This document shows, in pieces, positions 1-64,000 of a stretch of 64,000 nucleotides of DNA; the first letter of the stretch is position 1, and the number at the start of each line of letters is the position of its first letter. Under the pieces are notes generated by a model. The model was not told the origin of the DNA, made no database searches, and was given only the letters and a program-made list of their open reading frames with translations. Where the stretch lies: assembly GCA_019744775.1 (NCBI GenBank), contig JAIETZ010000011.1:1-64000 (forward strand), written 5' to 3'. Source of the stretch: Candidatus Obscuribacterales bacterium. GTDB lineage: Bacteria; Cyanobacteriota; Vampirovibrionia; Obscuribacterales; Obscuribacteraceae. The translations under genes and the position numbers were made by a program.

Positions 1-115
1 TGTGGGAACTATCTCGCAACAGTACCCATTTTGAACCGGATCACAAACCAGATTGGCTTTTGCAACCTGCCACTAGTTACGGATAATCATTTGCCCTATT
101 GACCAAAAACAGATT

Positions 116-255
116 ATCTCGACCAAGCCGCGCGCTGCAAGCGCGGCGCGTGGAGAGATCTACCAGTAGCTGACTGAAGTCTTACGAATGGAACGTCAGT
201 TCGTCGCGGCAGATCTCTCGACTTCGGCGCGCTTCCGCGCGCCTTTGCTCGAGAT
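116..255. repeat. Inverted-repeat intergenic element with hairpin arms
   Basis: Two outer arms, 116-161 and 211-255, run toward each other and both end inside in AGATCT (GAGAGATCT on the left, AGATCTCTC on the right). Each arm holds its own GC-rich hairpin: GCCGCGC/GCGCGGC with a 7-nt loop at 127-147, and GGCGCGC/GCGCGCC with a 4-nt loop at 226-243. About 50 unique bases separate the arms. The element lies downstream of the secreted-protein gene at 347. The translated reading frame across it is a by-product of the repeat. It is probably a small non-coding interspersed repeat (MITE- or BIME-like). Positions 1-115 show no gene that I can recognise. Confidence 0.55.
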
Positions 256-346
256 GACAAACCATGAAAAGGACTGACGAAGTCGCGGACGTGCAATAGA
301 AGAATAGAGGTCGGCACGACCGACCAACATTTTATGGCATCCGATC

Positions 347-931
347 TTAGTACTGATAAGCCGGCACACCAAATTGCGCGCGCACTTGTTTGTCCAGTTG
401 CTTTATCTGCGTATCTAAGTCAGCGAGTTGTTGCTTGCGTTGCATCAGTGACGACAACAGCGGTTGTCCTGTCGATTGATCAACTATGAAAAGATCATTC
501 TGCACTTTCAGATAGTCGCTGAATAATTGTCCAGCCGACGTGAAATATTGGAAGTATCCACGATGCACAGGCAACGTCTGCGCGTACAAGGGAAGTTGTC
601 CCATCGCAGTAACTGCTTGCGTGTACTTATTCACCAACTTCGTCAACAAAGCTTGCGCGACGATTTTTTCTTCGCCAGGCATTAAAACTGATAGACCCTT
701 GGACATAAGGTTGTCTGCTTGCTGACGCTCTTGCGGAGTCATTTGAGCTTGGCGGCGAATTTGATCGTATGTCACGAACCACTGCTTAATTTCAGCCGGT
801 GTTGCTTGTTTAACTTGGGGGGCAATTTGTCCGGCACAGCTGGCGGGACAATTGACGTTGAATCCAAAACTGGCAACCAGTGCCACCACTGCAAGCTTGA
901 TTGAGAGTTTCGCAGCTTTTGCCGTTGTCAT
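347..931 (-). CDS. Secreted protein of unknown function, family A (paralogue at 46043)
   Basis: A 194-residue protein with a signal peptide (residues 1 to about 33, ending near SCAG) and a helical mature part. It shares a clear pattern with the product at 46043-46579: WF..YDQIR, then KYT, then RGY..YF.SA..LF.D.LK, and a C-terminal helix ending R..FG.P. I do not recognise the family. The mature part looks like a short helical bundle acting in the periplasm or outside the cell. The gene lies 56 bp downstream of aroA on the same strand, so read-through from aroA is possible, but nothing suggests a role in the shikimate pathway. Confidence 0.75.
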   Translation of the reverse strand: MTTAKAAKLSIKLAVVALVASFGFNVNCPASCAGQIAPQVKQATPAEIKQWFVTYDQIRRQAQMTPQERQQADNLMSKGLSVLMPGEEKIVAQALLTKLVNKYTQAVTAMGQLPLYAQTLPVHRGYFQYFTSAGQLFSDYLKVQNDLFIVDQSTGQPLLSSLMQRKQQLADLDTQIKQLDKQVRAQFGVPAYQY

Positions 932-987
932 AAGCGGAATTTATACCCTTGGCGTCGCCTGTGATTTCTTACGATATTTTACCCAAC

Positions 988-2307
988 TCACACGATTAAC
1001 AGTCTATTGAGATCCTCAATGAATGTTGGGTAGGAAACTGCAACGCATAAGGTGTCATCGATGGCTAATGGCTCTTGGCAAATCAGATTAGCTATCAAAC
1101 CGGTCATTGCCAAGCGGTGATCCCCAAACGTTTGCCAAATACTGGCGCCCCTTAAATGTTTATGACCTTCAATTTCATAGCCATCGGGCTTTTCATTTAT
1201 ATTCGCTCCAGCGGCTTTCAAGTTGGCAACCATTGCCGACAATCTATCGCTTTCTTTGACCCGGAGTTCGCTAGCTCCGCTAACGACAAACTTGCCGTCG
1301 GCCAAACAGCCGAGCAATGAAAGCGCGGGAATTTCATCGATGCCGGCGGCGATGTTGCCACCGTCAATGGTGACACCGCGCAGGCGCCCGTTGTAACGGA
1401 CGACCACGTCGGCTACAGGCTCGCCGTCGTATTCCATTTCATTTTCCAACTGGATATCGGCGCCCATCTCTTTGAGGACGTCTATTACCAGGCGGCGTCC
1501 TTTGTTGACGCCGACGCTGAGCAACTTGATGTCAGAGCCAGGCAAAAGCGCGGAAGCGACCATAAAGAAAGTAGCCGAGGATATATCAGCGACGACATTT
1601 AACTTAAACGGCGGCAAGGGTTCGTCCAACTTTTGCACTGCTGTTGTGAGCGGCTCGTCGACAAGCATGGGCACGCCGATGTGACGGAAAAGGCGCACTG
1701 TGTGATCGCGAACCGGCGCAGGCAACTCGACTGTTGTTTTTCCATCGGCTTGCAACCCGGCAAGGAGAAGTGCTGTCTGCACTTGTGCGGAAGCAACTTG
1801 CAATTTGAACTTGTGGGCTTTGAGTTCGAGATTATTAGACGGCGCGCCCTCAATTACAAAAGGCGCGTGACCTTCTTTGCCGAGCCATGCCACGCAAACA
1901 TTCATAGAATTGAGGGGTTCGATAACTCTTTTCATCGGGCGCGAGCGCAAGGACTCATCGCCGTCTAGTTTCGCCTTGAAAGGTTGACCTGCAAGTAGCC
2001 CACTTAAAAGTCTTATCGTTGTGCCGCTGTTGCCGGCAAATAGTCCTAGTTGCGCAGGATGTAAGGCAGTGTGTCCCGGACTCTTGACCAGGGCTTTAAC
2101 GCTTTGACCCTCAGCATCTGACAATTGGATATCCAAGCCCAGCATGCGCATGCACTCAATGGTCGAATAGCAGTCGGCAGCAGGCGAGAGGTTGTCGACC
2201 TCGCTAATTCCTTTTGTAAAGGCGGCGAAAATGAATGCCCGATGGGTGATCGACTTGTCACCCGGCACTTTCAATTCACCTAAAAGTTTTCCCGTTGGCT
2301 TAAGCAT
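988..2307 (-). CDS. aroA: 3-phosphoshikimate 1-carboxyvinyltransferase (EPSP synthase)
   Basis: This cytoplasmic enzyme joins phosphoenolpyruvate to shikimate-3-phosphate to give EPSP, the sixth step of the shikimate pathway. Family motifs are visible: GDKSITHRA near the N terminus, GNSGTTIRLLSGLLAG, the RVKESDRL loop and FGDHRLAM near the C terminus. The chosen start at 2307 gives 439 residues and puts the conserved GDKSITHR at residues 16-23, normal for the family; the open frame continues upstream but adds no conserved sequence. No Shine-Dalgarno is visible. A TACAAT hexamer lies 7 bp before the ATG, so the transcript may be leaderless. The gene is divergent from aroC. Confidence 0.95.
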   Translation of the reverse strand: MLKPTGKLLGELKVPGDKSITHRAFIFAAFTKGISEVDNLSPAADCYSTIECMRMLGLDIQLSDAEGQSVKALVKSPGHTALHPAQLGLFAGNSGTTIRLLSGLLAGQPFKAKLDGDESLRSRPMKRVIEPLNSMNVCVAWLGKEGHAPFVIEGAPSNNLELKAHKFKLQVASAQVQTALLLAGLQADGKTTVELPAPVRDHTVRLFRHIGVPMLVDEPLTTAVQKLDEPLPPFKLNVVADISSATFFMVASALLPGSDIKLLSVGVNKGRRLVIDVLKEMGADIQLENEMEYDGEPVADVVVRYNGRLRGVTIDGGNIAAGIDEIPALSLLGCLADGKFVVSGASELRVKESDRLSAMVANLKAAGANINEKPDGYEIEGHKHLRGASIWQTFGDHRLAMTGLIANLICQEPLAIDDTLCVAVSYPTFIEDLNRLLIV

Positions 2308-2361
2308 TTCATTTATTGTATTCTTTGCGTCTGGGTATTGCACTTGCCAATATACCAGCAC

Positions 2362-2383
2362 GGGCGCATGCAATGCACGTACA
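2362..2383 (+). repeat. Degenerate copy of the REP-like GGGCGCATGCAATGCGCCC palindrome
   Basis: The left 15 bases GGGCGCATGCAATGC are identical to the full copies at 5816 and 11393, and the tail ACGTAC resembles their CCCCTAC end. It sits in the aroA-aroC divergent gap, 18 bp before the aroC start, so it is part of the aroC leader or promoter. Confidence 0.5.
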
Positions 2384-2400
2384 AAGTCAGGGCAGAAACT

Positions 2401-3660
2401 ATGTTGCGCTTTTTAACATCCGGTGAATCTCATGGACCGGCGCTTGTCGCCATTTTGGACGGCATGCCTGCGGGTCTGTCCGTGGACATGGAATTTGTCA
2501 ACGCCGAAATGGCGCGCCGGCAAAAGGGATATGGGCGCGGCGCCAGACAAAAAATTGAAACCGACACAGCAAAAATTCTGTCGGGCGTGCGTCATGGTGT
2601 AACAACAGGTGCACCGATTGCACTTCTAGTTGCTAACAGAGATTTTGAAAACTGGAATCACGTCATGTCTGTGACACCAGTCGATGAACGCGCCGAAGAA
2701 GTTGCCGCGCAGATGGCGAAGAAAGAAATTAAACGTTTTCGACCGGGGCACGCGGATCTCGCGGGCACAATGAAATTTCGCCAAAGCGATATACGCGATG
2801 TGCTGGAGCGCGCCTCTGCACGCGAGACGGCGGCACGGGTGGCAGTCGGTGCCTTGTGCCAGCAACTGCTAGCCGAGTTGCGTGTAGAAATTGCCGCGCA
2901 TGTGACGCAGGTCGGCGAGATAAAGACAAAGGTGGATTCGGATACTCTCGACTTGTTCGAGCTGGATACGTTGACTGAAGACTCAGAATTATTCTGCGCC
3001 GATGAAGCGACGCAGCCGGCGATGATGGAGTACATCAAGAAGAATTGGCAAGACGGCGATAGTCTCGGCGGCGTTGTAGAAGTACTTGCTGATGGACTAC
3101 CTATTGGACTTGGAAGTTATACGCAGTGGGATGAGAAATTAGACGGACAACTTGCACAAGCTTTGATGAGCGTGCAGGCATTTAAGGCTGTTGAAATTGG
3201 CGACGGTGTTGCCTGTGCGGGATTGCCGGGCTCGCAAGTTCATGATGCGTTGTATCCGGGTGATGGTGAAAGCAGATTTCCTTTTACACGCAAGACAAAT
3301 CACGCAGGCGGAATAGAAGGCGGCATGACTAACGGTGAACGTTTGAAAGTGCGCGCTTACATGAAACCATTGCCGACTTTGCGCAAAGGACTTCCCTCAC
3401 TCTCTTTCCCTGAATATCAAGCTGACACAGCTCATTACGAGCGCTCGGATGTTTGTGCCATCGCAGCAGCATCCATCGTCTGCAAAGCGATGGTAGCTTT
3501 CGTCTTGACACGCTCCATCTTGAATAAATTCGGCGGCGATACTGTGACGGACCTTACGCGTTCGGTGAAACAATTCAACGACGATTGCGCAGCAGCGGGA
3601 TCGAAGTCGGGCGTTGGCGCGGCGAGCGCTTCAGAGGAAGTGGAGGCCGAGTTAGAGTAA
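2401..3660 (+). CDS. aroC: Chorismate synthase
   Basis: This enzyme uses reduced FMN to convert EPSP to chorismate, the last step of the shikimate pathway. Visible signatures are GESHGPALVAILDGMPAGL at the N terminus, RRQKGYGRGARQ with IETD, RASARETAARVAVGA in the middle and GGIEGGMTNGE later. The start at 2401 gives 419 residues beginning MLRFLTSGESHG, exactly where the family begins; an upstream in-frame ATG at 2338 would add unconserved residues. The C-terminal tail after the last helix (GSKSGVGAASASEEVEAELE) is low-complexity. aroB follows 44 bp downstream, so the two are probably co-transcribed. Confidence 0.96.
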   Translation: MLRFLTSGESHGPALVAILDGMPAGLSVDMEFVNAEMARRQKGYGRGARQKIETDTAKILSGVRHGVTTGAPIALLVANRDFENWNHVMSVTPVDERAEEVAAQMAKKEIKRFRPGHADLAGTMKFRQSDIRDVLERASARETAARVAVGALCQQLLAELRVEIAAHVTQVGEIKTKVDSDTLDLFELDTLTEDSELFCADEATQPAMMEYIKKNWQDGDSLGGVVEVLADGLPIGLGSYTQWDEKLDGQLAQALMSVQAFKAVEIGDGVACAGLPGSQVHDALYPGDGESRFPFTRKTNHAGGIEGGMTNGERLKVRAYMKPLPTLRKGLPSLSFPEYQADTAHYERSDVCAIAAASIVCKAMVAFVLTRSILNKFGGDTVTDLTRSVKQFNDDCAAAGSKSGVGAASASEEVEAELE

Positions 3661-3704
3661 TGCACAAGTGCAAGCGCGGATGCAAACATGGTCAAGAGCT
3701 AACC

Positions 3705-4817
3705 ATGCTCTGGCAGGTGTCCAACGAATCGCGCACGCGCTTTGACATTGGCTTCGGCGCGTTTGGCAAAGTCCAGAATATCCTCGGGCAAATATCATCA
3801 GGCAAACGCGTGATGATCATTTCGCAAAGATCAGTCACCGAACACTGGCTGCCGGAAGTAAGCGAAGTATTTGATACGGACAAACATGAGATAGTCGACA
3901 TCAACGTGCCCGAAGGCGAAGAATGCAAAAGTGTCGACTGGTTGATGAAGATATGGCGACGCCTGCAAGAACATCACTTTGACAGACACGACACCATCGT
4001 GGCAGTCGGCGGAGGCGCCGTCACCGATCTCGCCGGGTTTGCAGCTGCGACGTATTTGCGCGGCATCAACTTAGTATTGGTGCCAACGACTCTGCTTGCC
4101 CAGGTCGACGCGGCAATCGGCGGGAAAACAGGAATAAACTTACCTGCGGGCAAGAATCTAGCTGGATCTTTCTATTTCCCACAAGCAACGATAGTTGATC
4201 CTCAGTTTCTTTCTACACTAACAAAAGAGCAATTCAATTCCGGCATGGCAGAGATTATCAAATACGCACTGCTGGAAAAAACCATCGCTGACGAGACAGA
4301 ATACAAGCCTGGTCCGCGTCCACTGCTGGAAATTCTCGAATCAAACATGGAAGAGATAATGCACGCCGACCCGGACAAGAGCGAATTACTTGCCGGAATA
4401 ATCACTTCAAGCGTGCGCATGAAGCTGTCCGTAGTCGGCAAGGATACTAGGGAAGGTAATCTTCGCCGCTGCCTCAATCTTGGACACACGCTAGGGCATG
4501 GAATTGAAAAGGCAATGGATTACTCGCTACCGCATGGCAATGCCGTATCAATCGGAATGGTCTTTGCCTGTGAAGTTGCCGTCCGCGAAAAGCTGTTAGA
4601 TCGAAAATCCGCCGAGCGCGTGACAAAGCTACTAACCAAGGCACATTTGCCGACAGAAATTCCAGTCGACATAGACAAGCGCGTGATTGTTGAAGCAATG
4701 ACGCAGGACAAAAAGCGTCAGGGCAATGTAATAAAGTTTGTTCTTCCCAACAAAAAATTGGGATCTGTTGATTATAGCTACGAAGTGAAATTGGATAACC
4801 TAGAGGATTTACTGTAA
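3705..4817 (+). CDS. aroB: 3-dehydroquinate synthase
   Basis: NAD- and metal-dependent enzyme that closes DAHP to 3-dehydroquinate, the second step of the shikimate pathway. The family core is intact: VGGGAVTDLAGFAAATYLRG, then PTTLLAQVDAAIGGKTG, GKNLAGSFYFP, and the metal-binding histidines in LNLGHTLGHGIE and LPHGNAVSIGM. The start at 3705 gives 370 residues and puts the Rossmann-like domain at the usual place. An alternative in-frame ATG at 3660 overlaps the aroC stop as TAATG and could allow coupled translation, adding 15 unconserved residues. The gene ends in TAATG with the next gene, indicating an operon. Confidence 0.95.
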   Translation: MLWQVSNESRTRFDIGFGAFGKVQNILGQISSGKRVMIISQRSVTEHWLPEVSEVFDTDKHEIVDINVPEGEECKSVDWLMKIWRRLQEHHFDRHDTIVAVGGGAVTDLAGFAAATYLRGINLVLVPTTLLAQVDAAIGGKTGINLPAGKNLAGSFYFPQATIVDPQFLSTLTKEQFNSGMAEIIKYALLEKTIADETEYKPGPRPLLEILESNMEEIMHADPDKSELLAGIITSSVRMKLSVVGKDTREGNLRRCLNLGHTLGHGIEKAMDYSLPHGNAVSIGMVFACEVAVREKLLDRKSAERVTKLLTKAHLPTEIPVDIDKRVIVEAMTQDKKRQGNVIKFVLPNKKLGSVDYSYEVKLDNLEDLL

Positions 4818-5815
4818 TGAAAATGAAGAGTTTGGCTATTGCACTTGCATCGACAATTTGTTTTGCATCAGGAGTTTTAGCCGCTGACGGACCAAAGACA
4901 CCGGAAGAATTTGCCAAAGCCTACATGGCAGCAATCAACAGCAAAGACAAAGCAGCACTCGACAAACTGCGCTATCCGTTGAAAGGCAAATCGGCAATGC
5001 AGGAAATGATGGATGCCATGTCCGAAGCAGATCTCGGTGCCGGCACGCAATACACCAAATACGAAATCCTAAAACCAGAACCAGGCATGGACAAGCCGCT
5101 GATGGGTCCAGATGGGCTCATGTATATTCCAAATTTGCCTGTAACCAACGTGATCAAAATCACATCAGAGACGGCGAATTCAAAATCATCAACATCCTTT
5201 CCAATAGGCATCAAGGATGGCGTTTATTACCAGTGCGCAATTGGTCAAGCTGAAGGGGAGACGGTACCCTTCCAATTCGGCTGGAATCGCTTCACACCTC
5301 CGAAAAGCACATGGTCAATAATGCTGCCAAACGAGCCGGAACCAGGTCTGGCTGCCTTGGAGAAAATGGGTGGCAAGCCGGTTGCTGAAGATGCAGATGC
5401 TTACGGTGTAGTTAGAAACACTGCCTCTATCAAAACAACTCAGCACTGGTTCCGTTGTGGCGAAGAAGGCAAGCGCATTAACGATGACGGCAACAAGGCA
5501 GTTTACAGAATAGCTTGCACAACATACGAACCGGAAACATTGAAAGAATGGTTTGCTGATCCGGCGAAAAACTTGTCCGATGCTGTTGACTCTTCTGTTA
5601 GACGCGAAGAAGGCAAGTTGATTCAGCAGAAGGACATTCAATTATCTGGTGCTCCCGGCAAAGAATACGAAATTCAAGAGAAAGACGGGACTATTTGTGT
5701 GGGTCGTGTCTATTGGATTAAAGATGCGCTATACGAATTGACCGTCGAAAGTAAAGCCGGCAAGCCGAATGTGGAAATTGCCAACAAGTTTTTGGATTCG
5801 TTGCAGGTGAATTAA
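4817..5815 (+). CDS. Secreted protein of unknown function, coupled to aroB
   Basis: A 332-residue protein with a clean signal peptide (residues 1-22, cleavage after VLAA). The start overlaps the aroB stop by one base (TAATG), so translation is coupled. The N-terminal mature part (residues 25-150: EEFAKAYMAAINSKDKAALD, then a beta-rich stretch ending in FQFGWNRF) resembles an NTF2-like or DUF4878-like fold, which is my guess from pattern only. The C-terminal part (160-332) begins WSIMLPNEPEP and ends in KFLDSLQVN, typical of periplasmic proteins with a stress-response or photosystem PsbP-like pattern. I cannot assign a function. Its place in the aroC-aroB operon is probably co-expression rather than a pathway role. 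Confidence 0.8.
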   Translation: MKMKSLAIALASTICFASGVLAADGPKTPEEFAKAYMAAINSKDKAALDKLRYPLKGKSAMQEMMDAMSEADLGAGTQYTKYEILKPEPGMDKPLMGPDGLMYIPNLPVTNVIKITSETANSKSSTSFPIGIKDGVYYQCAIGQAEGETVPFQFGWNRFTPPKSTWSIMLPNEPEPGLAALEKMGGKPVAEDADAYGVVRNTASIKTTQHWFRCGEEGKRINDDGNKAVYRIACTTYEPETLKEWFADPAKNLSDAVDSSVRREEGKLIQQKDIQLSGAPGKEYEIQEKDGTICVGRVYWIKDALYELTVESKAGKPNVEIANKFLDSLQVN

Positions 5816-5838
5816 GGGCGCATGCAATGCGCCCCTAC
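5816..5838 (+). repeat. REP-like palindrome copy (GGGCGCATGCAATGCGCCC + CTAC)
   Basis: Perfect 23-bp copy directly after the stop codon of the preceding gene. The core forms an imperfect palindrome with arms GGGCGCAT and ATGCGCCC. It is identical to the copy at 11393 and to the reverse-strand copies at 48341, 52192 and 57292. Confidence 0.85.
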
Positions 5839-5895
5839 AATGCAGGGAAACAACGCACGCAGAACGCATGACAATTACAAGGGAGGTAGCTTTTA

Positions 5896-7026
5896 ATGCC
5901 ACCAGAAACAGCGACGCTTGATAGATCGAAACAAATAACCAGTTTGGCAACCTACTATTCCCTCGGACGATCCGGACTGCGCGTCTCGCCGTTGTGCTTG
6001 GGTGCAGCAACCTTCGGCAAAAGCTGGGGTGAAGGCTGGACAAGTGATGAAAGTGCAGACAAGTTAATCGGCCGCTTCGTAGAAGCGGGCGGCAACTTCA
6101 TCGACACCGCCAACACCTACCAAGAAGGCGAAAGCGAAGTCATGGTAGGTGAAGCAATTCGCAAATTCGGCAATCGCGACCGCCTCGTATTAGCAACGAA
6201 GTTTAGCTTCGGCGCCTACGCTGGAGACCCGAATGGTGGTGGCAACAGCCGCAAGAATATCATTGAGGCGTGCGACGCTTCATTGAAGCGTCTGCGTACG
6301 GACTACATCGACTTGTACTGGATGCACAATTGGGACACAATGACGCCGGCTGATGAATTGATGTACACACTAGACACCTTAGTCCGTTGCGGAAAGGTTA
6401 GATACATTGGTTTATCCAACCCGCCGGCATGGTACTTGGGTCGTGCTCAAACCATGGCAGAGCAGCGCGGCTGGGCGAAAATCTCCGCCATTCAAATGGA
6501 ATACTCGTTGGCAATGCGCAACATCGAAAATGAATATGTCGATGCCGCGTTAGAAATGGGTATCGGTATTCTTCCGTGGAGCCCGTTGGCTAACGGCTTG
6601 CTAACAGGCAAGTACAAGCGCGGCGCCGACGGCAAGTTGTCCGGCGATGGTCGCATGGCTACAACTTGGGTAACCGACGGCTACATAGACCCCAATAATG
6701 AAAAGATGATCAAGCTAGTTGACGCTGTAGTGCGTATTGCCGGTGAACTCGGTCATACACCAGCGCAAGTTGCCCTGAACTGGATAACGAAGCGACCAGG
6801 TGTAGTGTCGACGATCATCGGGGCCACAAAGATGCGCCAACTTGAGGACAATATTGCGGCTTTGGAATTCGATATCCCGGAGAAGATGTCTGCCGAGTTA
6901 GACGAGTTGAGTCGCCCAGCGATGTGCTACCCATATTTCTTCCACACCGGCGACATACAAGAGGCGATACATAACCAAACGCGAACACGTTTCGAGCCGG
7001 GTTGGTATCGCAAGCCGATTAGGTAA
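5896..7026 (+). CDS. Aldo/keto reductase
   Basis: A 376-residue NADPH-dependent oxidoreductase of the AKR superfamily (YajO/Tas-like branch, substrate unknown). The tetrad residues are visible: Asp in FIDTANTY with Tyr in the same segment, Lys in LATKFSFG, His in DLYWMHNWD. The cofactor-binding end GVVSTIIGATKM precedes the last helices. A strong Shine-Dalgarno (GGGAGGT) lies 7 bp before the ATG at 5896. The extra 20 residues before YSLGRSGLRVS are not part of the barrel. The gene stands alone, converging with mltG, with only 5 bp between stop codons. Confidence 0.92.
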   Translation: MPPETATLDRSKQITSLATYYSLGRSGLRVSPLCLGAATFGKSWGEGWTSDESADKLIGRFVEAGGNFIDTANTYQEGESEVMVGEAIRKFGNRDRLVLATKFSFGAYAGDPNGGGNSRKNIIEACDASLKRLRTDYIDLYWMHNWDTMTPADELMYTLDTLVRCGKVRYIGLSNPPAWYLGRAQTMAEQRGWAKISAIQMEYSLAMRNIENEYVDAALEMGIGILPWSPLANGLLTGKYKRGADGKLSGDGRMATTWVTDGYIDPNNEKMIKLVDAVVRIAGELGHTPAQVALNWITKRPGVVSTIIGATKMRQLEDNIAALEFDIPEKMSAELDELSRPAMCYPYFFHTGDIQEAIHNQTRTRFEPGWYRKPIR

Positions 7027-7031
7027 TCTAA

Positions 7032-8075
7032 CTACTTCCGTCCCTGCTTCTGCTCCCAAGCGCGGAGCGCAGCTACGCCTTTAGCAAAGCCGGCCTCGTC
7101 GGAGTAGAAGTTGTGTGCGCCATTGTTCTTATTCGGGTCGCGAACATAGTAGAGATAGTTCGTCTTCGCCGGCGAAATGGCCGCTTCCAATGACGGGAGT
7201 CCCGGCGACGAAACCGGACCCGGCGGCAGGCCCTTGTACATACGCGTGTTATAGGGCGAGTCAATGTCCAAGTCGCTTTGATACACGCGACCATCATTCC
7301 TCCACTTGCCGGCAAGCTGCGACGCATAAACAACAGTCGAATCCATTCCTAACGCCATGTTCTTTTTCAGGCGGTTGTACAACACGGACGCAATCAACTT
7401 GCGCTCTTCTTTCAACTTCGCTTCTGTCTCGATAATTGACGCCATCGTAACAGCGTTGTGAACACTCAAGCCGGACTTTGCCGCCTTGCTTGCTAATTTG
7501 TTTTTCCAAACATCACGAAATTGCCCAACCATCTTCTCAACTAACTCAGTCGGCTTTGTAGTCAAATAAACGAGATAAGTCTCGGGATAAAGATACCCTT
7601 CCAAATTAATTGCTCTGGGGTCCAAGTCTTTGATCAAAGCTCGATTGTTTAAATATGCCAGTGCATCCCGCTGACTCTTCAAATTCAAACTACTAATTCC
7701 TGACATTGCACGCGCAATGTCAAAACGATTCCACCCTTCAACTACCGTCAATTTATTGGCGCTTGTTCCACCCTTCTTCAGTTGCTCCAAGACCTCAATC
7801 GCCGATATAGGCGAAGCAAATTTATAATCGCCCGCCTTAATTAATGGACCCTGCTGCCGCCACTTGACGTATGTGTATAAAACCTGCGGATACTTAACTA
7901 CGCCAGCTTCACCGAGCTGGGCAATTGCATCACCAGGCGCCAACCCTGGCGCGATTTGTATGAAATCGCCACTGTGCGAGTGAGATATCTTTTCATTAAG
8001 CGCAGCTTTAGACCACGAAACCAGCCCTAAGGCAAGCAGGGCGACCGCTAGCAATATCAGCAAAATTGTTCGCAT
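7032..8075 (-). CDS. mltG: Endolytic murein transglycosylase MltG (YceG family)
   Basis: Inner-membrane enzyme that cleaves nascent peptidoglycan strands and so sets glycan chain length. The 347-residue protein has one N-terminal membrane segment (residues 3-20) and a LysM-like subdomain (about 36-110: IQIAPGLAPGDAIAQL). The catalytic domain follows, with the key Glu in ASIIETEAKLKEER (Glu216) and downstream LYNRL, DSTVVYAS and SPYNTRMYKGLPPGPVSSPG. All family landmarks are intact. The -10 hexamer TATAAT on the minus strand at 8085-8090 leaves only 9 bases to the ATG, so the leader is absent or very short. Confidence 0.94.
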   Translation of the reverse strand: MRTILLILLAVALLALGLVSWSKAALNEKISHSHSGDFIQIAPGLAPGDAIAQLGEAGVVKYPQVLYTYVKWRQQGPLIKAGDYKFASPISAIEVLEQLKKGGTSANKLTVVEGWNRFDIARAMSGISSLNLKSQRDALAYLNNRALIKDLDPRAINLEGYLYPETYLVYLTTKPTELVEKMVGQFRDVWKNKLASKAAKSGLSVHNAVTMASIIETEAKLKEERKLIASVLYNRLKKNMALGMDSTVVYASQLAGKWRNDGRVYQSDLDIDSPYNTRMYKGLPPGPVSSPGLPSLEAAISPAKTNYLYYVRDPNKNNGAHNFYSDEAGFAKGVAALRAWEQKQGRK

Positions 8076-8084
8076 AGATTGAAT

Positions 8085-8090
8085 ATTATA
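8085..8090 (-). promoter_or_regulatory. -10 box of mltG, near-leaderless
   Basis: TATAAT read on the minus strand, nine bases before the mltG ATG at 8075. With a normal transcription start about seven bases past the -10 box, the mRNA would begin within a few bases of the start codon. There is no Shine-Dalgarno. Confidence 0.5.
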
Positions 8091-8146
8091 AGGCGAGCCT
8101 GAGGGGTATGATCGGAAATAGAGACCTTTGGGCGGGGTTTAATCCA

Positions 8147-8746
8147 ATGAAATTCGATAAATTCGTTGTGGCCGCAACCTGGCTACTAGCCACTAGCGCA
8201 GCATTTGCTGAAGAAGAGCCTTACAAAACCGAAGTTCAGATTACCGGTAAGGAGTCAGGACCATACTCGATAGGCGCAAAAGTTCAGCCCAAAAAACAGC
8301 CCTACAAAATGGACAAGTCAAAAGACATTACCAATGATGACCTCGGCAACATTTGGAATGCTCTTTCAAAGGACGATGATCCGCTAGGGATAGAGAAGAT
8401 GAAGAAGAGAGCGGTACTTGAAGGGCTCGATATTAAAGGCGCGCTCGACTCAGCAAAATCACAGGGCGCGACTGAAAATACAACCTCATCTAGTCCTCAT
8501 CCAGACCAGACAGAGATGATAGCTGACCCCGTTGAGGAAATCGCGCCCTCGAGAGACGCCACCGCAGACGCTATGGAAGATGCAAGAGTCCGTCAACACG
8601 ACGCCAGCGTTGCCCGTGCCCGACAAGATATGAAAGACGCACTGGATAGAATGCACAGTGCCGACGCTGATGGCAGACAGCGAGCCCAAAGGGACTACGA
8701 CGGCGCCAAACAAAGACTGCAAGACTTGTCCAACGCCGCGCCGTAA
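8147..8746 (+). CDS. Secreted protein of unknown function, family B (paralogue at 49116)
   Basis: A 199-residue exported protein (signal peptide 1-21 ending AFAEEEP). The start at 8147 is preferred because it begins directly at the signal peptide; an upstream ATG adds 13 unrelated residues. Residues 22-75 share the pattern EEPY.T...ITGKESGPY, then K.PYKMD..K.ITN.DL with the product at 49116-49700. A variable middle, an acidic D.VEEI motif, and a C-terminal coiled coil rich in Arg, Asp and Ala (about 135-199) follow. I do not recognise the family. It may be a lineage-specific periplasmic or surface protein. Confidence 0.75.
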   Translation: MKFDKFVVAATWLLATSAAFAEEEPYKTEVQITGKESGPYSIGAKVQPKKQPYKMDKSKDITNDDLGNIWNALSKDDDPLGIEKMKKRAVLEGLDIKGALDSAKSQGATENTTSSSPHPDQTEMIADPVEEIAPSRDATADAMEDARVRQHDASVARARQDMKDALDRMHSADADGRQRAQRDYDGAKQRLQDLSNAAP

Positions 8747-8747
8747 A

Positions 8748-9419
8748 TTACTTCAAAATGCGGCATACCGGACAATGTAGACCGCCGGATGAGGCAGCAC
8801 CTATTGCCGCAGCCGCACCAATCTTTGCGGCCGCTTTAAAAAACCCACTTGCTTTGCTTTTTGTCTTTTGCGTCGCCTGAGTCGCTACGCACAAATCCGG
8901 GCACGGCGTGGGTCCGGCTGTCATAGTTGGTGCTTGTTGAGATGGCATACTGACTGGCACAACTGGAATATTCATCTGTCTTTGAACAGCAACAAGCGAT
9001 GCTCGATATTGTGGATTGCCAGGGTCGTTAATAGCAGCCATGCGATAGAAAAATGCTGCATGCGGCAACTGACCATTTTTCTCAGCTAAATATCCTGTCC
9101 CGTACAACGCCTCAGCATTATGGGGATCTTGCCTCAATACAAATTGATAGCAATTGGCAGCTGTCTCCAAATGTCCGCGCTTAGCGGCTTCATTACCGGC
9201 GGAAAGTCTAGCGGCAACATCTGTTGTAACCTTGCCCTGCAAAGGCTTTGAGACGCAACAGCCATTGGTACAAGCAGAGCCTGCACAAGCATGACTTTCG
9301 GTATGGCAGGACTGTGGCTGGCAATTCGCATCATTGGCACTACAATCCGGAACCGCATAAGCTCTACTGGAAGCCATGCAGAACATTATCCCGACCGACA
9401 AAACCAACGCGCTTTTCAT
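8748..9419 (-). CDS. Secreted cysteine-rich TPR protein
   Basis: The ATG at 9419 starts straight into a signal peptide (MKSALVLSVGIMFCMASS..AYA); another in-frame ATG at 9440 would add seven residues. The mature N terminus holds nine Cys residues in about 45 (CSANDANC, CHTESHACAGSACTNGCC). Two TPR-like repeats follow (about 75-145: ETAANCYQFVLRQDPHNAEA and HAAFFYRMAAINDPGNPQYR), then a proline-rich linker. A short Ala-rich hydrophobic segment and a terminal CPVC motif end the protein. The Cys pairs suggest metal binding or disulphides. Its stop is one base from that of the family-B gene, so the two genes converge. Confidence 0.7.
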   Translation of the reverse strand: MKSALVLSVGIMFCMASSRAYAVPDCSANDANCQPQSCHTESHACAGSACTNGCCVSKPLQGKVTTDVAARLSAGNEAAKRGHLETAANCYQFVLRQDPHNAEALYGTGYLAEKNGQLPHAAFFYRMAAINDPGNPQYRASLVAVQRQMNIPVVPVSMPSQQAPTMTAGPTPCPDLCVATQATQKTKSKASGFFKAAAKIGAAAAIGAASSGGLHCPVCRILK

Positions 9420-9552
9420 TTCCAAGCTACCTGCCGACATATTTCAATTTTGACGAATCGCAAGGAAAGTTGTTCCAATTGCTAGATTAAATTATCGATC
9501 AAAGCGATGGCCAGTCCACGCAGGGTATCGTCCTTGATCCGCCTGCAATACA

Positions 9553-10494
9553 TCAGCGCATCTCGATTGTACGACGGGACACAACAAATGGTCTCTGGTC
9601 ACCATTGCGTATCGCCCAGACAAAAACATAGTAGAGTCCCGGCTTCCAAAGTACAGGATCAGCAAAAACATCATTGGCAAACTCAACGCCATCTTGTGTA
9701 TGTGTGACAGCAATGCCTCCACGACGACCTCGTGCCGGCCAAAATGTCATCACACGTTCTTCCGGGGAACCATACGAATACGTGTCTTTCAATTGCTGAA
9801 CCGTCATCGAGTGCGGCGGCGGTTCCCAGCGCAAGTCTATTGAATAGAGGTTGATACCTGGATCTAACTTACCGGCAACGCTAAAACTTTCACCAGCCTT
9901 TATCTTTTGCGGCAGAAGAGAGAATGTTCCATAGTTATCCACAAACTCTTGCGTCAGCGCCATACGTCTATTACTTTCATCACCGGAAATACTTATGCCA
10001 ATGCCTACTGCGGTATGGTTTGAGTCCAAAATGTTTTTGCGATGTCCATCATTAGGCGGCACTTCATTCATGAATGCTTGCTCGGCACGGTCAAGTTCTT
10101 CAGGACTAAATAATTGCGGCTGCGACAACGTTTGACGCTGGGGGCTATCCGTGTACGAAAGGATATAGGCGTTTTCCGCAACAGTTGCACGTCCACCGGC
10201 GAGCGTGTAGCGCTGATCGGGTTTTTTGCCCGATAAATCCCAATGGCTCAAATAGCCGTTTTCCGCCATGTCATCGCTGTGCTGTTGACCTGCAGTTGTC
10301 GCAATCGGATCAAGCTCGACGGGTCGTTGTCCGTTAGCTTTGCGGTCATTGTTGATGAGTTTGAGAAGATACTGGCGCGCCTCATCGACAGTCAGACTAG
10401 GCTTTTCACCGCTAACGCGCGCATCGACAGTTATCGGCAACATTGAAAGCGCCAAACTTGTGAGAATTACCTTAAATCTTTGAACAACTGCCAC
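9553..10494 (-). CDS. Secreted CAP-domain (SCP/PR1, YkwD-like) protein
   Basis: The start is taken as GTG at 10494, which opens a signal-peptide-like stretch (VQRFKVILTSLALSMLPITVDA) with GGGGAG upstream; an ATG at 10590 is possible. The CAP domain spans about residues 35-170: EARQYLLKLINNDRKANG, then HSDDMAENGYLSHWDLSGK, AENAY, and GHRKNILDSNHTAVGIGIS. This is the bacterial CAP arrangement, with conserved His and Glu residues. The C-terminal 140 residues are beta-rich and of unknown fold (WEPPPHSMTVQQLKDTY, then PGLYYVFVWAIR). CAP proteins are usually exported; their activity in bacteria is mostly unknown. The gene is divergent from the one at 10622. Confidence 0.8.
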   Translation of the reverse strand: MAVVQRFKVILTSLALSMLPITVDARVSGEKPSLTVDEARQYLLKLINNDRKANGQRPVELDPIATTAGQQHSDDMAENGYLSHWDLSGKKPDQRYTLAGGRATVAENAYILSYTDSPQRQTLSQPQLFSPEELDRAEQAFMNEVPPNDGHRKNILDSNHTAVGIGISISGDESNRRMALTQEFVDNYGTFSLLPQKIKAGESFSVAGKLDPGINLYSIDLRWEPPPHSMTVQQLKDTYSYGSPEERVMTFWPARGRRGGIAVTHTQDGVEFANDVFADPVLWKPGLYYVFVWAIRNGDQRPFVVSRRTIEMR

Positions 10495-10621
10495 AGGCAG
10501 CGCATCTCCCCTGCTTCTCAATTGTACATATTCCTCTATGTATCGTGAACTTAACTGTCTGTAGTGGATAGATGAAGACACAGCTTCCATATCGACGTTA
10601 AATTTGTTAAGGAGGTTCCTA

Positions 10622-11386
10622 ATGAACAAAAGGAAGGCACTTTCGGAAACCCTAAGTTTGCTGGCTATTACAGGCTTTATCGTATCGGGGTTGCCGGCAA
10701 GCGCAGAAGTCGAGGAGACCATTAAGGAAACAACTGTAACGGAGACAAAGGCAACAACCGGTGACACTGTCACAACGACAACTATCGTAAAGGCTGCGAC
10801 AGTAAAGCCGGATGTCTACATTGTCACCATTGACACAAGGCGCCGTGAATTGGAAAAGATAATCGGCGAAGGCATGGCGACAGGAAAGCTGACGAAAGAT
10901 CAAGCTGACGAATTGCGTTCAGAATTGGACGACATCACGAAGATAGAAATCGCCGCGCAGAAAGTCGGCGGGCCTATTCCGTATTCGCAAATAGCCGTGA
11001 TCGCCACTCGCTTGGATGTTCTCGGTAAGAGAATTACGGAGATAATTGGCGTCCCCATCGTACCTATTATGGTTGATGGCAAGATAACAATTGTCAGCGG
11101 TGAAATTGTCGAGCTTGATGAAATGGCATCACGCCGTGCAGAGATGGAAGGAAAAATTTCCATTGCGCTGGCTCACAAGACTTTGACAAGATCACAGGTG
11201 AAAATTCTTCGAGCACAATTGGATAATATTGCCGCCATGGAAGTGAAATTCCGCGATGGCGATATTAATGGTGAATTCACTAACGAAGAAGCACGGACTT
11301 TGTTTAAGGCATTTGATTCGGTTGGGTCTAAGCTCGACTCATTCATTGCCAGCAACAAGGGTAAGCCAGTGACTGGGGTGTACTAA
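10622..11386 (+). CDS. Secreted protein with two helical repeats, unknown function
   Basis: A 254-residue protein with a strong Shine-Dalgarno (AAGGAGG) seven bases before the ATG at 10622 and a signal peptide ending ASAEV. A Thr-rich linker (VTETKATTGDTVTTTTIV) follows, then two similar helical segments. They are GKLTKDQADELRSELDDITK (about residues 85-105) and KTLTRSQVKILRAQLDNIAA (about 185-205), each followed by an acidic stretch; the second ends GDINGEFTNEEARTLF, somewhat like an EF-hand loop. I do not recognise the family. A REP-like palindrome lies seven bases after its stop codon. Confidence 0.75.
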   Translation: MNKRKALSETLSLLAITGFIVSGLPASAEVEETIKETTVTETKATTGDTVTTTTIVKAATVKPDVYIVTIDTRRRELEKIIGEGMATGKLTKDQADELRSELDDITKIEIAAQKVGGPIPYSQIAVIATRLDVLGKRITEIIGVPIVPIMVDGKITIVSGEIVELDEMASRRAEMEGKISIALAHKTLTRSQVKILRAQLDNIAAMEVKFRDGDINGEFTNEEARTLFKAFDSVGSKLDSFIASNKGKPVTGVY

Positions 11387-11392
11387 GCAGAA

Positions 11393-11415
11393 GGGCGCAT
11401 GCAATGCGCCCCTAC
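11393..11415 (+). repeat. REP-like palindrome copy
   Basis: Identical to the 23-bp copy at 5816 and also placed just after a stop codon on the plus strand. The rest of the gap to 11481 is an unusual CA-rich stretch (ACACACAGATACAGGCACGC). Confidence 0.85.
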
Positions 11416-11481
11416 GCAGCTACAAGCACACACAGATACAGGCACGCACAGAAGCACATAATCAAGAAAGCGTCGTAGCCT

Positions 11482-12558
11482 CTAAAGCTGCGGCGCTTTC
11501 CATTTATCCGAGAGATCACGCAGTTGAGAAAGGACGGAATCCCCAAAGACTTCCTCTGACACGTGCAGCAGGAATGACACATTAGTGATAACGCCGAATT
11601 GCGGACCTGACTTAGTATCAGCTGGCAGAATCTTCTGAAGATTTATTTCGCCTTGGTAGATTTTGGCAACCGCCAAACTATACTGAATACCATGCACAGC
11701 GGCAATGGGACCCAATCCCTTTTTCTGCACGGTGATGCGGCAGCCTGGTCGCTGCTCAAGTAAGTGAATGAGAGTGCCTGAATCAAAAACCGGTTGCTCG
11801 GTGCAATCAGCAAGCATAACTCCAGAGACTATCTCAACAGCATTAGATGCAAGGGTTTCAGCGACCCGGACGGCAGCATCATATGCAACCACGACATCTT
11901 GCAAGCGGGCTTGTGCTTGCTTATCTTGTTGCACAGCTTTTACCCAGTCGGCAAATAATGCTTGTTGCGCTTGCTCGCGGCGCAGAGGCTCTTTTGGATC
12001 AAACGACGGTAGTGTTGCCACTCCCTTCGCAAGCAATTGCGATATGGCGCTGCCTGTTACTTGTAGGTGCGGCTCACCGTCTAAAAGAGCTGCATCTTCA
12101 TCCAGCTCGGGGTAACAAATTCCAGCTGCCTTCATTGCTGCTGTTAGCCCATCGGCATCGGGATCAGCAATGATTGCCACCGCATCCTGAAATTCACCGA
12201 CTTCTACAAGAGTGCTGCAGGCCGGATGCAATCGGCGCACGGTGATAACACAATCATCGCCCAAGTCTTGTTTTAATTTGTTAGCAGCCGCCTTCACCTG
12301 ACGATCACGATCGTTTGCCGGCTCGCCGTCAATACCATGATGATCTCGATAACAGACTCTATAGCCTTCGAGAGTTAGTTTTTCTACCGCTTCAACCGTA
12401 TGTGCAGTTATTGGATTATCTATAAATAAAACGGTATTGCTCGCGCTCTTGCTGCGAGAGCCGGCATCACGCACAAAATCCATAATTGTTTGGACATCGC
12501 GAGCCGTGAAAGCTTTGATAAATAGGGTCGGGACGTTGTTTACTTTAAAGGCAATCAT
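11482..12558 (-). CDS. DHH-superfamily-like phosphoesterase of unknown substrate
   Basis: A 358-residue cytoplasmic protein with pieces of the DHH fold: an Asp strand (TVLFIDNPITAH, about 44-55), YRDHHGIDGEP (about 71-81) and ADPDADGLTAAMKAAG (about 131-146). DHH phosphoesterases (RecJ, NrnA, exopolyphosphatase) use DHH and DxD motifs to bind metal and cleave phosphodiesters. The final third (after GTLIHLLEQRPGCRITVQKK) contains a long acceptor-like domain including GVITNVSFLLHVSEEVFGDS. The order of motifs is not that of RecJ, so substrate and function are open. A typical DHHA1 GGGH motif is not visible. Confidence 0.6.
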   Translation of the reverse strand: MIAFKVNNVPTLFIKAFTARDVQTIMDFVRDAGSRSKSASNTVLFIDNPITAHTVEAVEKLTLEGYRVCYRDHHGIDGEPANDRDRQVKAAANKLKQDLGDDCVITVRRLHPACSTLVEVGEFQDAVAIIADPDADGLTAAMKAAGICYPELDEDAALLDGEPHLQVTGSAISQLLAKGVATLPSFDPKEPLRREQAQQALFADWVKAVQQDKQAQARLQDVVVAYDAAVRVAETLASNAVEIVSGVMLADCTEQPVFDSGTLIHLLEQRPGCRITVQKKGLGPIAAVHGIQYSLAVAKIYQGEINLQKILPADTKSGPQFGVITNVSFLLHVSEEVFGDSVLSQLRDLSDKWKAPQL

Positions 12559-12575
12559 TTTGTCGAGTATACATC

Positions 12576-12617
12576 AAAAAGCGAACGCTATATCCCTACA
12601 TGTGAGACATAGCGTTC
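12576..12617 (-). terminator. Rho-independent terminator of the gene at 12637
   Basis: A perfect 9-bp stem, GAACGCTAT at 12583-12591 with ATAGCGTTC at 12609-12617, around a 17-nt loop. Read on the minus strand it is followed, two bases later, by a run of five T, so it stops transcription coming from the gene that ends at 12637. Confidence 0.75.
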
Positions 12618-12636
12618 AAACTTTTATTACTTGTTA

Positions 12637-13005
12637 TTAGCGACCCAAGCTTGATGAACGTAAGTTGATCAAGTTGTTGAGCACATAGTCATAGTTAGCC
12701 ATATTCGCGCCTGTACCATCTCTTCTATCGTTAGCAATTGAGTCATAGTACTGCTGCTGAAGTGAGTCTGCTTCTTGAGCGGAGATAAGCCCTCTGCCGT
12801 AAGCATTATCAATGCGACCTAACAAGTCTGGACGCGGATTGACGGCTGCTCCGAAGAAACGATTGGCTCGAATTTGACTACGCGTTGGGCGGGAATACCC
12901 GTAACGGGATCGATAGCCGTAGCCGTAATACTGGGCGTATGCAGGCAATGCGGCTACCAATATGGAAAAAGCTCCAAATAGAGCTAGTAAACGATTGGCA
13001 TGCAT
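12637..13005 (-). CDS. Small secreted Tyr/Arg-rich protein
   Basis: A 122-residue protein with Shine-Dalgarno AGGAGG before the ATG at 13005 and a signal peptide ending LPAYAQ. The mature start is a Tyr-Gly-Arg-rich stretch (YYGYGYRSRYGYSRPTRSQ). A helical part follows: RPDLLGRIDNAYGRGLISAQ and EADSLQQQYYDSIANDRRDG. I do not recognise the family. The gene is followed by a good terminator and stands alone. Confidence 0.7.
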   Translation of the reverse strand: MHANRLLALFGAFSILVAALPAYAQYYGYGYRSRYGYSRPTRSQIRANRFFGAAVNPRPDLLGRIDNAYGRGLISAQEADSLQQQYYDSIANDRRDGTGANMANYDYVLNNLINLRSSSLGR

Positions 13006-13027
13006 GGGAAGTGCCTCCTAAATATTC

Positions 13028-13480
13028 TTAGGGGCTAAGACGCAAAAATTGGGCGGGAGTTGCCTTGCGGGTGAAAATTTCAGGAAATTGTAATCTCTGT
13101 AGCAGTAATGATTGAGAGTAATGATTGAGAGTAATGATCTCGGACTGCAGACTTAAACCGGCTGACTCCACGTTCGCAATCGCTTTGGCAATTTCTGCCC
13201 TAGACATATCCTTTCCACGCTTGTTGTCTTTATAGACTAAGAATAAGCCCGGGTATCTCTTTGAGGCATTTACATATTCTTGAGCTAATAACAAAAAGTC
13301 ACGACAGTTCGACGTCAAAATAATTCTCTTTTTCTTGATTGCAAACTCGAAGATCTCTTTGTCAGACTTCGAAGCCAAACCCGCGTCATTAACCGTGAGG
13401 ACGTCATGTCCGTCCTTCGTAAGCAGAATAACTAATTGGCGACTTTGTGAGTCTTCATCGAGAAGAAGTTTTAGGGTCAA
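13028..13480 (-). CDS. DUF5615/Mut7-C-like PIN-type toxin candidate
   Basis: A 150-residue protein. The N-terminal LKLLLDEDSQSRQLVILLTKDGHDV, then RIILTSNCRDFLLLA, is the signature of DUF5615 (PIN-like, Mut7-C-related). In that fold acidic residues (Asp8, Glu9, Asp10) bind metal for RNA cleavage. Its start overlaps the end of the upstream DUF433-like gene by 26 bp, the usual layout of such toxin-antitoxin pairs. The tail (QSLLLQRLQFPEIFTRK) is longer than usual. Upstream of its stop, at 13105-13135, the DNA repeats AATGATTGAGAGT three times in frame (repeated Leu-Asn-His-Tyr-Ser), a small tandem duplication. Confidence 0.65.
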   Translation of the reverse strand: MTLKLLLDEDSQSRQLVILLTKDGHDVLTVNDAGLASKSDKEIFEFAIKKKRIILTSNCRDFLLLAQEYVNASKRYPGLFLVYKDNKRGKDMSRAEIAKAIANVESAGLSLQSEIITLNHYSQSLLLQRLQFPEIFTRKATPAQFLRLSP

Positions 13481-13973
13481 TGCTAATTCCTCTCTCTTCT
13501 AGCCACTGACGTTCTTCGGCTGCCTCCATTTCTATTAACGACTTATTCGCCTCACAATACGAAATTATTTCTTCGATGGCCTCTACCGGCAGATCCCAAT
13601 CTTCAGCTGTTTCTTCTATAGACATTTTTTCAACGAGCATGCTTGACCAAACATTCGCTGCCGGCAAGCGCCGTCCCTTAACGAACAGCTGTGACTTCCA
13701 AGAATGAGGTCTTTCAACGAGATACTTCCATTTCATCGGAGGTGGTTCGACACCTGGCACAATTACTCGTCGATATTCGCCTCGTTTTTCATTTCCGACA
13801 AAAATCTGATAGCCATCTCGTGCCTCGCAAGCAAGGTGAAGAGCTAGCCTGACTGCTGTAAGAACAGCATCTTTGCGAGTCGATGCTTTAACAAGGTGCT
13901 GAAAGTGATCTATCTCAGCTTCCTGCTCAGGAGTGACATCAAAGTTTTCCCGTTTCCGGTCTTTGGCAGGCAT
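13455..13973 (-). CDS. DUF433-like antitoxin partner
   Basis: From the ATG at 13973 this is 172 residues. An N-terminal RHH- or helix-type segment (residues 10-45: VTPEQEAEIDHFQHLVKAST) is followed by a C-terminal part with SSMLVEKMSIEETAEDWDLP (about 122-141), the helix-turn-helix core of DUF433. DUF433 proteins are known partners of DUF5615 proteins. It is translated just before and overlapping the toxin candidate. The pair sits against the integrase gene, so it may stabilise the integrated element. An alternative start at 14015 would overlap the integrase gene. Confidence 0.6.
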   Translation of the reverse strand: MPAKDRKRENFDVTPEQEAEIDHFQHLVKASTRKDAVLTAVRLALHLACEARDGYQIFVGNEKRGEYRRVIVPGVEPPPMKWKYLVERPHSWKSQLFVKGRRLPAANVWSSMLVEKMSIEETAEDWDLPVEAIEEIISYCEANKSLIEMEAAEERQWLEERGISIDPKTSSR

Positions 13974-14007
13974 AGCTAACCTCTGAGGAGTATATTTTAA
14001 GTATAAT

Positions 14008-14913
14008 CTACTCATATTCAGTAGTCAAGAAACCATTATTTCTTGCTCCTTCTGGTCTGGAATAGAAGACACTTAGGGCTCCCTGCATGGCTTTCCTAAC
14101 TGCGTCGCGTGTTAGTCGGGTGTAGACCGCGGTCGCCTGCAATGACTTGTGCCCCAACGCTTGTCCGATGACAGTCGGACTCACACCCATAATGGCCATG
14201 TAGCTACCCATAGTTCGGCGAAGATCGTGAATTCTGAGGTTTTGAATCTCGGCTCGTTTCAAGATGCGGGCCCAAGCAAATCTCGGATGACGGAATGGTT
14301 TGTCCGCACGTCTTGGGCTCGGGAATACCCAATCGTTGCTTCTATTTGATTTTCGCTTCGCCAGTAACTGCATCGCTTCTTCAATTAGGGTGACGAATTG
14401 TGTTTCACCATTTTTTGTATCAGAAATTTTCCAAAGTCCTAATTGAAAATCAATTTGATCCCATCGCATGGTGAGCACATTTGTTCTTCTTGCACCGGTG
14501 AAAATGCACATCCAAAAGAAATCTCGCATAGTGTCATTGGGTTCTGCGTTAATAGCTTTGGCTAGTCTTTCCAATTCGTCGCCCGGTTGCACAAATCTAT
14601 CGCGCGATTTCATCTTGTAGCGATCGATACCGATACATGGATTTGGTCCACAAAAGTATTCACGCTTAATTCCCCAATTGATGACCGCTCTCATCGTGTC
14701 ATGGCAGCGATTAGCACAGTACCTACCGCTTCCCGCTGCAAGCTCATCTACCCAGTCTTGGACCTCGATACGTCGAATAGAATTCAACGGAGCGTTAGTC
14801 CATCGCTTGAAGTGCAGATTGAAAGTGTCTTGCGTGTCGCGCCAGCGTTTTGTGTGATGCTTAGCGTACTTTTCTATGTAGAGATCGAAAAGCCGCCCGT
14901 AAGTAATGTCCAT
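14008..14913 (-). CDS. Tyrosine-type site-specific integrase
   Basis: A 301-residue phage/island integrase. A SAM-like core-binding domain (residues 1-95: TYGRLFDLYIEKYAKHH) is followed by a catalytic domain. The catalytic set is visible: Arg in FTGARRTN (about 141), Lys in the strand TKNGETQFV (about 168), HxxR in IHDLRRTM (about 227), His in ALGHKS (about 254) and Tyr in AVYTRL (about 262). The N-terminal arm-binding DUF4102-like domain of many island integrases is absent; the ATG at 14913 has AGGGGG upstream, so the short form is probably genuine. It lies about 850 bp from tRNA-Val and is the only integrase in the window. Confidence 0.9.
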   Translation of the reverse strand: MDITYGRLFDLYIEKYAKHHTKRWRDTQDTFNLHFKRWTNAPLNSIRRIEVQDWVDELAAGSGRYCANRCHDTMRAVINWGIKREYFCGPNPCIGIDRYKMKSRDRFVQPGDELERLAKAINAEPNDTMRDFFWMCIFTGARRTNVLTMRWDQIDFQLGLWKISDTKNGETQFVTLIEEAMQLLAKRKSNRSNDWVFPSPRRADKPFRHPRFAWARILKRAEIQNLRIHDLRRTMGSYMAIMGVSPTVIGQALGHKSLQATAVYTRLTRDAVRKAMQGALSVFYSRPEGARNNGFLTTEYE

Positions 14914-15076
14914 GCCGCGCACCCCCTTTACCTATAGACGGAATTGGAGGCAAAAAGTTCAATTGCACAGAATTGGCAAGAGGTTAATTGTGACGATACG
15001 CTACCAAAAGAGGATTAGACCGTCTTATCTTGTAATGCTTCTGCAACTCGATGGATGGCAATGGTTCGTCGTATTG

Positions 15077-15586
15077 TCATTCTTTGATACCAAACCGGCG
15101 CGCGAGCTCACGAGTTGCCAATGCTTTTTCCCTGGCCCTACCATCACGCAATGCGTCAACTAAAGTAAGAAATTCATATAGCTGCTGGTCATGTGCTACG
15201 ACTTTGGGGACGCTGCGATAAAGCGGAGAGAACGAATATCCACGTACATGTCCATTTGCATCCGGCCAAACAGGAGGATCTGAGACAGGTTGTCTGATGG
15301 ACTCGAGAAGAGGAGGTGCTGCATACCCGGTTGGAATACCACGGGTCAGAGCACCCCGTTCCGGAGGGTAAACATATTTGATGCCGTGAACGAGTAGCTC
15401 AAAGAGAGCAGTTCTAATCGGCCGTTTCTCGAAATTAACTAGTCTGCTCGCCTGAGCCCTTTCCAGCCCGGAATGCACCTCCGAGGCGCTCATGTGCAGG
15501 TCCTTGGCCAGAGATGCGTAGGTCCAGCGCTGGTCTTCTATTGAGACCAGCTTCAAAAGAATGAGAATGTCCTGCGGTTTTAGCAT
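15077..15586 (-). CDS. Winged-helix regulator, AbiEi-like, orphan copy
   Basis: From ATG 15586 the protein has 169 residues: MLKPQDILILLKLVSIEDQR, then YASLAKDLHMSASEVHSGLE (winged helix-turn-helix, about 25-60), then a domain with ALTRGIPTGYAAPPLL and YEFLTLVDALRDGRAREK. It is a full-length paralogue of the protein at 20331-20879, which is paired with a nucleotidyltransferase. This copy has no toxin gene next to it. The start is chosen because the -10 box TATAAT ends 6 bp before this ATG and the alignment with the paralogue begins here. It probably represses its own promoter and may act as a free antitoxin. Confidence 0.75.
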   Translation of the reverse strand: MLKPQDILILLKLVSIEDQRWTYASLAKDLHMSASEVHSGLERAQASRLVNFEKRPIRTALFELLVHGIKYVYPPERGALTRGIPTGYAAPPLLESIRQPVSDPPVWPDANGHVRGYSFSPLYRSVPKVVAHDQQLYEFLTLVDALRDGRAREKALATRELARRFGIKE

Positions 15587-15592
15587 AAACTT

Positions 15593-15622
15593 ATTATATT
15601 CGCTATTTGCGAATTGCGAATA
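15593..15622 (-). promoter_or_regulatory. Leaderless promoter with GCGAAT repeats
   Basis: On the minus strand a TATAAT box (15593-15598) lies six bases from the start ATG. Just upstream TTGCGAA-type repeats occur (TTGCGAATTGCGAATAG on the plus strand from 15608). The same arrangement, TATAAT plus six bases plus ATG next to ATTCGCGAAT, occurs at 20886-20905 before the paralogue, so both are likely operators for this regulator family. Confidence 0.6.
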
Positions 15623-15764
15623 GTGAGCGTAAGATGCTTGCCTAGCAAGCATCTTCACGGTTCATGAACTATGAACAGATGCTTTTTAGTGTTGACAAGC
15701 GCTTAGGGCTTTTTAGGCTGTTTTCCGGTTGCACCAACCCATGCTAAACTTGTCAGTCCTTTGA

Positions 15765-15836
15765 GGGCGGTTAGCTCAATGGTGGAGCACCTCGTTTACA
15801 CCGAGGGGGTTAGGAGTTCGAGTCTCTTACCGCCCA
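15765..15836 (+). tRNA. tRNA-Val(UAC)
   Basis: A 72-nt cloverleaf. The acceptor stem GGGCGGT pairs with ACCGCCC, and the D arm is GCTC/GGAGC. The anticodon stem CCTCG/CGAGG encloses the seven-base loop TTTACAC with anticodon TAC. The T arm has the loop TTCGAGT, and A is the discriminator base. CCA is not encoded; CCCAAATTTTT follows. The gene looks functional. Partial copies of its anticodon arm and 3' half occur downstream at seven places up to 42.2 kb, which makes it the probable integration target of the accessory region. Confidence 0.95.
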
Positions 15837-15858
15837 AATTTTTCTTCAAACGCGTCAA

Positions 15859-16785
15859 ATGAGCAAGAAAGTAGTACCTTTCAAGAAACGCGCAACAGTT
15901 GAATCTGCCGAGCTAGATGCTATTGAAGCCGATCTGGTCATAATCGAGCAGGACTTGCAAACCATGATCGGCATGCTAGCGATCGCTGCTGACCTGCTCA
16001 ACAATCTTCCTACCGTCGAATCACTCCCGAAACCTCTTCCGGATTTAGAAAAGCAAGTCAAGACCGGACGCACCATGCTGATGCAATACGAGCAGGCGCT
16101 TGCCGGGAGCGATCGTTATCAACTTCCAAATCATCTTGCCAGCAAGATATTCTTCTGCGAAAAGCTGATAAATGTTGCAAAACAATTTCTTGATATTCAG
16201 GAAGACTTACTGACAAACAAATTCAAACCAAAACTCCGCTCCAGAAAGCCCAAGCAAAATTCCAAATTACAATTTCAGCTCAAAATAACACTTAAGGACT
16301 CTCACCCACCTATTTGGAGGCGCGTGCTGATTCCAGGGAATTATTCGTTGGCAAAATTACACCAGGCAATTCAGAAAGCAATGGGCTGGAGCAACTCTCA
16401 CCTTCACCATTTTCAAATAGCAAAACAATTCTATGGAACACCGGATGGATATGACACACCGGATCTCTTAGACGAGAGCGACTTTCGTCTTTGCGATTTG
16501 CCACTAAAAGAAGGTTCTCGATTTCTCTATGAGTATGACTTTGGCGACAGCTGGATTCATACTATTAGAGTTGAGAAAATCACGACTAATCAAATCAAAA
16601 CAGCTCGTTGCGTAGATGGAAAACGAGCCTGCCCACCAGAAGATAGTGGCGGCATCCGACACTACCATTCAATAGTGTTTATGTTGCAAAATTCCCATCA
16701 CCCGCGTCATCAGGAAATCCGTGAATGGCTCGGAGAGGATTTTGACCCGGAGCATTTTTCAGTTGCACCTAACCGAAAAAAGTGA
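15859..16785 (+). CDS. PRiA4_ORF3-like (IS1096 passenger) domain protein
   Basis: A 308-residue protein. The C-terminal half (about 135-305) matches the plasmid pRiA4b ORF-3 family pattern: FQLKITLKDSHPPIWRRVLI, LHQAIQKAMGWSNSHLHHF, LYEYDFGDSWIHTIRVE and GKRACPPEDSGGI. The N-terminal half is helical (ELDAIEADLVIIEQDLQTMI). The family is carried by many plasmids, IS elements and genomic islands, and its function is not known. It starts 22 bp after tRNA-Val and so is the first gene of the accessory region. The next gene begins 10 bp after its stop. Confidence 0.8.
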   Translation: MSKKVVPFKKRATVESAELDAIEADLVIIEQDLQTMIGMLAIAADLLNNLPTVESLPKPLPDLEKQVKTGRTMLMQYEQALAGSDRYQLPNHLASKIFFCEKLINVAKQFLDIQEDLLTNKFKPKLRSRKPKQNSKLQFQLKITLKDSHPPIWRRVLIPGNYSLAKLHQAIQKAMGWSNSHLHHFQIAKQFYGTPDGYDTPDLLDESDFRLCDLPLKEGSRFLYEYDFGDSWIHTIRVEKITTNQIKTARCVDGKRACPPEDSGGIRHYHSIVFMLQNSHHPRHQEIREWLGEDFDPEHFSVAPNRKK

Positions 16786-16795
16786 GGAGCATCCC

Positions 16796-17263
16796 ATGAC
16801 TAAAGTCACTTTGAAAGACATCGCTGAATCATTGGGCTCCGCCTGCGAAGAGGGTGAGCTGTATCTGGATCGATCAAGTGGTGAAATCCTACGTGTAGCT
16901 ATCGAACACCTAGAAATCGCTGAAAATAATGATCATGATAGAGATTTCGCCGACTGGGAAACGCAATTAATCGCCGAAGCCAAAACGATACTCGAAGATA
17001 AAGCAGGGCGCTTTATTCAATTACCAACTAAATTTGATATTCACGAGTGGAGTATTATGGAACGGTTCTGTCACACAGTGCAGAGTTCTGATATTTCAGA
17101 CGAGCTTCAGCGAGCAATCCACGGAGCCGGCGCATTTCGCTATTTCAAGGACATGGTCGACCGCTACGGACTAAGAGAACAATGGTACCGTCACAGGCAC
17201 AACGCCTTGGAGGATATTGCACGTGATTGGTGTCAGAGTAAAAACATTGACTTTGAGAATTAG
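16796..17263 (+). CDS. UPF0158 family protein
   Basis: A 155-residue soluble acidic protein starting at the ATG at 16796 with Shine-Dalgarno GAGGAG. Conserved UPF0158-type features are VTLKDIAESLG, YLDRSSGEIL, then FIQLPTKFDIHEWSIMERFC, and AFRYFKDMVDRYGLREQWYRH near the end. The function of this family is unknown. It lies between PRiA4_ORF3-like and zinc-ribbon genes, with 10-bp and 2-bp gaps, so the three form an operon. Confidence 0.75.
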   Translation: MTKVTLKDIAESLGSACEEGELYLDRSSGEILRVAIEHLEIAENNDHDRDFADWETQLIAEAKTILEDKAGRFIQLPTKFDIHEWSIMERFCHTVQSSDISDELQRAIHGAGAFRYFKDMVDRYGLREQWYRHRHNALEDIARDWCQSKNIDFEN

Positions 17264-17265
17264 TC

Positions 17266-17895
17266 GTGTCAGGAATCAAGAAACACACTTTCGGCGGCGA
17301 GGTTGTATACGGCATTCCAATTGAAACCGTAAAAACACCTTACCCACTGCAAGGACGCACAACATTAGCCGTCAAAGCACCTCACATCGCCAAGCAGTGG
17401 TATCACAAGAAAAATTGCGGCTACACTCCCGAAGATTTTAGTTTTGGCTCCTCAATAAATGCTTGGTGGCGCTGCCATCAAGGACCAGACCATATCTGGC
17501 GTCAAAGGATCAATGTCAGAGTCAGCGCTGACTGCGCGTGTCCTTTTTGCACCGGCAACAAGGTATCCGTTACAAATTCACTTGCAACCCTCTTCCCCGA
17601 AATAGCAAAGCAATGGCATCGCACTCAAAATACACTAAAGCCCAATCAGGTAACTGCACATTCCTCGCTTTCTATTGTTTGGCACTGTCCCAATGACAAA
17701 AAACACACCTGGAAAGCAACCGTTGGGGACAGAACCAGTCAAGGTACCAATTGTCCAGAATGCGCTTGGGAGCAGAGGCGAATTAGCATCCGTAAAACAT
17801 TATCCGACAAGAAAAACAAGCTCATGCGGATTTCAAGAAAGAAGTCGAAAGCACCTGGGCCACTTGACTATAGCGTTCAGCATACGATACACTAG
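17266..17895 (+). CDS. Double zinc-ribbon protein (DUF4379-like)
   Basis: A 209-residue protein from a GTG at 17266, two bases after the previous stop. It holds two copies of a domain with the pattern IAKQW....N..P........WWRC.....H.W......R....CPFC (about 44-100 and 108-162; the second has IVWHCPNDKKHTWKA and TNCPECAWEQR). This matches the DUF4379 treble-clef/zinc-ribbon domain, often fused to restriction-type nucleases. Here only the zinc domains and a basic tail are present and no nuclease is visible, so it could be a DNA- or RNA-binding protein or the shortened remainder of a larger defence protein. Confidence 0.7.
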   Translation: MSGIKKHTFGGEVVYGIPIETVKTPYPLQGRTTLAVKAPHIAKQWYHKKNCGYTPEDFSFGSSINAWWRCHQGPDHIWRQRINVRVSADCACPFCTGNKVSVTNSLATLFPEIAKQWHRTQNTLKPNQVTAHSSLSIVWHCPNDKKHTWKATVGDRTSQGTNCPECAWEQRRISIRKTLSDKKNKLMRISRKKSKAPGPLDYSVQHTIH

Positions 17896-17926
17896 ATATA
17901 ATACAGTTTGCAATAGTGAACGTTAT
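17870..17926 (+). promoter_or_regulatory. hipBA promoter and operator candidate
   Basis: A TATAAT box at 17897-17902 is framed by a matching inverted pair, ATAGCGTTCA at 17870-17879 and TGAACGTTAT at 17917-17926 (one mismatch). The second arm overlaps the hipB start codon at 17925. HipB-type repressors bind such paired sites over their own promoter; the assignment here is from position and symmetry only. Confidence 0.55.
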
Positions 17927-18281
17927 GAAGGACGGACTTACCACATCCACGATTCCCATCCCGGTTAAACGAGCCCTGCGCAAGCTTGGGCAAGACATCC
18001 GGGATGCCCGTCTGCGCCGCCGAATACCGACCGAGATAATGGCAGAACGAGCTTCAATCAGTAGAACCACTCTATACAAAATAGAGAAAGGTGATGCAAA
18101 TGTATCAATGGGCACATACGCAACTATCTTATTCGTGCTGGGAATGATTGACCAAGTCAGCCATCTTGCAGATGCAAATGTAGATGCAGTCGGGCGGCAG
18201 CTTGAAGAAGAACGATTGCCGAAACGCATTCGGTTATCGCGCCGCAAGCCTGTCAAACCCGATGCCAAAGGCGCAAGCTGA
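17925..18281 (+). CDS. hipB: HipB-like antitoxin (XRE family)
   Basis: A 118-residue DNA-binding protein. The helix-turn-helix spans about residues 22-75: LGQDIRDARLRRRIPTEIMA, then RASISRTTLYKIEKGDANVS and GTYATILFVLGM. The basic C-terminal tail (RIRLSRRKPVKPDAKGAS) is in line with HipB relatives that use a tail to contact HipA. The ATG at 17925 is preferred over an upstream GTG at 17916. Its stop overlaps the hipA start by one base (TGATG), the usual coupling in this operon. It should neutralise HipA and repress its own promoter. Confidence 0.85.
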   Translation: MKDGLTTSTIPIPVKRALRKLGQDIRDARLRRRIPTEIMAERASISRTTLYKIEKGDANVSMGTYATILFVLGMIDQVSHLADANVDAVGRQLEEERLPKRIRLSRRKPVKPDAKGAS

Positions 18282-19549
18282 TGGAGACGGAATGCCTAGT
18301 CTATGTCGATTTGTCGGGCAAGGCTTATTTAGCCGGAAGACTGTGGGCGCGCATGCGCAAGGATAAAGAAAGCGCAACCTTTGAGTACGACAAAGAGTGG
18401 CTAAAAAATCCAGTGCGATTTTCGTTAGAACCAGCACTTGCACTTGGTCCTGGTCCTTTCCATACAGTCAACACCCCTCTCTTTGGTGCCCTTGGTGATT
18501 CAGCACCAGATCGCTGGGGGCGCATGTTGATGCGTCGCGCCGAGAGGCACCGCGCTAGACGTGAAGGACAAACAGCAAGAACTTTGAAAGAGATCGACTA
18601 TTTACTGATGGTTGACGATGAAGCACGCCAGGGAGCATTGCGATTTGCTATAGATGAAAACGGCCCCTTCCTGGCAGAAGGCGTGCACAATAAAATACCG
18701 CCGCTCATAGAGCTGCCGCGATTATTGACAGCAACTGAGCATGTACTAAGTGACAAAGAATCAGATGAAGATTTGCGCCTGCTTTTAGCACCAGGTTCTT
18801 CTCTAGGCGGCGCACGGCCGAAAGCTTCTGTGCGGGATCGCGACGGACAGCTTGCCTTTGCTAAATTTCCAAACAAGGAAGATGAATACAATACAGTCGC
18901 ATGGGAAGCAGTAGCACTTAAACTTGCAGGCAATGCGCGGATTGAAGTGCCGAATTGGCGACTTGAATCCATTGGCAAAAAAACGGTACTGCTTTTAAGA
19001 CGCTTTGACCGCGCGGATAAAACACGCATACCTTTCTTGTCAGCTATGAGTATGGTAAATGCAAAAGACAATGAGCAGCGCAGTTATTTGGAATTAGTAG
19101 ATGCGCTGCGTCAATATGGCGCAGCAGCGAACAATGATATCCGCATGCTCTGGCGCCGTATCGTATTTAGTATTCTGATTTCCAATACCGACGACCACTT
19201 GCGCAATCATGGATTTCTTTACACTGGTACTGCCGGCTGGCGTCTTTCGCCCGCCTATGATCTCAATCCCGTGCCGGTAGATATCCGCCCACGAATTTTA
19301 ACTACAGCCATAGACCTAGATGACAGCACTGCATCTCTCGATTTAGCTCTTTCTGTGGCCGGATACTTTGACTTGCCTTCGGGCGATGCCTTAGAAATAG
19401 CCGCAGAAGTTGGTGCAGCAGTGAGCAAATGGCGGCGTGTGGCTGCCGATTTAGGTTTGTTCGCGAAGGAAATTGATCGCATGGCGTCGGCCTTTGAACA
19501 CGAGGACCTTGCCCTTGCTTGCAAAGCCAAGAAAAGACGCGCACTTTAA
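18281..19549 (+). CDS. hipA: HipA-like serine/threonine kinase toxin
   Basis: A 422-residue, full-length HipA. It has an N-terminal subdomain (residues 1-100), then PGSSLGGARPKASV (about 173, nucleotide-binding loop with the autophosphorylation-type Ser), LAFAKFPNKED and LLLRRFDR. The catalytic loop SNTDDHLRNHGFL lies near 300 and LSPAYDLNP near 325, carrying the metal-binding Asp. All kinase residues are intact, so it is probably active. HipA toxins phosphorylate aminoacyl-tRNA synthetases such as GltX and stop growth; the target here is not known. It is coupled to hipB. A tRNA-Val-like hairpin follows four bases after the stop. Confidence 0.9.
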   Translation: METECLVYVDLSGKAYLAGRLWARMRKDKESATFEYDKEWLKNPVRFSLEPALALGPGPFHTVNTPLFGALGDSAPDRWGRMLMRRAERHRARREGQTARTLKEIDYLLMVDDEARQGALRFAIDENGPFLAEGVHNKIPPLIELPRLLTATEHVLSDKESDEDLRLLLAPGSSLGGARPKASVRDRDGQLAFAKFPNKEDEYNTVAWEAVALKLAGNARIEVPNWRLESIGKKTVLLLRRFDRADKTRIPFLSAMSMVNAKDNEQRSYLELVDALRQYGAAANNDIRMLWRRIVFSILISNTDDHLRNHGFLYTGTAGWRLSPAYDLNPVPVDIRPRILTTAIDLDDSTASLDLALSVAGYFDLPSGDALEIAAEVGAAVSKWRRVAADLGLFAKEIDRMASAFEHEDLALACKAKKRRAL

Positions 19550-19552
19550 TTT

Positions 19553-19576
19553 CTAAGCACCTCGTCGCGACCGAGG
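19553..19576 (+). repeat. tRNA-Val anticodon-arm-like hairpin b
   Basis: CTAAGCACCTCG, seven-base loop TCGCGAC, CGAGG. The stem and its left flank GCACCTCG are identical to tRNA-Val (15788-15795) while the loop differs. It lies directly after the hipA stop. It has no T run, so it is not a typical terminator. Confidence 0.6.
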
Positions 19577-19647
19577 AAATCGCGATCATTTCTCCAAATG
19601 GAACCCACACAAAGCATTTGGAACTTCAACGAAATAACTGCTTGTTT

Positions 19648-20334
19648 TTATTCCAACACAGAGATAGCCTTAAGTCGCTCAACAACAAGCCCCCGACGCG
19701 CCGCACCAGCGGCATCCGTCGGTAAAAACCAATCTAGACGTGATGTCAGCCCAGCACTTAGTTGTTCTAACGTTGATTGAGCAGCAAACTTACGCACCTC
19801 AGGTGGTGCCGCCTTAAGTTCTTCGAACAACTGCCGCCTTCCATCGACAACGTTGATTATGTCTTCAAGATCTTTCTCGTCTTGTCTGCCACGAGTTTTG
19901 TAAGCGTCAAACTTTGTACAGAGAAACAACGGCGCATTAATCACTTTGATTTTACGTTCTGGTATCAACGGATAAATAATGGGCGCTTGAGCGGCCATCG
20001 CGTACCAGCGATTTCCAAATGAAAGCACTTTTTCATCTGTCGGCATCACATCTAAAATTAAGCCGCCTTGCTTATACCGACATATGACAGGATCGAGCAT
20101 GTCGAGATGAAATCCAACTTGCGCGAGGCGCTCTTCAATTTTGTGATATTGAAAGCGTGTCACTGCCTGTACAACGACATCAACATCTTTCGTGGGACGA
20201 ACATCCGGTGCTGCTTCATCGGTAATAAGCATTGGCACCGCAGACCCACCAAGAAAAACAAATTCATCGGACAGATCGCCCAATAGTTGAACGATCTGAA
20301 TAATTCTGGCAATGATTTCCTGGTGTCGATTCAT
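19648..20334 (-). CDS. AbiEii-like nucleotidyltransferase toxin candidate
   Basis: A 228-residue protein with a polymerase-beta-type nucleotidyltransferase pattern: FVFLGGSAVPML (about 26-37) and RPTKDVDVVVQAV (about 47-60), giving the GGS and DxD signatures. A partner Asp may lie in GGLILDVMPTDE (about 90-101), and the basic C-terminal half has KFDAYKTRGRQDEKDLEDII. This is the pattern of AbiEii/MNT-like toxins that modify tRNA. It overlaps its upstream winged-helix partner by four bases. The pair is therefore a type IV-like or type VII-like toxin-antitoxin or abortive-infection module. The exact chemistry cannot be told from sequence. Confidence 0.75.
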   Translation of the reverse strand: MNRHQEIIARIIQIVQLLGDLSDEFVFLGGSAVPMLITDEAAPDVRPTKDVDVVVQAVTRFQYHKIEERLAQVGFHLDMLDPVICRYKQGGLILDVMPTDEKVLSFGNRWYAMAAQAPIIYPLIPERKIKVINAPLFLCTKFDAYKTRGRQDEKDLEDIINVVDGRRQLFEELKAAPPEVRKFAAQSTLEQLSAGLTSRLDWFLPTDAAGAARRGLVVERLKAISVLE

Positions 20335-20879
20335 CGTTCGTTTTCAGCCTTAAGACTCATAGTATGTTTGTAGACTGCAAACTTTTCCTTTAGTTCTGAC
20401 ATTGCTACATTTCGCACTCTGGGAGTGCCTTCGCGCAGAGCATCAGTCAGAGCCAAAAGTTCATAGAGTTCGCCATCGGCAGCAGCCGCATCAGGTGCCC
20501 GCTTGTGCAGCGGTTGGATTGCGTATCCGCGCTTAAGTCCCATTGGATGCGGCCAGACAGGTGGAATTTCAGGCTCATCAAAGTGTTTGAATACCAAAGG
20601 CGGCGCCGCAATTGATGTAGGCATTCCCCTCGTTAATTCCCCTTTCACCCCAAGGAATACATACTGAAGCCCGTGAAACATAAACTCCTCAAGACTTGCC
20701 ACCTTAACAATACGGTCGGTCGGCTCGAAAAGTCTTGCTTGTGCAGTGCGTCCAAAGGACGTATGCACTTCCGAGGCGCTCATATAAATTTCCCCAGCGA
20801 GGTCTGCGACAGTCCACCACCTTTTGGTAGCGACTATTTTAAGAAGAACAACTAGGTCTTGTGGCTTCAGGGTCAGCAT
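20331..20879 (-). CDS. AbiEi-like winged-helix antitoxin
   Basis: From ATG 20879, 182 residues: MLTLKPQDLVVLLKIVATKR, then VADLAGEIYMSASEVHTSFG (winged helix, about 25-55), then GELTRGMPTSIAAPPLV and ELYELLALTDALREGTPRVR. It is about 40-45% identical by eye to the orphan protein at 15077. The start is fixed by the paralogue and by a TATAAT box six bases upstream (20886-20891); in-frame ATGs lie within the promoter. It should repress the operon and offset the nucleotidyltransferase encoded by the next, overlapping gene. Confidence 0.75.
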   Translation of the reverse strand: MLTLKPQDLVVLLKIVATKRWWTVADLAGEIYMSASEVHTSFGRTAQARLFEPTDRIVKVASLEEFMFHGLQYVFLGVKGELTRGMPTSIAAPPLVFKHFDEPEIPPVWPHPMGLKRGYAIQPLHKRAPDAAAADGELYELLALTDALREGTPRVRNVAMSELKEKFAVYKHTMSLKAENER

Positions 20880-20885
20880 ATACAT

Positions 20886-20905
20886 ATTATACATACTAAA
20901 TTCGC
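20886..20905 (-). promoter_or_regulatory. Leaderless promoter and operator of the AbiE-like pair
   Basis: On the minus strand TATAAT (20886-20891) is six bases from the ATG at 20879. The plus strand shows the perfect palindrome ATTCGCGAAT at 20900-20909, with a second GAATATT repeat next to it. It mirrors the arrangement at 15593-15622. Confidence 0.6.
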
Positions 20906-21054
20906 GAATATTGAATATTTCACTTAAAATCGAGATATACGGCGCTTTCAGGTGGTCATTTTTGGTTAAATAAAGACGAAGGTACCGACTTCCAATATTC
21001 GGCCCCAGGAATGCCATACTCAAGCTATTTGAAGACTAAAAGCAGAGACCCGGC

Positions 21055-21094
21055 TTGACAAGCGCCAAGACGCTTTGTATGATAACTTCATACA
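21055..21094 (+). promoter_or_regulatory. Consensus promoter with palindromic operator
   Basis: TTGACA (21055-21060) and TATGAT (21078-21083) are separated by exactly 17 bp. The -10 box is covered by the inverted repeat TGTATGA/TCATACA (21076-21094, five-base spacer). The downstream protein begins with a ribbon-helix-helix-like segment, so autorepression is likely. Confidence 0.65.
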
Positions 21095-21116
21095 CCAATA
21101 AAATCACGTATTACAA

Positions 21117-22367
21117 ATGATCAAGCACCACCAGGGAAAACAGACTACTTCTAGCGATTCAGCCAAAACTGGTCTAGTCCAATTTAGAGCTGACGAGACG
21201 TTAATGGCTGACCTTTCGCAAGTTGCCGAAAGGCTGCATTTGCCTGTCGGCGTTTTGGCCAGGCTTTGGGTAAGCGAACGCCTACAAAAGGAACTGTCAT
21301 TTGATATAAGCGCAATTGAGTCTTGGCTACAACACAGATATAGAGCAATTGATAAATTCATAGCCAGGGATTTTTGTCCTGGTCCAATACAGATTATTCA
21401 TCTGGTACCATTCCAGCGGTCACTAGATATTGAGCCAGATCGAGTAAGCCACTTTATACGGATGCTTCCACCAGTCGAACGGGTTGACGAGTTTGAAGCT
21501 CGAATAAATTTCGAAGGCTATCAAACCGTAAAGCAATTTAAATCCAAGGACAAAATAGACGGCACCGTCCAAGTCTTTAGAACTGGACAAATTGAATCTG
21601 TGCGCGTGCTGAAAAGCGACGACAAGGACATAATTTTTGCCGACTACTTGGATGATGATTTAATTCGAGCAGTTTGGTCGTACGCATGCGTACTTGAAGC
21701 TCTTAAGATAAAGCCACCGATAGCACTGTGTGTTGGTTTTAAGAATATGCAGGGTTACCGCCTGAAATCGAGGCGATTTGAAGCGCCATCGGCCGATATC
21801 AATGTAAACGAACTGCAAATCGAAGCAATCACGATCAAAGACTGGAGTGAAGTTATCACGATAGAAAATGCTGCCAGGACCGTCAAGAAAATTCTAGATC
21901 GAGTTGCAAATTCAGCTGGACTGCCGAGGTCAATGAGCTATTCAGCTAGTGGTCAATGGCTTGGACCGCCCGATAGTTCAGCACCTTATGTGCAAAGAGC
22001 TAGGATGACCGCAAGAACAGATGTCCTGGAATTGCTGGGCACAAATACGTCAGTCCAGAGAAATGATTTGATAATGCAGGATGGGGCTGACAAATTTATT
22101 GTTGGCAAAGTACGGCTGCCGTCACTGGAGCCCACTGCTGGTACCAAATTTAGATGCCTGGTGAATGTGGACGAAATGTCACAGGGCGCAGAGGAAAGGC
22201 TGAATCAGAGGCACCGGCTTAGCATGCCCACTACTTTTACTGTCGGCGATTTTACCTTTACCGGGACGATTTCGAGAATAACGTATGCACCTCGTGGCGG
22301 ACCTACAGAGAAGACTCTGCGAATTTCTCCAGAGCAAACAATGATGTTTGTAGTTGAACCCATATAA
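21117..22367 (+). CDS. Unknown protein with RHH-like N terminus
   Basis: A 416-residue protein that I do not recognise. Residues 20-62 (GLVQFRADETLMADLSQVAE then RLHLPVGVLARLWVSERL) look like a ribbon-helix-helix DNA-binding unit. The remainder (70-416) is mixed alpha/beta with VPFQRSLDI, FKSKDKIDGTVQVF, a central SYACVLEALKI and a beta-rich end (RHRLSMPTTFTVGDFTFTGT). No catalytic motif is clear. It has its own strong promoter with a palindrome over the -10 box, and stands between a TA pair and a nuclease gene. It could be a repressor with a sensor domain or a defence component. Confidence 0.65.
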   Translation: MIKHHQGKQTTSSDSAKTGLVQFRADETLMADLSQVAERLHLPVGVLARLWVSERLQKELSFDISAIESWLQHRYRAIDKFIARDFCPGPIQIIHLVPFQRSLDIEPDRVSHFIRMLPPVERVDEFEARINFEGYQTVKQFKSKDKIDGTVQVFRTGQIESVRVLKSDDKDIIFADYLDDDLIRAVWSYACVLEALKIKPPIALCVGFKNMQGYRLKSRRFEAPSADINVNELQIEAITIKDWSEVITIENAARTVKKILDRVANSAGLPRSMSYSASGQWLGPPDSSAPYVQRARMTARTDVLELLGTNTSVQRNDLIMQDGADKFIVGKVRLPSLEPTAGTKFRCLVNVDEMSQGAEERLNQRHRLSMPTTFTVGDFTFTGTISRITYAPRGGPTEKTLRISPEQTMMFVVEPI

Positions 22368-22385
22368 TTTGGTGCGGTTTAAATT

Positions 22386-22414
22386 CTAAGCACCTCGTTG
22401 TACCCGAAGTGCTT
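22386..22414 (+). repeat. tRNA-Val anticodon-arm-like hairpin c
   Basis: CTAAGCACCTCG, loop TTGTACC (7 nt), CGAAGTGCTT. The 10-bp stem has one mismatch. The left arm matches hairpins b and d exactly. It sits between two converging genes and could also act as a bidirectional stop, although it lacks a clear T run. Confidence 0.6.
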
Positions 22415-22421
22415 AATGTCC

Positions 22422-23651
22422 TCAGCGGCTTTTCTTCTTGTGCGTCTTTGTCTTTACCTCTGCCGCACTTTGTGTGTCAATCAGGCGATCTTGTAGCAAT
22501 TGCTGTTCTCGCCTGAGTTCTTGGACAAGTTGTTCTTCTGTCGGCAAATAGAGCATGTATCTGGAAGCAAACAGTTGCTTGCTTTCCTTCAACACAGAGT
22601 ATTTGGCAACAGCTTCGTTTTTCTGAGCGCAAAGGACCAGTCCAATTGTCGGATTATCACCTTTGACTTTATGTAAATCCTCATACATTCGGACATAGCC
22701 ATCCATTTGCCCGATGTCCTGATGAGTCAGCTTGCCTATTTTGAGATCAATGAGTACAAAACACTTAAGCAGAATGTTGTAAAAGACCAGATCAACATAA
22801 AAATCTTCGTCGTCAAATTGCAGTCGCTGCTGGCGAGCGACAAAAGCAAATCCTTTGCCTAACTCAAGCAAAAACGATTGCAGATTATCAATTATGGCTT
22901 GTTCGAGGTCCGACTCATGCAATTGCGGATTGTCACGCAAATTGAGAAACTCAAGTACTGTGGGCGATTTGAGTACGTCTTCTGCCGACAGTTGTTGTTT
23001 GGCACGGCGCTTATTTTGCAGCATGCCTTTTTTGTCTTTGCTGGCAAGCAAGCGCTCATAATACGAGGAATTAATTTGCCTCTCTAATTCGCGGACACTC
23101 CAACCGCAAGTCACAGATTCTTCTTCATAAAAGTCTCGTGCGTTTTCTTTTTCTACTCGCATTAATGCCCTATAGTGAGACCAACTAAGGCATGGATGAA
23201 AACCATGATTCAAAAAGCTACACGGCGTGTAGCTTTTTTGCTCTTTGGACAATTCGCTACCCAGTGGGTAGCTTTTTCTGGCATTTGACAATTCGTCACA
23301 CAACGTGTGACCTATCTCACGAATTCTATTTTTATAGAGCAAATAGAACTGGCGAAAATTTCGTAAATTTGGACTAGAAAAACCTTGTCCATACCGCTCT
23401 GCTAGTCTTTTGGCCAAATCCTCGATAATTGTCTTGCCATATCCTGCTCTTGTCTCCCCTGCCTGCAATTCCTGCACAATTTCGCGCCCAATTAACCAGT
23501 AGGCGATAACCATGTTGCTGTTAACAACGCGCACCACATTGTTTCTTGCTTGCTCGAGAATGGAGACAACGCGGTCGAATAACTTTCCATTACCTGGATG
23601 TGTCATCTTGGCTGATTTGTTTGCATGATTGGCTGCCAATTTCTTTTTCAT
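22422..23651 (-). CDS. YhcG/DUF1016-type PDDEXK nuclease, with repeat insertion
   Basis: A 409-residue protein of the YhcG family. The N-terminal DUF1016 domain (about 20-190) has VVRVVNSNMVIAYWLIGREI, YGKTIIEDLAKRLAERYGQG and LSWSHYRALMRVE. The C-terminal PDDEXK domain (about 240-380) has DEDFYVDLVFYN and CFVLIDLKIGKL with Asp, Asp and Lys in place. Such proteins are found with type I restriction systems. Between RQFYLLYKN and LSWSHY there is an insertion made of three 13-residue repeats encoded by 39-bp units with palindromic cores (23212-23311). The frame stays open across it. Confidence 0.85.
   Translation of the reverse strand: MKKKLAANHANKSAKMTHPGNGKLFDRVVSILEQARNNVVRVVNSNMVIAYWLIGREIVQELQAGETRAGYGKTIIEDLAKRLAERYGQGFSSPNLRNFRQFYLLYKNRIREIGHTLCDELSNARKSYPLGSELSKEQKSYTPCSFLNHGFHPCLSWSHYRALMRVEKENARDFYEEESVTCGWSVRELERQINSSYYERLLASKDKKGMLQNKRRAKQQLSAEDVLKSPTVLEFLNLRDNPQLHESDLEQAIIDNLQSFLLELGKGFAFVARQQRLQFDDEDFYVDLVFYNILLKCFVLIDLKIGKLTHQDIGQMDGYVRMYEDLHKVKGDNPTIGLVLCAQKNEAVAKYSVLKESKQLFASRYMLYLPTEEQLVQELRREQQLLQDRLIDTQSAAEVKTKTHKKKSR
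23212..23311. repeat. Three tandem 39-bp units with covarying 17-bp palindromes, inside a CDS
   Basis: Palindrome cores start at 23217, 23256 and 23295, exactly 39 bp apart. Their arms are GCTACAC/GTGTAGC, GCTACCC/GGGTAGC and GTCACAC/GTGTGAC. The arms differ between units but pair within each unit. The first is extended to 27 bp by runs of A and T (23212-23238). The spacers share GACAATTCG. The array is translated in frame in the YhcG-like gene as SYTPCSF, SYPLGSE and HTLCDE with linkers. Confidence 0.85.
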
Positions 23652-23835
23652 AAATATAGTTGTCCACCTGATTGAATGTTGTCAAAGAGCTAAGCGATGT
23701 TTGATACTCTAAAGACGGTCAAGAGGTACTTAAAGTTCAAAAGTTTCGGATTAAATTTTCGCTCCGGACAGACACAACATGAATTTAGAAGCAAGCCTGT
23801 AAACTAGATGCAGCTAGCACCTGGAGGAAACTCAA

Positions 23836-24318
23836 ATGGACGAAGCCACATCGGATGAGAAACAAATTCCAGACATGCTGGAGAAAGCCATTGCCATTGC
23901 TGTCGAAGCGCACAAGGGACAGAAAGACAAGATGGGCACTCCTTACGTGCTGCACCCATTGAGAATGATGTGCCGCATGACCACGCCTTATGAAATGATG
24001 GCCGCCGTCTTACATGACGTCGTCGAAGACACAAGCGTGACTCTTGCACAGCTTAAAACCGAAGGCATTCCTGAAGTCGTGCTTGATGCTATCGACCGCT
24101 TAAGCCGGCGAGAAGGCGAAAGCTATGATGAGTTTGTGCAGCGCATTCTACCGTCGCCATTAGCCTGCCGCGTAAAACTTGCCGATCTGGAAGACAACAT
24201 GGATGTTAGGCGAATTAAGCCACCCATATCCGAGAAGGATCTGGAGCGCTTGAACAAGTACCGGCATTATTGGGACATTGTCCGTGGTGAAGGAAAACCA
24301 GAAAACGCTTCGGTTTGA
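23836..24318 (+). CDS. HD-domain phosphohydrolase (SpoT/MESH-like)
   Basis: A 160-residue protein made only of the HD domain of the RelA/SpoT hydrolase type: AVEAHKGQKDKMGTPYVLHP, AAVLHDVVEDTSVTLAQL (HD and ED motifs) and CRVKLADLEDN. It has a good Shine-Dalgarno (GGAGG) before ATG 23836. No synthetase or TGS domain is present, so it is a small alarmone-type hydrolase by analogy (ppGpp 3'-pyrophosphohydrolase). Several families with this fold act on other nucleotides. It stands alone, and the tRNA fragment follows two bases after its stop. Confidence 0.8.
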   Translation: MDEATSDEKQIPDMLEKAIAIAVEAHKGQKDKMGTPYVLHPLRMMCRMTTPYEMMAAVLHDVVEDTSVTLAQLKTEGIPEVVLDAIDRLSRREGESYDEFVQRILPSPLACRVKLADLEDNMDVRRIKPPISEKDLERLNKYRHYWDIVRGEGKPENASV

Positions 24319-24320
24319 GA

Positions 24321-24375
24321 CTAAGCACCTCGTATTATCCGAGGGGATTCAGAAGTGCGAGTCTAATACCGCCCA
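24321..24375 (+). repeat. tRNA-Val 3'-half remnant (attR-like copy d)
   Basis: Aligned to tRNA-Val from GAGCACCTCG to its 3' end, about 42 of 54 bases match: AAGCACCTCG, loop TATTATC, CGAGGGG, then GTGCGAGTCTAATACCGCCCAA. The 5' half (acceptor and D arm) is missing. A displaced 3' half of a tRNA is the usual footprint at the far end of an element integrated in a tRNA gene. Confidence 0.7.
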
Positions 24376-24400
24376 ACAATTGAGAGATAGAAACCAGTAA

Positions 24401-24712
24401 ATTCCGAAAGATTTACACGTCCTGGTAACAGCCGCTCATGTATTCGATGAGATTGCCAGCGATCATGCGGGCACCTTAACTCCGGATAAACCGCACATCC
24501 GCAATTTCGGCAGTCCTCTATAAGTGAAGCATCCATACCTTGGAGTCTGCTTTTCGGAAGACAAGACAATTGAAGATTTGAAACTTCGTCCGGGCACTAC
24601 AATTTTTTGCCTCGGCTATCCTTGAGGCGCTTCTAGCACCGACGAACAGGCTTTCGTCAATGTGATGGATTTGGCGCAGAAGCCCACTAACATTATACTG
24701 CCAGCCATATGA
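24401..24712 (+). pseudogene. Remnant of a trypsin-like serine protease
   Basis: One continuous frame reads IPKDLHVLVTAAHVFDEIAS, then TPDKPHIRNFGSPL, a stop, VKHPYLGVCFSEDKTIEDLK, LRPGTTIFCLGYP, a stop, and GASSTDEQAFVNVMDLAQKP. TAAHVFD is the catalytic-His motif of S1-type proteases and GYP.GAS is a typical later strand. Two in-frame stops, no start and no catalytic Ser segment (GDSG) make it a broken gene. The remaining bases 24713-24802 show nothing. Confidence 0.5.
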
Positions 24713-24802
24713 TCTTTATGACAGATTATTTGTGCCATAAAATCATCTGGAATTGGGACTTGTCCTGTATCGAAACCAAGGATTGAAGTTCTCCATTTTT
24801 GA

Positions 24803-26263
24803 CTATTTTACTAACGCTGGTTGCTTTTTGCTTTTCCTGAGTGGGTGAGATTTGTCCTTTAGCTCATTTTGGGTTGTTTGCTGGAATCGCGCAACCAATT
24901 TGGAAGCTGGCTCGTCCGCGGGATCTTGCGAGACGAGCTCGCCGCTAAAAGCTTTGCAAAGTATGGATTGCTCCAAGTTGTCCATTTTAATTTTATTTTC
25001 GAGAACTACCTTGTTCAATACTTCTATACCTTCCAAGACAAGGCGTGCTACTCGCGCTATCTCTACTTGTTCTTTTATGCTAGGGAGTGGAATAACAGCA
25101 CTCTCAATATCCAGTTGGCTTATGTGAGGAAGCTGCGTGCCGGTCTCTTGGCTTGACACATGATTAATAAACAGCGGGCTCTGCAGATAGAGAAACAAGT
25201 ACTCTGCTACGAGAAGTCGTTCTAATATCATAAATCTGCCAACACGCTGAAGTAGGAGGGCTGGAATGTCACTGGCAGTAATCTTAGCGATCTTCAATCC
25301 AGCAGAGACCAACGGACGATCCATCGCAATGACAATATCCCCTTGCGTCAATCGGTAGTCGTCAAATTCAACTCCTCTTTCCTCTGCAATGAATACACTG
25401 TCGTCCCATCGAGTACTACCCGGGACAATATTTGTGCCACGCAAAAGTCTTACACCAGCTTTCTCAAACCATTGACTTTTGAAAGCATAGCCTGGTTGTA
25501 GTGATGCGACTTGTCCGACAAATGGACTGATCCATCCATCGGGAAGAACTAGCGTTTCCCCTGCTGTTGCCACTTTTTTCTGGCGGACTTTCTTTGCATC
25601 CCAAGTCCCTAAGCTCGCTAGGGTTAAGGGCGATCTATCCCGCGTAACTTCTCTCCAACGCTCAGTCAAATCTCCAGCCACAGCGGCAGCAATTATTGAG
25701 CGACGTAGGACATCCAACAAACTCGCCATGTTTATAAATCGGGTGCGGCAATCGTCAACGCGGGCGAGCAGAGCGTCAAGTTTGTCGGCAATGCGTTTCT
25801 GTTCTTTGAGTGGGGCGAGGATAAATGGAGCATTCTTACCGGCTTCTGTGCCCAGGCGTGGCATGTTGATACCATGACTTACGTCCTTTACGTACGAAAG
25901 AAAAGCCGGGTGCTTAAGCCAATAAAACAGGTATCTTTCATGTACCAAGCCATTTGTTTTCAATGGCACAATTTCTGTTGAGCAGAATCCTGATTCAGGG
26001 GCGATAAGTACTTTATTCAGATATGGGCGCAATTTACCATAAAGCACATCACCCTTTTGAAATGCGTTCTTCGTACTTTTTGATTTCCGCTGGGCAAATG
26101 ATAAGTACTGAAGAATTTTTGAACTGTCTTTTTCAATATCTTCAAGTTCTAAAACCCAAGCTTCATCGGGAATATGACTCGGCTCTACCTTTGTTGTTTG
26201 TCCGTATTTAATAATATCGCCAAGCTTAAGTTCGATCCAGCCATTCGGGATTTCCCCGCTCAT
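24803..26263 (-). CDS. hsdS: Type I restriction specificity subunit HsdS
   Basis: A 486-residue subunit that determines the split recognition sequence. There are two target-recognition domains: the first begins GWIELKLGDIIKYG (about 8-21), the second about residues 235-390. Two conserved helical spacers frame them, PLKEQKRIADKLDALLARVD (about 151-170) and PLPSIKEQVEIARVARLVLE (about 395-414). It starts within the hsdM stop (four-base overlap), so translation is coupled. The C-terminal tail KDKSHPLRKSKKQP is basic. The target site cannot be read from sequence. Confidence 0.93.
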   Translation of the reverse strand: MSGEIPNGWIELKLGDIIKYGQTTKVEPSHIPDEAWVLELEDIEKDSSKILQYLSFAQRKSKSTKNAFQKGDVLYGKLRPYLNKVLIAPESGFCSTEIVPLKTNGLVHERYLFYWLKHPAFLSYVKDVSHGINMPRLGTEAGKNAPFILAPLKEQKRIADKLDALLARVDDCRTRFINMASLLDVLRRSIIAAAVAGDLTERWREVTRDRSPLTLASLGTWDAKKVRQKKVATAGETLVLPDGWISPFVGQVASLQPGYAFKSQWFEKAGVRLLRGTNIVPGSTRWDDSVFIAEERGVEFDDYRLTQGDIVIAMDRPLVSAGLKIAKITASDIPALLLQRVGRFMILERLLVAEYLFLYLQSPLFINHVSSQETGTQLPHISQLDIESAVIPLPSIKEQVEIARVARLVLEGIEVLNKVVLENKIKMDNLEQSILCKAFSGELVSQDPADEPASKLVARFQQTTQNELKDKSHPLRKSKKQPALVK

Positions 26264-27720
26264 ACCTCGACCTCCTCGCCAAGTTCAGCAAGAATTGCGC
26301 GGAGTTCGGACGTAGCTGCATCGAGTTCGCCAAGCGCTAGTTGCACAATTTCTGCCGGTTCGGGCTGGTCTTCAGCATCTCCAATGCTCTCGTCTCGAAG
26401 CCAACTTATGTCTAGGCTGTCACTGCGCTGCTCCGCGATCCATTGGCGGTCAAATTTGCGAAAGCGTCCAGTGTCACCCGTGTCAACCCGTTTAGCCAAT
26501 GCGGCAGAGTCGCCGAGGGGGTTACCACCAAATGCGGTGCGGAACTCGGCGAAGTGCTTCTTTGTTAGCAGGGTCCGTTTGCCGAATTGCGGCATATTGA
26601 CACGTAAATCATAAATCCAAACTTCTTTGGTGTTGTTTTTGTCTGTTGTGCCGCGTGTAAAAAACAATACATTTGTTTTTACGCCCTGTGCATAGAAGAT
26701 GCCGGTAGGCAAGCGCAAAATTGTATGCAGGTTGCATTTGTCCATCAAGTCTTGGCGAATTTGTTTACCGATGTTGCCTTCAAATAGTACGTTGTCCGGG
26801 AGAACAACAGCAGCGCGTCCATCGGGGGCAAGTCCACGATATATATGTTGTAAAAATGCGAGTTGTTTATTGCTGGTAGAGAATGTGAAGTCATCTCGGT
26901 CAGGTAGTCCGCCGCCTTTCTTTGTGCCGAATGGAGGGTTTGTTAAAATAAGCGTTGCTTTGGGTAGCGCCTTGCCCTGTGGACTCAGTGTGTCACCATA
27001 TCGGATACCGGCGTTTTCTCCGTCTGCATCGCTGTCAATGCCGTGAAGCATCAAGTTCATCAATGCGAGCCGGTGTGTGTCTTGTACGTGCTCCATGCCA
27101 TAAAACGTTTTGGTATAGTATTTTTTCTGTTGATTCTCCTTCCAAGAGGCAATTTTTTCGTGCTCTTGAATGTAGTGGTGGGCGGCAATCAGAAAACCAC
27201 CGGTCCCGGCGGCGGGATCTTGAATCACATCCGCTGAAGTTGGCTTCATCACTTGCACCATGGCATCGATTAATGGGCGCGGAGTAAAATATTGTCCGGC
27301 GCCTGATTTTTTCTCATTGGCGTTCTTTTCGAGCAAGCCTTCATATAGGTCGCCCAATCCTTCTTTCTTAGCGTCATACCAATCGAGTCCATCTATTTCA
27401 CTGACAAGCGTGGATAGTGTGACTGGCTTCTTGATGAAGGTTGCGCTGTTAGCAAATATTTCCTGAACAATGCCGCGCCCATCGCGGGCAAGCTTACGGA
27501 GCAGGTCTTCGTAAAAGCGCAGACGATCCGGCGCCGACTTCTTGACGAGATCAGCCCAGCGGTAGCCAGCAGGGAGCAGTCCTTCTTTCTCGGTTTCCTG
27601 CGCCATCTTCAGAAACAGCAGGTATGTAAGTTCTGTCACATACTGGTGATACGTAACGCCATCATCTTTGAGGACGTTACACAGATTCCAAAGTTTGGCT
27701 ACGATATCTTGCGTGGTCAT
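26260..27720 (-). CDS. hsdM: Type I restriction methyltransferase subunit HsdM
   Basis: A 486-residue N6-adenine methyltransferase of the type I complex. The HsdM N-terminal domain (LWNLCNVLKDDGVTYHQYVT, about 11-30) is followed by the SAM-binding motif DPAAGTGGFLIAA (about 170) and the catalytic NPPFGTKKGG (about 261). The C-terminal part ends in LAELGEEVEV. Nothing is missing. The gene begins 21 bp after hsdR and overlaps hsdS by 4 bp. Confidence 0.95.
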   Translation of the reverse strand: MTTQDIVAKLWNLCNVLKDDGVTYHQYVTELTYLLFLKMAQETEKEGLLPAGYRWADLVKKSAPDRLRFYEDLLRKLARDGRGIVQEIFANSATFIKKPVTLSTLVSEIDGLDWYDAKKEGLGDLYEGLLEKNANEKKSGAGQYFTPRPLIDAMVQVMKPTSADVIQDPAAGTGGFLIAAHHYIQEHEKIASWKENQQKKYYTKTFYGMEHVQDTHRLALMNLMLHGIDSDADGENAGIRYGDTLSPQGKALPKATLILTNPPFGTKKGGGLPDRDDFTFSTSNKQLAFLQHIYRGLAPDGRAAVVLPDNVLFEGNIGKQIRQDLMDKCNLHTILRLPTGIFYAQGVKTNVLFFTRGTTDKNNTKEVWIYDLRVNMPQFGKRTLLTKKHFAEFRTAFGGNPLGDSAALAKRVDTGDTGRFRKFDRQWIAEQRSDSLDISWLRDESIGDAEDQPEPAEIVQLALGELDAATSELRAILAELGEEVEV

Positions 27721-27741
27721 TGCTTGATTTCCAATCTCCTC

Positions 27742-30700
27742 TTAAGATGCCTCTGGGCTCCAAATCAGTTCATTAAAGTGGTGCAAAATTTCTTCCAGTT
27801 CACCGTCAAACTTTTTGTTAATGGCGTTGAATCCACCGGCTTCCCGTTTGAACATCTGATCCGGCGAGTCCATCACATCTTTGTCCACCACCACATTTGC
27901 CTTCGTTTGCGCTGCAATCTTCTCCAGCCATTGCTTCTGCGGCACCGTCCAGCTTCTTGATGCAAGTATTTTGCGGAGCGCGAATTCAACACGGTCTCGC
28001 CATGGGACAAGTGGATCACCAAGCGCAGCCTGGCGAATATATCCAATGATACCAGCTGCAATGTCCTTGTTCGACTTTTCAGCCCATGCACTCTGCAAAC
28101 TTCTTTCATCAAAGCCCTCGTCACTGAGCGCCAACGCCAGGGCTTTCAAATCTTTTCTGGTTAAATCACGCGGGCGCTGCAAAACCGCCTGCATCGCCGG
28201 CAAAGTATTGCCGTTGGTCTTGATGAAGTGTGCAAACTCATCAAGGTAATCTTCCGGCTTCTGATTGTGCCCGTAGCCGCGATTAACGTAGAGTAGTGTG
28301 TCGGAATGCTCGGAAACCAACAAAGATGGCACACTTTCATTTCGATTGGCGCCGTCCAAAATCTTCCCGATATTGGCATGGTTACAGAACCACTGATTAA
28401 GCTGGATTACAGGGATGCGACGCAGCTCTTTGATAAAGGCTTCCACAGACTGCCCTGCAGCAACTTCAAACTCTGCTATTGGTTTTTCTCTCATGTGCCG
28501 CTTCTTGCGAATAAGTTTTACTAAAAACTGATCACGCGCCAGCTCTAAGTGCGTAACATCTTTTATGGTTTGCAATTCCCGAGCAAGTTCTGTAAAGCTC
28601 ATTTTGGGATTGACCACTACTGGCTTCATATCGGTCACATCTTGCAAGGCTTTGTAGATGCCTACAGCGTCGTAGATTCGAAATACTTCCTTGCCGATTT
28701 CATCACATCGCCTAGTTGCCCTGCCCAGCATCTGTTCGTAGAGTATGCGGCTGGTCACAGTGCGAATGAAAACGAGATTGGTAATTGGCGGCACATCAAT
28801 GCCTGTAGTCAGCAGATCCACAGTTACAGCAACCTGGGGTAGAGACTCATTTTTGAATTGACGAATCAGCTTTAACGGAGCATGGGCTTGACCTGTAATC
28901 TTGACGACAGCATCGTCATCCACCTCACCATACCGCGTTTTCAATTCCTCTTTCAAAATTGTCACAACCAAGTCCGCATGCGCATCGGTTGCACAAAAGA
29001 TAACCGTCTTTTCTTTCGACGGCACATCAATCTGCCGCGCCAATTCTCTGCACACAACACGATTGAAATTGCTGGTAATTACTTTACGGTTGAAATCCTC
29101 GACCTCAAGGGCAATATCATCCGAAGTGGTGAAGTGCTCAATTTTATTCTCGCCTTTCTTCAGAAGTTTAACTTTTTCGCCGGCCTTCCACTTGATTCCA
29201 TTTTCGGAAAGTTCTGTCACTATAGTGATTGGCGGCTCGTGATCTATAAGCACTTCATCGAGGACAGCTTCGCGATATGTGTAGGAAAACACTGGCTCCC
29301 CGAAAATCTCAACCGTGTGTAGTGCCGGTGTTGCAGTCAAGCCAATTTTCACCGCGTCAAAATATTCGATCACACGACGGTAATTTGAAATATAGTCATT
29401 TTGATCGCGAAAATATAGTTCGGTTCCGGAAAGATCTCGGTCGAGCAAATATCCGCGATGGCACTCGTCGATAATGATGCAATCATATTCGTCTACAGGC
29501 GGTGGCGAATCCGAGTAAAATACTCGCCTTATCAGTCCTTGAATCGTTGCGATGTGCACACTTGTATCTTTGTCCGCTTTTCTATCATCAATCTCCTTAA
29601 CGCCGAATATGTTCGAAAAGTTTTGCAAGTTTTCCATGCGTGTAGAATCAAAGTCACGAGCCGCTTGCTCTCCTAGTGCCGAACGGTCCACTACAAATAG
29701 CACGCGCTTGAACATTTTCGATTTCAGCAAGCGATACATCAGCGCAATCGCAGTTTTGGTCTTACCTGTGCCGGTGGCCATAGCTAGCAGGCAAATGCGC
29801 GTGCCATTGACCAAGGCATTCTCTACCGCCAGCACCGCATTTTGTTGATAGCCACGCAGGGTGAATCCATAATCAAACTTTTCTTCTTCCAGATTCTTCT
29901 CCGCTTCTCCGCGATCTCGACGAAGTAAGTCTTGCAGACCTTGTGGGCTATACCAGGAACCAATGGCGCGCGCATGATTCGTGGCGCGGCGCATATCGAC
30001 AAACCACAGTCCGCTTTCTGTCTCATGCTGTTTCAAGTATTGGCGCCCATTTGTGGAAAATCCGAATGGGACACGAAACCGCCCATCAGCCCAGGGTGAA
30101 CCTTCCGGTATTTGCATTTCCGGCGTAAATTTGAACTCACCGCTGTATCGTTTTGCTTGTTTTATGTCTTCAGCAACATTCTTGATGCCTTTCTTGGCTT
30201 CAACTGTGGCCACTGGAGTCAATCCGACGAATAAAACGTAGTCTGCACGCCCAGTCTCGGTAGGCCATTCAGCAATAGCCATGTTTCGCCCCTTCTCTGG
30301 GCGAGTGCCCAGGGCATAGCGAAGCATCGTAGTATCAGCTTCCCATCCAGCATCGCGTAGCTGCTGGTCTATCAATGTGCGCGTGGCAGCTTCGTCCATG
30401 TCCCACCACTTGACTGATGCAGCTTTAGACAGCTGTTCGCTTGTCTTTACCGCTTGAGCAGGATGAGCTTGCGCCTTCGCTTGCAGCGCTTCTAGTTGTG
30501 CTGTGATTTCTTCGTTTTTTCTGTCCTTTTCCTGCGCCAGCTTCCCCAGAGCTTCCTTCTCTTCTCGTGTTTGGACAGCTTCCTTGATGGCTTTATCTCG
30601 CTCTACCTGCAGCCTCTCAAGCTCTTCAGTGACAATTGTGCTTGCATCTGCAGGCGGTGCCGGCGGAATGAATGGCCCGCTCTTGAAATTTATATCGCGT

Positions 30701-31101
30701 GTGGCTCGGTGATACCATACCGCAAGCTGCCGTGCCATCTTCAGCGCGCTTAGCGAATCGCCGGCGCTTCCGTGTAAATTGTGGTTCGCTTGATTGCCGA
30801 TTTTACGAAGGTCGTGAAAGACCCGAGCGACGTCCGCATTTAGATGGCCAGCTGCATCAAGGCGCCGAAGCAAGTCCAATTGGCTTTCTTGGGTGCTAGT
30901 GTACATGCCGACGTTGGCAGCAACCGTCTGCGCAAGCAATTCTGCAAATTGGCGAATTTTGATGAGGCAGGTATTTGGGTCATCGCTAAAATACTGCTCC
31001 GCCCGCATTCCTAGCTTCGCCAAATCTGGCGCATAGGCTGCCAAAATCCAGAAGTTACTGGATTGCGAATCTGAGGATCTACCGCTGGGATTGCTGGACA
31101 T
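27742..31101 (-). CDS. hsdR: Type I restriction endonuclease subunit HsdR, EcoEI-type (IB)
   Basis: A 1119-residue motor and nuclease. It has an N-terminal DUF4145-type domain (about 20-125) and a coiled coil (about 155-210). The nuclease core TGRADYVLF with VATVEAKKG lies near 285-300. The SF2 helicase has Walker A MATGTGKTKTAI (about 445), Walker B IIDECHRG (about 544) and later VFIRTVTSRILYEQMLGRAT. An EcoEI_R_C-type end (about 950-1119) completes it. All motifs look intact, so the system is probably active. Gene order R-M-S on one strand. An AATATACTATTAGG stretch upstream (around 31131) may hold the -10 box. Confidence 0.95.
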   Translation of the reverse strand: MSSNPSGRSSDSQSSNFWILAAYAPDLAKLGMRAEQYFSDDPNTCLIKIRQFAELLAQTVAANVGMYTSTQESQLDLLRRLDAAGHLNADVARVFHDLRKIGNQANHNLHGSAGDSLSALKMARQLAVWYHRATRDINFKSGPFIPPAPPADASTIVTEELERLQVERDKAIKEAVQTREEKEALGKLAQEKDRKNEEITAQLEALQAKAQAHPAQAVKTSEQLSKAASVKWWDMDEAATRTLIDQQLRDAGWEADTTMLRYALGTRPEKGRNMAIAEWPTETGRADYVLFVGLTPVATVEAKKGIKNVAEDIKQAKRYSGEFKFTPEMQIPEGSPWADGRFRVPFGFSTNGRQYLKQHETESGLWFVDMRRATNHARAIGSWYSPQGLQDLLRRDRGEAEKNLEEEKFDYGFTLRGYQQNAVLAVENALVNGTRICLLAMATGTGKTKTAIALMYRLLKSKMFKRVLFVVDRSALGEQAARDFDSTRMENLQNFSNIFGVKEIDDRKADKDTSVHIATIQGLIRRVFYSDSPPPVDEYDCIIIDECHRGYLLDRDLSGTELYFRDQNDYISNYRRVIEYFDAVKIGLTATPALHTVEIFGEPVFSYTYREAVLDEVLIDHEPPITIVTELSENGIKWKAGEKVKLLKKGENKIEHFTTSDDIALEVEDFNRKVITSNFNRVVCRELARQIDVPSKEKTVIFCATDAHADLVVTILKEELKTRYGEVDDDAVVKITGQAHAPLKLIRQFKNESLPQVAVTVDLLTTGIDVPPITNLVFIRTVTSRILYEQMLGRATRRCDEIGKEVFRIYDAVGIYKALQDVTDMKPVVVNPKMSFTELARELQTIKDVTHLELARDQFLVKLIRKKRHMREKPIAEFEVAAGQSVEAFIKELRRIPVIQLNQWFCNHANIGKILDGANRNESVPSLLVSEHSDTLLYVNRGYGHNQKPEDYLDEFAHFIKTNGNTLPAMQAVLQRPRDLTRKDLKALALALSDEGFDERSLQSAWAEKSNKDIAAGIIGYIRQAALGDPLVPWRDRVEFALRKILASRSWTVPQKQWLEKIAAQTKANVVVDKDVMDSPDQMFKREAGGFNAINKKFDGELEEILHHFNELIWSPEAS

Positions 31102-31335
31102 TTACTATTACAGGCGAATGACAAGCCTAATAGTATATTGCTGGCTCACCATCAGGGGAAATGCCTCGGTAAATTAAGATTAAACCGGTGACAGACCCAT
31201 AAGTTTCCCCACCTTCGACGCCTGTCTATTCCTAGATGTAGAGAACATTGTCAATATGTAAGCGCGCAAAATGACGTGCGGCTCTCTACCGCCTCCGCTA
31301 AATTGACCCAAAAGGTCTACTATCGGCGGATGTCA

Positions 31336-31902
31336 CTAATCTTTCTCCCGAAAATGTTCGCGTGCATAAAATCTACAACCTTTCCAGATAAAAAAGTTCG
31401 TCCTTCGAATACGTTGGAAGTGAGCCTTTGTCCAGTATCGTCGAAGCTTTAACTGCTTTGCTTTGAAATCCGGAGACTGTATATCCATATCTAGAGGGAA
31501 TGGTTTACATGCGACAAAACTATGTCCGGCACCAAACCGCACACAAATTTCACGCATAATCTCAAGTCCTGCTCCAGCTCCCCTATATTCGGACTTGAGT
31601 TCAATTTTGTGAATCAACATAATCCCTTCGCCCGCACAATCTCCAAGCTCAGGAGCGCATTCCTCCCAAAGATCAGCAAGTTCTTGGCTGTGTTCATCGC
31701 AAGCTTCCGCTAAGTCTTGAAAGCAATCAGGTCGAAGTCGATAGAATTTGACTTCTCCTATCTCGGTTTCATCGATCATCAACTTGCCGTACCAGTTTTC
31801 AATCAAAAAATCAAAATCCTGCTCATCTTCTTCAAAAAGAGAGATTGAACAATTTAGATCTAAACGAAGAAATTCCAGATTGGGAATGTGTTGTTTATTC
31901 AA
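31336..31902 (-). CDS. GNAT-like acetyltransferase-fold protein
   Basis: A 188-residue protein. Residues about 98-140 (IMLIHKIELKSEYRGAGAGL, then EIMREICVRFGAGHSFVACK) match the acetyl-CoA-binding strand-loop-helix of GNAT proteins, with RGAGAG in place of the usual RGxGxG. The N-terminal part is acidic (SLFEEDEQDFDFLI) and a basic region ends the protein. The substrate is unknown. It is the first gene after the restriction system and has no operon partner. Confidence 0.6.
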   Translation of the reverse strand: MNKQHIPNLEFLRLDLNCSISLFEEDEQDFDFLIENWYGKLMIDETEIGEVKFYRLRPDCFQDLAEACDEHSQELADLWEECAPELGDCAGEGIMLIHKIELKSEYRGAGAGLEIMREICVRFGAGHSFVACKPFPLDMDIQSPDFKAKQLKLRRYWTKAHFQRIRRTNFFIWKGCRFYAREHFREKD

Positions 31903-32088
31903 GTGCCTATACCCAAGTTAGTTTTCGTATGCCAACCTACTACGCTCAAAGGAGCCTTTTCTAGATTACACTTCGCACTAATGGAACATTCGAGGTAACC
32001 AGTCCTATCCTTCCATTTCTACCAATTGTTCAAACTATACGAGAATATGTCAGCAATGCTCAATTCTACGTTCAACACGGCAGCTAAG

Positions 32089-32610
32089 TCATGCGCGTCG
32101 CGCACAAAAACACGGCCAACACGCAATAAGCTTATCAATTGTCCACCAGGCAATCAATTTGCCAGTAGCGGGGACCAAGTCACAGTACCGACATGACTTG
32201 TTTCCGTTGGAGGCAAACAACTTTATATGCGTTGGAATTTCATATTCAGAACTTAACCATGTTTGCGCATCTTTCTCGCTCGCATAATCAATGATCAGCC
32301 GCGCTATGAGAGTATCAGTTTCCTGACTAATTTCGGGGCTTTGAGGGAGCAGCCGCATCTGTCTGATCCGGTCTATTATTTTGATACTTTCTGGAGCGAC
32401 CTTTACCTCGGTCAATCCGCTATCGGACAATTCAGCTACACGTTTGGCGCAAACCAAGCAGCTAGCACGACGCAGCGCTGGATCCCAGCTGATTTGTTCG
32501 CCGGCTTTAATCTGCCGTCCGCAATTACACTTCGAAGCAAAGCGAGCCGGAATAACTCTTTGAGAGTTATATTCTCGATCGCCGCCACTTTTTCGAAGTC
32601 TAAATACCAT
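32089..32610 (-). CDS. Zinc-binding protein of unknown function
   Basis: A 173-residue protein with two Cys clusters. The first is KCNCGRQIKAG then SCLVCAKR (about 27-60), the second KSCRYCDLVPATG and CWPCFCARRA (about 137-173). Each looks like a zinc-ribbon half. Between them is a helical stretch (SIKIIDRIRQMRLLPQSPEI, SEKDAQTWLSSEYEI). The first part recalls a single-stranded nucleic-acid-binding ribbon. I do not recognise the family. A start upstream of 32610 is not supported. Confidence 0.55.
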   Translation of the reverse strand: MVFRLRKSGGDREYNSQRVIPARFASKCNCGRQIKAGEQISWDPALRRASCLVCAKRVAELSDSGLTEVKVAPESIKIIDRIRQMRLLPQSPEISQETDTLIARLIIDYASEKDAQTWLSSEYEIPTHIKLFASNGNKSCRYCDLVPATGKLIAWWTIDKLIACWPCFCARRA

Positions 32611-32746
32611 GACAGGTATATATCAACATGTGGGCTTACAGTCGAGGGGCAAAGTCCCACTGAATCCGATTTTTTAACAGTCCAAGACTGTCTCTTACGT
32701 TGCTAATCATCCAGTGAGCGCGACCAACTCTTTGCTGTCCTGGGAT

Positions 32747-32932
32747 TCATTCCGAATCGTCCAATTCTTTCATGTCACTCATGTATTCAAAGTCAGCATC
32801 GTCTTTTAGGTACGCGGCTATTTCTTCAACTGTGAGCGCAGAGGAATCACGATACTCGCCCTTTGAGCCGTCCCAGACTCGTTCTCCCTTGGTCTTAATC
32901 ACTTTTGCTTTCTGAATCCAATATTCGGTCAT
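32747..32932 (-). CDS. Small acidic hypothetical protein
   Basis: A 61-residue protein (MTEYWIQKAKVIKTKGERVW then a C-terminal acidic helix LKDDADFEYMSDMKELDDSE). Composition and codon use fit a real gene, but there is no homologue pattern that I know. It has no clear Shine-Dalgarno (GGGGGTGCGTCAG precedes the ATG). Confidence 0.45.
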   Translation of the reverse strand: MTEYWIQKAKVIKTKGERVWDGSKGEYRDSSALTVEEIAAYLKDDADFEYMSDMKELDDSE

Positions 32933-33145
32933 TCTGACGCACCCCCGTTTACGGTTATATCACGCCAAATCTGTGGATGGAGACAGTCAATTTATGCCAC
33001 TTTTATCGAAAAATCTTGAATTTCCGGCTCTCATTGGGGAATCCCCCAAAGATAGATATAAGACAAACTTCTATTATCATGTCGTGAGTTCGAGCTGGGA
33101 CGGCTTGTCGAAAGATTCAACTGTAGTACGAGGAACAAGAAAACC

Positions 33146-33745
33146 ATGGGGCAGACGCAAGAAAAAAATATTGGATTGTTTGATCTTGACGGTAGTCTAG
33201 CCAATTACGATAAGGCAATCCTTGCTGAATTGGACATATTGCGATCACCTGGAGACCCTGAACTTGAATATCCTCGGCAGGCTGACCTGTATCCACACAT
33301 CAAAGCAAGAGTTGATCTCATCGCCAAAGTACCAAACTAGTGGCTAAATCTGGAACCAATTCCAATGGGATTTCAAATTTTGGAACTAGCACGGGAAATC
33401 GGGTTCCAAATAAATGTGTTAACACAAGGACCAAGAAGTAAACCACTCGCATGGAAAGAAAAAGTGGAGTGGTGTCAGATCCATGTGGGTGCAAATGTAG
33501 ACATCCATATCACACGCAATAAGGGAATGGTGTACGGAAAGTTTCTTTACGACGATTATCCCGAGTACATGTTGAAATGGCTTCAACACCGTCCACGAGG
33601 TCTAGGAATTATGCCTCTCAACAAACAAAACAAGGATTTTGCCCATCCTCAAGTTGTGATGTGGGATGGTACAAATATCCAACAAGTGGCAGAAGCGTTG
33701 CGCACGGTTTATAAGCGACAACCTGGTGAAGCATTGGTTATTTAA
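33146..33745 (+). pseudogene. HAD-type 5'-nucleotidase gene with in-frame amber stop
   Basis: Two frames, 33146-33340 and 33365-33745, are one reading frame divided by TAG at 33338-33340. Together they give about 199 residues: IGLFDLDGSLANYDKAI (HAD motif I, DxDGSL), then KARVDLIAKVPN, the stop, WLNLEPIPMGFQILELA, FQINVLTQGPRSKPLAWKEK (motif II/III) and YGKFLYDDYPEYMLKWLQHR (motif IV). This is the 5'(3')-deoxyribonucleotidase pattern. The stop lies where homologues have an aromatic-rich loop. No other damage is seen, so the mutation is recent, or the stop is sometimes read through. Confidence 0.6.
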
Positions 33746-33764
33746 AACAGCAGGAGACAGAAAA

Positions 33765-34382
33765 ATGTCACGAGATTGGCTTGATTTTAAAGAATGCGTA
33801 GAGGTGTCACGAAAAATCGTTCATGCCAGCCTTGATTGCCATATGATTTTTTCATTTGAAGCATTGATAAAAAGTGAATTTGAGAAAATCATAAAAGATT
33901 TGTCGTCCAACAATCAAGGCGCGGATACAGCTAGGGATAACTATAGTGACTGCATGTGGCTATTAAGGGACGCACTTCACTTTTGTACCATGATTAAGGA
34001 GTATTGGTCTGATTCTCATCATTATAGTCAACCCATGCGTTGGCTAAAATTTACCAACGAACTGGCGTTACAGGGAAAGACGCAGTCGGCGCTGGTGGTA
34101 ACCAACAATAGTTATGACAAAAGTGGCGAAAAGACGATAAGACGAATTGATTGTGAGCTTCACCAAGACAAACGTGACTCCGAAATAAGATGCCACACAA
34201 CATCCTTTTCTTTATCTGCCTATCATCTGCAAGATCGGACTTGGAGCATCAGACATGAGGATGTCACCAGTCCGGACAATAACGTTTTTTATGCCTTCGT
34301 GTTTCCTGGACTCGAAGCTATGGGTTTTGCAACGCCGACGCTCGATACATGGAACGGAAGTTGGAGCACTTCAAGCAAATAG
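33765..34382 (+). CDS. Hypothetical protein
   Basis: A 205-residue protein from ATG 33765, with Shine-Dalgarno AGGAG. The open frame extends upstream into the nucleotidase gene, but that part is not conserved in style. It is soluble: helical in the first half (DFKECVEVSRKIVHASLDCH, IKSEFEKIIKDLSSN), beta-rich in the second (KTIRRIDCELHQDKRDSEIR, then HEDVTSPDNNVFYAFVFPGL). I do not recognise it. It probably shares a transcript with the nucleotidase 19 bp upstream and the TPR gene downstream. Confidence 0.55.
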   Translation: MSRDWLDFKECVEVSRKIVHASLDCHMIFSFEALIKSEFEKIIKDLSSNNQGADTARDNYSDCMWLLRDALHFCTMIKEYWSDSHHYSQPMRWLKFTNELALQGKTQSALVVTNNSYDKSGEKTIRRIDCELHQDKRDSEIRCHTTSFSLSAYHLQDRTWSIRHEDVTSPDNNVFYAFVFPGLEAMGFATPTLDTWNGSWSTSSK

Positions 34383-34461
34383 ACGCAGCTGATTCGTGTA
34401 TGCATCGCACAATAGGAATTGGACTGCACTACGGTATAAATTCCCTGACAAGGTAAGTGAT

Positions 34462-35277
34462 ATGGGAGCTAAGCATCTTTACAAATCTGCGAAGCAATGC
34501 ATAGACAACGACGACTACGAAAGAGCCGTTGAGCTTCTCTCACGATATTTAGCCGAATGCCCAGAAGACTCCCAAGCATACTATCAACGCGCAGTAGCCT
34601 ACGACGGACTTGGAATAGAGCCCGAATTATATGGTGAAAAACCACCCTATACTCAAGAAGCAATAACAGATTACGAACTAGCCATAAAACTTGGATTTGA
34701 AAGTCCTGAAATTTTTTGGCACCTCGCTCTAGATTACTTTAGACAAAATAACTGGATGAAGACAATTGAAAACATTCAGCTATATCAGAAGCCTGAAGAA
34801 AGAGACTCGTTTCTGTCGAAAATGATAGTCACATGCTACTTCAATGCGGGGAAACTTACTGAATGCATCGAAGCGGCACCAGTTGTGATAGAAGATCCAC
34901 TCTACAGATGTGATATCCGCCGTATGCGCGGCATCTCCTATTTCTATCAAGGGAAATTCCAACACGCGCTGGAAGACTTTGAGCGTATTATTGAGATAAG
35001 AAAGATTCCGGAGGCAGGATATATTTATACCCCTCTCTCTACATTTGTTCTTCGAGCAATTACCTTAACGGAGCTCGGACGATACAAGGAAGCGGTGAAG
35101 GAATTTACAACTTCGATAGAACGAGACATCTTTCCACGAGCGTGCTTAATTCAAAGAGCTCGCTGCTATCAAGCTCTGGGATTCGATGAAGAAGCTGCTG
35201 CCGATTTAAAAGAGTCCGAACTTCACAAGGAAGAAGACGTCTTTAGAAATAGCATTATGTCTATGGAAGCCGTCTGA
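34462..35277 (+). CDS. TPR-repeat protein
   Basis: A 271-residue protein from ATG 34462 (AAGG Shine-Dalgarno eight bases before). It consists of TPR-like helical pairs: CIDNDDYERAVELLSRYLAE, PYTQEAITDYELAIKLGFES, GKFQHALEDFERIIEIRKIP, GRYKEAVKEFTTSIERDIFP and GFDEEAAADLKESELHKEED. It should be a protein-protein interaction scaffold in the cytoplasm (no signal peptide from this start). The partner is unknown. Confidence 0.75.
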   Translation: MGAKHLYKSAKQCIDNDDYERAVELLSRYLAECPEDSQAYYQRAVAYDGLGIEPELYGEKPPYTQEAITDYELAIKLGFESPEIFWHLALDYFRQNNWMKTIENIQLYQKPEERDSFLSKMIVTCYFNAGKLTECIEAAPVVIEDPLYRCDIRRMRGISYFYQGKFQHALEDFERIIEIRKIPEAGYIYTPLSTFVLRAITLTELGRYKEAVKEFTTSIERDIFPRACLIQRARCYQALGFDEEAAADLKESELHKEEDVFRNSIMSMEAV

Positions 35278-35285
35278 CCTCAAGG

Positions 35286-35576
35286 TCATTTCTTACCGTG
35301 ACTTGAGCCTCCGCCCTTATGGCTGTCCGGAATATCGGCAGCCGTTGGTCGATGAATAGCAGTAGGCGTGATCGCTGGCTTGGGGACCTGACTCAAGAAC
35401 CAAAAGACTACGCCGGCTGCGAGCAGACAGAGAAACAGGAAAAACGCGTTGAATTTGAAACCCGTCAACGAGTTTTCATACCGCGAAGTGCTATCAAGGA
35501 AATCAAACCAATCGCCACCGCGATTTAGCACTTTTAACAGTATGACCGCAACGACTACGAAACTAATCCATTCCAC
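35286..35576 (-). CDS. Small membrane protein
   Basis: A 96-residue protein with two predicted membrane segments (WISFVVVAVILLKVL at 3-17 and FNAFFLFLCLLAAGVVFWFL at 43-62). A soluble Pro/Ser/Gly/His-rich tail ends SHKGGGSSHGKK. It converges with the TPR gene (8-bp gap). Function unknown. Confidence 0.55.
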   Translation of the reverse strand: MEWISFVVVAVILLKVLNRGGDWFDFLDSTSRYENSLTGFKFNAFFLFLCLLAAGVVFWFLSQVPKPAITPTAIHRPTAADIPDSHKGGGSSHGKK

Positions 35577-35630
35577 GGGTTAACTAACCTCGATTCAGAA
35601 ACAAATTGCGTTAATCATAGCAAAACCAAA

Positions 35631-35691
35631 CCGACTTCACACAAATTTCACGCTCAAGTACTACGCTCAAAGCAGGAGAGAAGGAGGAGTT
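35631..35691 (+). promoter_or_regulatory. Conserved leader/promoter shared with 43161-43221
   Basis: The 57-60 bases before the ATG at 35692 are strongly conserved with those before 43222: TTCACACAA.TTTCACG..CA, AGTACTA.GCTCAAAGCAGG, AGA.AAGGAGGAGTT. TTCACA (35636-35641) and TACTAC (35659-35664) are separated by 17 bp in both copies and may be the promoter; AAGGAGGAG is the Shine-Dalgarno. Confidence 0.6.
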
Positions 35692-35886
35692 ATGAAAGCC
35701 GCAACCATTAATCAAGAATGCTGGTCAGCCGCGGAAGTCGGCTCCTTTTCCCATGATTTGAAACGAGCACTAAATATTCAATTGCGGGAATTCATCTACT
35801 GGCTCTACGACGTGGACAGCGACAAACCAGAGAAGTTAGATGCGACTGTCATAAAGAGTCTTTGTTTTATTAGAACATCACTTTAA
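35692..35886 (+). CDS. Small conserved protein, family C (paralogue at 43222)
   Basis: A 64-residue protein. It is nearly the same as the 63-residue product at 43222: NQECWS.AEV.SFSHDLKRA, LNIQLREFIYWLYDVD.DKP and EKLDA.VIKSLCF are shared. The DNA differs mostly at third codon positions, so the protein is under selection. Shine-Dalgarno AAGGAGGAG is ideal. No family is known to me. The aromatic helix (LREFIYWLYDV) suggests protein binding, for example as a small regulator. Confidence 0.75.
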   Translation: MKAATINQECWSAAEVGSFSHDLKRALNIQLREFIYWLYDVDSDKPEKLDATVIKSLCFIRTSL

Positions 35887-35968
35887 TTAGACCTTTGCGA
35901 TACTGCCTCTTGTTTGCGCTACAATGCAATCATAACGTTTACAAGCGTCTCATTGAAGACGGAATCTA

Positions 35969-36478
35969 TTGAAAAAACATGAGTTTAAGATCGGCGAACG
36001 ATTTTACACGGGAACCGGTTTGTGGATTTGCACGGCGTTAAGCGACACAGAAATCAGAGCAAAGCTGCTATCAACACACTTAGAGAAAACTTGGGCTATC
36101 ATAAGCGCTTTTGGAGAAGTAAGCTTCAACAATAGACATTGGCCATCATGCCGTAGAGAAATCGAACAAGGAACAAATGAGAGAACACAGAAAAGAACGC
36201 CTTGTTTTCGCTGCTACAACGACGATAGATCTGTGCCGTTCACAATTCTCAGGCTAGGAGTCGAATACATAAATGGCACACCAATAAATCGTGGCACCGT
36301 GACTCTAGTCTGCGTTCGATGCCAACGCCCTGGAGACAAGAGCTCCCTGCAATTTGGCAAGTACAAATGGATATGCCTTTGTGGAGCAAACATTTGGCAG
36401 GATGATCTGAAAACCGATCATAAGTGCGTCACGTGCGGTCGCGAGCGAGGATTTTGGACGCCGGTCGAGCATTCATAA
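35969..36478 (+). CDS. Zinc-ribbon hypothetical protein
   Basis: A 169-residue protein from TTG at 35969 (weak Shine-Dalgarno GACGGAA). The N-terminal part (FKIGERFYTGTGLWICTALS, residues 6-25) is beta-rich. Later parts have Cys pairs: CFRCYNDD (about 79), LVCVRCQRPG (about 111), WICLCGANIW (about 129) and HKCVTCGRERG (about 149), enough for two zinc ribbons. I do not recognise the family. There is no promoter that I can define. Confidence 0.5.
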   Translation: MKKHEFKIGERFYTGTGLWICTALSDTEIRAKLLSTHLEKTWAIISAFGEVSFNNRHWPSCRREIEQGTNERTQKRTPCFRCYNDDRSVPFTILRLGVEYINGTPINRGTVTLVCVRCQRPGDKSSLQFGKYKWICLCGANIWQDDLKTDHKCVTCGRERGFWTPVEHS

Positions 36479-36706
36479 TCGTGGACGTTCTTGCACCGGC
36501 ATCCTTGACCTGTCCCTGGTATAAGCCCCATTTAACACATGACAGCCAAACGCCCTCGCGAGACGACGGTTCCCCCATCTCAGCTTTGGCGCAAGCTTAG
36601 ATAGCTCGAACTTTTGCCTATGAACACGATAAATCTTTGCGCATATTAATACATATTGGCTATATCAATGATATAAAGCATCAATGCAATTAGGAGGATC
36701 CTTACC

Positions 36707-37828
36707 GTGAAGCAAGGTATAGCTTTTGCTGCCTTATCGTGTTCACTGATGGCGCAATTAGCCGTTGCTGGAGCAACTAAAGACTGCCAAGGAAAATTAG
36801 TTAGTTCCTCTGCCACAACAGAGCAGCCACAGTTGGGTTCCAAGACTAGTCATGCATCGATTGACAAGACTAATGCTGAAAATATTGGTGGCAATTGGAT
36901 CGGTCATGCTAATTCTCGAGACCTAGATTGTTCTATATCGTTGCAGATGAAACAGTCAAACGGAAGACTCGAAGGAACTTTGACGACAGTAGGCAAAGAA
37001 GGGTCAGCAAAGCACTATCTCCAAGGACAGTTTGATAGTGAACAAAACATGTATGTCTTCAAAGACATCGGAGTCGATTTAGAATGGGGCGCACCAGGAT
37101 TTTGTCCAACAGCAGTGGACAAGTACGAATTACATTTGGTGGAAGATGGAAGAAAATTAGTTGGAACGGGACACCAACGCTCCGAGCGACTCTGGATTGC
37201 TTTGAGCAGAGAAAAACCTCAGATACAAAACAATGGCCAGTTATCCACGCAAAATAGATTTATTCAAGAAACGAGTCATCAAACAAAGGAGCAATATGTG
37301 GCTCCTTCTTTTGAGAAGAACGACATGGCGGCACCAACAAAGCAAGTGGGGAACACAGCAAAGAGTTCTACCACCAACAAACTCAGTAAGCCATTTAAGA
37401 TTGGACCAGAGGCCGTTTCCTATATGACCGCTGTAGAAAGGGCAATCAAAAAGCACTGGCACCCACATATGAGTCTTTCCAGCAGGCTCGTCACTGTAGA
37501 TTTTCAAGTAAATGAAGATGGTAGTGTGTCCGACTTAACGCTCGACGACGATTCGACTCCAATTGATGATTATACAGAGGCGGCATTTGATGCCATACAG
37601 AAAGCAGCACCATTTCTACCTCCTCCGCAAAAGCTTGTCGAAGCTGCCTATTCTGATGGCGAAAGTGGTGTCAAAATTCGATTTTCCTTTGATTACAACC
37701 GGTTGCATGGGCCAAACAACTTCTACCATTCAATACCACAACCATCTCCGCCAATGACTCCGTCCTTCTTTAACGGTAGTAGCGGCAGAGCCACTGCAAC
37801 TTCATCTTCTTTTGCCATAAGCAGATGA
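36707..37828 (+). CDS. Secreted protein with TonB-like C-terminal domain
   Basis: A 373-residue protein from GTG 36707 with the Shine-Dalgarno AGGAGG and a signal peptide ending AVAGA. The N-terminal third (residues about 55-170) is a beta-sandwich-like part (ENIGGNWIGHANSRDLDCSI, then GRLEGTLTTVGKEGS). A linker of about 70 residues follows. A TonB_C-type domain (about 240-325) has YMTAVERAIKKHWHPHMSLS, VTVDFQVNEDGSVSDLTLDD and EAAFDAIQKAAPFLPPP. Lone TonB_C domains occur in exported proteins without any known TonB partner. A broken domain of the same type is at 57334. Confidence 0.75.
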   Translation: MKQGIAFAALSCSLMAQLAVAGATKDCQGKLVSSSATTEQPQLGSKTSHASIDKTNAENIGGNWIGHANSRDLDCSISLQMKQSNGRLEGTLTTVGKEGSAKHYLQGQFDSEQNMYVFKDIGVDLEWGAPGFCPTAVDKYELHLVEDGRKLVGTGHQRSERLWIALSREKPQIQNNGQLSTQNRFIQETSHQTKEQYVAPSFEKNDMAAPTKQVGNTAKSSTTNKLSKPFKIGPEAVSYMTAVERAIKKHWHPHMSLSSRLVTVDFQVNEDGSVSDLTLDDDSTPIDDYTEAAFDAIQKAAPFLPPPQKLVEAAYSDGESGVKIRFSFDYNRLHGPNNFYHSIPQPSPPMTPSFFNGSSGRATATSSSFAISR

Positions 37829-37882
37829 TTGTTTCCAATTAATTGGTCAAAGTACACCGTGCATTGAGAGGTTGTTGTAGAC

Positions 37883-38491
37883 ATGGACAACTCTATTTCT
37901 GCCACTTCAGCAGACAGCTGTGAGCAATTTCAAAAACCACAACCACTTCATAACGAATTTGTTGGTTCAATGATCCGTCAGAGTCCTCGAACCTTTTACG
38001 ACTGGGCGGGTGTTTCTCTTATGACGATCGTTTGCTCAATTTATTTCACTGGGTTCGTATTGCTAGTGCTAATGTTCGTAGGCTTTGTGTTTCGGTTTGA
38101 CATAACTCGCTGGCTAGCCAACTTACCCTGCGATAATTTGTTTGGGGATTACTGCTTGTTACCAGCTCTAATAGCTGGCATTGTCATTTTAAACCTGCAA
38201 TGTTCTTTCTGGTGGTGGTGTAGATTACTAAACCGAACATATAACCTTCACTCATCCAGAAGCAGTGCAGTCTATAAGATTTATTCACTTGCCGTCGAAT
38301 CAATTTTAGCATTGTTCATTTTCTCAATTTCTAGCCACTGCTGTCGGCTATTCCCAACAACATTTTGGTCACGCTTTAGTGGATTACAAGCATTCGAAAT
38401 CCTAATTTTCACTTCAATTGGTGTCTGGTTTTTAACAGAACTAATTGGCAAGGGCGTCAGTACAGACAGTTCCTTCACTGACCATCAATAA
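37883..38491 (+). CDS. Integral membrane protein, unknown
   Basis: A 202-residue protein with four predicted membrane segments (about residues 50-73, 93-113, 138-158 and 175-190). The first includes SLMTIVCSIYFTGFVLLVLM. The N terminus is soluble and Ser-rich. I do not recognise the family. It follows the TonB-domain gene on the same strand by 55 bp. Confidence 0.55.
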   Translation: MDNSISATSADSCEQFQKPQPLHNEFVGSMIRQSPRTFYDWAGVSLMTIVCSIYFTGFVLLVLMFVGFVFRFDITRWLANLPCDNLFGDYCLLPALIAGIVILNLQCSFWWWCRLLNRTYNLHSSRSSAVYKIYSLAVESILALFIFSISSHCCRLFPTTFWSRFSGLQAFEILIFTSIGVWFLTELIGKGVSTDSSFTDHQ

Positions 38492-38515
38492 TTGCCTATA
38501 ACTACGATAAACATG

Positions 38516-38562
38516 AGCCCCTCGCTGTAAGCGAGGTGCTTTGTGCATAGTGCACCACCGCC
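38516..38562 (+). repeat. tRNA-Val-like 3' half remnant e
   Basis: AGCCCCTCG, seven-base loop CTGTAAG, CGAGGTGCT (one mismatch in nine pairs). A T-arm-like hairpin GTGCATAGTGCAC and ACCGCC follow, which is the start of the tRNA-Val 3' acceptor strand. The relation to tRNA-Val is weaker than at 24321. Confidence 0.4.
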
Positions 38563-38606
38563 GATCAGCTTGGGTCCAGACAGCGCGCCCCATGCGCAAG
38601 CGACAA

Positions 38607-39083
38607 TCATTTCACCCTGACATACGCTGCCCAAAATTGATAAACATAATAATGCTCTTGGTCAGGAACTTCTTTAGCCATCTGAACGATAAACTTGTCT
38701 CCTGATCGAAGTCCAACATTAGGACATATCGTATAAAGATCTCGACCTGCAGACAATTCGACAGACACGGGAGCAGCATGATTTAGAGCGACTGGATCAA
38801 GTCTGATCACTTTTACCTTTGCTAGAAACGGCTTGCCTGATCCCGCTCGCGCATATTCTATTTTGTATTCGGAAGTATCAAGCACAAATCCCTGGCCAGG
38901 TGGGACCTCATAGATCAAATTCGTATGTTTATCGACATCAATCTGATGAGCCTGATCCGCCCTGATTGTTGGCAAGGGCGTGAGTTCAAGAGTTGTCTTG
39001 TCCAGAGGAGTAGAACATGAGACCATGAACACACAACCGAAGGAAGCAATTCCAGCCGTTAGTATTTTCACAATACGGGACAT
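38607..39083 (-). CDS. Lipoprotein of unknown function
   Basis: A 158-residue protein with a lipobox (GCVFMVSCS, Cys at residue 23), so it is probably lipid-anchored. The mature part is beta-rich (LIYEVPPGQGFVLDTSEYKI, then ELSAGRDLYTICPNVGLRSG). I do not recognise the family. It sits alone between hairpin e and the TA pair at 39186. Confidence 0.55.
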   Translation of the reverse strand: MSRIVKILTAGIASFGCVFMVSCSTPLDKTTLELTPLPTIRADQAHQIDVDKHTNLIYEVPPGQGFVLDTSEYKIEYARAGSGKPFLAKVKVIRLDPVALNHAAPVSVELSAGRDLYTICPNVGLRSGDKFIVQMAKEVPDQEHYYVYQFWAAYVRVK

Positions 39084-39185
39084 TGAGACTTTCCTACATC
39101 GTTTACCATCGGTTTCCTTGGAAATTTGTCACTTCCGAATGCAATCATACTTTGAATTTTGCTGTTCGCGATGATCACTGATGAC

Positions 39186-39551
39186 CTAGTTTTCGGCCAA
39201 TCGCTTAAATACCTTGCCGTACCGTCGGTCAGTGTCTTTAATCGCCTCTTCAAACTTTGCTCGCTTTCGTAGCACGTTGCGGTTCGCAAGCTTGTGCTCA
39301 TTTTCTTTAACGTAGCGAGTAAGCACCATCCTCATCAACGGCTGGTATCCTAATCCTTCTTGAACTGCGAGTTCCTTCAATTCTTCGATAAGACTGCCTT
39401 GCAAACGAATTGAAATCAGTTGCAAACCCAGAGCACTATCAACTGCGTCACTTTCATCTTTCGCTGACGGTGCAGCATATTTTTCCGCTGCACCAAGCTC
39501 TCGCTTCTCCCACTTTTCCGCATCTTGTTTTTTCCGGCCTCTCGTGCCCAT
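39186..39551 (-). CDS. BrnA/CopG-like antitoxin candidate
   Basis: A 121-residue protein with a basic N terminus (MGTRGRKKQDAEKWEKRELG). The segment SIRLQGSLIEELKELAVQEG with LGYQPLMRMVLTRYV (about 50-90) has the ribbon-helix-helix pattern of antitoxins. The C-terminal tail is charged. It is the downstream partner of the toxin candidate at 39556, with four bases between the two. Confidence 0.65.
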   Translation of the reverse strand: MGTRGRKKQDAEKWEKRELGAAEKYAAPSAKDESDAVDSALGLQLISIRLQGSLIEELKELAVQEGLGYQPLMRMVLTRYVKENEHKLANRNVLRKRAKFEEAIKDTDRRYGKVFKRLAEN

Positions 39552-39555
39552 AACG

Positions 39556-39864
39556 TTACTCCAATACTAATTTTGCTTTCTTGTCGTAAATAGTAACTTC
39601 TTCGATATTTGGCTCGTATGCCGTTTTGATTTCAATTTCGGTGAGGCTAATTCTTATAAAGACCACTTTTAATTTTCGTTGCCTATCAGTGCAGGATACA
39701 AACCATTGGGTCGGTGGATCTGTTCTGTGTTTCTCTCTGGTATCAATCAAAAACCCTTTCTTGCGATTTAGAAAACACTCAGTCACTTCATCGGGTTCGA
39801 CTTGATGTTTTACTCTCAGTTTCTCTTTAGTCTCATCACTCATCACCAATTTAATCGAATGCAT
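39556..39864 (-). CDS. BrnT-like toxin candidate
   Basis: A 102-residue protein from ATG 39864 (MHSIKLVMSDETKEKLRVKH). The pattern EVTECFLNRKKGFLIDTREK, TDPPTQWFVSCTDRQRKLKV and VFIRISLTEIEIKTAYEPN matches small RNase-like toxins, often labelled ADP-ribosyl-(dinitrogen reductase) hydrolase by mistake. In BrnT-type proteins basic and aromatic residues make the active site. The order toxin then RHH antitoxin is as in brnTA. Start alternatives at 39900 and an internal ATG exist. Confidence 0.65.
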   Translation of the reverse strand: MHSIKLVMSDETKEKLRVKHQVEPDEVTECFLNRKKGFLIDTREKHRTDPPTQWFVSCTDRQRKLKVVFIRISLTEIEIKTAYEPNIEEVTIYDKKAKLVLE

Positions 39865-40029
39865 ACAGTAAACACCTGTAATACTTCGTATATACAGCAT
39901 ATCACAAGATTATCGAAGGCAGCTCTTAAAAACCGCCCCAGTGCCGCATACAGAAGGAACCATATCTTTGTATGGTATGCCAAAAGTTTGCGAGCGTCAA
40001 TCAGTTCTTGAGCCAACTTCTTGATACTA

Positions 40030-40076
40030 CCCCTCGTGCAACCGAGGTGCTTGGAGTTTCACACGCTACTAACCCA
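40030..40076 (+). repeat. Direct repeat f, tRNA-like 3' half
   Basis: CCTCG, loop TGCAAC, CGAGG, then TGCTTGGAGTTTCACACGCT and ACTAACCCA. It has about 83% identity with the copy at 40942-40990 over 52 bases. The order of parts follows the tRNA-Val 3' half, but the T arm is degenerate. Confidence 0.55.
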
Positions 40077-40186
40077 GAATAGACAATCCCTTCTCATCCA
40101 CGAGATTTAGAAGTTTCAACGAAGTACTGCTGGGGCATTTTTCTAAGCAGTGCTCAACTAGCACAGCAACTCCAAAGTTTGAGCCC

Positions 40187-40474
40187 TTACGCTACTCCTG
40201 TTTCATGTTCAAAATTAAACGACACTTTCGTGCCGAGTCTTGCCAAATATCGAAGCAATAAGTCCACACTAAAGCATTGTGTCTTCATTCCCATAATTTC
40301 AGCCACACGCGGCTGTCTGACTCTTAAAACAGACGCAATCTGGCGCTGAGACATTCCGCTAGCCTCAATTAAATCTCTAAGCTTACTGATTAGCTCCGCT
40401 CGCGCCAAAAGACTGGCAGCCTCATCATCATCAAATCCGATGTCTTTGAATACGTTACCGGAGCTTTCCTCCAT
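40187..40474 (-). CDS. higA: HigA-like XRE antitoxin
   Basis: From ATG 40474 (one base past the toxin stop) 95 residues: SSGNVFKDIGFDDDEAASLL, then ELISKLRDLIEASGMSQRQI and ASVLRVRQPRVAEIMGMKTQ (helix-turn-helix, about 35-65). This is the HTH_37-type HigA-related antitoxin found with Gp49-like toxins. An upstream start at 40519 would overlap the toxin gene by 44 bp. It likely binds the palindrome at 40836. Confidence 0.8.
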   Translation of the reverse strand: MEESSGNVFKDIGFDDDEAASLLARAELISKLRDLIEASGMSQRQIASVLRVRQPRVAEIMGMKTQCFSVDLLLRYLARLGTKVSFNFEHETGVA

Positions 40475-40475
40475 G

Positions 40476-40820
40476 TCATATTTTCTTTTGCGTCTTGTGG
40501 CTTCGTTGCGCTTCTGCATAAGCGGACCTCGCTATTTCAATATCGTGATGGGATGTCTTGTGTGTCGTCTTTTTAAAACAATGTAGAACATAAATGGCCT
40601 CTTCAAATTTTGCTACATAAATCACCCTGTATTCATTCGGAACATGAATTCGAATTTCTTTGGCACCCGCACCCACTATGGACATTGGCTTCCAATCAGT
40701 TGGTGTCTTTCCCTCCTGAAGCCTAAACAACTCCGAACCAGCCTTGTAGCGAGCCTCATCGGGAAACTGTTTCAAAATGCTCCGGCTAGCACCAACCCAT
40801 TTGATCGGCTTGAGCAACAT
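40476..40820 (-). CDS. higB: HigB-like toxin (phage-derived Gp49-like)
   Basis: From ATG 40820, 114 residues with the RelE/HigB pattern: KWVGASRSILKQFPDEARYK, DWKPMSIVGAGAKEIRIHVP and NEYRVIYVAKFEEAIYVLHC FKKTTHKT. The last Phe-Lys-Lys-x-Thr is the family signature. Such toxins cut mRNA on ribosomes. Shine-Dalgarno AGGGAGAG is 7 bases before the start. Toxin precedes antitoxin, as in higBA. Confidence 0.8.
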   Translation of the reverse strand: MLLKPIKWVGASRSILKQFPDEARYKAGSELFRLQEGKTPTDWKPMSIVGAGAKEIRIHVPNEYRVIYVAKFEEAIYVLHCFKKTTHKTSHHDIEIARSAYAEAQRSHKTQKKI

Positions 40821-40833
40821 ACAACTCTCCCTT

Positions 40834-40862
40834 ATGATACGCAATCGCGTATCACCTGTCAA
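40834..40862 (-). promoter_or_regulatory. higBA promoter and operator
   Basis: On the minus strand TTGACA (40857-40862) and TATCAT (40834-40839) have a 17-bp spacer. The spacer and -10 box carry the perfect palindrome GATACGC AATC GCGTATC at 40836-40853. The start ATG is 13 bases further down. Confidence 0.75.
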
Positions 40863-40941
40863 CAGGCATCCATACCCCTTTCCTATAAAGACGAAAAAGG
40901 AGTCAAAAAGTTCAAGCCAAGTGATTAAAATCACCCCGCGA

Positions 40942-40990
40942 AGCCCCTCGTGCAACCGAGAGACTTAGAGCGTCACGCGATACTAAGCCA
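40942..40990 (+). repeat. Direct repeat g, tRNA-like 3' half
   Basis: AGCCCCTCG, loop TGCAAC, CGAGA, then GACTTAGAGCGTCACGCGAT and ACTAAGCCA. With copy f at 40030 it brackets the higBA-like pair as direct repeats about 910 bp apart. Confidence 0.55.
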
Positions 40991-41087
40991 GAATAGAGCA
41001 TTACAGAGAGAAAGAACCTCACCAAGTTTACACAGTTATATATCTATGATCTGCTTACTTTGTAAACCAAGCCTCTCGGGGCTCTTC

Positions 41088-41750
41088 ATGTCCGAAAGAA
41101 CACAAGACAGATTGCACAGCGCTGTTAGCAGGGCAACACCAACTGTAGCCGAAGCAACAATAGCAGCCATTGAAGCAACAACTGGCAGTGACTTGAAATC
41201 TACAATGTCCCGAGTGGTAATGGTACGGGTCCTGCGGGCGGTCGCTTCCATGCTTCAAAAGGCAGACAGTTTGGATGGAGCAGCTTCTGCTAAATCGGAT
41301 CTCGAAGTATTACTAACGTTGCTGGAAATGCCTGAAGTTCTCGCGGCACTTAAGAAGGACGATCCAATAGCGCCTGCAAAATTGCGTGGCGTGAGAGCAA
41401 TGGATGCGTTAGCACAAGCAGGAGGAGGTTGTGTATCAGGCGAAGAAGCTGGAAATGTGCTGAAAGTAAGTAGACAGGCAGTAGACAAAGCGCGAAGAGA
41501 AGGACGCTTGATTGCGCTTCCCCGCGGACAAAATCGCTGGGTCTACCCAATTTGGCAATTTCATGAAGGAACTTACCTAAATGGATTGACGGACGTTCTT
41601 GCGGAATTGAAAGAGTCTGGGCCATACGGACAGGTCACATTTTTCCTCAACAAAAATAGCCGTTTGACGAATAAGGCTCCACTGGACCTATTGAGAAAAG
41701 AGCCCGTCATCTCCGCTGCACGCTTATACGGCCAACACGGAGCGGTATAG
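41088..41750 (+). CDS. Xre/MbcA/ParS-like regulator, candidate antitoxin
   Basis: A 220-residue protein from ATG 41088 (SERTQDRLHSAVSRATPTVA). A central segment GGCVSGEEAGNVLKVSRQAV DKARREGRLIAL (about 125-157) is a helix-turn-helix. The end PLDLLRKEPVISAARLYGQH (about 197-216) matches the C-terminal toxin-binding pattern of the MbcA/ParS/Xre antitoxin family. No RES-domain toxin gene lies next to it, so it is an orphan or has lost its partner. Confidence 0.6.
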   Translation: MSERTQDRLHSAVSRATPTVAEATIAAIEATTGSDLKSTMSRVVMVRVLRAVASMLQKADSLDGAASAKSDLEVLLTLLEMPEVLAALKKDDPIAPAKLRGVRAMDALAQAGGGCVSGEEAGNVLKVSRQAVDKARREGRLIALPRGQNRWVYPIWQFHEGTYLNGLTDVLAELKESGPYGQVTFFLNKNSRLTNKAPLDLLRKEPVISAARLYGQHGAV

Positions 41751-41835
41751 TGAATTTCGGCTCCTCGCCTCCTGCTAATTTGCATCTCAGAGAATTGCCG
41801 TTGAGGCCTCTCAAAGATGTAGTCCTTTTTAGACC

Positions 41836-42159
41836 TTAACCGGTAAGATCCACTCTAATGGGAATCTGAAACTTCTCAAGCTGCTCATTGATCACATGCA
41901 ACACGACACTTTCCGGCATTATCCCAAGAGCACTAGCTATCTGATACGCCTTCTCCATACTGGGCAGTTTTCTTCCATTCTCATAATCACTCAACTGCTG
42001 TTTGCTAATGCCAACCAATTCAGCAGCGTATGTTAATGTCCAGTCTTCCGCCAAACGGTAAGCACGTATTATTTGACCAAAGCTCAGATTCGTTGCACGC
42101 TTGCGCCAATAGACTTGATCATTGGCGTCAACTTTATTCTTATCGCGTTTTGCAGTCAT
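41836..42159 (-). CDS. XRE-family transcriptional regulator
   Basis: From ATG 42159, 107 residues. The HTH_3 domain is SFGQIIRAYRLAEDWTLTYA, ELVGISKQQLSDYENGRKLP and SMEKAYQIASALGIMPESVV (about 27-88). The start is not certain, as two ATGs lie in the two arms of a 31-bp palindrome (42154-42184). It is probably an autoregulator or antitoxin with no partner toxin gene visible. Confidence 0.75.
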   Translation of the reverse strand: MTAKRDKNKVDANDQVYWRKRATNLSFGQIIRAYRLAEDWTLTYAAELVGISKQQLSDYENGRKLPSMEKAYQIASALGIMPESVVLHVINEQLEKFQIPIRVDLTG

Positions 42160-42184
42160 GTACACCTTTACGGTGTACATGACT
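42154..42184. promoter_or_regulatory. 31-bp perfect palindrome over the start of the XRE gene
   Basis: AGTCATGTACACC and GGTGTACATGACT form 13-bp arms around TTTAC. It is probably the binding site of the XRE protein. The arms include both candidate start codons, so an RNA hairpin could also hide the ribosome-binding region. Confidence 0.65.
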
Positions 42185-42216
42185 GAGACGAGCAGTCGCA
42201 CTTAGTCAACCACCTC

Positions 42217-42228
42217 TTAAGCACCTCG
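42217..42228 (+). repeat. tRNA-Val-like left arm h
   Basis: TTAAGCACCTCG matches the left arm of hairpins b, c and d. The right arm is missing. It stands 12 bases from the stop of the Bax-inhibitor-like gene and marks the right edge of the accessory region. Confidence 0.35.
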
Positions 42229-42239
42229 CGTTAAATCAC

Positions 42240-43001
42240 CTAGCGTTTTCGCAATTTAGCCAGAATGCGCAGAATTTCCAAGTAAAGCCAAACGAGAGTG
42301 ACAAGCAGACCAAATGCTCCGTACCATTCCATGTATTTGGGCGCTTTGGCATTTACCCCTTGTTCAATGAAATCAAAATCAAGCACAAGATTGAGAGCTG
42401 CAACGATAGCAATTCCAACACACACCAATATTCCTACAGGACTGGTGTCATTCATATTTATAAACGGCACGCGCCAAAGATGCGAGAACATGCCGACCAA
42501 ATCCACCAGATAAACAAGAGCGATACCGCCTGTTGCTGCAATCACTCCCAGCTTGAAGTTCTCAGTTACTCTTACCAGATGCGTTGTATATGCAAACAAG
42601 AGAGCCACCAAAACAGCGACAGTTATGCCAATTGCCTGCATGACGATGCCCTGATATTCGCCCTGGTATATTCCCGAGATACCGCCCAAGGCAAGTCCTT
42701 CCAAGATGGCATATACCGGGGCAAGAAAAGGCGCGTCTTTCTTATTGAAGACACAAATCATTGCCACCAAAAACCCACCAATTACACCAACCCAAAACAA
42801 ACTTGTAACTAAAACTAAATTACCAGCGAAGTAAAGCTTCCAGGTAACAGCAGCACTTGTTATCAACAGCAATAATAGGAATGCGGTTTTAACGGCAGTG
42901 CCATCAAGCGTCATTACATTATCGCCTGCGACCAAACCTCCAGTTTGAACTTCTGCAAAAGTGTCTTTATTTAGAGCTGGGTTGCCTGTTTTGAATGCCA
43001 T
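42240..43001 (-). CDS. Bax inhibitor-1/YccA-family membrane protein
   Basis: A 253-residue inner-membrane protein with seven hydrophobic segments (first about 38-56, last about 230-247). The family pattern is visible: NPALNKDTF at the N terminus, APVYAILEGLALGGISGIYQ in the middle, and LNLVLDFDFIEQG with PKYMEWYGAFGLLVTLVWLY at the end. The Asp pair in DFDF is a conserved pH-sensing feature of the BI-1 fold. Bacterial function is not settled. It stands alone. Confidence 0.85.
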   Translation of the reverse strand: MAFKTGNPALNKDTFAEVQTGGLVAGDNVMTLDGTAVKTAFLLLLLITSAAVTWKLYFAGNLVLVTSLFWVGVIGGFLVAMICVFNKKDAPFLAPVYAILEGLALGGISGIYQGEYQGIVMQAIGITVAVLVALLFAYTTHLVRVTENFKLGVIAATGGIALVYLVDLVGMFSHLWRVPFINMNDTSPVGILVCVGIAIVAALNLVLDFDFIEQGVNAKAPKYMEWYGAFGLLVTLVWLYLEILRILAKLRKR

Positions 43002-43160
43002 TTGAATTTACTCCACCATGACTCCGTACGTTCTTACAAAGATTCCAAGTATTCATACTAGCAAGTGTAGCACATGAATATTTTCGCTTACGATAACCAA
43101 AATGCTTTGGAATAGAAATCAGACACCTAGCCACTCGCGTTAATGTATGGGCTTAGATGC

Positions 43161-43221
43161 CCGAGTTCACACAACTTTCACGAACAAGTACTAAGCTCAA
43201 AGCAGGAGAAAAGGAGGAGTT
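43161..43221 (+). promoter_or_regulatory. Conserved leader/promoter shared with 35631-35691
   Basis: Second copy of the leader seen at 35631. TTCACA (43166-43171), 17 bp, TACTAA (43189-43194), then GCTCAAAGCAGGAGAAAAGG AGGAG before ATG 43222. The region 43002-43160 shows no gene. Confidence 0.6.
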
Positions 43222-43413
43222 ATGAACGCTTTAACCGCTAACCAAGAATGTTGGTCATCTGCCGAAGTCAGCTCTTTCTCCCACGATTTGAAACGAGCCC
43301 TCAATATTCAATTGAGAGAATTTATCTACTGGCTGTATGACGTCGACAATGACAAGCCCGAGAAGTTGGATGCATCGGTCATAAAGAGCCTTTGCTTTTC
43401 TAAGGTTGCTTAA
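43222..43413 (+). CDS. Small conserved protein, family C (paralogue at 35692)
   Basis: A 63-residue protein. It shares the central 50 residues with the gene at 35692 and differs at both ends (C terminus KSLCFSKVA). The strong Shine-Dalgarno and the nearly equal leader show that gene and control region were copied together. Function unknown. This copy is outside the accessory region, the other is inside it. Confidence 0.75.
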   Translation: MNALTANQECWSSAEVSSFSHDLKRALNIQLREFIYWLYDVDNDKPEKLDASVIKSLCFSKVA

Positions 43414-43473
43414 ACGCATATTTTTCCTTGGTGCTATGATAGCCTCAATTGCATTTGCCTCTAGGAAAAAGTC

Positions 43474-43947
43474 GTGCCCACCCTAATTGCATTATTAGTC
43501 TTGATTCTATCTGCCCTTCCGACGCTCGCATGGGAGCAAGAAACCTACCAGCAGCACCTGGAAAAGCTAGAGCGAGAATCCGAAGGCGACAGGAATTTCT
43601 ACAACCAAATATGGAATTTGGATCGTCATGCATCACGCTTCTGCGCAATTGCTTATTCCAAGACAACCTATCAATGGGGTTATTCCTGGGGCAAGGCAAC
43701 TCGCCGACAAGCAGAGCAGGAAGCTATTAAACGTAGCGAGTCAAAGGATGCCGAAATTCTATGTTGGTCAAAAGGTGAGTGGTATTGTGCGCTAGCCGAT
43801 GGACCCAAAAGCTACGGGGGCTCAGAGGGAGTAACGGCAGCAGACGCTAAAGCCAAGGCGTTAAAGATTGCCAACGATATAGCACCTGGCGCTCGCATTG
43901 TCTTGCTCGTTGGTGGTAATCCGCCGACCGTGCGTATATTCAAATAG
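43474..43947 (+). CDS. Secreted DUF4189-like protein
   Basis: A 157-residue protein from GTG 43474 with a signal peptide ending TLAWEQ. The mature part has CAIAYSKTTYQWGYSWGKAT and RRQAEQEAIKRSESKDAEIL, then CWSKGEWYCALADGPKSYGG. The AIAYS/YGYSWG/RRQAEQEA pattern is that of DUF4189. Three Cys may form a disulphide. Function unknown. The phosphoesterase gene follows after 28 bp. Confidence 0.65.
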   Translation: MPTLIALLVLILSALPTLAWEQETYQQHLEKLERESEGDRNFYNQIWNLDRHASRFCAIAYSKTTYQWGYSWGKATRRQAEQEAIKRSESKDAEILCWSKGEWYCALADGPKSYGGSEGVTAADAKAKALKIANDIAPGARIVLLVGGNPPTVRIFK

Positions 43948-43975
43948 ACTGACGCATAGACCAGAGGCGCCATCC

Positions 43976-44602
43976 ATGAAAATAGTAATCGTCTCCGACA
44001 CCCATAATAGGCTAAGCGAAGTTAAGATCCCTGATGGAGATATTTTGATTCACTGCGGCGATTTCAGCATGGCCGGAAACGCCGAGGAATTCGAGCAATT
44101 TGCCAGAGATATGGAAGAATTGCCCCATAAATATAAGATTGTCATAGCCGGCAACCATGAATTACTTTTTGAAGCACAGCCAATGAATGCTAGAGGTATT
44201 CTGCGCGGTGTTACCTACTTGCAAGATGAAGCAATCGAGATTGAAGGACTCAAAATATACGGTAGTCCCTGGCAGCCCGAATTTGGCAACTGGGCATTTA
44301 ACTTGCCACGCAATTCACCTTTGCTTATGCAAGTCTGGGAAAAGATTCCTCGTGATGTAAATGTACTCATAACTCACACACCTCCTCACGGAATTCTAGA
44401 TAAAACCAGAGAGAAGAAGTCAGTTGGCTGTGAGGTATTGCGGCAGCGCTTAAAAGATTTAAGAAGCGTCAAACTTCATTGCTTTGGTCATATTCATCCT
44501 GCCTACGGAAAGAAAAGAATCGGCGATACTTTGTTTGTAAATGCGGCAATTGTTGACGATAAATACAAGCCGGCCAATCAGCCAATTTCCTGCACATTGT
44601 GA
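43976..44602 (+). CDS. Calcineurin-like metallophosphoesterase
   Basis: A 208-residue enzyme from ATG 43976: KIVIVSDTHNRL (motif I, DxH), DGDILIHCGDFSMAG (GD), IVIAGNHELL (GNHE), VNVLITHTPPHGIL and LHCFGHIHPAYGKKRIGDTL (GHxH). All metal ligands are present. The small cytoplasmic class resembles UPF0046/MPPED-like and YfcE-like proteins; substrate unknown. An upstream in-frame start at 43898 would overlap the previous gene. Confidence 0.88.
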   Translation: MKIVIVSDTHNRLSEVKIPDGDILIHCGDFSMAGNAEEFEQFARDMEELPHKYKIVIAGNHELLFEAQPMNARGILRGVTYLQDEAIEIEGLKIYGSPWQPEFGNWAFNLPRNSPLLMQVWEKIPRDVNVLITHTPPHGILDKTREKKSVGCEVLRQRLKDLRSVKLHCFGHIHPAYGKKRIGDTLFVNAAIVDDKYKPANQPISCTL

Positions 44603-44723
44603 TTTGTTACTGATACCGAAGCTTCTCCATGTGAGACGAGTACGACTTGGTATTTTCCAAATACGCATTCACTTTATCCATGTCCCATTTCTTGTAGTAT
44701 CACTAAGCGATACCAAGCACTAT

Positions 44724-45272
44724 TTAACGAACCTTATGTTTAGACTTCCAGGGCGTATCCTTGTCCACGGAAAAAATGGTCAATTGCTCACTAGGCTGCT
44801 CTTGCGCCTGCAAATCAGACTCGGAGTGCACACTACCGTTACCTCGAATGTGACCAACATCAATCCCATTATCCTGCAGCACTTTCGCCACAAGCAGTCG
44901 TCGATGACAACCACTTGGATCTTCTTCACCACATAGCAGCGCTATCGTGAATGTAGTACTGCCCTTGCTCAGTCTTTCGATAGCAGTTTTGAATGCTTCC
45001 GACTCGGCAATTTTCCAATAGAGCACATGCCCATCCTCGTCATAGAATGACTCGTCTTTTGGCATGCCTCCTAATTCACGTCCCAGAAATACATATTTTA
45101 AGCCGGCAGTTTGCAACGACAACTTCAAATTATCTTTGCTAAAGTGCGGAGTGTATTTCGAGTATGGTGACGAACGAACATCAGCGATTGCTTCTATTTT
45201 GAATTTCGCCAATTGATCTATAAAGCTTTCAATCGATTGATTGGAATGACCAATCGTGAATACTCTGTACAA
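44724..45272 (-). CDS. DUF488 family protein
   Basis: A 182-residue protein with the full DUF488 pattern: VFTIGHSNQSIESFIDQLAK, IADVRSSPYSKYTPHFSKDN, LGRELGGMPK and CGEEDPSGCHRRLLVAKVLQ. The last has CxE and CHR, as found in a family that lacks a known reaction. It starts only four bases after the stop of the upstream gene, so they share a transcript. Confidence 0.88.
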   Translation of the reverse strand: MYRVFTIGHSNQSIESFIDQLAKFKIEAIADVRSSPYSKYTPHFSKDNLKLSLQTAGLKYVFLGRELGGMPKDESFYDEDGHVLYWKIAESEAFKTAIERLSKGSTTFTIALLCGEEDPSGCHRRLLVAKVLQDNGIDVGHIRGNGSVHSESDLQAQEQPSEQLTIFSVDKDTPWKSKHKVR

Positions 45273-45276
45273 ATCA

Positions 45277-45933
45277 CTAACTCTTCTTGGTCTTCGCTTC
45301 TTTTTTCAACAAACTAATTGCTTTCTTCAAATTGTTATCCAAAGTCTTCATCTGTCCATCCAAAGATTTGGACGTTGAAGCAATCGCCGCATTGTCATAG
45401 GGACGAGCTTTGGTCAATGTCTCTAACTTTGCAAGAATGTCGGAGGAAGTCTTTACTGATTTAAATGCCTCATCACGAAGAGGTTCAAGTTTTTGGTGAG
45501 TGGCGTCACTAACTTCAACTTGCCTGTTGTTTTCAATTGCTATATCAACTTCTTGTTTGAACAGATTGATAATCGGCACAATGTCGGACATCGCTTCATC
45601 TACCCACTGTGTGCGCGCAGGCAATGTGGCGCCGAACGACGGAGTTGGTGTCATTATCACCATGGTGCCTACCACGTTTGGCGTGTAATTCATTATTACT
45701 TGCTGACGAGTCACTTCATCATAAAGATTGGCAATTGCTTTTCTAGCGCGACTGATGTCCAGCCTGGCATCATTCAAATTTGTCATTTGCACATCTACTT
45801 GGATGACTTGTCCTTTCAATTGCACACTTGACGGCGCTTCACCACTACTTGCAGCCGTGTCATCGCAATAAGCAGGCGAGACTAGTACTAAAGTAGAGAG
45901 AAGTCCAGTTACAAATAAACGACGAATAGACAT
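45277..45933 (-). CDS. Secreted helical protein of unknown function
   Basis: A 218-residue protein with Shine-Dalgarno CGGGAG before the ATG and a signal peptide ending PAYCDD. The mature part has predicted coiled helices (LNDARLDISRARKAIANLYD, KLEPLRDEAFKSVKTSSDIL) and a Lys-rich end (KKAISLLKKEAKTKKS). I do not recognise the family. The DUF488 gene is downstream in the same operon. Confidence 0.65.
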   Translation of the reverse strand: MSIRRLFVTGLLSTLVLVSPAYCDDTAASSGEAPSSVQLKGQVIQVDVQMTNLNDARLDISRARKAIANLYDEVTRQQVIMNYTPNVVGTMVIMTPTPSFGATLPARTQWVDEAMSDIVPIINLFKQEVDIAIENNRQVEVSDATHQKLEPLRDEAFKSVKTSSDILAKLETLTKARPYDNAAIASTSKSLDGQMKTLDNNLKKAISLLKKEAKTKKS

Positions 45934-46042
45934 AATAAACTCCCGAGAGGCAATCCCACGGGATTATATCACCGCAGCAGGCTCTGCCTGACCTGGCTTG
46001 GGGTAGAATCGATATATTGGGGTTGGCAGGGAGATACGTGCT

Positions 46043-46579
46043 ATGCGGAATAGATTAACTTGGCACAATAAACGCCACGTGCCGGTACTGGCTTGCGTTT
46101 TATCCAGTTTGGTTATCGGCTCAGCAATACCTGCAAAGAGTGTCGATGACTACGCTAAGACACCCAGAAAAAACGCAGCTGTCATTGAATGGTTCAAAAG
46201 ATACGATCAGATCAGGTGTGAAGCGGAATGCACCGCCAAGGACAAATGCCAGATGCTATTTCTGGGAGAACACAAAGCTGACAAAAATAACGCTGCCCTG
46301 GCTGAACGCATGATCAAGAAGTACACCGTCGCAACCTCTGAAATTAAACAACTGCGCCCAACACCGGAAACCCGCGAATTACAAAGAGGCTACACAGAAT
46401 ACTTCAGCTCTGCACGTCTACTCTTCACCGACTTTCTCAAAGCCGAGCGGACAGTTCCATTTTCGATTAAACAACTAACGCCTGCCAAAAATAGACTGGA
46501 AACGCTAGATAAAAACAACAAACGCATTGATGCTGAATTGCGCAAGAAATTTGGAATTCCTAAGCACAAACATAGCTAA
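46043..46579 (+). CDS. Secreted protein of unknown function, family A (paralogue at 347)
   Basis: A 178-residue protein from ATG 46043 with Shine-Dalgarno AGGGAG. The signal peptide (residues 1 to about 33) is preceded by a basic stretch. Residues about 48-178 match the protein at 347-931 (IEWFKRYDQIR, RGYTEYFSSARLLFTDFLKA and RKKFGIPK), with a 20-residue gap in the middle. A Cys-rich CEAECTAKDKC insert is only in this copy. The genes are 45 kb apart, so the copies arose by an old duplication. Confidence 0.75.
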   Translation: MRNRLTWHNKRHVPVLACVLSSLVIGSAIPAKSVDDYAKTPRKNAAVIEWFKRYDQIRCEAECTAKDKCQMLFLGEHKADKNNAALAERMIKKYTVATSEIKQLRPTPETRELQRGYTEYFSSARLLFTDFLKAERTVPFSIKQLTPAKNRLETLDKNNKRIDAELRKKFGIPKHKHS

Positions 46580-46588
46580 GCTGCCGAT

Positions 46589-46801
46589 TTAGCTCTTAGC
46601 GACAAGCTCTTGCTCAGCTTTATACCAGTCCTCACGGTCAAAGCCATGCATGCCACCGCGTGCAAGCCAGTGTTGATAGGCGCGCAAGGAAATATCTTCG
46701 TACGTGAACGGCAACGGAACGTTGACCGGTGTTACTTCCAACTTTGAGGTCTCCATTTGCGCCTGTTGCTTCGACGCTTTCTTCTTAAACAGTCCGAACA
46801 T
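46589..46801 (-). CDS. Small DUF2934-like protein
   Basis: A 70-residue protein from ATG 46801 (MFGLFKKKASKQQAQ). The end YEDISLRAYQHWLARGGMHG and FDREDWYKAEQEL is the DUF2934 motif (AYQHW, G, DW..AE). The family is found in many proteobacterial and other genomes and its function is unknown. It converges with the family-A gene. Confidence 0.7.
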   Translation of the reverse strand: MFGLFKKKASKQQAQMETSKLEVTPVNVPLPFTYEDISLRAYQHWLARGGMHGFDREDWYKAEQELVAKS

Positions 46802-46948
46802 CTCTAACCTCGCATTCACAACAGCTAATAGAGTGCCATAACTGAATCTGGTTTACTACACGTTAAGTGGATTCTTCACACAATTTATCGCTCGCACCCA
46901 CGAGCGGGGGATGCCAATTTCATCGCATTGGTGGCATACTACAATGCG

Positions 46949-48310
46949 ATGAGACTCGGATATCAAATCATTGCTACTGCTGCGTGCGCACTAATGCTTG
47001 CGCCACAATCCATAGCCAAAGCATATACAGATTCAACTCCAACCGTTTCCGAGACAACAACACTTGATCAAATAGATCGGGCACTGCTACTGGATTTCAT
47101 TCGTCTTTCGCGATTCAACATTCATTTTCGTCTCGAGTCAAACAGGCATCAACCCTGGAGATTCTGGACATACCCATTAGCAAGAGAATCAGGTACAGCG
47201 GCAACTTTTGGCGGGACGCTGACAGATATCACCCAGCAAGCCAAAGGCCTCCACAATCTACGAAGCATATCCAAGAACGCCATTGTCAATGGCATGGCTT
47301 CATCAATGACCGGCAATTCAATAAGTGGTGCCGCCTCAAGTCTTGAATTGGTACAAAATACGTGGATATGCTGGAAAGGCAAAAAGGCGGGCTTCTCTCC
47401 AAAAGACTCGGCTGCTTTTGTCAAACGTATCATAGGCTCGACTGACAAGCTTTTTGCTCAACGTCAACAACTCATTGAGCAGGAAGATATACCCCATCAA
47501 AAACTTCATGAGTTGGAGACTGAAATGCTCCAAAGAATTCGTCAGCAGCTTCTCTATGAATTTCTCACTTGGAGCGTGCATTCCAGAGACAGAATGTGGC
47601 GAGAAAATTCCTTTTACACGGTTGACGCCGTGCAAAGTTTTACTCGTCTGTCCGCAATAATTCTTGCTCGTCGAGCACTAGGCGACCGGCAGTTTGCCAA
47701 GCCCGCTATTGTCACCGGACTCGTTGCCAATTCAGCTCTTACGCTCAACCCAATTTTCCGCAACCTCGTCGGACGAACAGTGGGAATAATTCAAAAACAC
47801 AAACTCAAAAAAGAATTTTCTTTCGAGCGTCCTGCTCCACTTGAAGGCAGCACCAACGAACTACAAAAATTGCTCGCTGATTATTCACTAGACAAAGAGG
47901 AAAAACACCTTGTAGGTTTAGTTGATATCACGGAAAGATCTGCACGATTGGACAAAGCATTAGATCGCGAAACAAAAGACATCGAACGCTTCCAACAAAT
48001 TGCACAACAGGGCTCAGTCGCTGGTCCAGTCATCGGTCTAACAGCGCTAGCCAGCTCAATTCTTGCAGCAGTCGCCATATACAATTATGCCGACAAACCT
48101 AAGACAGCAAATAAATTAGGCTTCTCCGGTCGCATCTCGCAATCAACCGGGCAAGCAGCAGCCCTCGTCTACACTCCATACATGGTAATGCGAGCAATCA
48201 GGCTCAACAAACGTCTCAAGAAACGCGAAGAGCTGCCAGGTCAAGTCCTTGCGCAGCGCCTGGCAAGACTCGACCAAATAGAAGCGCGAGTCAAAGCCAC
48301 CACTCAGTAG
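46949..48310 (+). CDS. Large exported/membrane protein of unknown function
   Basis: A 453-residue protein. The ATG at 46949 directly opens a signal peptide (RLGYQIIATAACALMLAPQS IAKA); a GTG at 46928 is an alternative. The mature part has a long helical region (residues about 80-300) with RQQLLYEFLTWSVHSRDRMW, then a coiled part (ERSARLDKALDRETKDIERF). Two hydrophobic helices (GPVIGLTALASSILAAVAIY and AAALVYTPYMVMRAIRL) are in the last 100 residues. I do not recognise the family. A REP copy lies 31 bases after the stop. Confidence 0.65.
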   Translation: MRLGYQIIATAACALMLAPQSIAKAYTDSTPTVSETTTLDQIDRALLLDFIRLSRFNIHFRLESNRHQPWRFWTYPLARESGTAATFGGTLTDITQQAKGLHNLRSISKNAIVNGMASSMTGNSISGAASSLELVQNTWICWKGKKAGFSPKDSAAFVKRIIGSTDKLFAQRQQLIEQEDIPHQKLHELETEMLQRIRQQLLYEFLTWSVHSRDRMWRENSFYTVDAVQSFTRLSAIILARRALGDRQFAKPAIVTGLVANSALTLNPIFRNLVGRTVGIIQKHKLKKEFSFERPAPLEGSTNELQKLLADYSLDKEEKHLVGLVDITERSARLDKALDRETKDIERFQQIAQQGSVAGPVIGLTALASSILAAVAIYNYADKPKTANKLGFSGRISQSTGQAAALVYTPYMVMRAIRLNKRLKKREELPGQVLAQRLARLDQIEARVKATTQ

Positions 48311-48340
48311 ACTATCCTGACTTTTCTTGCCCTGACGCTC

Positions 48341-48363
48341 GTAGGGGCGCATTGCATGCGCCC
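48341..48363 (-). repeat. REP-like palindrome copy, minus strand
   Basis: Perfect reverse complement of the 23-bp repeats at 5816 and 11393. It lies between the converging gene ends at 48310 and 48437, where such elements often occur. Confidence 0.85.
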
Positions 48364-48436
48364 GGTTTTCACAACTATAACTTACGAGATTCTTCGCTAC
48401 TTACAGTCACTCAGAAGAACAGCAACCTGCCTTAAG

Positions 48437-48997
48437 TTATGCCTTTTTCGACTTCAAAGCCATCGCGATCATTATCCAAGACATTCCATGAAAAATCATC
48501 TCGATACCTACAAATAGTCCGATCATCCAAAGTCCAGTTGCCGGCCAGCCCATCACAATCATCATTCCCAAAATTATATTGATGATACCGCCAAGGACAA
48601 ACCATCCCCAACGTTGCTCGTCCCTATGTGACAGACCATAAGCTACTCTTATTCCACCGGCGAAGAGAAAGAATACTCCCATAATCATTGTCAAACTAAG
48701 TGCACCAACAAGTGGATTCCACAAAGTCAGACATCCTGTGACGATGTAGGCAAGCGCCGACAATATATTGAATATCATTTTGTTGCGCTTCTTACTGGCA
48801 AAGATGTGCGCAAGTTCGGCAACGCCGGCAACTAGCATCAAGGCTCCAAAAAAGATAACGACGCCCATCGTAGCAAGAAATTGCGAACCAACCGCTAGAA
48901 AACCAAGAATTAAAAGCGCGATTCCAAAAAACAAAAAGCTGTTGGCATTTAGCTGACTCGTCGCCTGCCCCACGCCACTTGTTGTTCCACTATCCAT
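48437..48997 (-). CDS. HdeD-family membrane protein
   Basis: A 186-residue inner-membrane protein with six hydrophobic segments, starting at about residue 20 (FLFFGIALLILGFLAVGSQF) and ending IGLFVGIEMIFHGMSWIMIA. The second repeat begins SALAYIVTGCLTLWNPLVGA. The DUF308/HdeD repeat is conserved: G.L....GI.....P, then LFAGGIRVAYGL and IGLFVGIEMIFHG. HdeD is linked with acid resistance in E. coli; here the role is inferred. The N terminus has a soluble stretch rich in Gly, Ser and Thr. Confidence 0.85.
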   Translation of the reverse strand: MDSGTTSGVGQATSQLNANSFLFFGIALLILGFLAVGSQFLATMGVVIFFGALMLVAGVAELAHIFASKKRNKMIFNILSALAYIVTGCLTLWNPLVGALSLTMIMGVFFLFAGGIRVAYGLSHRDEQRWGWFVLGGIINIILGMMIVMGWPATGLWMIGLFVGIEMIFHGMSWIMIAMALKSKKA

Positions 48998-49115
48998 GAC
49001 TCATCCCCCTAAAATCCCTACGCGTACAGTCTACACCCTGTGTTTAATATCTCAATAATTCACAGGTGTATGATGGAACAAGCGAGGGCGTTTAATATTT
49101 ACTGGGGGCAAACTC

Positions 49116-49700
49116 ATGAACAAGCTCATGAAGAAGTATGCCGTTCTGTTAAGCCTGGCTTGGTTTTCGACAAGCTACTGTGCATTTGCGGAAGAGCCTT
49201 ATTCAACGCAAATTTCAATTACAGGCAAAGAAAGCGGACCGTACAAACTATCAGCCACTGTCAAAACGGTCAAAAAGCCCTACAAGATGGACCCCAACAA
49301 AAACATTACCAATGAAGACTTGGCTAGAGTCCTCCATCCGTTTATGGAAGGCACTCCATTTGATGTGCGCAAGTCTGATGTAAAACAGGTCTTGGATGAT
49401 ATGGACAAGCCGCAACAACACTCACAACATCCTTCTTCTCCATCAGTCGGTGCGCATCCAGCTACAACCGCCACAATCCAAGACACCGTAGAAGAAATTG
49501 AGCCAGACCAAGTTGAAAAACCCGAATATGACGACGAGCACTACAGGCAAATTGATATGGCACTCCAACGCGCACGCAATGATTTGCAAACAGCACAAGA
49601 CGATCTATCGAGAGCCAGGTCAGAAAGAGAAAGACAAGAAGCCATTGGTCGCATCGACAATGCCAAGGATAGAATACAAAGAGCTACCAGCGCTCAGTAA
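49116..49700 (+). CDS. Secreted protein of unknown function, family B (paralogue at 8147)
   Basis: A 194-residue protein with a signal peptide ending YCAFAEEPY. It shares with the 8147 product EEPY.T..SITGKESGPYKL, the KKPYKMD.NKNITNEDLA block, a D.VEEIE motif and a C-terminal coiled coil (DMALQRARNDLQTAQDDLSR, ARSERERQEAIGRIDNAKDR). No family is known to me. The next exported protein gene starts 39 bp downstream on the same strand. Confidence 0.75.
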   Translation: MNKLMKKYAVLLSLAWFSTSYCAFAEEPYSTQISITGKESGPYKLSATVKTVKKPYKMDPNKNITNEDLARVLHPFMEGTPFDVRKSDVKQVLDDMDKPQQHSQHPSSPSVGAHPATTATIQDTVEEIEPDQVEKPEYDDEHYRQIDMALQRARNDLQTAQDDLSRARSERERQEAIGRIDNAKDRIQRATSAQ

Positions 49701-49739
49701 TCGTCAATTACAATCTTAGTCCACTGAAAGGAGACTCTG

Positions 49740-51431
49740 ATGGCGTCATTTCCACGTAGGATTCTGTCACTATTTCTTACTCTCATAATGTTAGGCGGTT
49801 TGGCGGTAGACGTTAGTGCGCAGAAAACTTTTGCACTTCCACCACTCAGCAAAGTAGCAGATGAAAAGCTTAACGACTACGACAAGCAAGTCAAAGAAAT
49901 TAAAGACAAGACAGCCGATACAGAAGCCCAAGACAAGCAATTACAAAGAGTTGCGGACGACGCAACCGGTCAAGGAGTCAAGTTTATTGAAGACGCCGGC
50001 GGAAAAATGTTCGCCGTCAAAGAGCAAATAGACTCCGCAGTCGGAGAATACGTCACTGACCTCGTTACACTTTTGGGCGCCAAACGCCTATGTCCATTAC
50101 TTAAAAAACTCGTAGGACCAGGTGGCAAATATCACGACGTGCAATCCAAATTATGGGCCGACCTACGCCGCATTTTCCATGACCATTGTGTAGTGAAGCC
50201 TATCGAAGAACCTGGTGGTGGTATCAAACTAGGCGATGACCCGGGACCATCAGGCGGACAAGGTCCATCCGAAATTAGCGACGGACCCTGCCCCGAAGGT
50301 TATCCACTTCTGGAAGATTGCGTAAAAGAACACAACCTCACTGTCTCTTTATACGGGGACGGACAAACAACTTCTACGTGCACGCTTTCCATATCAGACA
50401 ACATGGGGCATACAGCTACTGCACCAATAAAAACAGTGTGTGCTTCAAGAAAGAGTCTTTTGCCACCGGTAGGTCAGGACAAAGCAGCAAAGCAAAATTT
50501 GACTTACACAGTTGTGACTGGCGGAAATCCGAAGGCAATGAGTCTTGTAATCACTGCTAAAGATTTAGACAAACAGGGCAAATTCAATGATGTTCATCTT
50601 AAACCGGAAAAGCGCTGCTCAACAATTTCCCAATTAGCAATCTGGAAAGACATTGGCGGTTCCACACCGGGAAACAAAGACTCAATTACATCAGACAGCA
50701 TCAAAACCGACATGCTTCACAAATCAGGCATCAATCCAAAGACACTTACAAAGGAAGAGAATCAACAACTAACAAATAGAGTCGATGCAATTTGCGCCTC
50801 GGTGGATCTCACTTTGAAAGAGTGTCCAAAGACTCAAGAAAAAACAAAAGACAAGTCTAGTTCAAACCACATACTCATCAGCTATCACTACCCATCAGAA
50901 AACATGCAACTGGCACAAATAAAGATAGCGCAAGGAAAGTGTTGCATTCCTGCAGGCACGGTTTTTGTCCCAAGCAAGAAAGAAAAATATCAAGACATGA
51001 TGTGTGTCGAAGATCAAGTCTTTGATTGTCCACCTACTGACGGACTAATTACCGACAACTGCAACTGGGTATTTGCCAAGCAAATTCTCCTGCCGAAAAA
51101 TCCTCACAATGAACTCACAGAAGGAAGACAGCACGACGACTTCGAAAAAGAGCGCGCCACTCGTATCACCGAAGAGCTGGAAAGAATCGCCGAAGTGGAA
51201 GGTGAACTCATTGACGAGGATGAAGCAGCGCAGCCTAATGAAAAATACAAAGACTTCGACATAATTCTCCTCTATGTCTGCGTAGACAAAACAGGACATC
51301 CGCGCTCAGCCAAACACGCAATTGTATCCGCGGAAGAGAAAAAGTATTGGAACCCGGAAGGCGATCTCGATGTACGCAAAGTCAACAAAGAAGGACGCAA
51401 AGCAGCCGTTAAAAACCATCGTCCTAAATAA
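49740..51431 (+). CDS. Exported protein of unknown function, Cys-rich
   Basis: A 563-residue protein with Shine-Dalgarno AAAGGAG and a signal peptide ending VDVSAQ. The N-terminal 100 residues are helical (ADEKLNDYDKQVKEIKDKTA). A Gly/Pro-rich linker (PGGGIKLGDDPGPSGG) follows. A long part with about 15 Cys and short motifs such as RCSTISQLAIWKD, CCIPAGTVFVPSKK and DNCNWVFAKQILL comes next, with an acidic helix near the end (DDFEKERATRITEELERIAE). I do not recognise it. The many Cys suggest disulphides outside the cytoplasm. Confidence 0.65.
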   Translation: MASFPRRILSLFLTLIMLGGLAVDVSAQKTFALPPLSKVADEKLNDYDKQVKEIKDKTADTEAQDKQLQRVADDATGQGVKFIEDAGGKMFAVKEQIDSAVGEYVTDLVTLLGAKRLCPLLKKLVGPGGKYHDVQSKLWADLRRIFHDHCVVKPIEEPGGGIKLGDDPGPSGGQGPSEISDGPCPEGYPLLEDCVKEHNLTVSLYGDGQTTSTCTLSISDNMGHTATAPIKTVCASRKSLLPPVGQDKAAKQNLTYTVVTGGNPKAMSLVITAKDLDKQGKFNDVHLKPEKRCSTISQLAIWKDIGGSTPGNKDSITSDSIKTDMLHKSGINPKTLTKEENQQLTNRVDAICASVDLTLKECPKTQEKTKDKSSSNHILISYHYPSENMQLAQIKIAQGKCCIPAGTVFVPSKKEKYQDMMCVEDQVFDCPPTDGLITDNCNWVFAKQILLPKNPHNELTEGRQHDDFEKERATRITEELERIAEVEGELIDEDEAAQPNEKYKDFDIILLYVCVDKTGHPRSAKHAIVSAEEKKYWNPEGDLDVRKVNKEGRKAAVKNHRPK

Positions 51432-51512
51432 ACTAGCTGTTCCTTGATCAAGGTTGTCATTTAATTGATAATAACCCTCCCCTATATTTCGATCGACGCC
51501 TGCGGAGGGCAC

Positions 51513-52403
51513 GTGAAGCTTCTGCGTGTTTTTCTATTTTTAGTTATCATCGCCCAGTTTTCGTTTATGGGTCAGCCTGCATTGGCGGACACTGCCGCCA
51601 TTGACTCTGGTTTCATTTCCAAATTGGAGGCCAATGTACAGTCGCTTGGCAATTTACAGTTTGGCAAAGCTCGAGCAGAGATATCTGACAACCGAATGGA
51701 CATTTTCTTTACAGTCGTGGACTTGGCTACCAGTCGTCTATCGGAAGAAAAGTCATTAACAGGAATTATCCTCACTAGTAAAACTCTTGGTGAAGGCAGT
51801 GCACGAAATTTGACCGGCGGTGTTTACTTCGACGGCGGGCATAAGTTGCATGAGCTCGATACAACATCACCTGAATATATAAAAACAACAAAGGGTCAAA
51901 CAGTTACAGGCAAAATAACTCAAGTAAGTCGCGTTCAACTATCAATTGAAACTTCATACGGCACGGAAGATTTTTTGATTTCCGAACTTGCAGAGATTCA
52001 TTCGCCTAAGTATTTTCAATTCTCCATTCCCATTGCCGATGCAACCGGGACAGGCACAACTGTCAGCGGGCAAGTAGAAGAAATGAGCTTTTGCAATACT
52101 TCGGAAGTGATACAAACTGTCGAACCCGGGCCAGTTGTAGCGGAAAAACCAGTCACGACAGACAAACCGGTAACAATCGATAAACATCATAGTAGGGGCG
52201 CATTGCATGCGCCCTCCGGCAATCAAAAGGCCATGAGTACAAAGGCAAAAATAATTACCTTTACCGTTCTTGGATGCGTCATCGCAACGGCAATTGCAGT
52301 TCCAATCGCTGTCGCCTGCGGCACAAGCGGTGGCGGCAGCAATCGCCAGCAAGTGCTTCGAGGCTTTGCCTGGCAGCAATTTTTGGCAGGCAATCGTTGG
52401 TAG
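51513..52403 (+). CDS. Exported/anchored protein with translated REP repeat
   Basis: The start is GTG 51513, with GGAGGG five bases before, giving 296 residues and a signal sequence (LLRVFLFLVIIAQFSFMGQP). The mature part (about 30-190) is beta-rich (GFISKLEANVQSLGNLQFGK, VVDLATSRLSEEKSLTG). A low-complexity linker VAEKPVTTDKPVTIDKHHS runs into SRGALHAPS, encoded by the REP-like repeat at 52192-52214. A membrane segment (IITFTVLGCVIATAIAVPIA) and a short tail end the protein. The repeat keeps the frame open and adds a few residues between linker and anchor. I do not recognise the family. Confidence 0.7.
   Translation: MKLLRVFLFLVIIAQFSFMGQPALADTAAIDSGFISKLEANVQSLGNLQFGKARAEISDNRMDIFFTVVDLATSRLSEEKSLTGIILTSKTLGEGSARNLTGGVYFDGGHKLHELDTTSPEYIKTTKGQTVTGKITQVSRVQLSIETSYGTEDFLISELAEIHSPKYFQFSIPIADATGTGTTVSGQVEEMSFCNTSEVIQTVEPGPVVAEKPVTTDKPVTIDKHHSRGALHAPSGNQKAMSTKAKIITFTVLGCVIATAIAVPIAVACGTSGGGSNRQQVLRGFAWQQFLAGNRW
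52192..52214 (-). repeat. REP-like palindrome copy inside a coding region
   Basis: The 23-bp repeat on the minus strand, identical to the copies at 48341 and 57292, but here inside the gene 51513-52403. It is read as Ser-Arg-Gly-Ala-Leu-His-Ala-Pro and does not break the frame. Confidence 0.9.
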
Positions 52404-52734
52404 CGGGCGCATGGCTTTGCCATGCTGCTTCGTCGCTTGCGCGACTCCGAGAGAATGCATCCCTTCGGACTGCGAAAGTTAATGACATATGTATCCACAG
52501 CAGTGAATGTCCACTGTCCACAACGATACAAAAAGCCCAGCCTAGTACCATCGGTAAAACTTGGTTGAGCTAAAGCTGCTTGGTATTATGTAGCCAAGGT
52601 CATAAATCCAAAAGATGGCGAAAACTTATACAAAAACGGATACTGCATATATCCGCGCGTCATGAAATCCGGATTTCCCTCGGGAACTAATTGATTATAG
52701 TACGATTGTCCGGAACCGGTGTCAGAGTAACGTA
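52404..52734. other. Gene-free stretch
   Basis: It starts with two hairpins, GCATGGC/GCCATGC with a TTT loop (52409-52425) and the small GTCGC..GCGAC pair near 52431, that may stop transcription of the preceding gene although no T run follows. The rest shows a weak -10-like TATAGT near 52697 before the TolC-like gene. A 70-residue minus-strand frame at 52586 is probably chance. Nothing else is seen. Confidence 0.4.
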
Positions 52735-54123
52735 ATGAAGCGACGCAACATATTGTTTGCAATATCAGGTTTGCTCTTACTTGAGCTAGCTGCCGCACCG
52801 GTCAATGCAGAATCGATGGACATGGGCGGCATGAAAATGAATATGCCAGATCCCAGTCCACCAGCCGCTTCCGGAAGAATTGAATTCAACGAAGCAAAGG
52901 CAGGTGGATATACGCTACCTGATTTGCAGAAGCTAGCATCCAAAAACAACCCAACGCTTATTCAAGCCCAAGCGCAAATTGATGGCGAAAAAGGCAAAGC
53001 CCGTCAAGCAGGTCTGCCGCCAAACCCCGATGTCTCCTATGTCGGCGAATTACTAGGAGAACGCCGCGCCGGCATGGGCGAATTCATGGGTGGCACCGTC
53101 CAACAAGAAATCATCATGGGCGGCAAACTCAAATACAGTAAACGCAAATACGAAGCACGCGTGCGGGCAGCAATCGAACAAGCACGCGCTCAACACTTCC
53201 GCGTAATGAACGATGTACAAATTGCCTTCTATCACACTCTTGCCGCCAGCGAGATAGTGAAACTGGAAAAAGAGTTGTTGAAGTCAACACAAGACATGTG
53301 GCTAACTACTCGAGAATTATTCAACGTCGGTCAAGCCAATCAAACTCAGGTGCACCAGTCTAATATCGCTATTGAAGAACAAAGACTCAAAGTAATAACT
53401 GCAGAAAATAATCTGCAAATGCATTGGCTGGAATTGACTGCTCTTGCCGGCATTGATGAAGAATATCGAGAGCTTAACGGAAGTCTGGAAACACCAGAAC
53501 CCAATATTGATTTTCAATCAACACTTTCTAAGTTGCTTGCCGAAAGCCCGGAGCTTGGCGAGGCAAAAGAAAAACTACGCGCCGACGAACTCACAGTAAA
53601 ACGTGAGCACAGGCAACCGATTCCTAATTTAGTTCTATCCGGCGGACCTGGCTACGATCAATTAGATAGAACCTTTGCAGTCATGGCGCAAGCCAGCGTT
53701 ACCAATTTACCTCTATGGAATCGCAATCAGGGCACAATTCAACAAGCCGAAGCAGACCTCACAAGACAAAAAGCACAAGTAAAACTTGTCGAACTCAACT
53801 TAAAAAAACGTCTCGCTCATGTTTATACAACATACATCACAGCCAAGCAGCACGTCGAAGCTTACAAGACAACGATAGTTCCAGAATCACGTAAAAAATA
53901 CGAACTCGACTTGGCAAGTTATAGAGATGATCGCACTGATTGGCCAAGCGTGCTTGCTTCACAACGTGAATATTATTCCGATCGCGTTCATTACATTCAA
54001 TACTTGCTCGCCTACAAGGAATCGAGCGCACAACTACAAGGATTTATCCTCACTGGCGGACTGTCGCCACCACTGGGAGTAACTCCACCCGGACACATCG
54101 ATGCCACACCTCAACCCAGATAA
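52735..54123 (+). CDS. TolC-family outer membrane channel (CusC/CzcC-like)
   Basis: A 462-residue outer-membrane efflux protein. The signal peptide ends PVNAES. A short Met-rich start, MDMGGMKMNMPDPSPP (about 27-42), may bind copper. Two long helical repeat regions follow: about 60-240 (LASKNNPTLIQAQAQIDGEK to ERQLKVITAENNLQ) and about 265-440 (ESPELGEAKEKLRADEL to YIQYLLAYKESSAQL). The pattern PNLVLSGGPGYDQLDRT and LPLWNRNQGTIQQAEADL is the CzcC-type one. No inner-membrane pump or adaptor is nearby. The multicopper oxidase gene starts 14 bp downstream, so both form an operon for copper tolerance. Confidence 0.85.
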   Translation: MKRRNILFAISGLLLLELAAAPVNAESMDMGGMKMNMPDPSPPAASGRIEFNEAKAGGYTLPDLQKLASKNNPTLIQAQAQIDGEKGKARQAGLPPNPDVSYVGELLGERRAGMGEFMGGTVQQEIIMGGKLKYSKRKYEARVRAAIEQARAQHFRVMNDVQIAFYHTLAASEIVKLEKELLKSTQDMWLTTRELFNVGQANQTQVHQSNIAIEEQRLKVITAENNLQMHWLELTALAGIDEEYRELNGSLETPEPNIDFQSTLSKLLAESPELGEAKEKLRADELTVKREHRQPIPNLVLSGGPGYDQLDRTFAVMAQASVTNLPLWNRNQGTIQQAEADLTRQKAQVKLVELNLKKRLAHVYTTYITAKQHVEAYKTTIVPESRKKYELDLASYRDDRTDWPSVLASQREYYSDRVHYIQYLLAYKESSAQLQGFILTGGLSPPLGVTPPGHIDATPQPR

Positions 54124-54137
54124 CGGAGTTGGTTAAC

Positions 54138-55541
54138 ATGACCGACGACAAATTCAATAGACGCGATTTCATAGCAGCCGGCACAACGGTTGCACTTGGC
54201 TCTTTGCTAAACAGCAAAGAAGCACAAGCATCGGCACAAATATCAAAAGATATAAAAACTTTCTCCCGCTACCGCCCAAGCTTCGGCGGCGCACCAGGCA
54301 GCGATGATTACCTCGGTAAACTCGTCCCCGGCTTACGCCCCTCCGGACAAGCACCAGTCCTAATGCACGCACCGGATTTAAACAAACTCGAGTGGAAAAT
54401 GGTACGTGGCGCCAAAGAATTTCATTTGAACTGCCAGGTCGTAAAACAAGAATTCCTCCCCGGCGTATTCATGAATGTCTGGGGTTTCAACGGCAGTATG
54501 CCCGGACCAACCATCGAAGTAAACCAAGGTGATCGCGTACGCATCATCGTGCATAACGAATTACCAGAACCGACATCAATGCATTGGCACGGTTTGGAAA
54601 TACCTATCGCTATGGACGGTGTGCCATATCTTGTTCAAGATCTCATTCACCCAGGCAAATCATTTGTCTATGAATTCGATCTACATCAAACAGGAAGTTT
54701 CTTTTACCACGCGCATGTACCAATGCAAGAAGCAATGGGCATGGTTGGATTTTTCATCATCCATCCAAAAGTTGCTTACGATCCACCATGCGATCGCGAC
54801 TTCGGTTTGATTTACCAAAATTTCTACATCCCACCAAATGCAAGTACTGCCGACGCCATGATGATGGATTGGAATTGGCACACCATTAACGGCCGCTCCG
54901 GTCCCTATTCAACACCAATGATTGTAAAACACGGCGAGCGCGTCCGCGTGCGATTACTCGACTTCAGCCCTATGCAGCACCATCCAATTCACTTCCATGG
55001 ACATACGTTTTGGCTAACCGGCACAGAAGCCGGCCGCATTCCACATCAAGCATGGACTCCGCGCAACACAACTCTTGTCGGCGTCGCCATGGTGCAAGAC
55101 TTTGAGTTCATTGCCAACAATCCCGGTGATTGGATATTCCATTGCCACATGGTTCACCACATGATGAATCACATGGTCCGCCAAGTCGGTCCACGTATTC
55201 GTCCAGGCAATACACTTAGCGCTCTCATGTCCAATCCGGACAGAATTCCCGAGCCTGTGGATATTTTGTCGGAAAAAGCCATGAGAAGCCCCGGCTATCC
55301 TCAAGGCATGCAAGGCATGATGTTGAGCAAAGAAATGGATGCGCAAGCAATGGCAAAAATCAACAACAAACGCGAAACCAAAGGTATGCGTCCCGGTTGG
55401 GCAATGGGCGTGGAGGGGCTAATGACAGTCCTGCGCGTGTTGCCGGAAAATTTATATAACCGCGTCATGTCCGACGCTCACGTCAGACCAGGCGAGATTT
55501 TCGACGCTATTGCCAAAGGACAGTACCAGCATCAAGGTTAA
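54138..55541 (+). CDS. Multicopper oxidase (Tat-exported)
   Basis: A 467-residue periplasmic oxidase from ATG 54138 (CGGAG eight bases before); a TTG at 54129 is less likely. The N terminus has a Tat-type signal ([20 protein letters not shown]). Copper-binding motifs are complete: MHWHGLEIP (about 148), FFYHAHVPM (about 189), [12 protein letters not shown] (about 281) and [13 protein letters not shown] (about 335), the last with the type-1 Cys, His and Met. The C-terminal 100 residues are Met-rich ([20 protein letters not shown]), as in copper-handling oxidases. It likely oxidises Cu(I) or a phenolic substrate in the periplasm. Confidence 0.92.
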
Positions 55542-55597
55542 AACAAGTTTCAAATCGCTCAATCGCTGACTGGTACTGTGGTAGAGTACCTTTTCTT

Positions 55598-57256
55598 ATG
55601 AGCACAGATACTACTAAGTCAGACAAGGAAGGCTTAACGCCACAGCAACTCAAAGACCTCCAACGTGAGGTCGAGAGACGCCGCGCGTTTGCAATTATTT
55701 CGCATCCTGACGCCGGTAAGACTACGCTCACAGAAAAATTGCTCCTGTACGGAGGAGCCATCGAAGAAGCCGGTGCCGTTAAGTCACGCCAATCACAAAG
55801 AGCTGCCACATCCGATTGGATGGAATTGGAAAAGCAAAGAGGTATTTCAATTACCTCTACTGTTTTGCAATTCGAATTCAAAGGCTGTTGCCTCAACTTG
55901 CTGGATACTCCTGGTCACCAAGACTTCAGCGAAGACACTTATAGAACACTTGCCGCTGCCGACAATGCAGTAATGCTCATCGACTCAGCAAAAGGACTTG
56001 AGCCGCAAACAAGAAAACTCTTTGAAGTTTGCCGAATGAGACACCTTCCGTTGTTCACCTTTATGAACAAGCTCGATAGACCAGGATTGGAACCACTGCA
56101 ATTGTTGGATGAAATTGAAAAAGAATTCAACCTTCCTACATATGCCGTTAATTGGCCGGTCGGTTCCGGCGATCAATTCCAAGGTGTAGTCGATCGCAAG
56201 ACGCGCATGATTCACCTTTTCCAAAAATCAGCACGCGGCAAAACAAAATCAGAAGTCGTGGTGATGCCTTTTGATGATGATACCGTCAAAGAAATGGTGC
56301 CTGGAAGCATTTACAAACAAGTCGCTGAAGAGCTGGACATTCTCGATGCTGCCGGCTCAGAACTCGACTTGGCTAAAGTTCATGCCGGACAATTGACGCC
56401 TGTATATTTTGGTAGTGCTGCAAACAACTTCGGTGTCGAACTGTTCCTTGAGTCGTTTATCGAAAAAGCACTTTCACCAGTATCATTCGAGAGCGAATCA
56501 AGTCTAATTGAGCCAGAATACCCTCACTTTACCGGGTTTGTATTCAAGTTACAGGCCAACATGGATCCACGTCATCGCGATCGCATTGCCTTTGTCCGTA
56601 TTTGCTCCGGCATGTTCGAAAAAGGCATGGTGATTAACAACAAGCGCACAGGCAAAACAGTTTCTTTGAATCAACCGAAGAAATTATTCGCTCACGAACG
56701 TGAGTCGATTGAGAAAGCTTACCCAGGTGACATCATCGGCTTGAGCAATCCAGGCGCATTCTCCATAGGCGACACATTGTACGTCGGACCGTCAGTCCGC
56801 TTCCCTGGAATTCCCAGCTTCGCTCCGGAATTATTTGCAATTCTCGAAAATAGAGAACCCAGCAAATACAAACAATTCCACAAAGGAATTTCAGCCTTAC
56901 AAGAAGAAGGCGCGATTCAAATCATGTGGCTAAAAGAAACCGACGCACGCTATCCGGTACTTGCCGCCATCGGACAACTTCAATTCGAAGTCGTCCAGTT
57001 CCGTCTCGAATCCGAATACAACGTCACTTCCGTATTGCGTCCCATCGAAGTAGCCCAAGTCCTCTGGCTGGAAGACGGCTGGGATGCCCTTGAAGGAGCC
57101 GACCGTGATCGCTGCAACTTCATGGTAGCTGCCGACAAAGACGAAGAACCAGTCCTACTATTCAAGCGCGCACACGAACTCCAATGGTTCAAAGACAAGA
57201 ATCCCAAGATAAGACTTTCCAGCGTCAGCCCACGCACCCTAATGGCTAAACGCTAA
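55598..57256 (+). CDS. prfC: Peptide chain release factor 3
   Basis: A 552-residue translational GTPase that removes RF1/RF2 from the ribosome after peptide release. The G domain is intact: [20 protein letters not shown] (P-loop), [27 protein letters not shown] and FMNKLDRPG. Typical RF3 parts later are [40 protein letters not shown] and [15 protein letters not shown]. Length is slightly above the usual 525-530 because of an N-terminal extension ([19 protein letters not shown]). It stands alone after the copper genes. Confidence 0.96.
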
Positions 57257-57291
57257 TAAACTCATCCTGAATCGCTGACTTTGTCATCGTT

Positions 57292-57314
57292 GTAGGGGCG
57301 CATTGCATGCGCCC
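57292..57314 (-). repeat. REP-like palindrome copy
   Basis: Perfect 23-bp copy on the minus strand, 35 bases after the prfC stop and 20 bases before the end of the TonB-type remnant. Confidence 0.85.
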
Positions 57315-57333
57315 TCTGCGGCTATTCAGCACG

Positions 57334-57545
57334 CTACTTTGCTGTCATAGACTTCATATCAACATGAAAAGTAAGCTGTTTGCCTCGATACCAATTCGGC
57401 AACGGTTCGAACATTGTCGCGGACACCACCTTGAGAGCCTCACGATCATATTTCTGACGCCCTGACGATTGAACAATCCTATAACTCAACAACTCCCCAC
57501 TTTGCGCAATTTAAATAGTCGCTCTGCGAGCCAACTATTTAACCT
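57334..57545 (-). pseudogene. Remnant of a TonB-like C-terminal domain gene
   Basis: On the minus strand one frame reads LARRATI, a stop, IAQSGELLSYRIVQSSGRQK, YDREALKVVSATMFEPLPNW, YRGKQLTFHVDMKSMTAK and the natural stop (TAG at 57334-57336). The QSGELLSYRIVQSSG and EPLPNWYRG features are those of TonB_C domains. The stop before IAQSG and another stop 11 codons upstream break it. There is no start codon nearby. The remaining bases 57546-57711 hold a GGCTCT/AGAGCC inverted repeat near 57570-57593 and the leader of the next gene. Confidence 0.55.
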
Positions 57546-57687
57546 TTCCCTAAGTACTAAAAGCTCCCTGGCTCTAACCAACTTGCCAGAGCCGTGATAG
57601 GATGGATTTTAGGCGGTAGGGATTCATTGCTCCCAAGCATTATAGGACGTGGGAGTTTTGTCTTTGGCATGCTTTTACTACGGGTCA

Positions 57688-57704
57688 GACTCTAGGGAGG
57701 AGTC
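57688..57704 (+). promoter_or_regulatory. Hairpin that may hide the Shine-Dalgarno of the adhesin gene
   Basis: GACTC (57688-57692), loop TAGGGAG, GAGTC (57700-57704). The Shine-Dalgarno AGGGAGGAG lies across the loop and right arm, seven bases before ATG 57712. Closing the stem would hinder ribosome binding. It is a short stem, so the effect is uncertain. Confidence 0.35.
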
Positions 57705-57711
57705 GTTTCGA

Positions 57712-60700
57712 ATGTTGGCACGTCTTAGTTTTGCACTTGCCCTGGTCTTTTTACTCAATCCGATAGCTGTCTTTGCGCAGGCTGCCGACGTTCCCAGTGA
57801 ACCTCCGGCAAATGAATATAATGTCTCCGAAGGCACTCACGTAGTGGATGCCAGCACATTAAGCAATATCGCTGCCCTGACAGTAGCTCAAGGCGCAACA
57901 GCGGTTATTAACTTTAGCAATACAGCCAATTTATCGGTACTAGGTAATATCGCCAATTCCGGCGCTATCTATGCTTACTCGTCAAATTCGGCAATATCAG
58001 CTGCCAACTTCAGTGCCCAGAATATCTACAACAATCATGGCGCTGTCTTGTCGACTGTATTGCCGGCGTCGATAGTGAGTTCTCTAACCAATGTCAATGC
58101 AAATCTCGGCTTAAATCTTTCTGCTATCAACAATATAGTTAACGCAGGCACCATCTCCTCTGCCGGCGCTCTCGGCATGGCTGCCGGCGGCAGCATTACG
58201 AATACCGGCATCATGCAGGCAATGCAAGCGGTCAACATATCGGCAGCATCGCTAGTCAACGCAGGCACCATCGCCTCATTAACGAGCAACGTCAATATCG
58301 CCTCAATGATATCGCAAAACCTCATGGTCAATAATGCTCACGGCTCTATACAAGCTCTTCTCGGCAACGTCAATGTTTCAACCAGTCCACAAGGAATTGA
58401 GAAACTCTTGCTCAGCGTCCTCGGTGGAGATGTTAGAGCACAAGCTCTCAATCTCTTAAACCCGAATGGCGCAGTTGAAGTAAATGTTAGAGGTTTAGAC
58501 GGCATGGTTAATGTCGAAGCATGCTCTGCTCACGTCACCGCTTCCACTCAGACCCTAACCTTGGGTACTCTAAATCTCACCGGTGACCCAACTTTCTACA
58601 ACACCGGCGGCGACATTATTATCGCCAGCGATATCGACCTCCGCCCAGTAAATTTCACAGCGCCTGGTGCTGTGGCACTCGCAATTGTTGCTTATGGAAA
58701 TATTACTGCTGCGCCAGGTGTAACCAAAATAGACATCAGCACAATACCGAATAACATCAACAGTCTCAATTGGCCGGGCGACCAAAATGCGGGCAACTTG
58801 CTCATACTGGCAGGTGCCCCCAATTTCAACGCCACACCAACAGACAACAGTGCCATTTCTTGGTCAGCTCCTGCCCCACCAGCATCTCCGCCATACCCCG
58901 GCGACAGCACCAACACGCTTACTATCTATAACTCTCCCCCCACAGGGCAGCCGGCAGCCATTGGCGGCAATATCAATATGTCCAACGTCAACATCAACAC
59001 GCAGGCTGGTTATCCTGGGCTAACAGCAACTTCCGGCAATGTGGAACTAGTGGCAATGTCAGGTTTATCAAATAGCGGCAATATCAGCATTGGCAATATT
59101 ACAACCGGTGAGAGCACACCTACAGCGGCAGACAACACAGGTCTAAACGGCAATGTCCTAATCATAGCTGCAGGTAATGTCACGACAGGCACAATTAACA
59201 CAAGCGGCAATACCACCAGCCCGAGCATTTACAACGGCAATGTCACCATAGCTTCAGCGAGCGTGAAATTCCTCCAGTCGACCCTAGCCACAAGCAGTTT
59301 TGTTCCGGCTTACGCGCAGATAACACAAACAATCGTGCCTGCAGGAACCAACTCCTTTACGGTTAACAATACAGCCGGCATGAGCGCAGGACAAACAATC
59401 TATCTAGATCCACAAGGGCCATCCAGCGAAAAAGTTGTAATCAACAACATCAATGGATCAACAATTACGCTAAACAATCCGTTGGTAAATGCGCACGTAG
59501 TATCGGAAAATATTTACATGGATGCCCAAGCGTCATCACAGCCCGGTAATCCCCTGCAAATTATCATCAATCCCGGTGCCGGCACAGTGCCATCAGTGCC
59601 GATCACTCAAAACGGTGGTGACTTTGCTCCTGATTTGACCAATATCGGCAGCGGCACAATTACAACAGGAGCAATTACAGCCGGATCTGATGTAACAATT
59701 ACAACCACAGGCTCAGTCAACATTAACGGCAATATTTCACAGACACAAAACCCGACACAACTTCCCAGCGCATATTTGCGCTATCCAACAATAAACATAT
59801 CAGGTGGCAGCGTTACGGTAGGCTCCGGTATCACTGTAAGTTCAGAAATTGCTAATTGCGCTCTTTGTTTTAACGGTGTAAACATCACAACAAATACTCT
59901 AACCAATGGTGGCACTATACAGGGATTTGTTGTAAACATATTAAGTCCTGCCGGTCAGGGAATGACCGTGGCAAACAACGGCACCATTACAGGCGGCGCA
60001 ACCAATGGTGGCGCAGGAATAAATGCATTTGTGAACATCCAGGGTTATGGTGGATTGGCTCTTACTGGCAATGGCACTATCCAAACCCCTGGGGTTGTGA
60101 GCGTCATTGAACTTGCCGCCGGCGACGGTCAGACCTTCGCCATCAGCGGCACGCCAACTTTTGCCACCGGTACGCAAGGTCTGGTCATTTTAAATGCCCA
60201 GCGAGCAAACGGCACCATTAACATTGCCACAAATACAACGCTAACTTTTACCGGCAGCCCGACTGTAATAATAAATACGCCAAACCTAAATTTAGCCAAT
60301 GGCGCTTCAATTACAGGACCATCTATGCTGGCTATGGGTTCAGGACTGGCAGTATCTGCCACTGACGGTCTCACACCTGTAAATATGGTAATCAGCCTCC
60401 CCGTGTTAGCTACTGCCACCATCGCGGCGACCAATATTGCCATACGCCCAATGGATGGCGCTTCAATCACATTGCAAGCAGGTAACGGGGCTGGCGGCGG
60501 AGCAACGCTTAATATGAACGGCAGCACAATAATCACGGCTCAAACAATTGCGGATATTATAATTGACGAAACACTTATAGTTAATTTCAACGGCAGTTAC
60601 CAACGTCTCAACAATCCATCAGGCGGCATTACAGGAATTGCTTTCCAGCCTTATGTCGGTCCATATATCGATACCAACGGCTACACCAACTATGCAGCCT

Positions 60701-62832
60701 ATAGCTATCAGCAAGTTCTGGCAATGCTTGCACCGATTGCCGCCTCCCAACAATTTCAAGCTGTGTCGACTTATACAGACGGCATACAACCACCGCCCTA
60801 TAGTTCAACGGTATATGTCATTCAAGCAGCCAAGGAAATCGGCTTAAAAGTCTCTGCTGGAATTTTCATTACCATGGATAACTCGGGTACTGTCACATCT
60901 GCTGTCGATGCCAATGGTTACCCTGTAGATTTGGTGCCGACGTTAAATGCAGCGGCCAAATATGGCAATGTCATGGACATAGTTATGGGCAATGAAGACA
61001 TTGTCGGCGGCGCTAATCCGGAAAATTCCATTGCGGCTCTTACTACACTTATCAGCAACGCACAAGGATTGCGTAATACGACAAACAATCCAATAACGGG
61101 CTCTAATTACACAAGCACGACTATGCCGGTGACGACAAGACAAGTTGGCGGCGTCTATGACATTGTTACGTGGGGATCAAAAACTCCGCCCAATCCAACT
61201 GCTGCCGCCAACATGGTGGCACTTTTAAATCAGGTTGACGGCTATGTCTACGGCAACTTCTATCCATTTTTCAACAACGACGTAATAGCCGCGCTCACTT
61301 GTCAAACCTGTACAGGCTATGCCTACAACTACATAGGCATGAATGCTACGCAAGCGCAATTCAGCAAATTGATAGAGACAAACATGACCGCCCAGTACTC
61401 ACAAGTGGCAAATGATGTACAAACAGCCGGCGTCACCAATAAGATACGTATCGGTGAAACAGGCTGGGCACAATCCGGCATCTCTCAAGCCAGCCCAACC
61501 TATGCTAATTATTATTACCAGGCAATGCAGGACTGGTCATCGAAAAATGGCGTTCCAATTAACGACTATTTCGATGGTTACAACGAGCCTTGGAAGCCTA
61601 CAGATAAGGGCCCACCGGCTGGTGGCACGGTTACTTTATCACAGGCGGCAAACATTGGTGATACGCAAATCTTCGTAAGCAATCCCGCCTCGCTAATCGG
61701 CGTCGGTCAGATAGTCATCTATCCGCCACCACAGCGAGTAACAGCAAGTACACCACCTCCATACATAGCGGTGGCACCTCCGGAAGAATTCGTCAACATT
61801 CAACCACAATCCGGCGGCAACAATCCGTGGCAACTATTCACAGGTCTGCAATATGCCCACAACATCGGAGACATAGTCAACGTTGGTCAAGGATCAGAAC
61901 CTTATTTCGGCGTATTTATCGCCAACGGCACAAGTCCCGGCGGTCCAGGATATGCACCGGCTGTCACTTACCAGCTCAATTCCATTACACAGCAAGTGAA
62001 TATGCCGCTTTACTTACCGACAGCCTTGCCGCCTACAACGCCCGTAGCTCAAGTGGAAGCACAAGATAGATCTTCACAGCTATCGAGTTTACTAATTACT
62101 CAATACTCAATAGGTATCATTAACAGCCTCAACAACGACGCCACCATTTCCGCAAGACTTGGCGGCACAATGATCCCGACAGATCAAAACCCCGAACGTC
62201 TTGACCATTCAATGCCAACTCCGCCTGATCCACAATTCATACACGGTGACAATACCAAATTCAATTTGGCATTGAGCACGAATAAAGTTTTCTACGGTGC
62301 GGACGACAACAACGGACATATTGCACTTCCTTCAGGCAATGGTCTTTTCGCTGCCAAATCCAATCTCAACATTCAAACGAAAATGGGCAGTGTCAAAGTC
62401 GATCCAGGGGCCGTGGTTATGGTTCTGCAAAACCAGCACGGCACGATGGTCTTCAACTTGTACGATCAACGTTCAAGTTCCGTGCACATTGATACAGGCA
62501 ATGGCACAACGCATTTGCCTCCCGGCAAGCAGATCTTTTTAACCGACAAAAACTATGACTCACTGGAAGACATTTCGCCTTCTGAAATCGGCTATCGTTA
62601 TTCAAAAGAGGGTCGAGTTGGCGATGTACGCGCATTCAGCGCCGAGTTCTCTATGTTTTCTGCGTTATCCAGTGTTCCTGGTCTGCGCGGTTTAGTGAAT
62701 TCACCGGACAAAGCGGATCAGAAGTTGCTTAACAAACTACTTGTAGCCGCCGCTGCCTGGTCAGTCATGGATAAGGAAAGAACACCTTACAGTTCACCAT
62801 CGGGACATGGCACAAGAAAAGTATCGTATTAA
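57712..62832 (+). CDS. Giant exported adhesin with GH17-like glycosidase and FecR-like domains
   Basis: A 1706-residue protein from ATG 57712 (AGGGAGGAG before; an upstream in-frame ATG at 57649 precedes the signal peptide). The signal peptide ends AVFAQA. Residues about 30-200 have filamentous-haemagglutinin-like repeats (NIANSGAIYAYSSNSAISAA, NIVNAGTISSAGALG), followed by a long Gly/Asn/Thr-rich beta-helix to about 960. A GH17-like barrel (about 970-1295) has GIAFQPYV, IVMGNEDI (acid/base Glu), IRIGETGWAQ (nucleophile Glu) and FDGYNEPWK. The end has a FecR-like part (about 1540-1620: NIQTKMGSVKVDPGAVV, HLPPGKQIFL). It probably binds and trims beta-1,3-glucan. Confidence 0.8.
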   Translation: MLARLSFALALVFLLNPIAVFAQAADVPSEPPANEYNVSEGTHVVDASTLSNIAALTVAQGATAVINFSNTANLSVLGNIANSGAIYAYSSNSAISAANFSAQNIYNNHGAVLSTVLPASIVSSLTNVNANLGLNLSAINNIVNAGTISSAGALGMAAGGSITNTGIMQAMQAVNISAASLVNAGTIASLTSNVNIASMISQNLMVNNAHGSIQALLGNVNVSTSPQGIEKLLLSVLGGDVRAQALNLLNPNGAVEVNVRGLDGMVNVEACSAHVTASTQTLTLGTLNLTGDPTFYNTGGDIIIASDIDLRPVNFTAPGAVALAIVAYGNITAAPGVTKIDISTIPNNINSLNWPGDQNAGNLLILAGAPNFNATPTDNSAISWSAPAPPASPPYPGDSTNTLTIYNSPPTGQPAAIGGNINMSNVNINTQAGYPGLTATSGNVELVAMSGLSNSGNISIGNITTGESTPTAADNTGLNGNVLIIAAGNVTTGTINTSGNTTSPSIYNGNVTIASASVKFLQSTLATSSFVPAYAQITQTIVPAGTNSFTVNNTAGMSAGQTIYLDPQGPSSEKVVINNINGSTITLNNPLVNAHVVSENIYMDAQASSQPGNPLQIIINPGAGTVPSVPITQNGGDFAPDLTNIGSGTITTGAITAGSDVTITTTGSVNINGNISQTQNPTQLPSAYLRYPTINISGGSVTVGSGITVSSEIANCALCFNGVNITTNTLTNGGTIQGFVVNILSPAGQGMTVANNGTITGGATNGGAGINAFVNIQGYGGLALTGNGTIQTPGVVSVIELAAGDGQTFAISGTPTFATGTQGLVILNAQRANGTINIATNTTLTFTGSPTVIINTPNLNLANGASITGPSMLAMGSGLAVSATDGLTPVNMVISLPVLATATIAATNIAIRPMDGASITLQAGNGAGGGATLNMNGSTIITAQTIADIIIDETLIVNFNGSYQRLNNPSGGITGIAFQPYVGPYIDTNGYTNYAAYSYQQVLAMLAPIAASQQFQAVSTYTDGIQPPPYSSTVYVIQAAKEIGLKVSAGIFITMDNSGTVTSAVDANGYPVDLVPTLNAAAKYGNVMDIVMGNEDIVGGANPENSIAALTTLISNAQGLRNTTNNPITGSNYTSTTMPVTTRQVGGVYDIVTWGSKTPPNPTAAANMVALLNQVDGYVYGNFYPFFNNDVIAALTCQTCTGYAYNYIGMNATQAQFSKLIETNMTAQYSQVANDVQTAGVTNKIRIGETGWAQSGISQASPTYANYYYQAMQDWSSKNGVPINDYFDGYNEPWKPTDKGPPAGGTVTLSQAANIGDTQIFVSNPASLIGVGQIVIYPPPQRVTASTPPPYIAVAPPEEFVNIQPQSGGNNPWQLFTGLQYAHNIGDIVNVGQGSEPYFGVFIANGTSPGGPGYAPAVTYQLNSITQQVNMPLYLPTALPPTTPVAQVEAQDRSSQLSSLLITQYSIGIINSLNNDATISARLGGTMIPTDQNPERLDHSMPTPPDPQFIHGDNTKFNLALSTNKVFYGADDNNGHIALPSGNGLFAAKSNLNIQTKMGSVKVDPGAVVMVLQNQHGTMVFNLYDQRSSSVHIDTGNGTTHLPPGKQIFLTDKNYDSLEDISPSEIGYRYSKEGRVGDVRAFSAEFSMFSALSSVPGLRGLVNSPDKADQKLLNKLLVAAAAWSVMDKERTPYSSPSGHGTRKVSY

Positions 62833-62836
62833 CTTT

Positions 62837-64000
62837 CTATTGCTCGCTCATGATCGATCGGTGTATAGGCAAAACAACAGTAAATGCCGTGCCTTCATTT
62901 TGTTCACTTGAACAAGAGATACTGCCACTATGAGCATTAATAATCTGACGGCAGATGTACAGCCCCAATCCATTGCCGATATGCCTGCTGTGTCCTTCTT
63001 CAGATTGCCAAAATCTCTCAAACAAATGTTGTTTTTGCGCATCAGATATTGCCGGTCCCGAATTCCAAATGGTAAAGGAAAAGCACTCGCTATCTGCCGA
63101 CGATCTTATTTCAATATTGCCACTGCGAGGACAGTGCTTAAGCGCATTGTGCAACAAGTTGTTGATCACTCGGCGCAGGGCAACTGAGTCTGCCTGGAGG
63201 GGAATATCCGGATTAGCATGGTTGACTTTTACTTCAAGATTTTTCGCTTGCAACGCTGCCAATATTTTTTCCAGGCAATCATCCAGCAATTTGTCCACAA
63301 AACAAGTATTCAGACTAATTACTTCCCGTCCTTGCTCGGTTTGATATTCATAGACAAGATTTTCAATCATCCAGAGTTGATCGCTCATACTGTCGCGTAA
63401 TACGGACAACAAAGTTCGCTGCGGCGTTTGCAGTTGTCCAAGTGCTTCTTTTAAAAGCAAATCCAGTGATTGTATCGCACCAATAATAGGTACTTTCAAA
63501 TCATGTGCCAGCGAATACACAATATCCGCGCGCTTTTCAGCAAGCACAATGCGCGATCTATCAACAGCATCCAAACGCTTGGCGATATAACAACTGAGTA
63601 AGCAAAATGAGACTATTGTGCCATTAACAAACAATGTCCAGCGCACAGGTTGGTTATACCAGTGCGCAAATTCACCCGCTGTTGCAGCAGCTGCCCAAAA
63701 CATCGGGACACCTACTGCGAAAGGTATGATTCGTCTGATGATGAATCCACCGCGAGTGGTACTGCACAGCAATCCAAACAATGCGGTTCTTGGATTAGAG
63801 ATGAGTACACCAAATCCGAAAAGAGCAAGCATTGCACAAGCCAACAATGAAAGATATGTATCGACACCGCCACCGTGTACAAAACCAAATCCATAATCCT
63901 CGTGAAATATCCGGATGCCAAAGACTCTTGTAAAAAACCCCAGCGATCCCGGACCAATCACGGCAAAGGCAAATAAGTCTTGTCTGCCTCGAATAGATAT
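62837..64000 (-). CDS. Sensor histidine kinase (5' end outside the window)
   Basis: The frame is open to the right edge; a GTG at 63961 could start a 374-residue form, but the gene probably continues beyond 64000. Membrane segments lie at LSLLACAMLALFGFGVLI, IIPFAVGVPMFWAAAATA and WTLFVNGTIVSFCLLSCYI. The HisKA part has SLAHDLKVPIIGAIQSLDLL with the phospho-accepting His. The ATPase has RVINNLLHNALKHC (N box) and GNGLGLYICRQIINAHSG (G boxes). No receiver gene is seen in the window. It converges with the adhesin gene (4-bp gap), so it is not in the same operon. Confidence 0.88.
   Translation of the reverse strand: MSIRGRQDLFAFAVIGPGSLGFFTRVFGIRIFHEDYGFGFVHGGGVDTYLSLLACAMLALFGFGVLISNPRTALFGLLCSTTRGGFIIRRIIPFAVGVPMFWAAAATAGEFAHWYNQPVRWTLFVNGTIVSFCLLSCYIAKRLDAVDRSRIVLAEKRADIVYSLAHDLKVPIIGAIQSLDLLLKEALGQLQTPQRTLLSVLRDSMSDQLWMIENLVYEYQTEQGREVISLNTCFVDKLLDDCLEKILAALQAKNLEVKVNHANPDIPLQADSVALRRVINNLLHNALKHCPRSGNIEIRSSADSECFSFTIWNSGPAISDAQKQHLFERFWQSEEGHSRHIGNGLGLYICRQIINAHSGSISCSSEQNEGTAFTVVLPIHRSIMSEQ

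Follow-up and report, generated by a model that had tools for sequence, protein, structure and literature searches.

The palindromes in the linker of the DUF1016/YhcG nuclease gene studied here belong to a family-wide element. A ~27-bp palindrome of the form RATT-N9-N-N9-AATY lies at the homologous linker place in about 90% of the ~300 DUF1016 genes sampled, including yhcG of Escherichia coli K-12, and is, judging from sequence, very probably the cognate binding site of the protein that each gene encodes. The sequence-level support comprises constraint at the DNA level, dyad pairing, covariation between residues and bases, a predicted ParB-like fold, and a near-exclusive location in the own gene in the genomes tested. 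We regard the overall explanation, i.e., a two-fold symmetric double-stranded DNA site read by the ParB/Noc-like region of the encoded protein, which likely binds its own gene, as probable.

To our knowledge, DUF1016/YhcG proteins form a very common bacterial nuclease family without known function. The window, i.e., the whole 64-kb stretch of DNA that was analyzed, encodes a 409-aa member with Pfam scores of 143.5 bits for DUF1016_N (cut-off 32.8) and 188.8 bits for YhcG_C (cut-off 32.5). A paralogue in the same genome (on contig C12) is 72% identical to it. The YhcG nuclease domain has been assigned to the PD-(D/E)XK group, with the DUF1016 N-domain treated as unknown (PMC1189080). In PADLOC, the family is the defence candidate system PDC-S02, which the window protein matches with an E-value of 3.7e-143. 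The features of the gene, all on the minus strand, are as follows:

22422..23651, minus strand: DUF1016/YhcG nuclease gene, 409-aa open reading frame (Pfam E-values 5.8e-42 for DUF1016_N and 7.3e-56 for YhcG_C)
23337..23378, minus strand: codons for residues 92-105, predicted to form a ParB-like recognition helix, in which P94 covaries with arm position 7, R97 with 8, and N98 with 5
23295..23311, minus strand: palindrome unit 1, GTCACAC-GTT-GTGTGAC, encoding GHTLCD
23256..23272, minus strand: palindrome unit 2, GCTACCC-ACT-GGGTAGC, encoding SYPLGS
23217..23233, minus strand: core of palindrome unit 3, GCTACAC-GCC-GTGTAGC, within a full 27-bp palindrome at 23212..23238, AAAAAGCTACACG-C-CGTGTAGCTTTTT, encoding SYTPCS plus flanks
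23157..23189, minus strand: codons of LSWSHYRALMR, residues 155-165, in which S158 covaries with arm position 3 and R161 with 4; the equivalent of G201-H-A-R204 in ParB
23079..23105, minus strand: codons of the GWSVRELER region, residues 183-191, in which V186 covaries with arm position 3 and R187 with 2
22515..22979, minus strand: codons of the YhcG_C PD-(D/E)XK nuclease domain (PF06250; fold according to PMC1189080), residues 225-379

Several other elements lie in the surroundings. Complete-looking type I restriction-modification genes, hsdS, hsdM, and hsdR, adjoin the gene (24803-31101), with a small HD-domain open reading frame (23836-24318) in between. A HipA-like gene (18281-19549) and a phage-type integrase gene (14008-14922) are also near, and a perfect 13-bp tandem repeat, AGTAATGATTGAG, is present in 2.7 copies at 13104-13138.

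Inspection of the sequence bore out the preliminary description of three in-frame 17-bp palindromes 39 bp apart: all three are perfect and the spacing is exact, and unit 3 proved longer than first stated, at 27 bp. We shuffled the linker synonymously, keeping the protein and drawing codons according to the gene's own usage. Of 20,000 such shuffles, 17,471 contained no palindrome, 2,476 contained one, 53 contained two, and none contained three. The whole window holds 14 perfect 17-mer palindromes of the same type, three of them in this linker. A different 17-bp palindrome, GGCGCATGCAATGCGCC / GGCGCATTGCATGCGCC, has five copies in the window (5817, 11394, 48346, 52197, and 57297) and is perhaps a genome-wide palindromic repeat.

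We extended the shuffling analysis to linkers from 185 DUF1016 genes (75 long and 110 short) and to 117 held-out genes. Palindrome scores were 10.9 in the long linkers compared to 5.2 in their synonymous shuffles (95% of genes at p ≤ 0.05), 9.7 compared to 4.7 in the short linkers (85% at p ≤ 0.05), and 9.9 compared to 4.9 in the held-out genes (90% significant); about 10-15% of DUF1016 genes had no significant palindrome in this comparison. The linker accounts for 10% of gene length, yet it contains a gene's best palindrome in 128 of the 147 full genes. One codon phase is used nearly throughout and another in a few short-linker genes; a subgroup (L029, L079, and L082; linker NLKNMRQFYLTYPEFDTQCVAN) has its palindrome in codon phase 4, e.g., AATTCGATACGCAGTGCGTAGCGAATT. 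DUF1016/YhcG proteins scored above the Pfam cut-off in 92 of 247 sampled genomes of one phylum (phylum-level groupings being those of the database used), and at least part of yhcG was found in 4417 of 5426 complete E. coli genomes. K-12 yhcG carries three units, one of which is AAGATTTGGCAGAC-GCT-GTCTGCCAAATCTT. Comparable palindromes occur in one Wolbachia phage gene and one Collinsella gene, and an Ilyobacter DUF1016 gene has none at the threshold used. Relatives on viral contigs numbered eight with an alignment query and zero with single-protein queries.

When the palindromes are aligned on their centres, a common anatomy emerges, i.e., RATT, a variable stretch of about nine bases, a single base at the centre, a complementary stretch of about nine bases, and AATY, with conserved ends enclosing a variable but paired interior. 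Entropy in the inner arms is 1.1-1.8 bits per position, yet positions 2-8 are paired in 88-97% of cases. At +9 to +11, the Glu, Gln, or Lys codon ends in A in 244 of 244 instances (60% expected from the same genes), and at -12 to -10 the Ile codon is ATT in 167 of 180 (46% expected). These fixed third positions point to selection at the level of DNA. The proposal that the arms change together through paired substitutions, and that the nucleic acid rather than the protein alone is under selection, thus holds strongly across the family; had homologues lost the pairing, the palindromes would have been deemed accidental, but their arms vary and still pair.

We next considered what reads the arms. 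For a first set of 188 palindromes (effective number 130), we related protein columns to arm positions by mutual information, with average product correction (APC) and sequence weighting and without a tree. The covarying residues fall in three segments, 92-98, 156-165, and 186-187, and the top pairs are S158 with position 3, R161 with 4, P94 with 7, V186 with 3, and N98 with 5. An independent set comprised 117 genes, drawn mainly from one other phylum and from viral contigs. Here, the leading five first-set pairs, counted by distinct residue, took ranks 1-5 of 1716; R97 with position 8 ranked seventh and R187 with position 2 ranked ninth. Two first-set pairs, R165 with position 6 and S92 with position 6, did not replicate among these 117 genes. 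In the pooled data, Arg94 accompanies G at -7 (100 of 106), Arg161 accompanies C at -4, i.e., G on the opposite strand (86 of 91), Arg187 accompanies C at -2 (163 of 168), and Glu97 accompanies C at -8 (26 of 28); so far as sequences can tell, this code is chemically sensible. Among protein pairs less than 35% identical, the probability of sharing the base at -7 is 0.78 when residue 94 is the same and 0.25 when it differs. This covariation favors the suggestion in the preliminary description that the nuclease itself may recognize the site.

The covarying segments can be placed on a predicted fold. The structure model of the N-domain of the window protein is of moderate quality (pLDDT 74), and the full-length model is poor in the nuclease half. 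Every one of the 12 best VIA-align matches to this N-domain model is a ParB, Noc, or Spo0J protein (Z 7.4-10.0; next 5.3). In a plain Foldseek search, ParB and Noc proteins likewise fill the top 11 places, with E-values that are not significant (0.27 at best). We therefore describe the N-terminal half of DUF1016 proteins as a predicted ParB/Noc-like helix-turn-helix region. In ParB, helices alpha4, alpha6, and alpha8 contact parS, through residues including S172, N178, G201, and R204 (PMC7383237); matched by eye, the motif S158-H-Y-R161 corresponds to the DNA-contacting G201-H-A-R204. A Pfam scan of the window protein returned DUF1016_N and YhcG_C only and no ParB CTPase domain, and for this reason we propose an action like that of the ParB DNA-binding domain and do not class the protein as a ParB.

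Two other readings of the palindromes were weighed against a protein-bound DNA site. One is that they act as hairpins of RNA or single-stranded DNA, serving mRNA stability, translational pausing, or cruciform formation, with the pairing itself under selection. Strong pairing despite highly variable arms and perfect stems of 13-20 bp would suit such hairpins. However, an RNA stem would tolerate G.U, and a hairpin loop cannot form the central ±1 pair. Among stem mismatches, G.T and A.C are depleted about equally; at position 11, T.G is possible in 31% of synonymous choices and was never observed. Acceptance of G.U, as expected of a structured RNA, is therefore not seen, and because G.T is tolerated no more than A.C, the element is better described as a DNA site than as an RNA hairpin. 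At the central ±1 pair, which would serve no purpose in a loop, the bases are complementary in 61% of cases compared to 34% expected, and specific protein residues predict the base at each position. Also in favor of hairpins is a published comparison of the nuclease domain to Holliday junction resolvases, enzymes of four-way junctions (PMC1189080). On balance, the test of G.T against A.C and the residue-base covariation led us to reject the RNA hairpin, and hairpins in general appear unlikely. Of the earlier claim that a fold of the DNA or RNA is kept, the part concerning pairing at the nucleic acid level stands, whereas an RNA or single-stranded DNA fold does not, given the G.T depletion and arms that are explained by protein residues. 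The other reading takes the linker as a hinge or repeat of the protein, with palindromes as a by-product of the peptide and its codon bias, or as the outcome when imperfect palindromes are repaired by template switching. The motifs do recur in the peptide, and template switching can change both arms together. Nevertheless, synonymous recoding destroys the palindromes, the third positions are fixed (A in all 244 cases), and mutation alone does not predict covariation between residues and bases; the shuffles led us to reject the peptide-only explanation, and we give this reading as a whole almost no credence.

The palindromes were also located in whole genomes. The window's own genome (4.1 Mb) contains five sites with the core motif, all within its two DUF1016 genes, while the reversed control gave none. 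Family-specific patterns were searched in 15 further genomes, where AATT-flanked exact matches lie in DUF1016 genes or, once, in an apparent DUF1016 remnant. This remnant (genome G010, contig C42, L375 around 1500) retains a perfect, AATT-ended palindrome. Near the gene, beyond the array itself, 28 cognate copies were counted, compared to an average of 6.2 with mismatched cognates. Most were extra units inside the gene; a few lie directly beside it, e.g., about 30 bp past E. coli yhcG, such that the intragenic place is not absolute. Two groups of additional matches were set aside. In G620, three core matches fall outside DUF1016 genes; none has AATT flanks, and all three have a different flank, GGAATGCA, in common. 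In G479, three extra CAGAC-NNN-GTCTG matches also lack AATT, and the control gave two matches. Without the AATT flanks, and given the G479 control, we judged these extras to be chance or other repeats. The G620 loci (L365, L367, and L368), with the GGAATGCA-type flank ahead of GTGACGC-NNN-GCGTCAC, look like a separate dispersed repeat.

These counts speak to a further alternative, a mobile palindromic repeat inserted in frame, as is known of Rickettsia palindromic elements. The repeated in-frame units and the copies adjoining the gene are in its favor. Against it, the homologous place and codon phase are constant across the family, the arms follow the encoded protein, and the AATT-flanked matches in the 15 genomes are confined to DUF1016 genes and one remnant. 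Such a repeat would be expected to have copies in unrelated genes or intergenic regions, but the core motif in the own genome was found only in the two DUF1016 genes. The genome-wide pattern counts thus led us to reject a mobile repeat, which we hold to be highly improbable, and the mobile hairpin family envisaged earlier was not borne out.

The number of units varies, as had been anticipated. In this genome there are three in the window gene compared to two in the paralogue. In E. coli there is one in O157:H7, two in another lineage (with arms that differ but pair), and three in K-12. The array has contracted out of frame in strain CAU16175, and in strain 2012C-4227 yhcG is interrupted directly behind unit 3, beside a transposase gene. 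Many further E. coli strains share a breakpoint just past the third palindrome (matches end at yhcG base 406; in L165, 4001-4406, next to a transposase gene). The yhcG array thus looks, from these sequences, as if it were a hotspot of insertion or breakage.

We propose that each palindrome would serve as a double-stranded, two-fold symmetric site for the encoded protein, whose ParB/Noc-like region, probably dimeric, would read the arms via the recognition helix (92-98) and later helices (158-161 and 186-187). Physical binding and the dimer are what we infer from the covariation and predicted fold. The site sits in linker codons between those of the first and second proposed recognition elements, such that target and reader are passed on jointly and can change in step, and the linker accommodates one to three or more copies. 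The nuclease most likely binds its own gene and limits its own expression, through an intragenic operator or roadblock, or may stay parked there. Autoregulation is the most ordinary use of such a site, and we put the chance that it is the main one at about even. Less probably, the site is bound but serves a use other than repression, i.e., the nuclease marks or cuts copies of the gene (self-targeting, allele conversion, or parking until activated). A PD-(D/E)XK domain joined to a site-specific domain, a site nearly confined to the gene, a reader and site forming one heritable cassette, and the listing of the family as a PADLOC defence candidate are consistent with such a use; however, an intact site would expose the own gene to cutting unless protected. 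A broader and similarly tentative view would have DUF1016 proteins as a large class of site-specific nucleases, each with its address written into the gene that encodes it, like a lock-and-key cassette. Seated on that gene, the nuclease might use the address to sense copies of the gene or incoming DNA, or to act on them, through self-marking, allele conversion, or the triggering of defence; orthogonal addresses would arise through coupled changes of reader and site.

We found no paper on yhcG or DUF1016 that describes palindromes or a target site. If the proposed cognate site is correct, the DNA target of thousands of DUF1016/YhcG proteins could be read directly from their own genes, and the family would thus be testable at once. 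A code of DNA recognition in a ParB-like fold could then draw on hundreds of natural reader-site pairs, and the family would be a clear case in which selection for a DNA site overrides codon and amino acid choice within a protein.

The window gene is a member of the family of E. coli YhcG (PF06250 plus PF17761; PADLOC PDC-S02), and its arrangement can be compared to several known systems. lacO2 and galOI are intragenic operators; they resemble the arrangement inferred here in that a repressor site lies within coding sequence, but they are single cases in the genes of other proteins, whereas in DUF1016 genes the proposed reader is the product of the gene itself, throughout the family. Rickettsia palindromic elements are likewise in-frame palindromes within genes, but they are mobile and scattered over unrelated genes, whereas the DUF1016 palindromes occupy one place per gene and co-evolve with the protein. 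In Bacillus subtilis, the parB gene, spo0J, itself contains one parS site. The likeness to ParB-parS and Noc-NBS (PMC7383237) consists in a palindromic site read by a helix-turn-helix and later helices, as proposed here from covariation, with equivalent contact positions, matched by motif, and with specificity that changes by few residues. In contrast to those systems, a nuclease domain is attached, and the window protein has no Pfam match to a ParB CTPase domain. The DUF1016 site also has a greater length (~27 bp, ending in AATT), lies within the gene throughout the family, and has arms far more diverse than those of parS.
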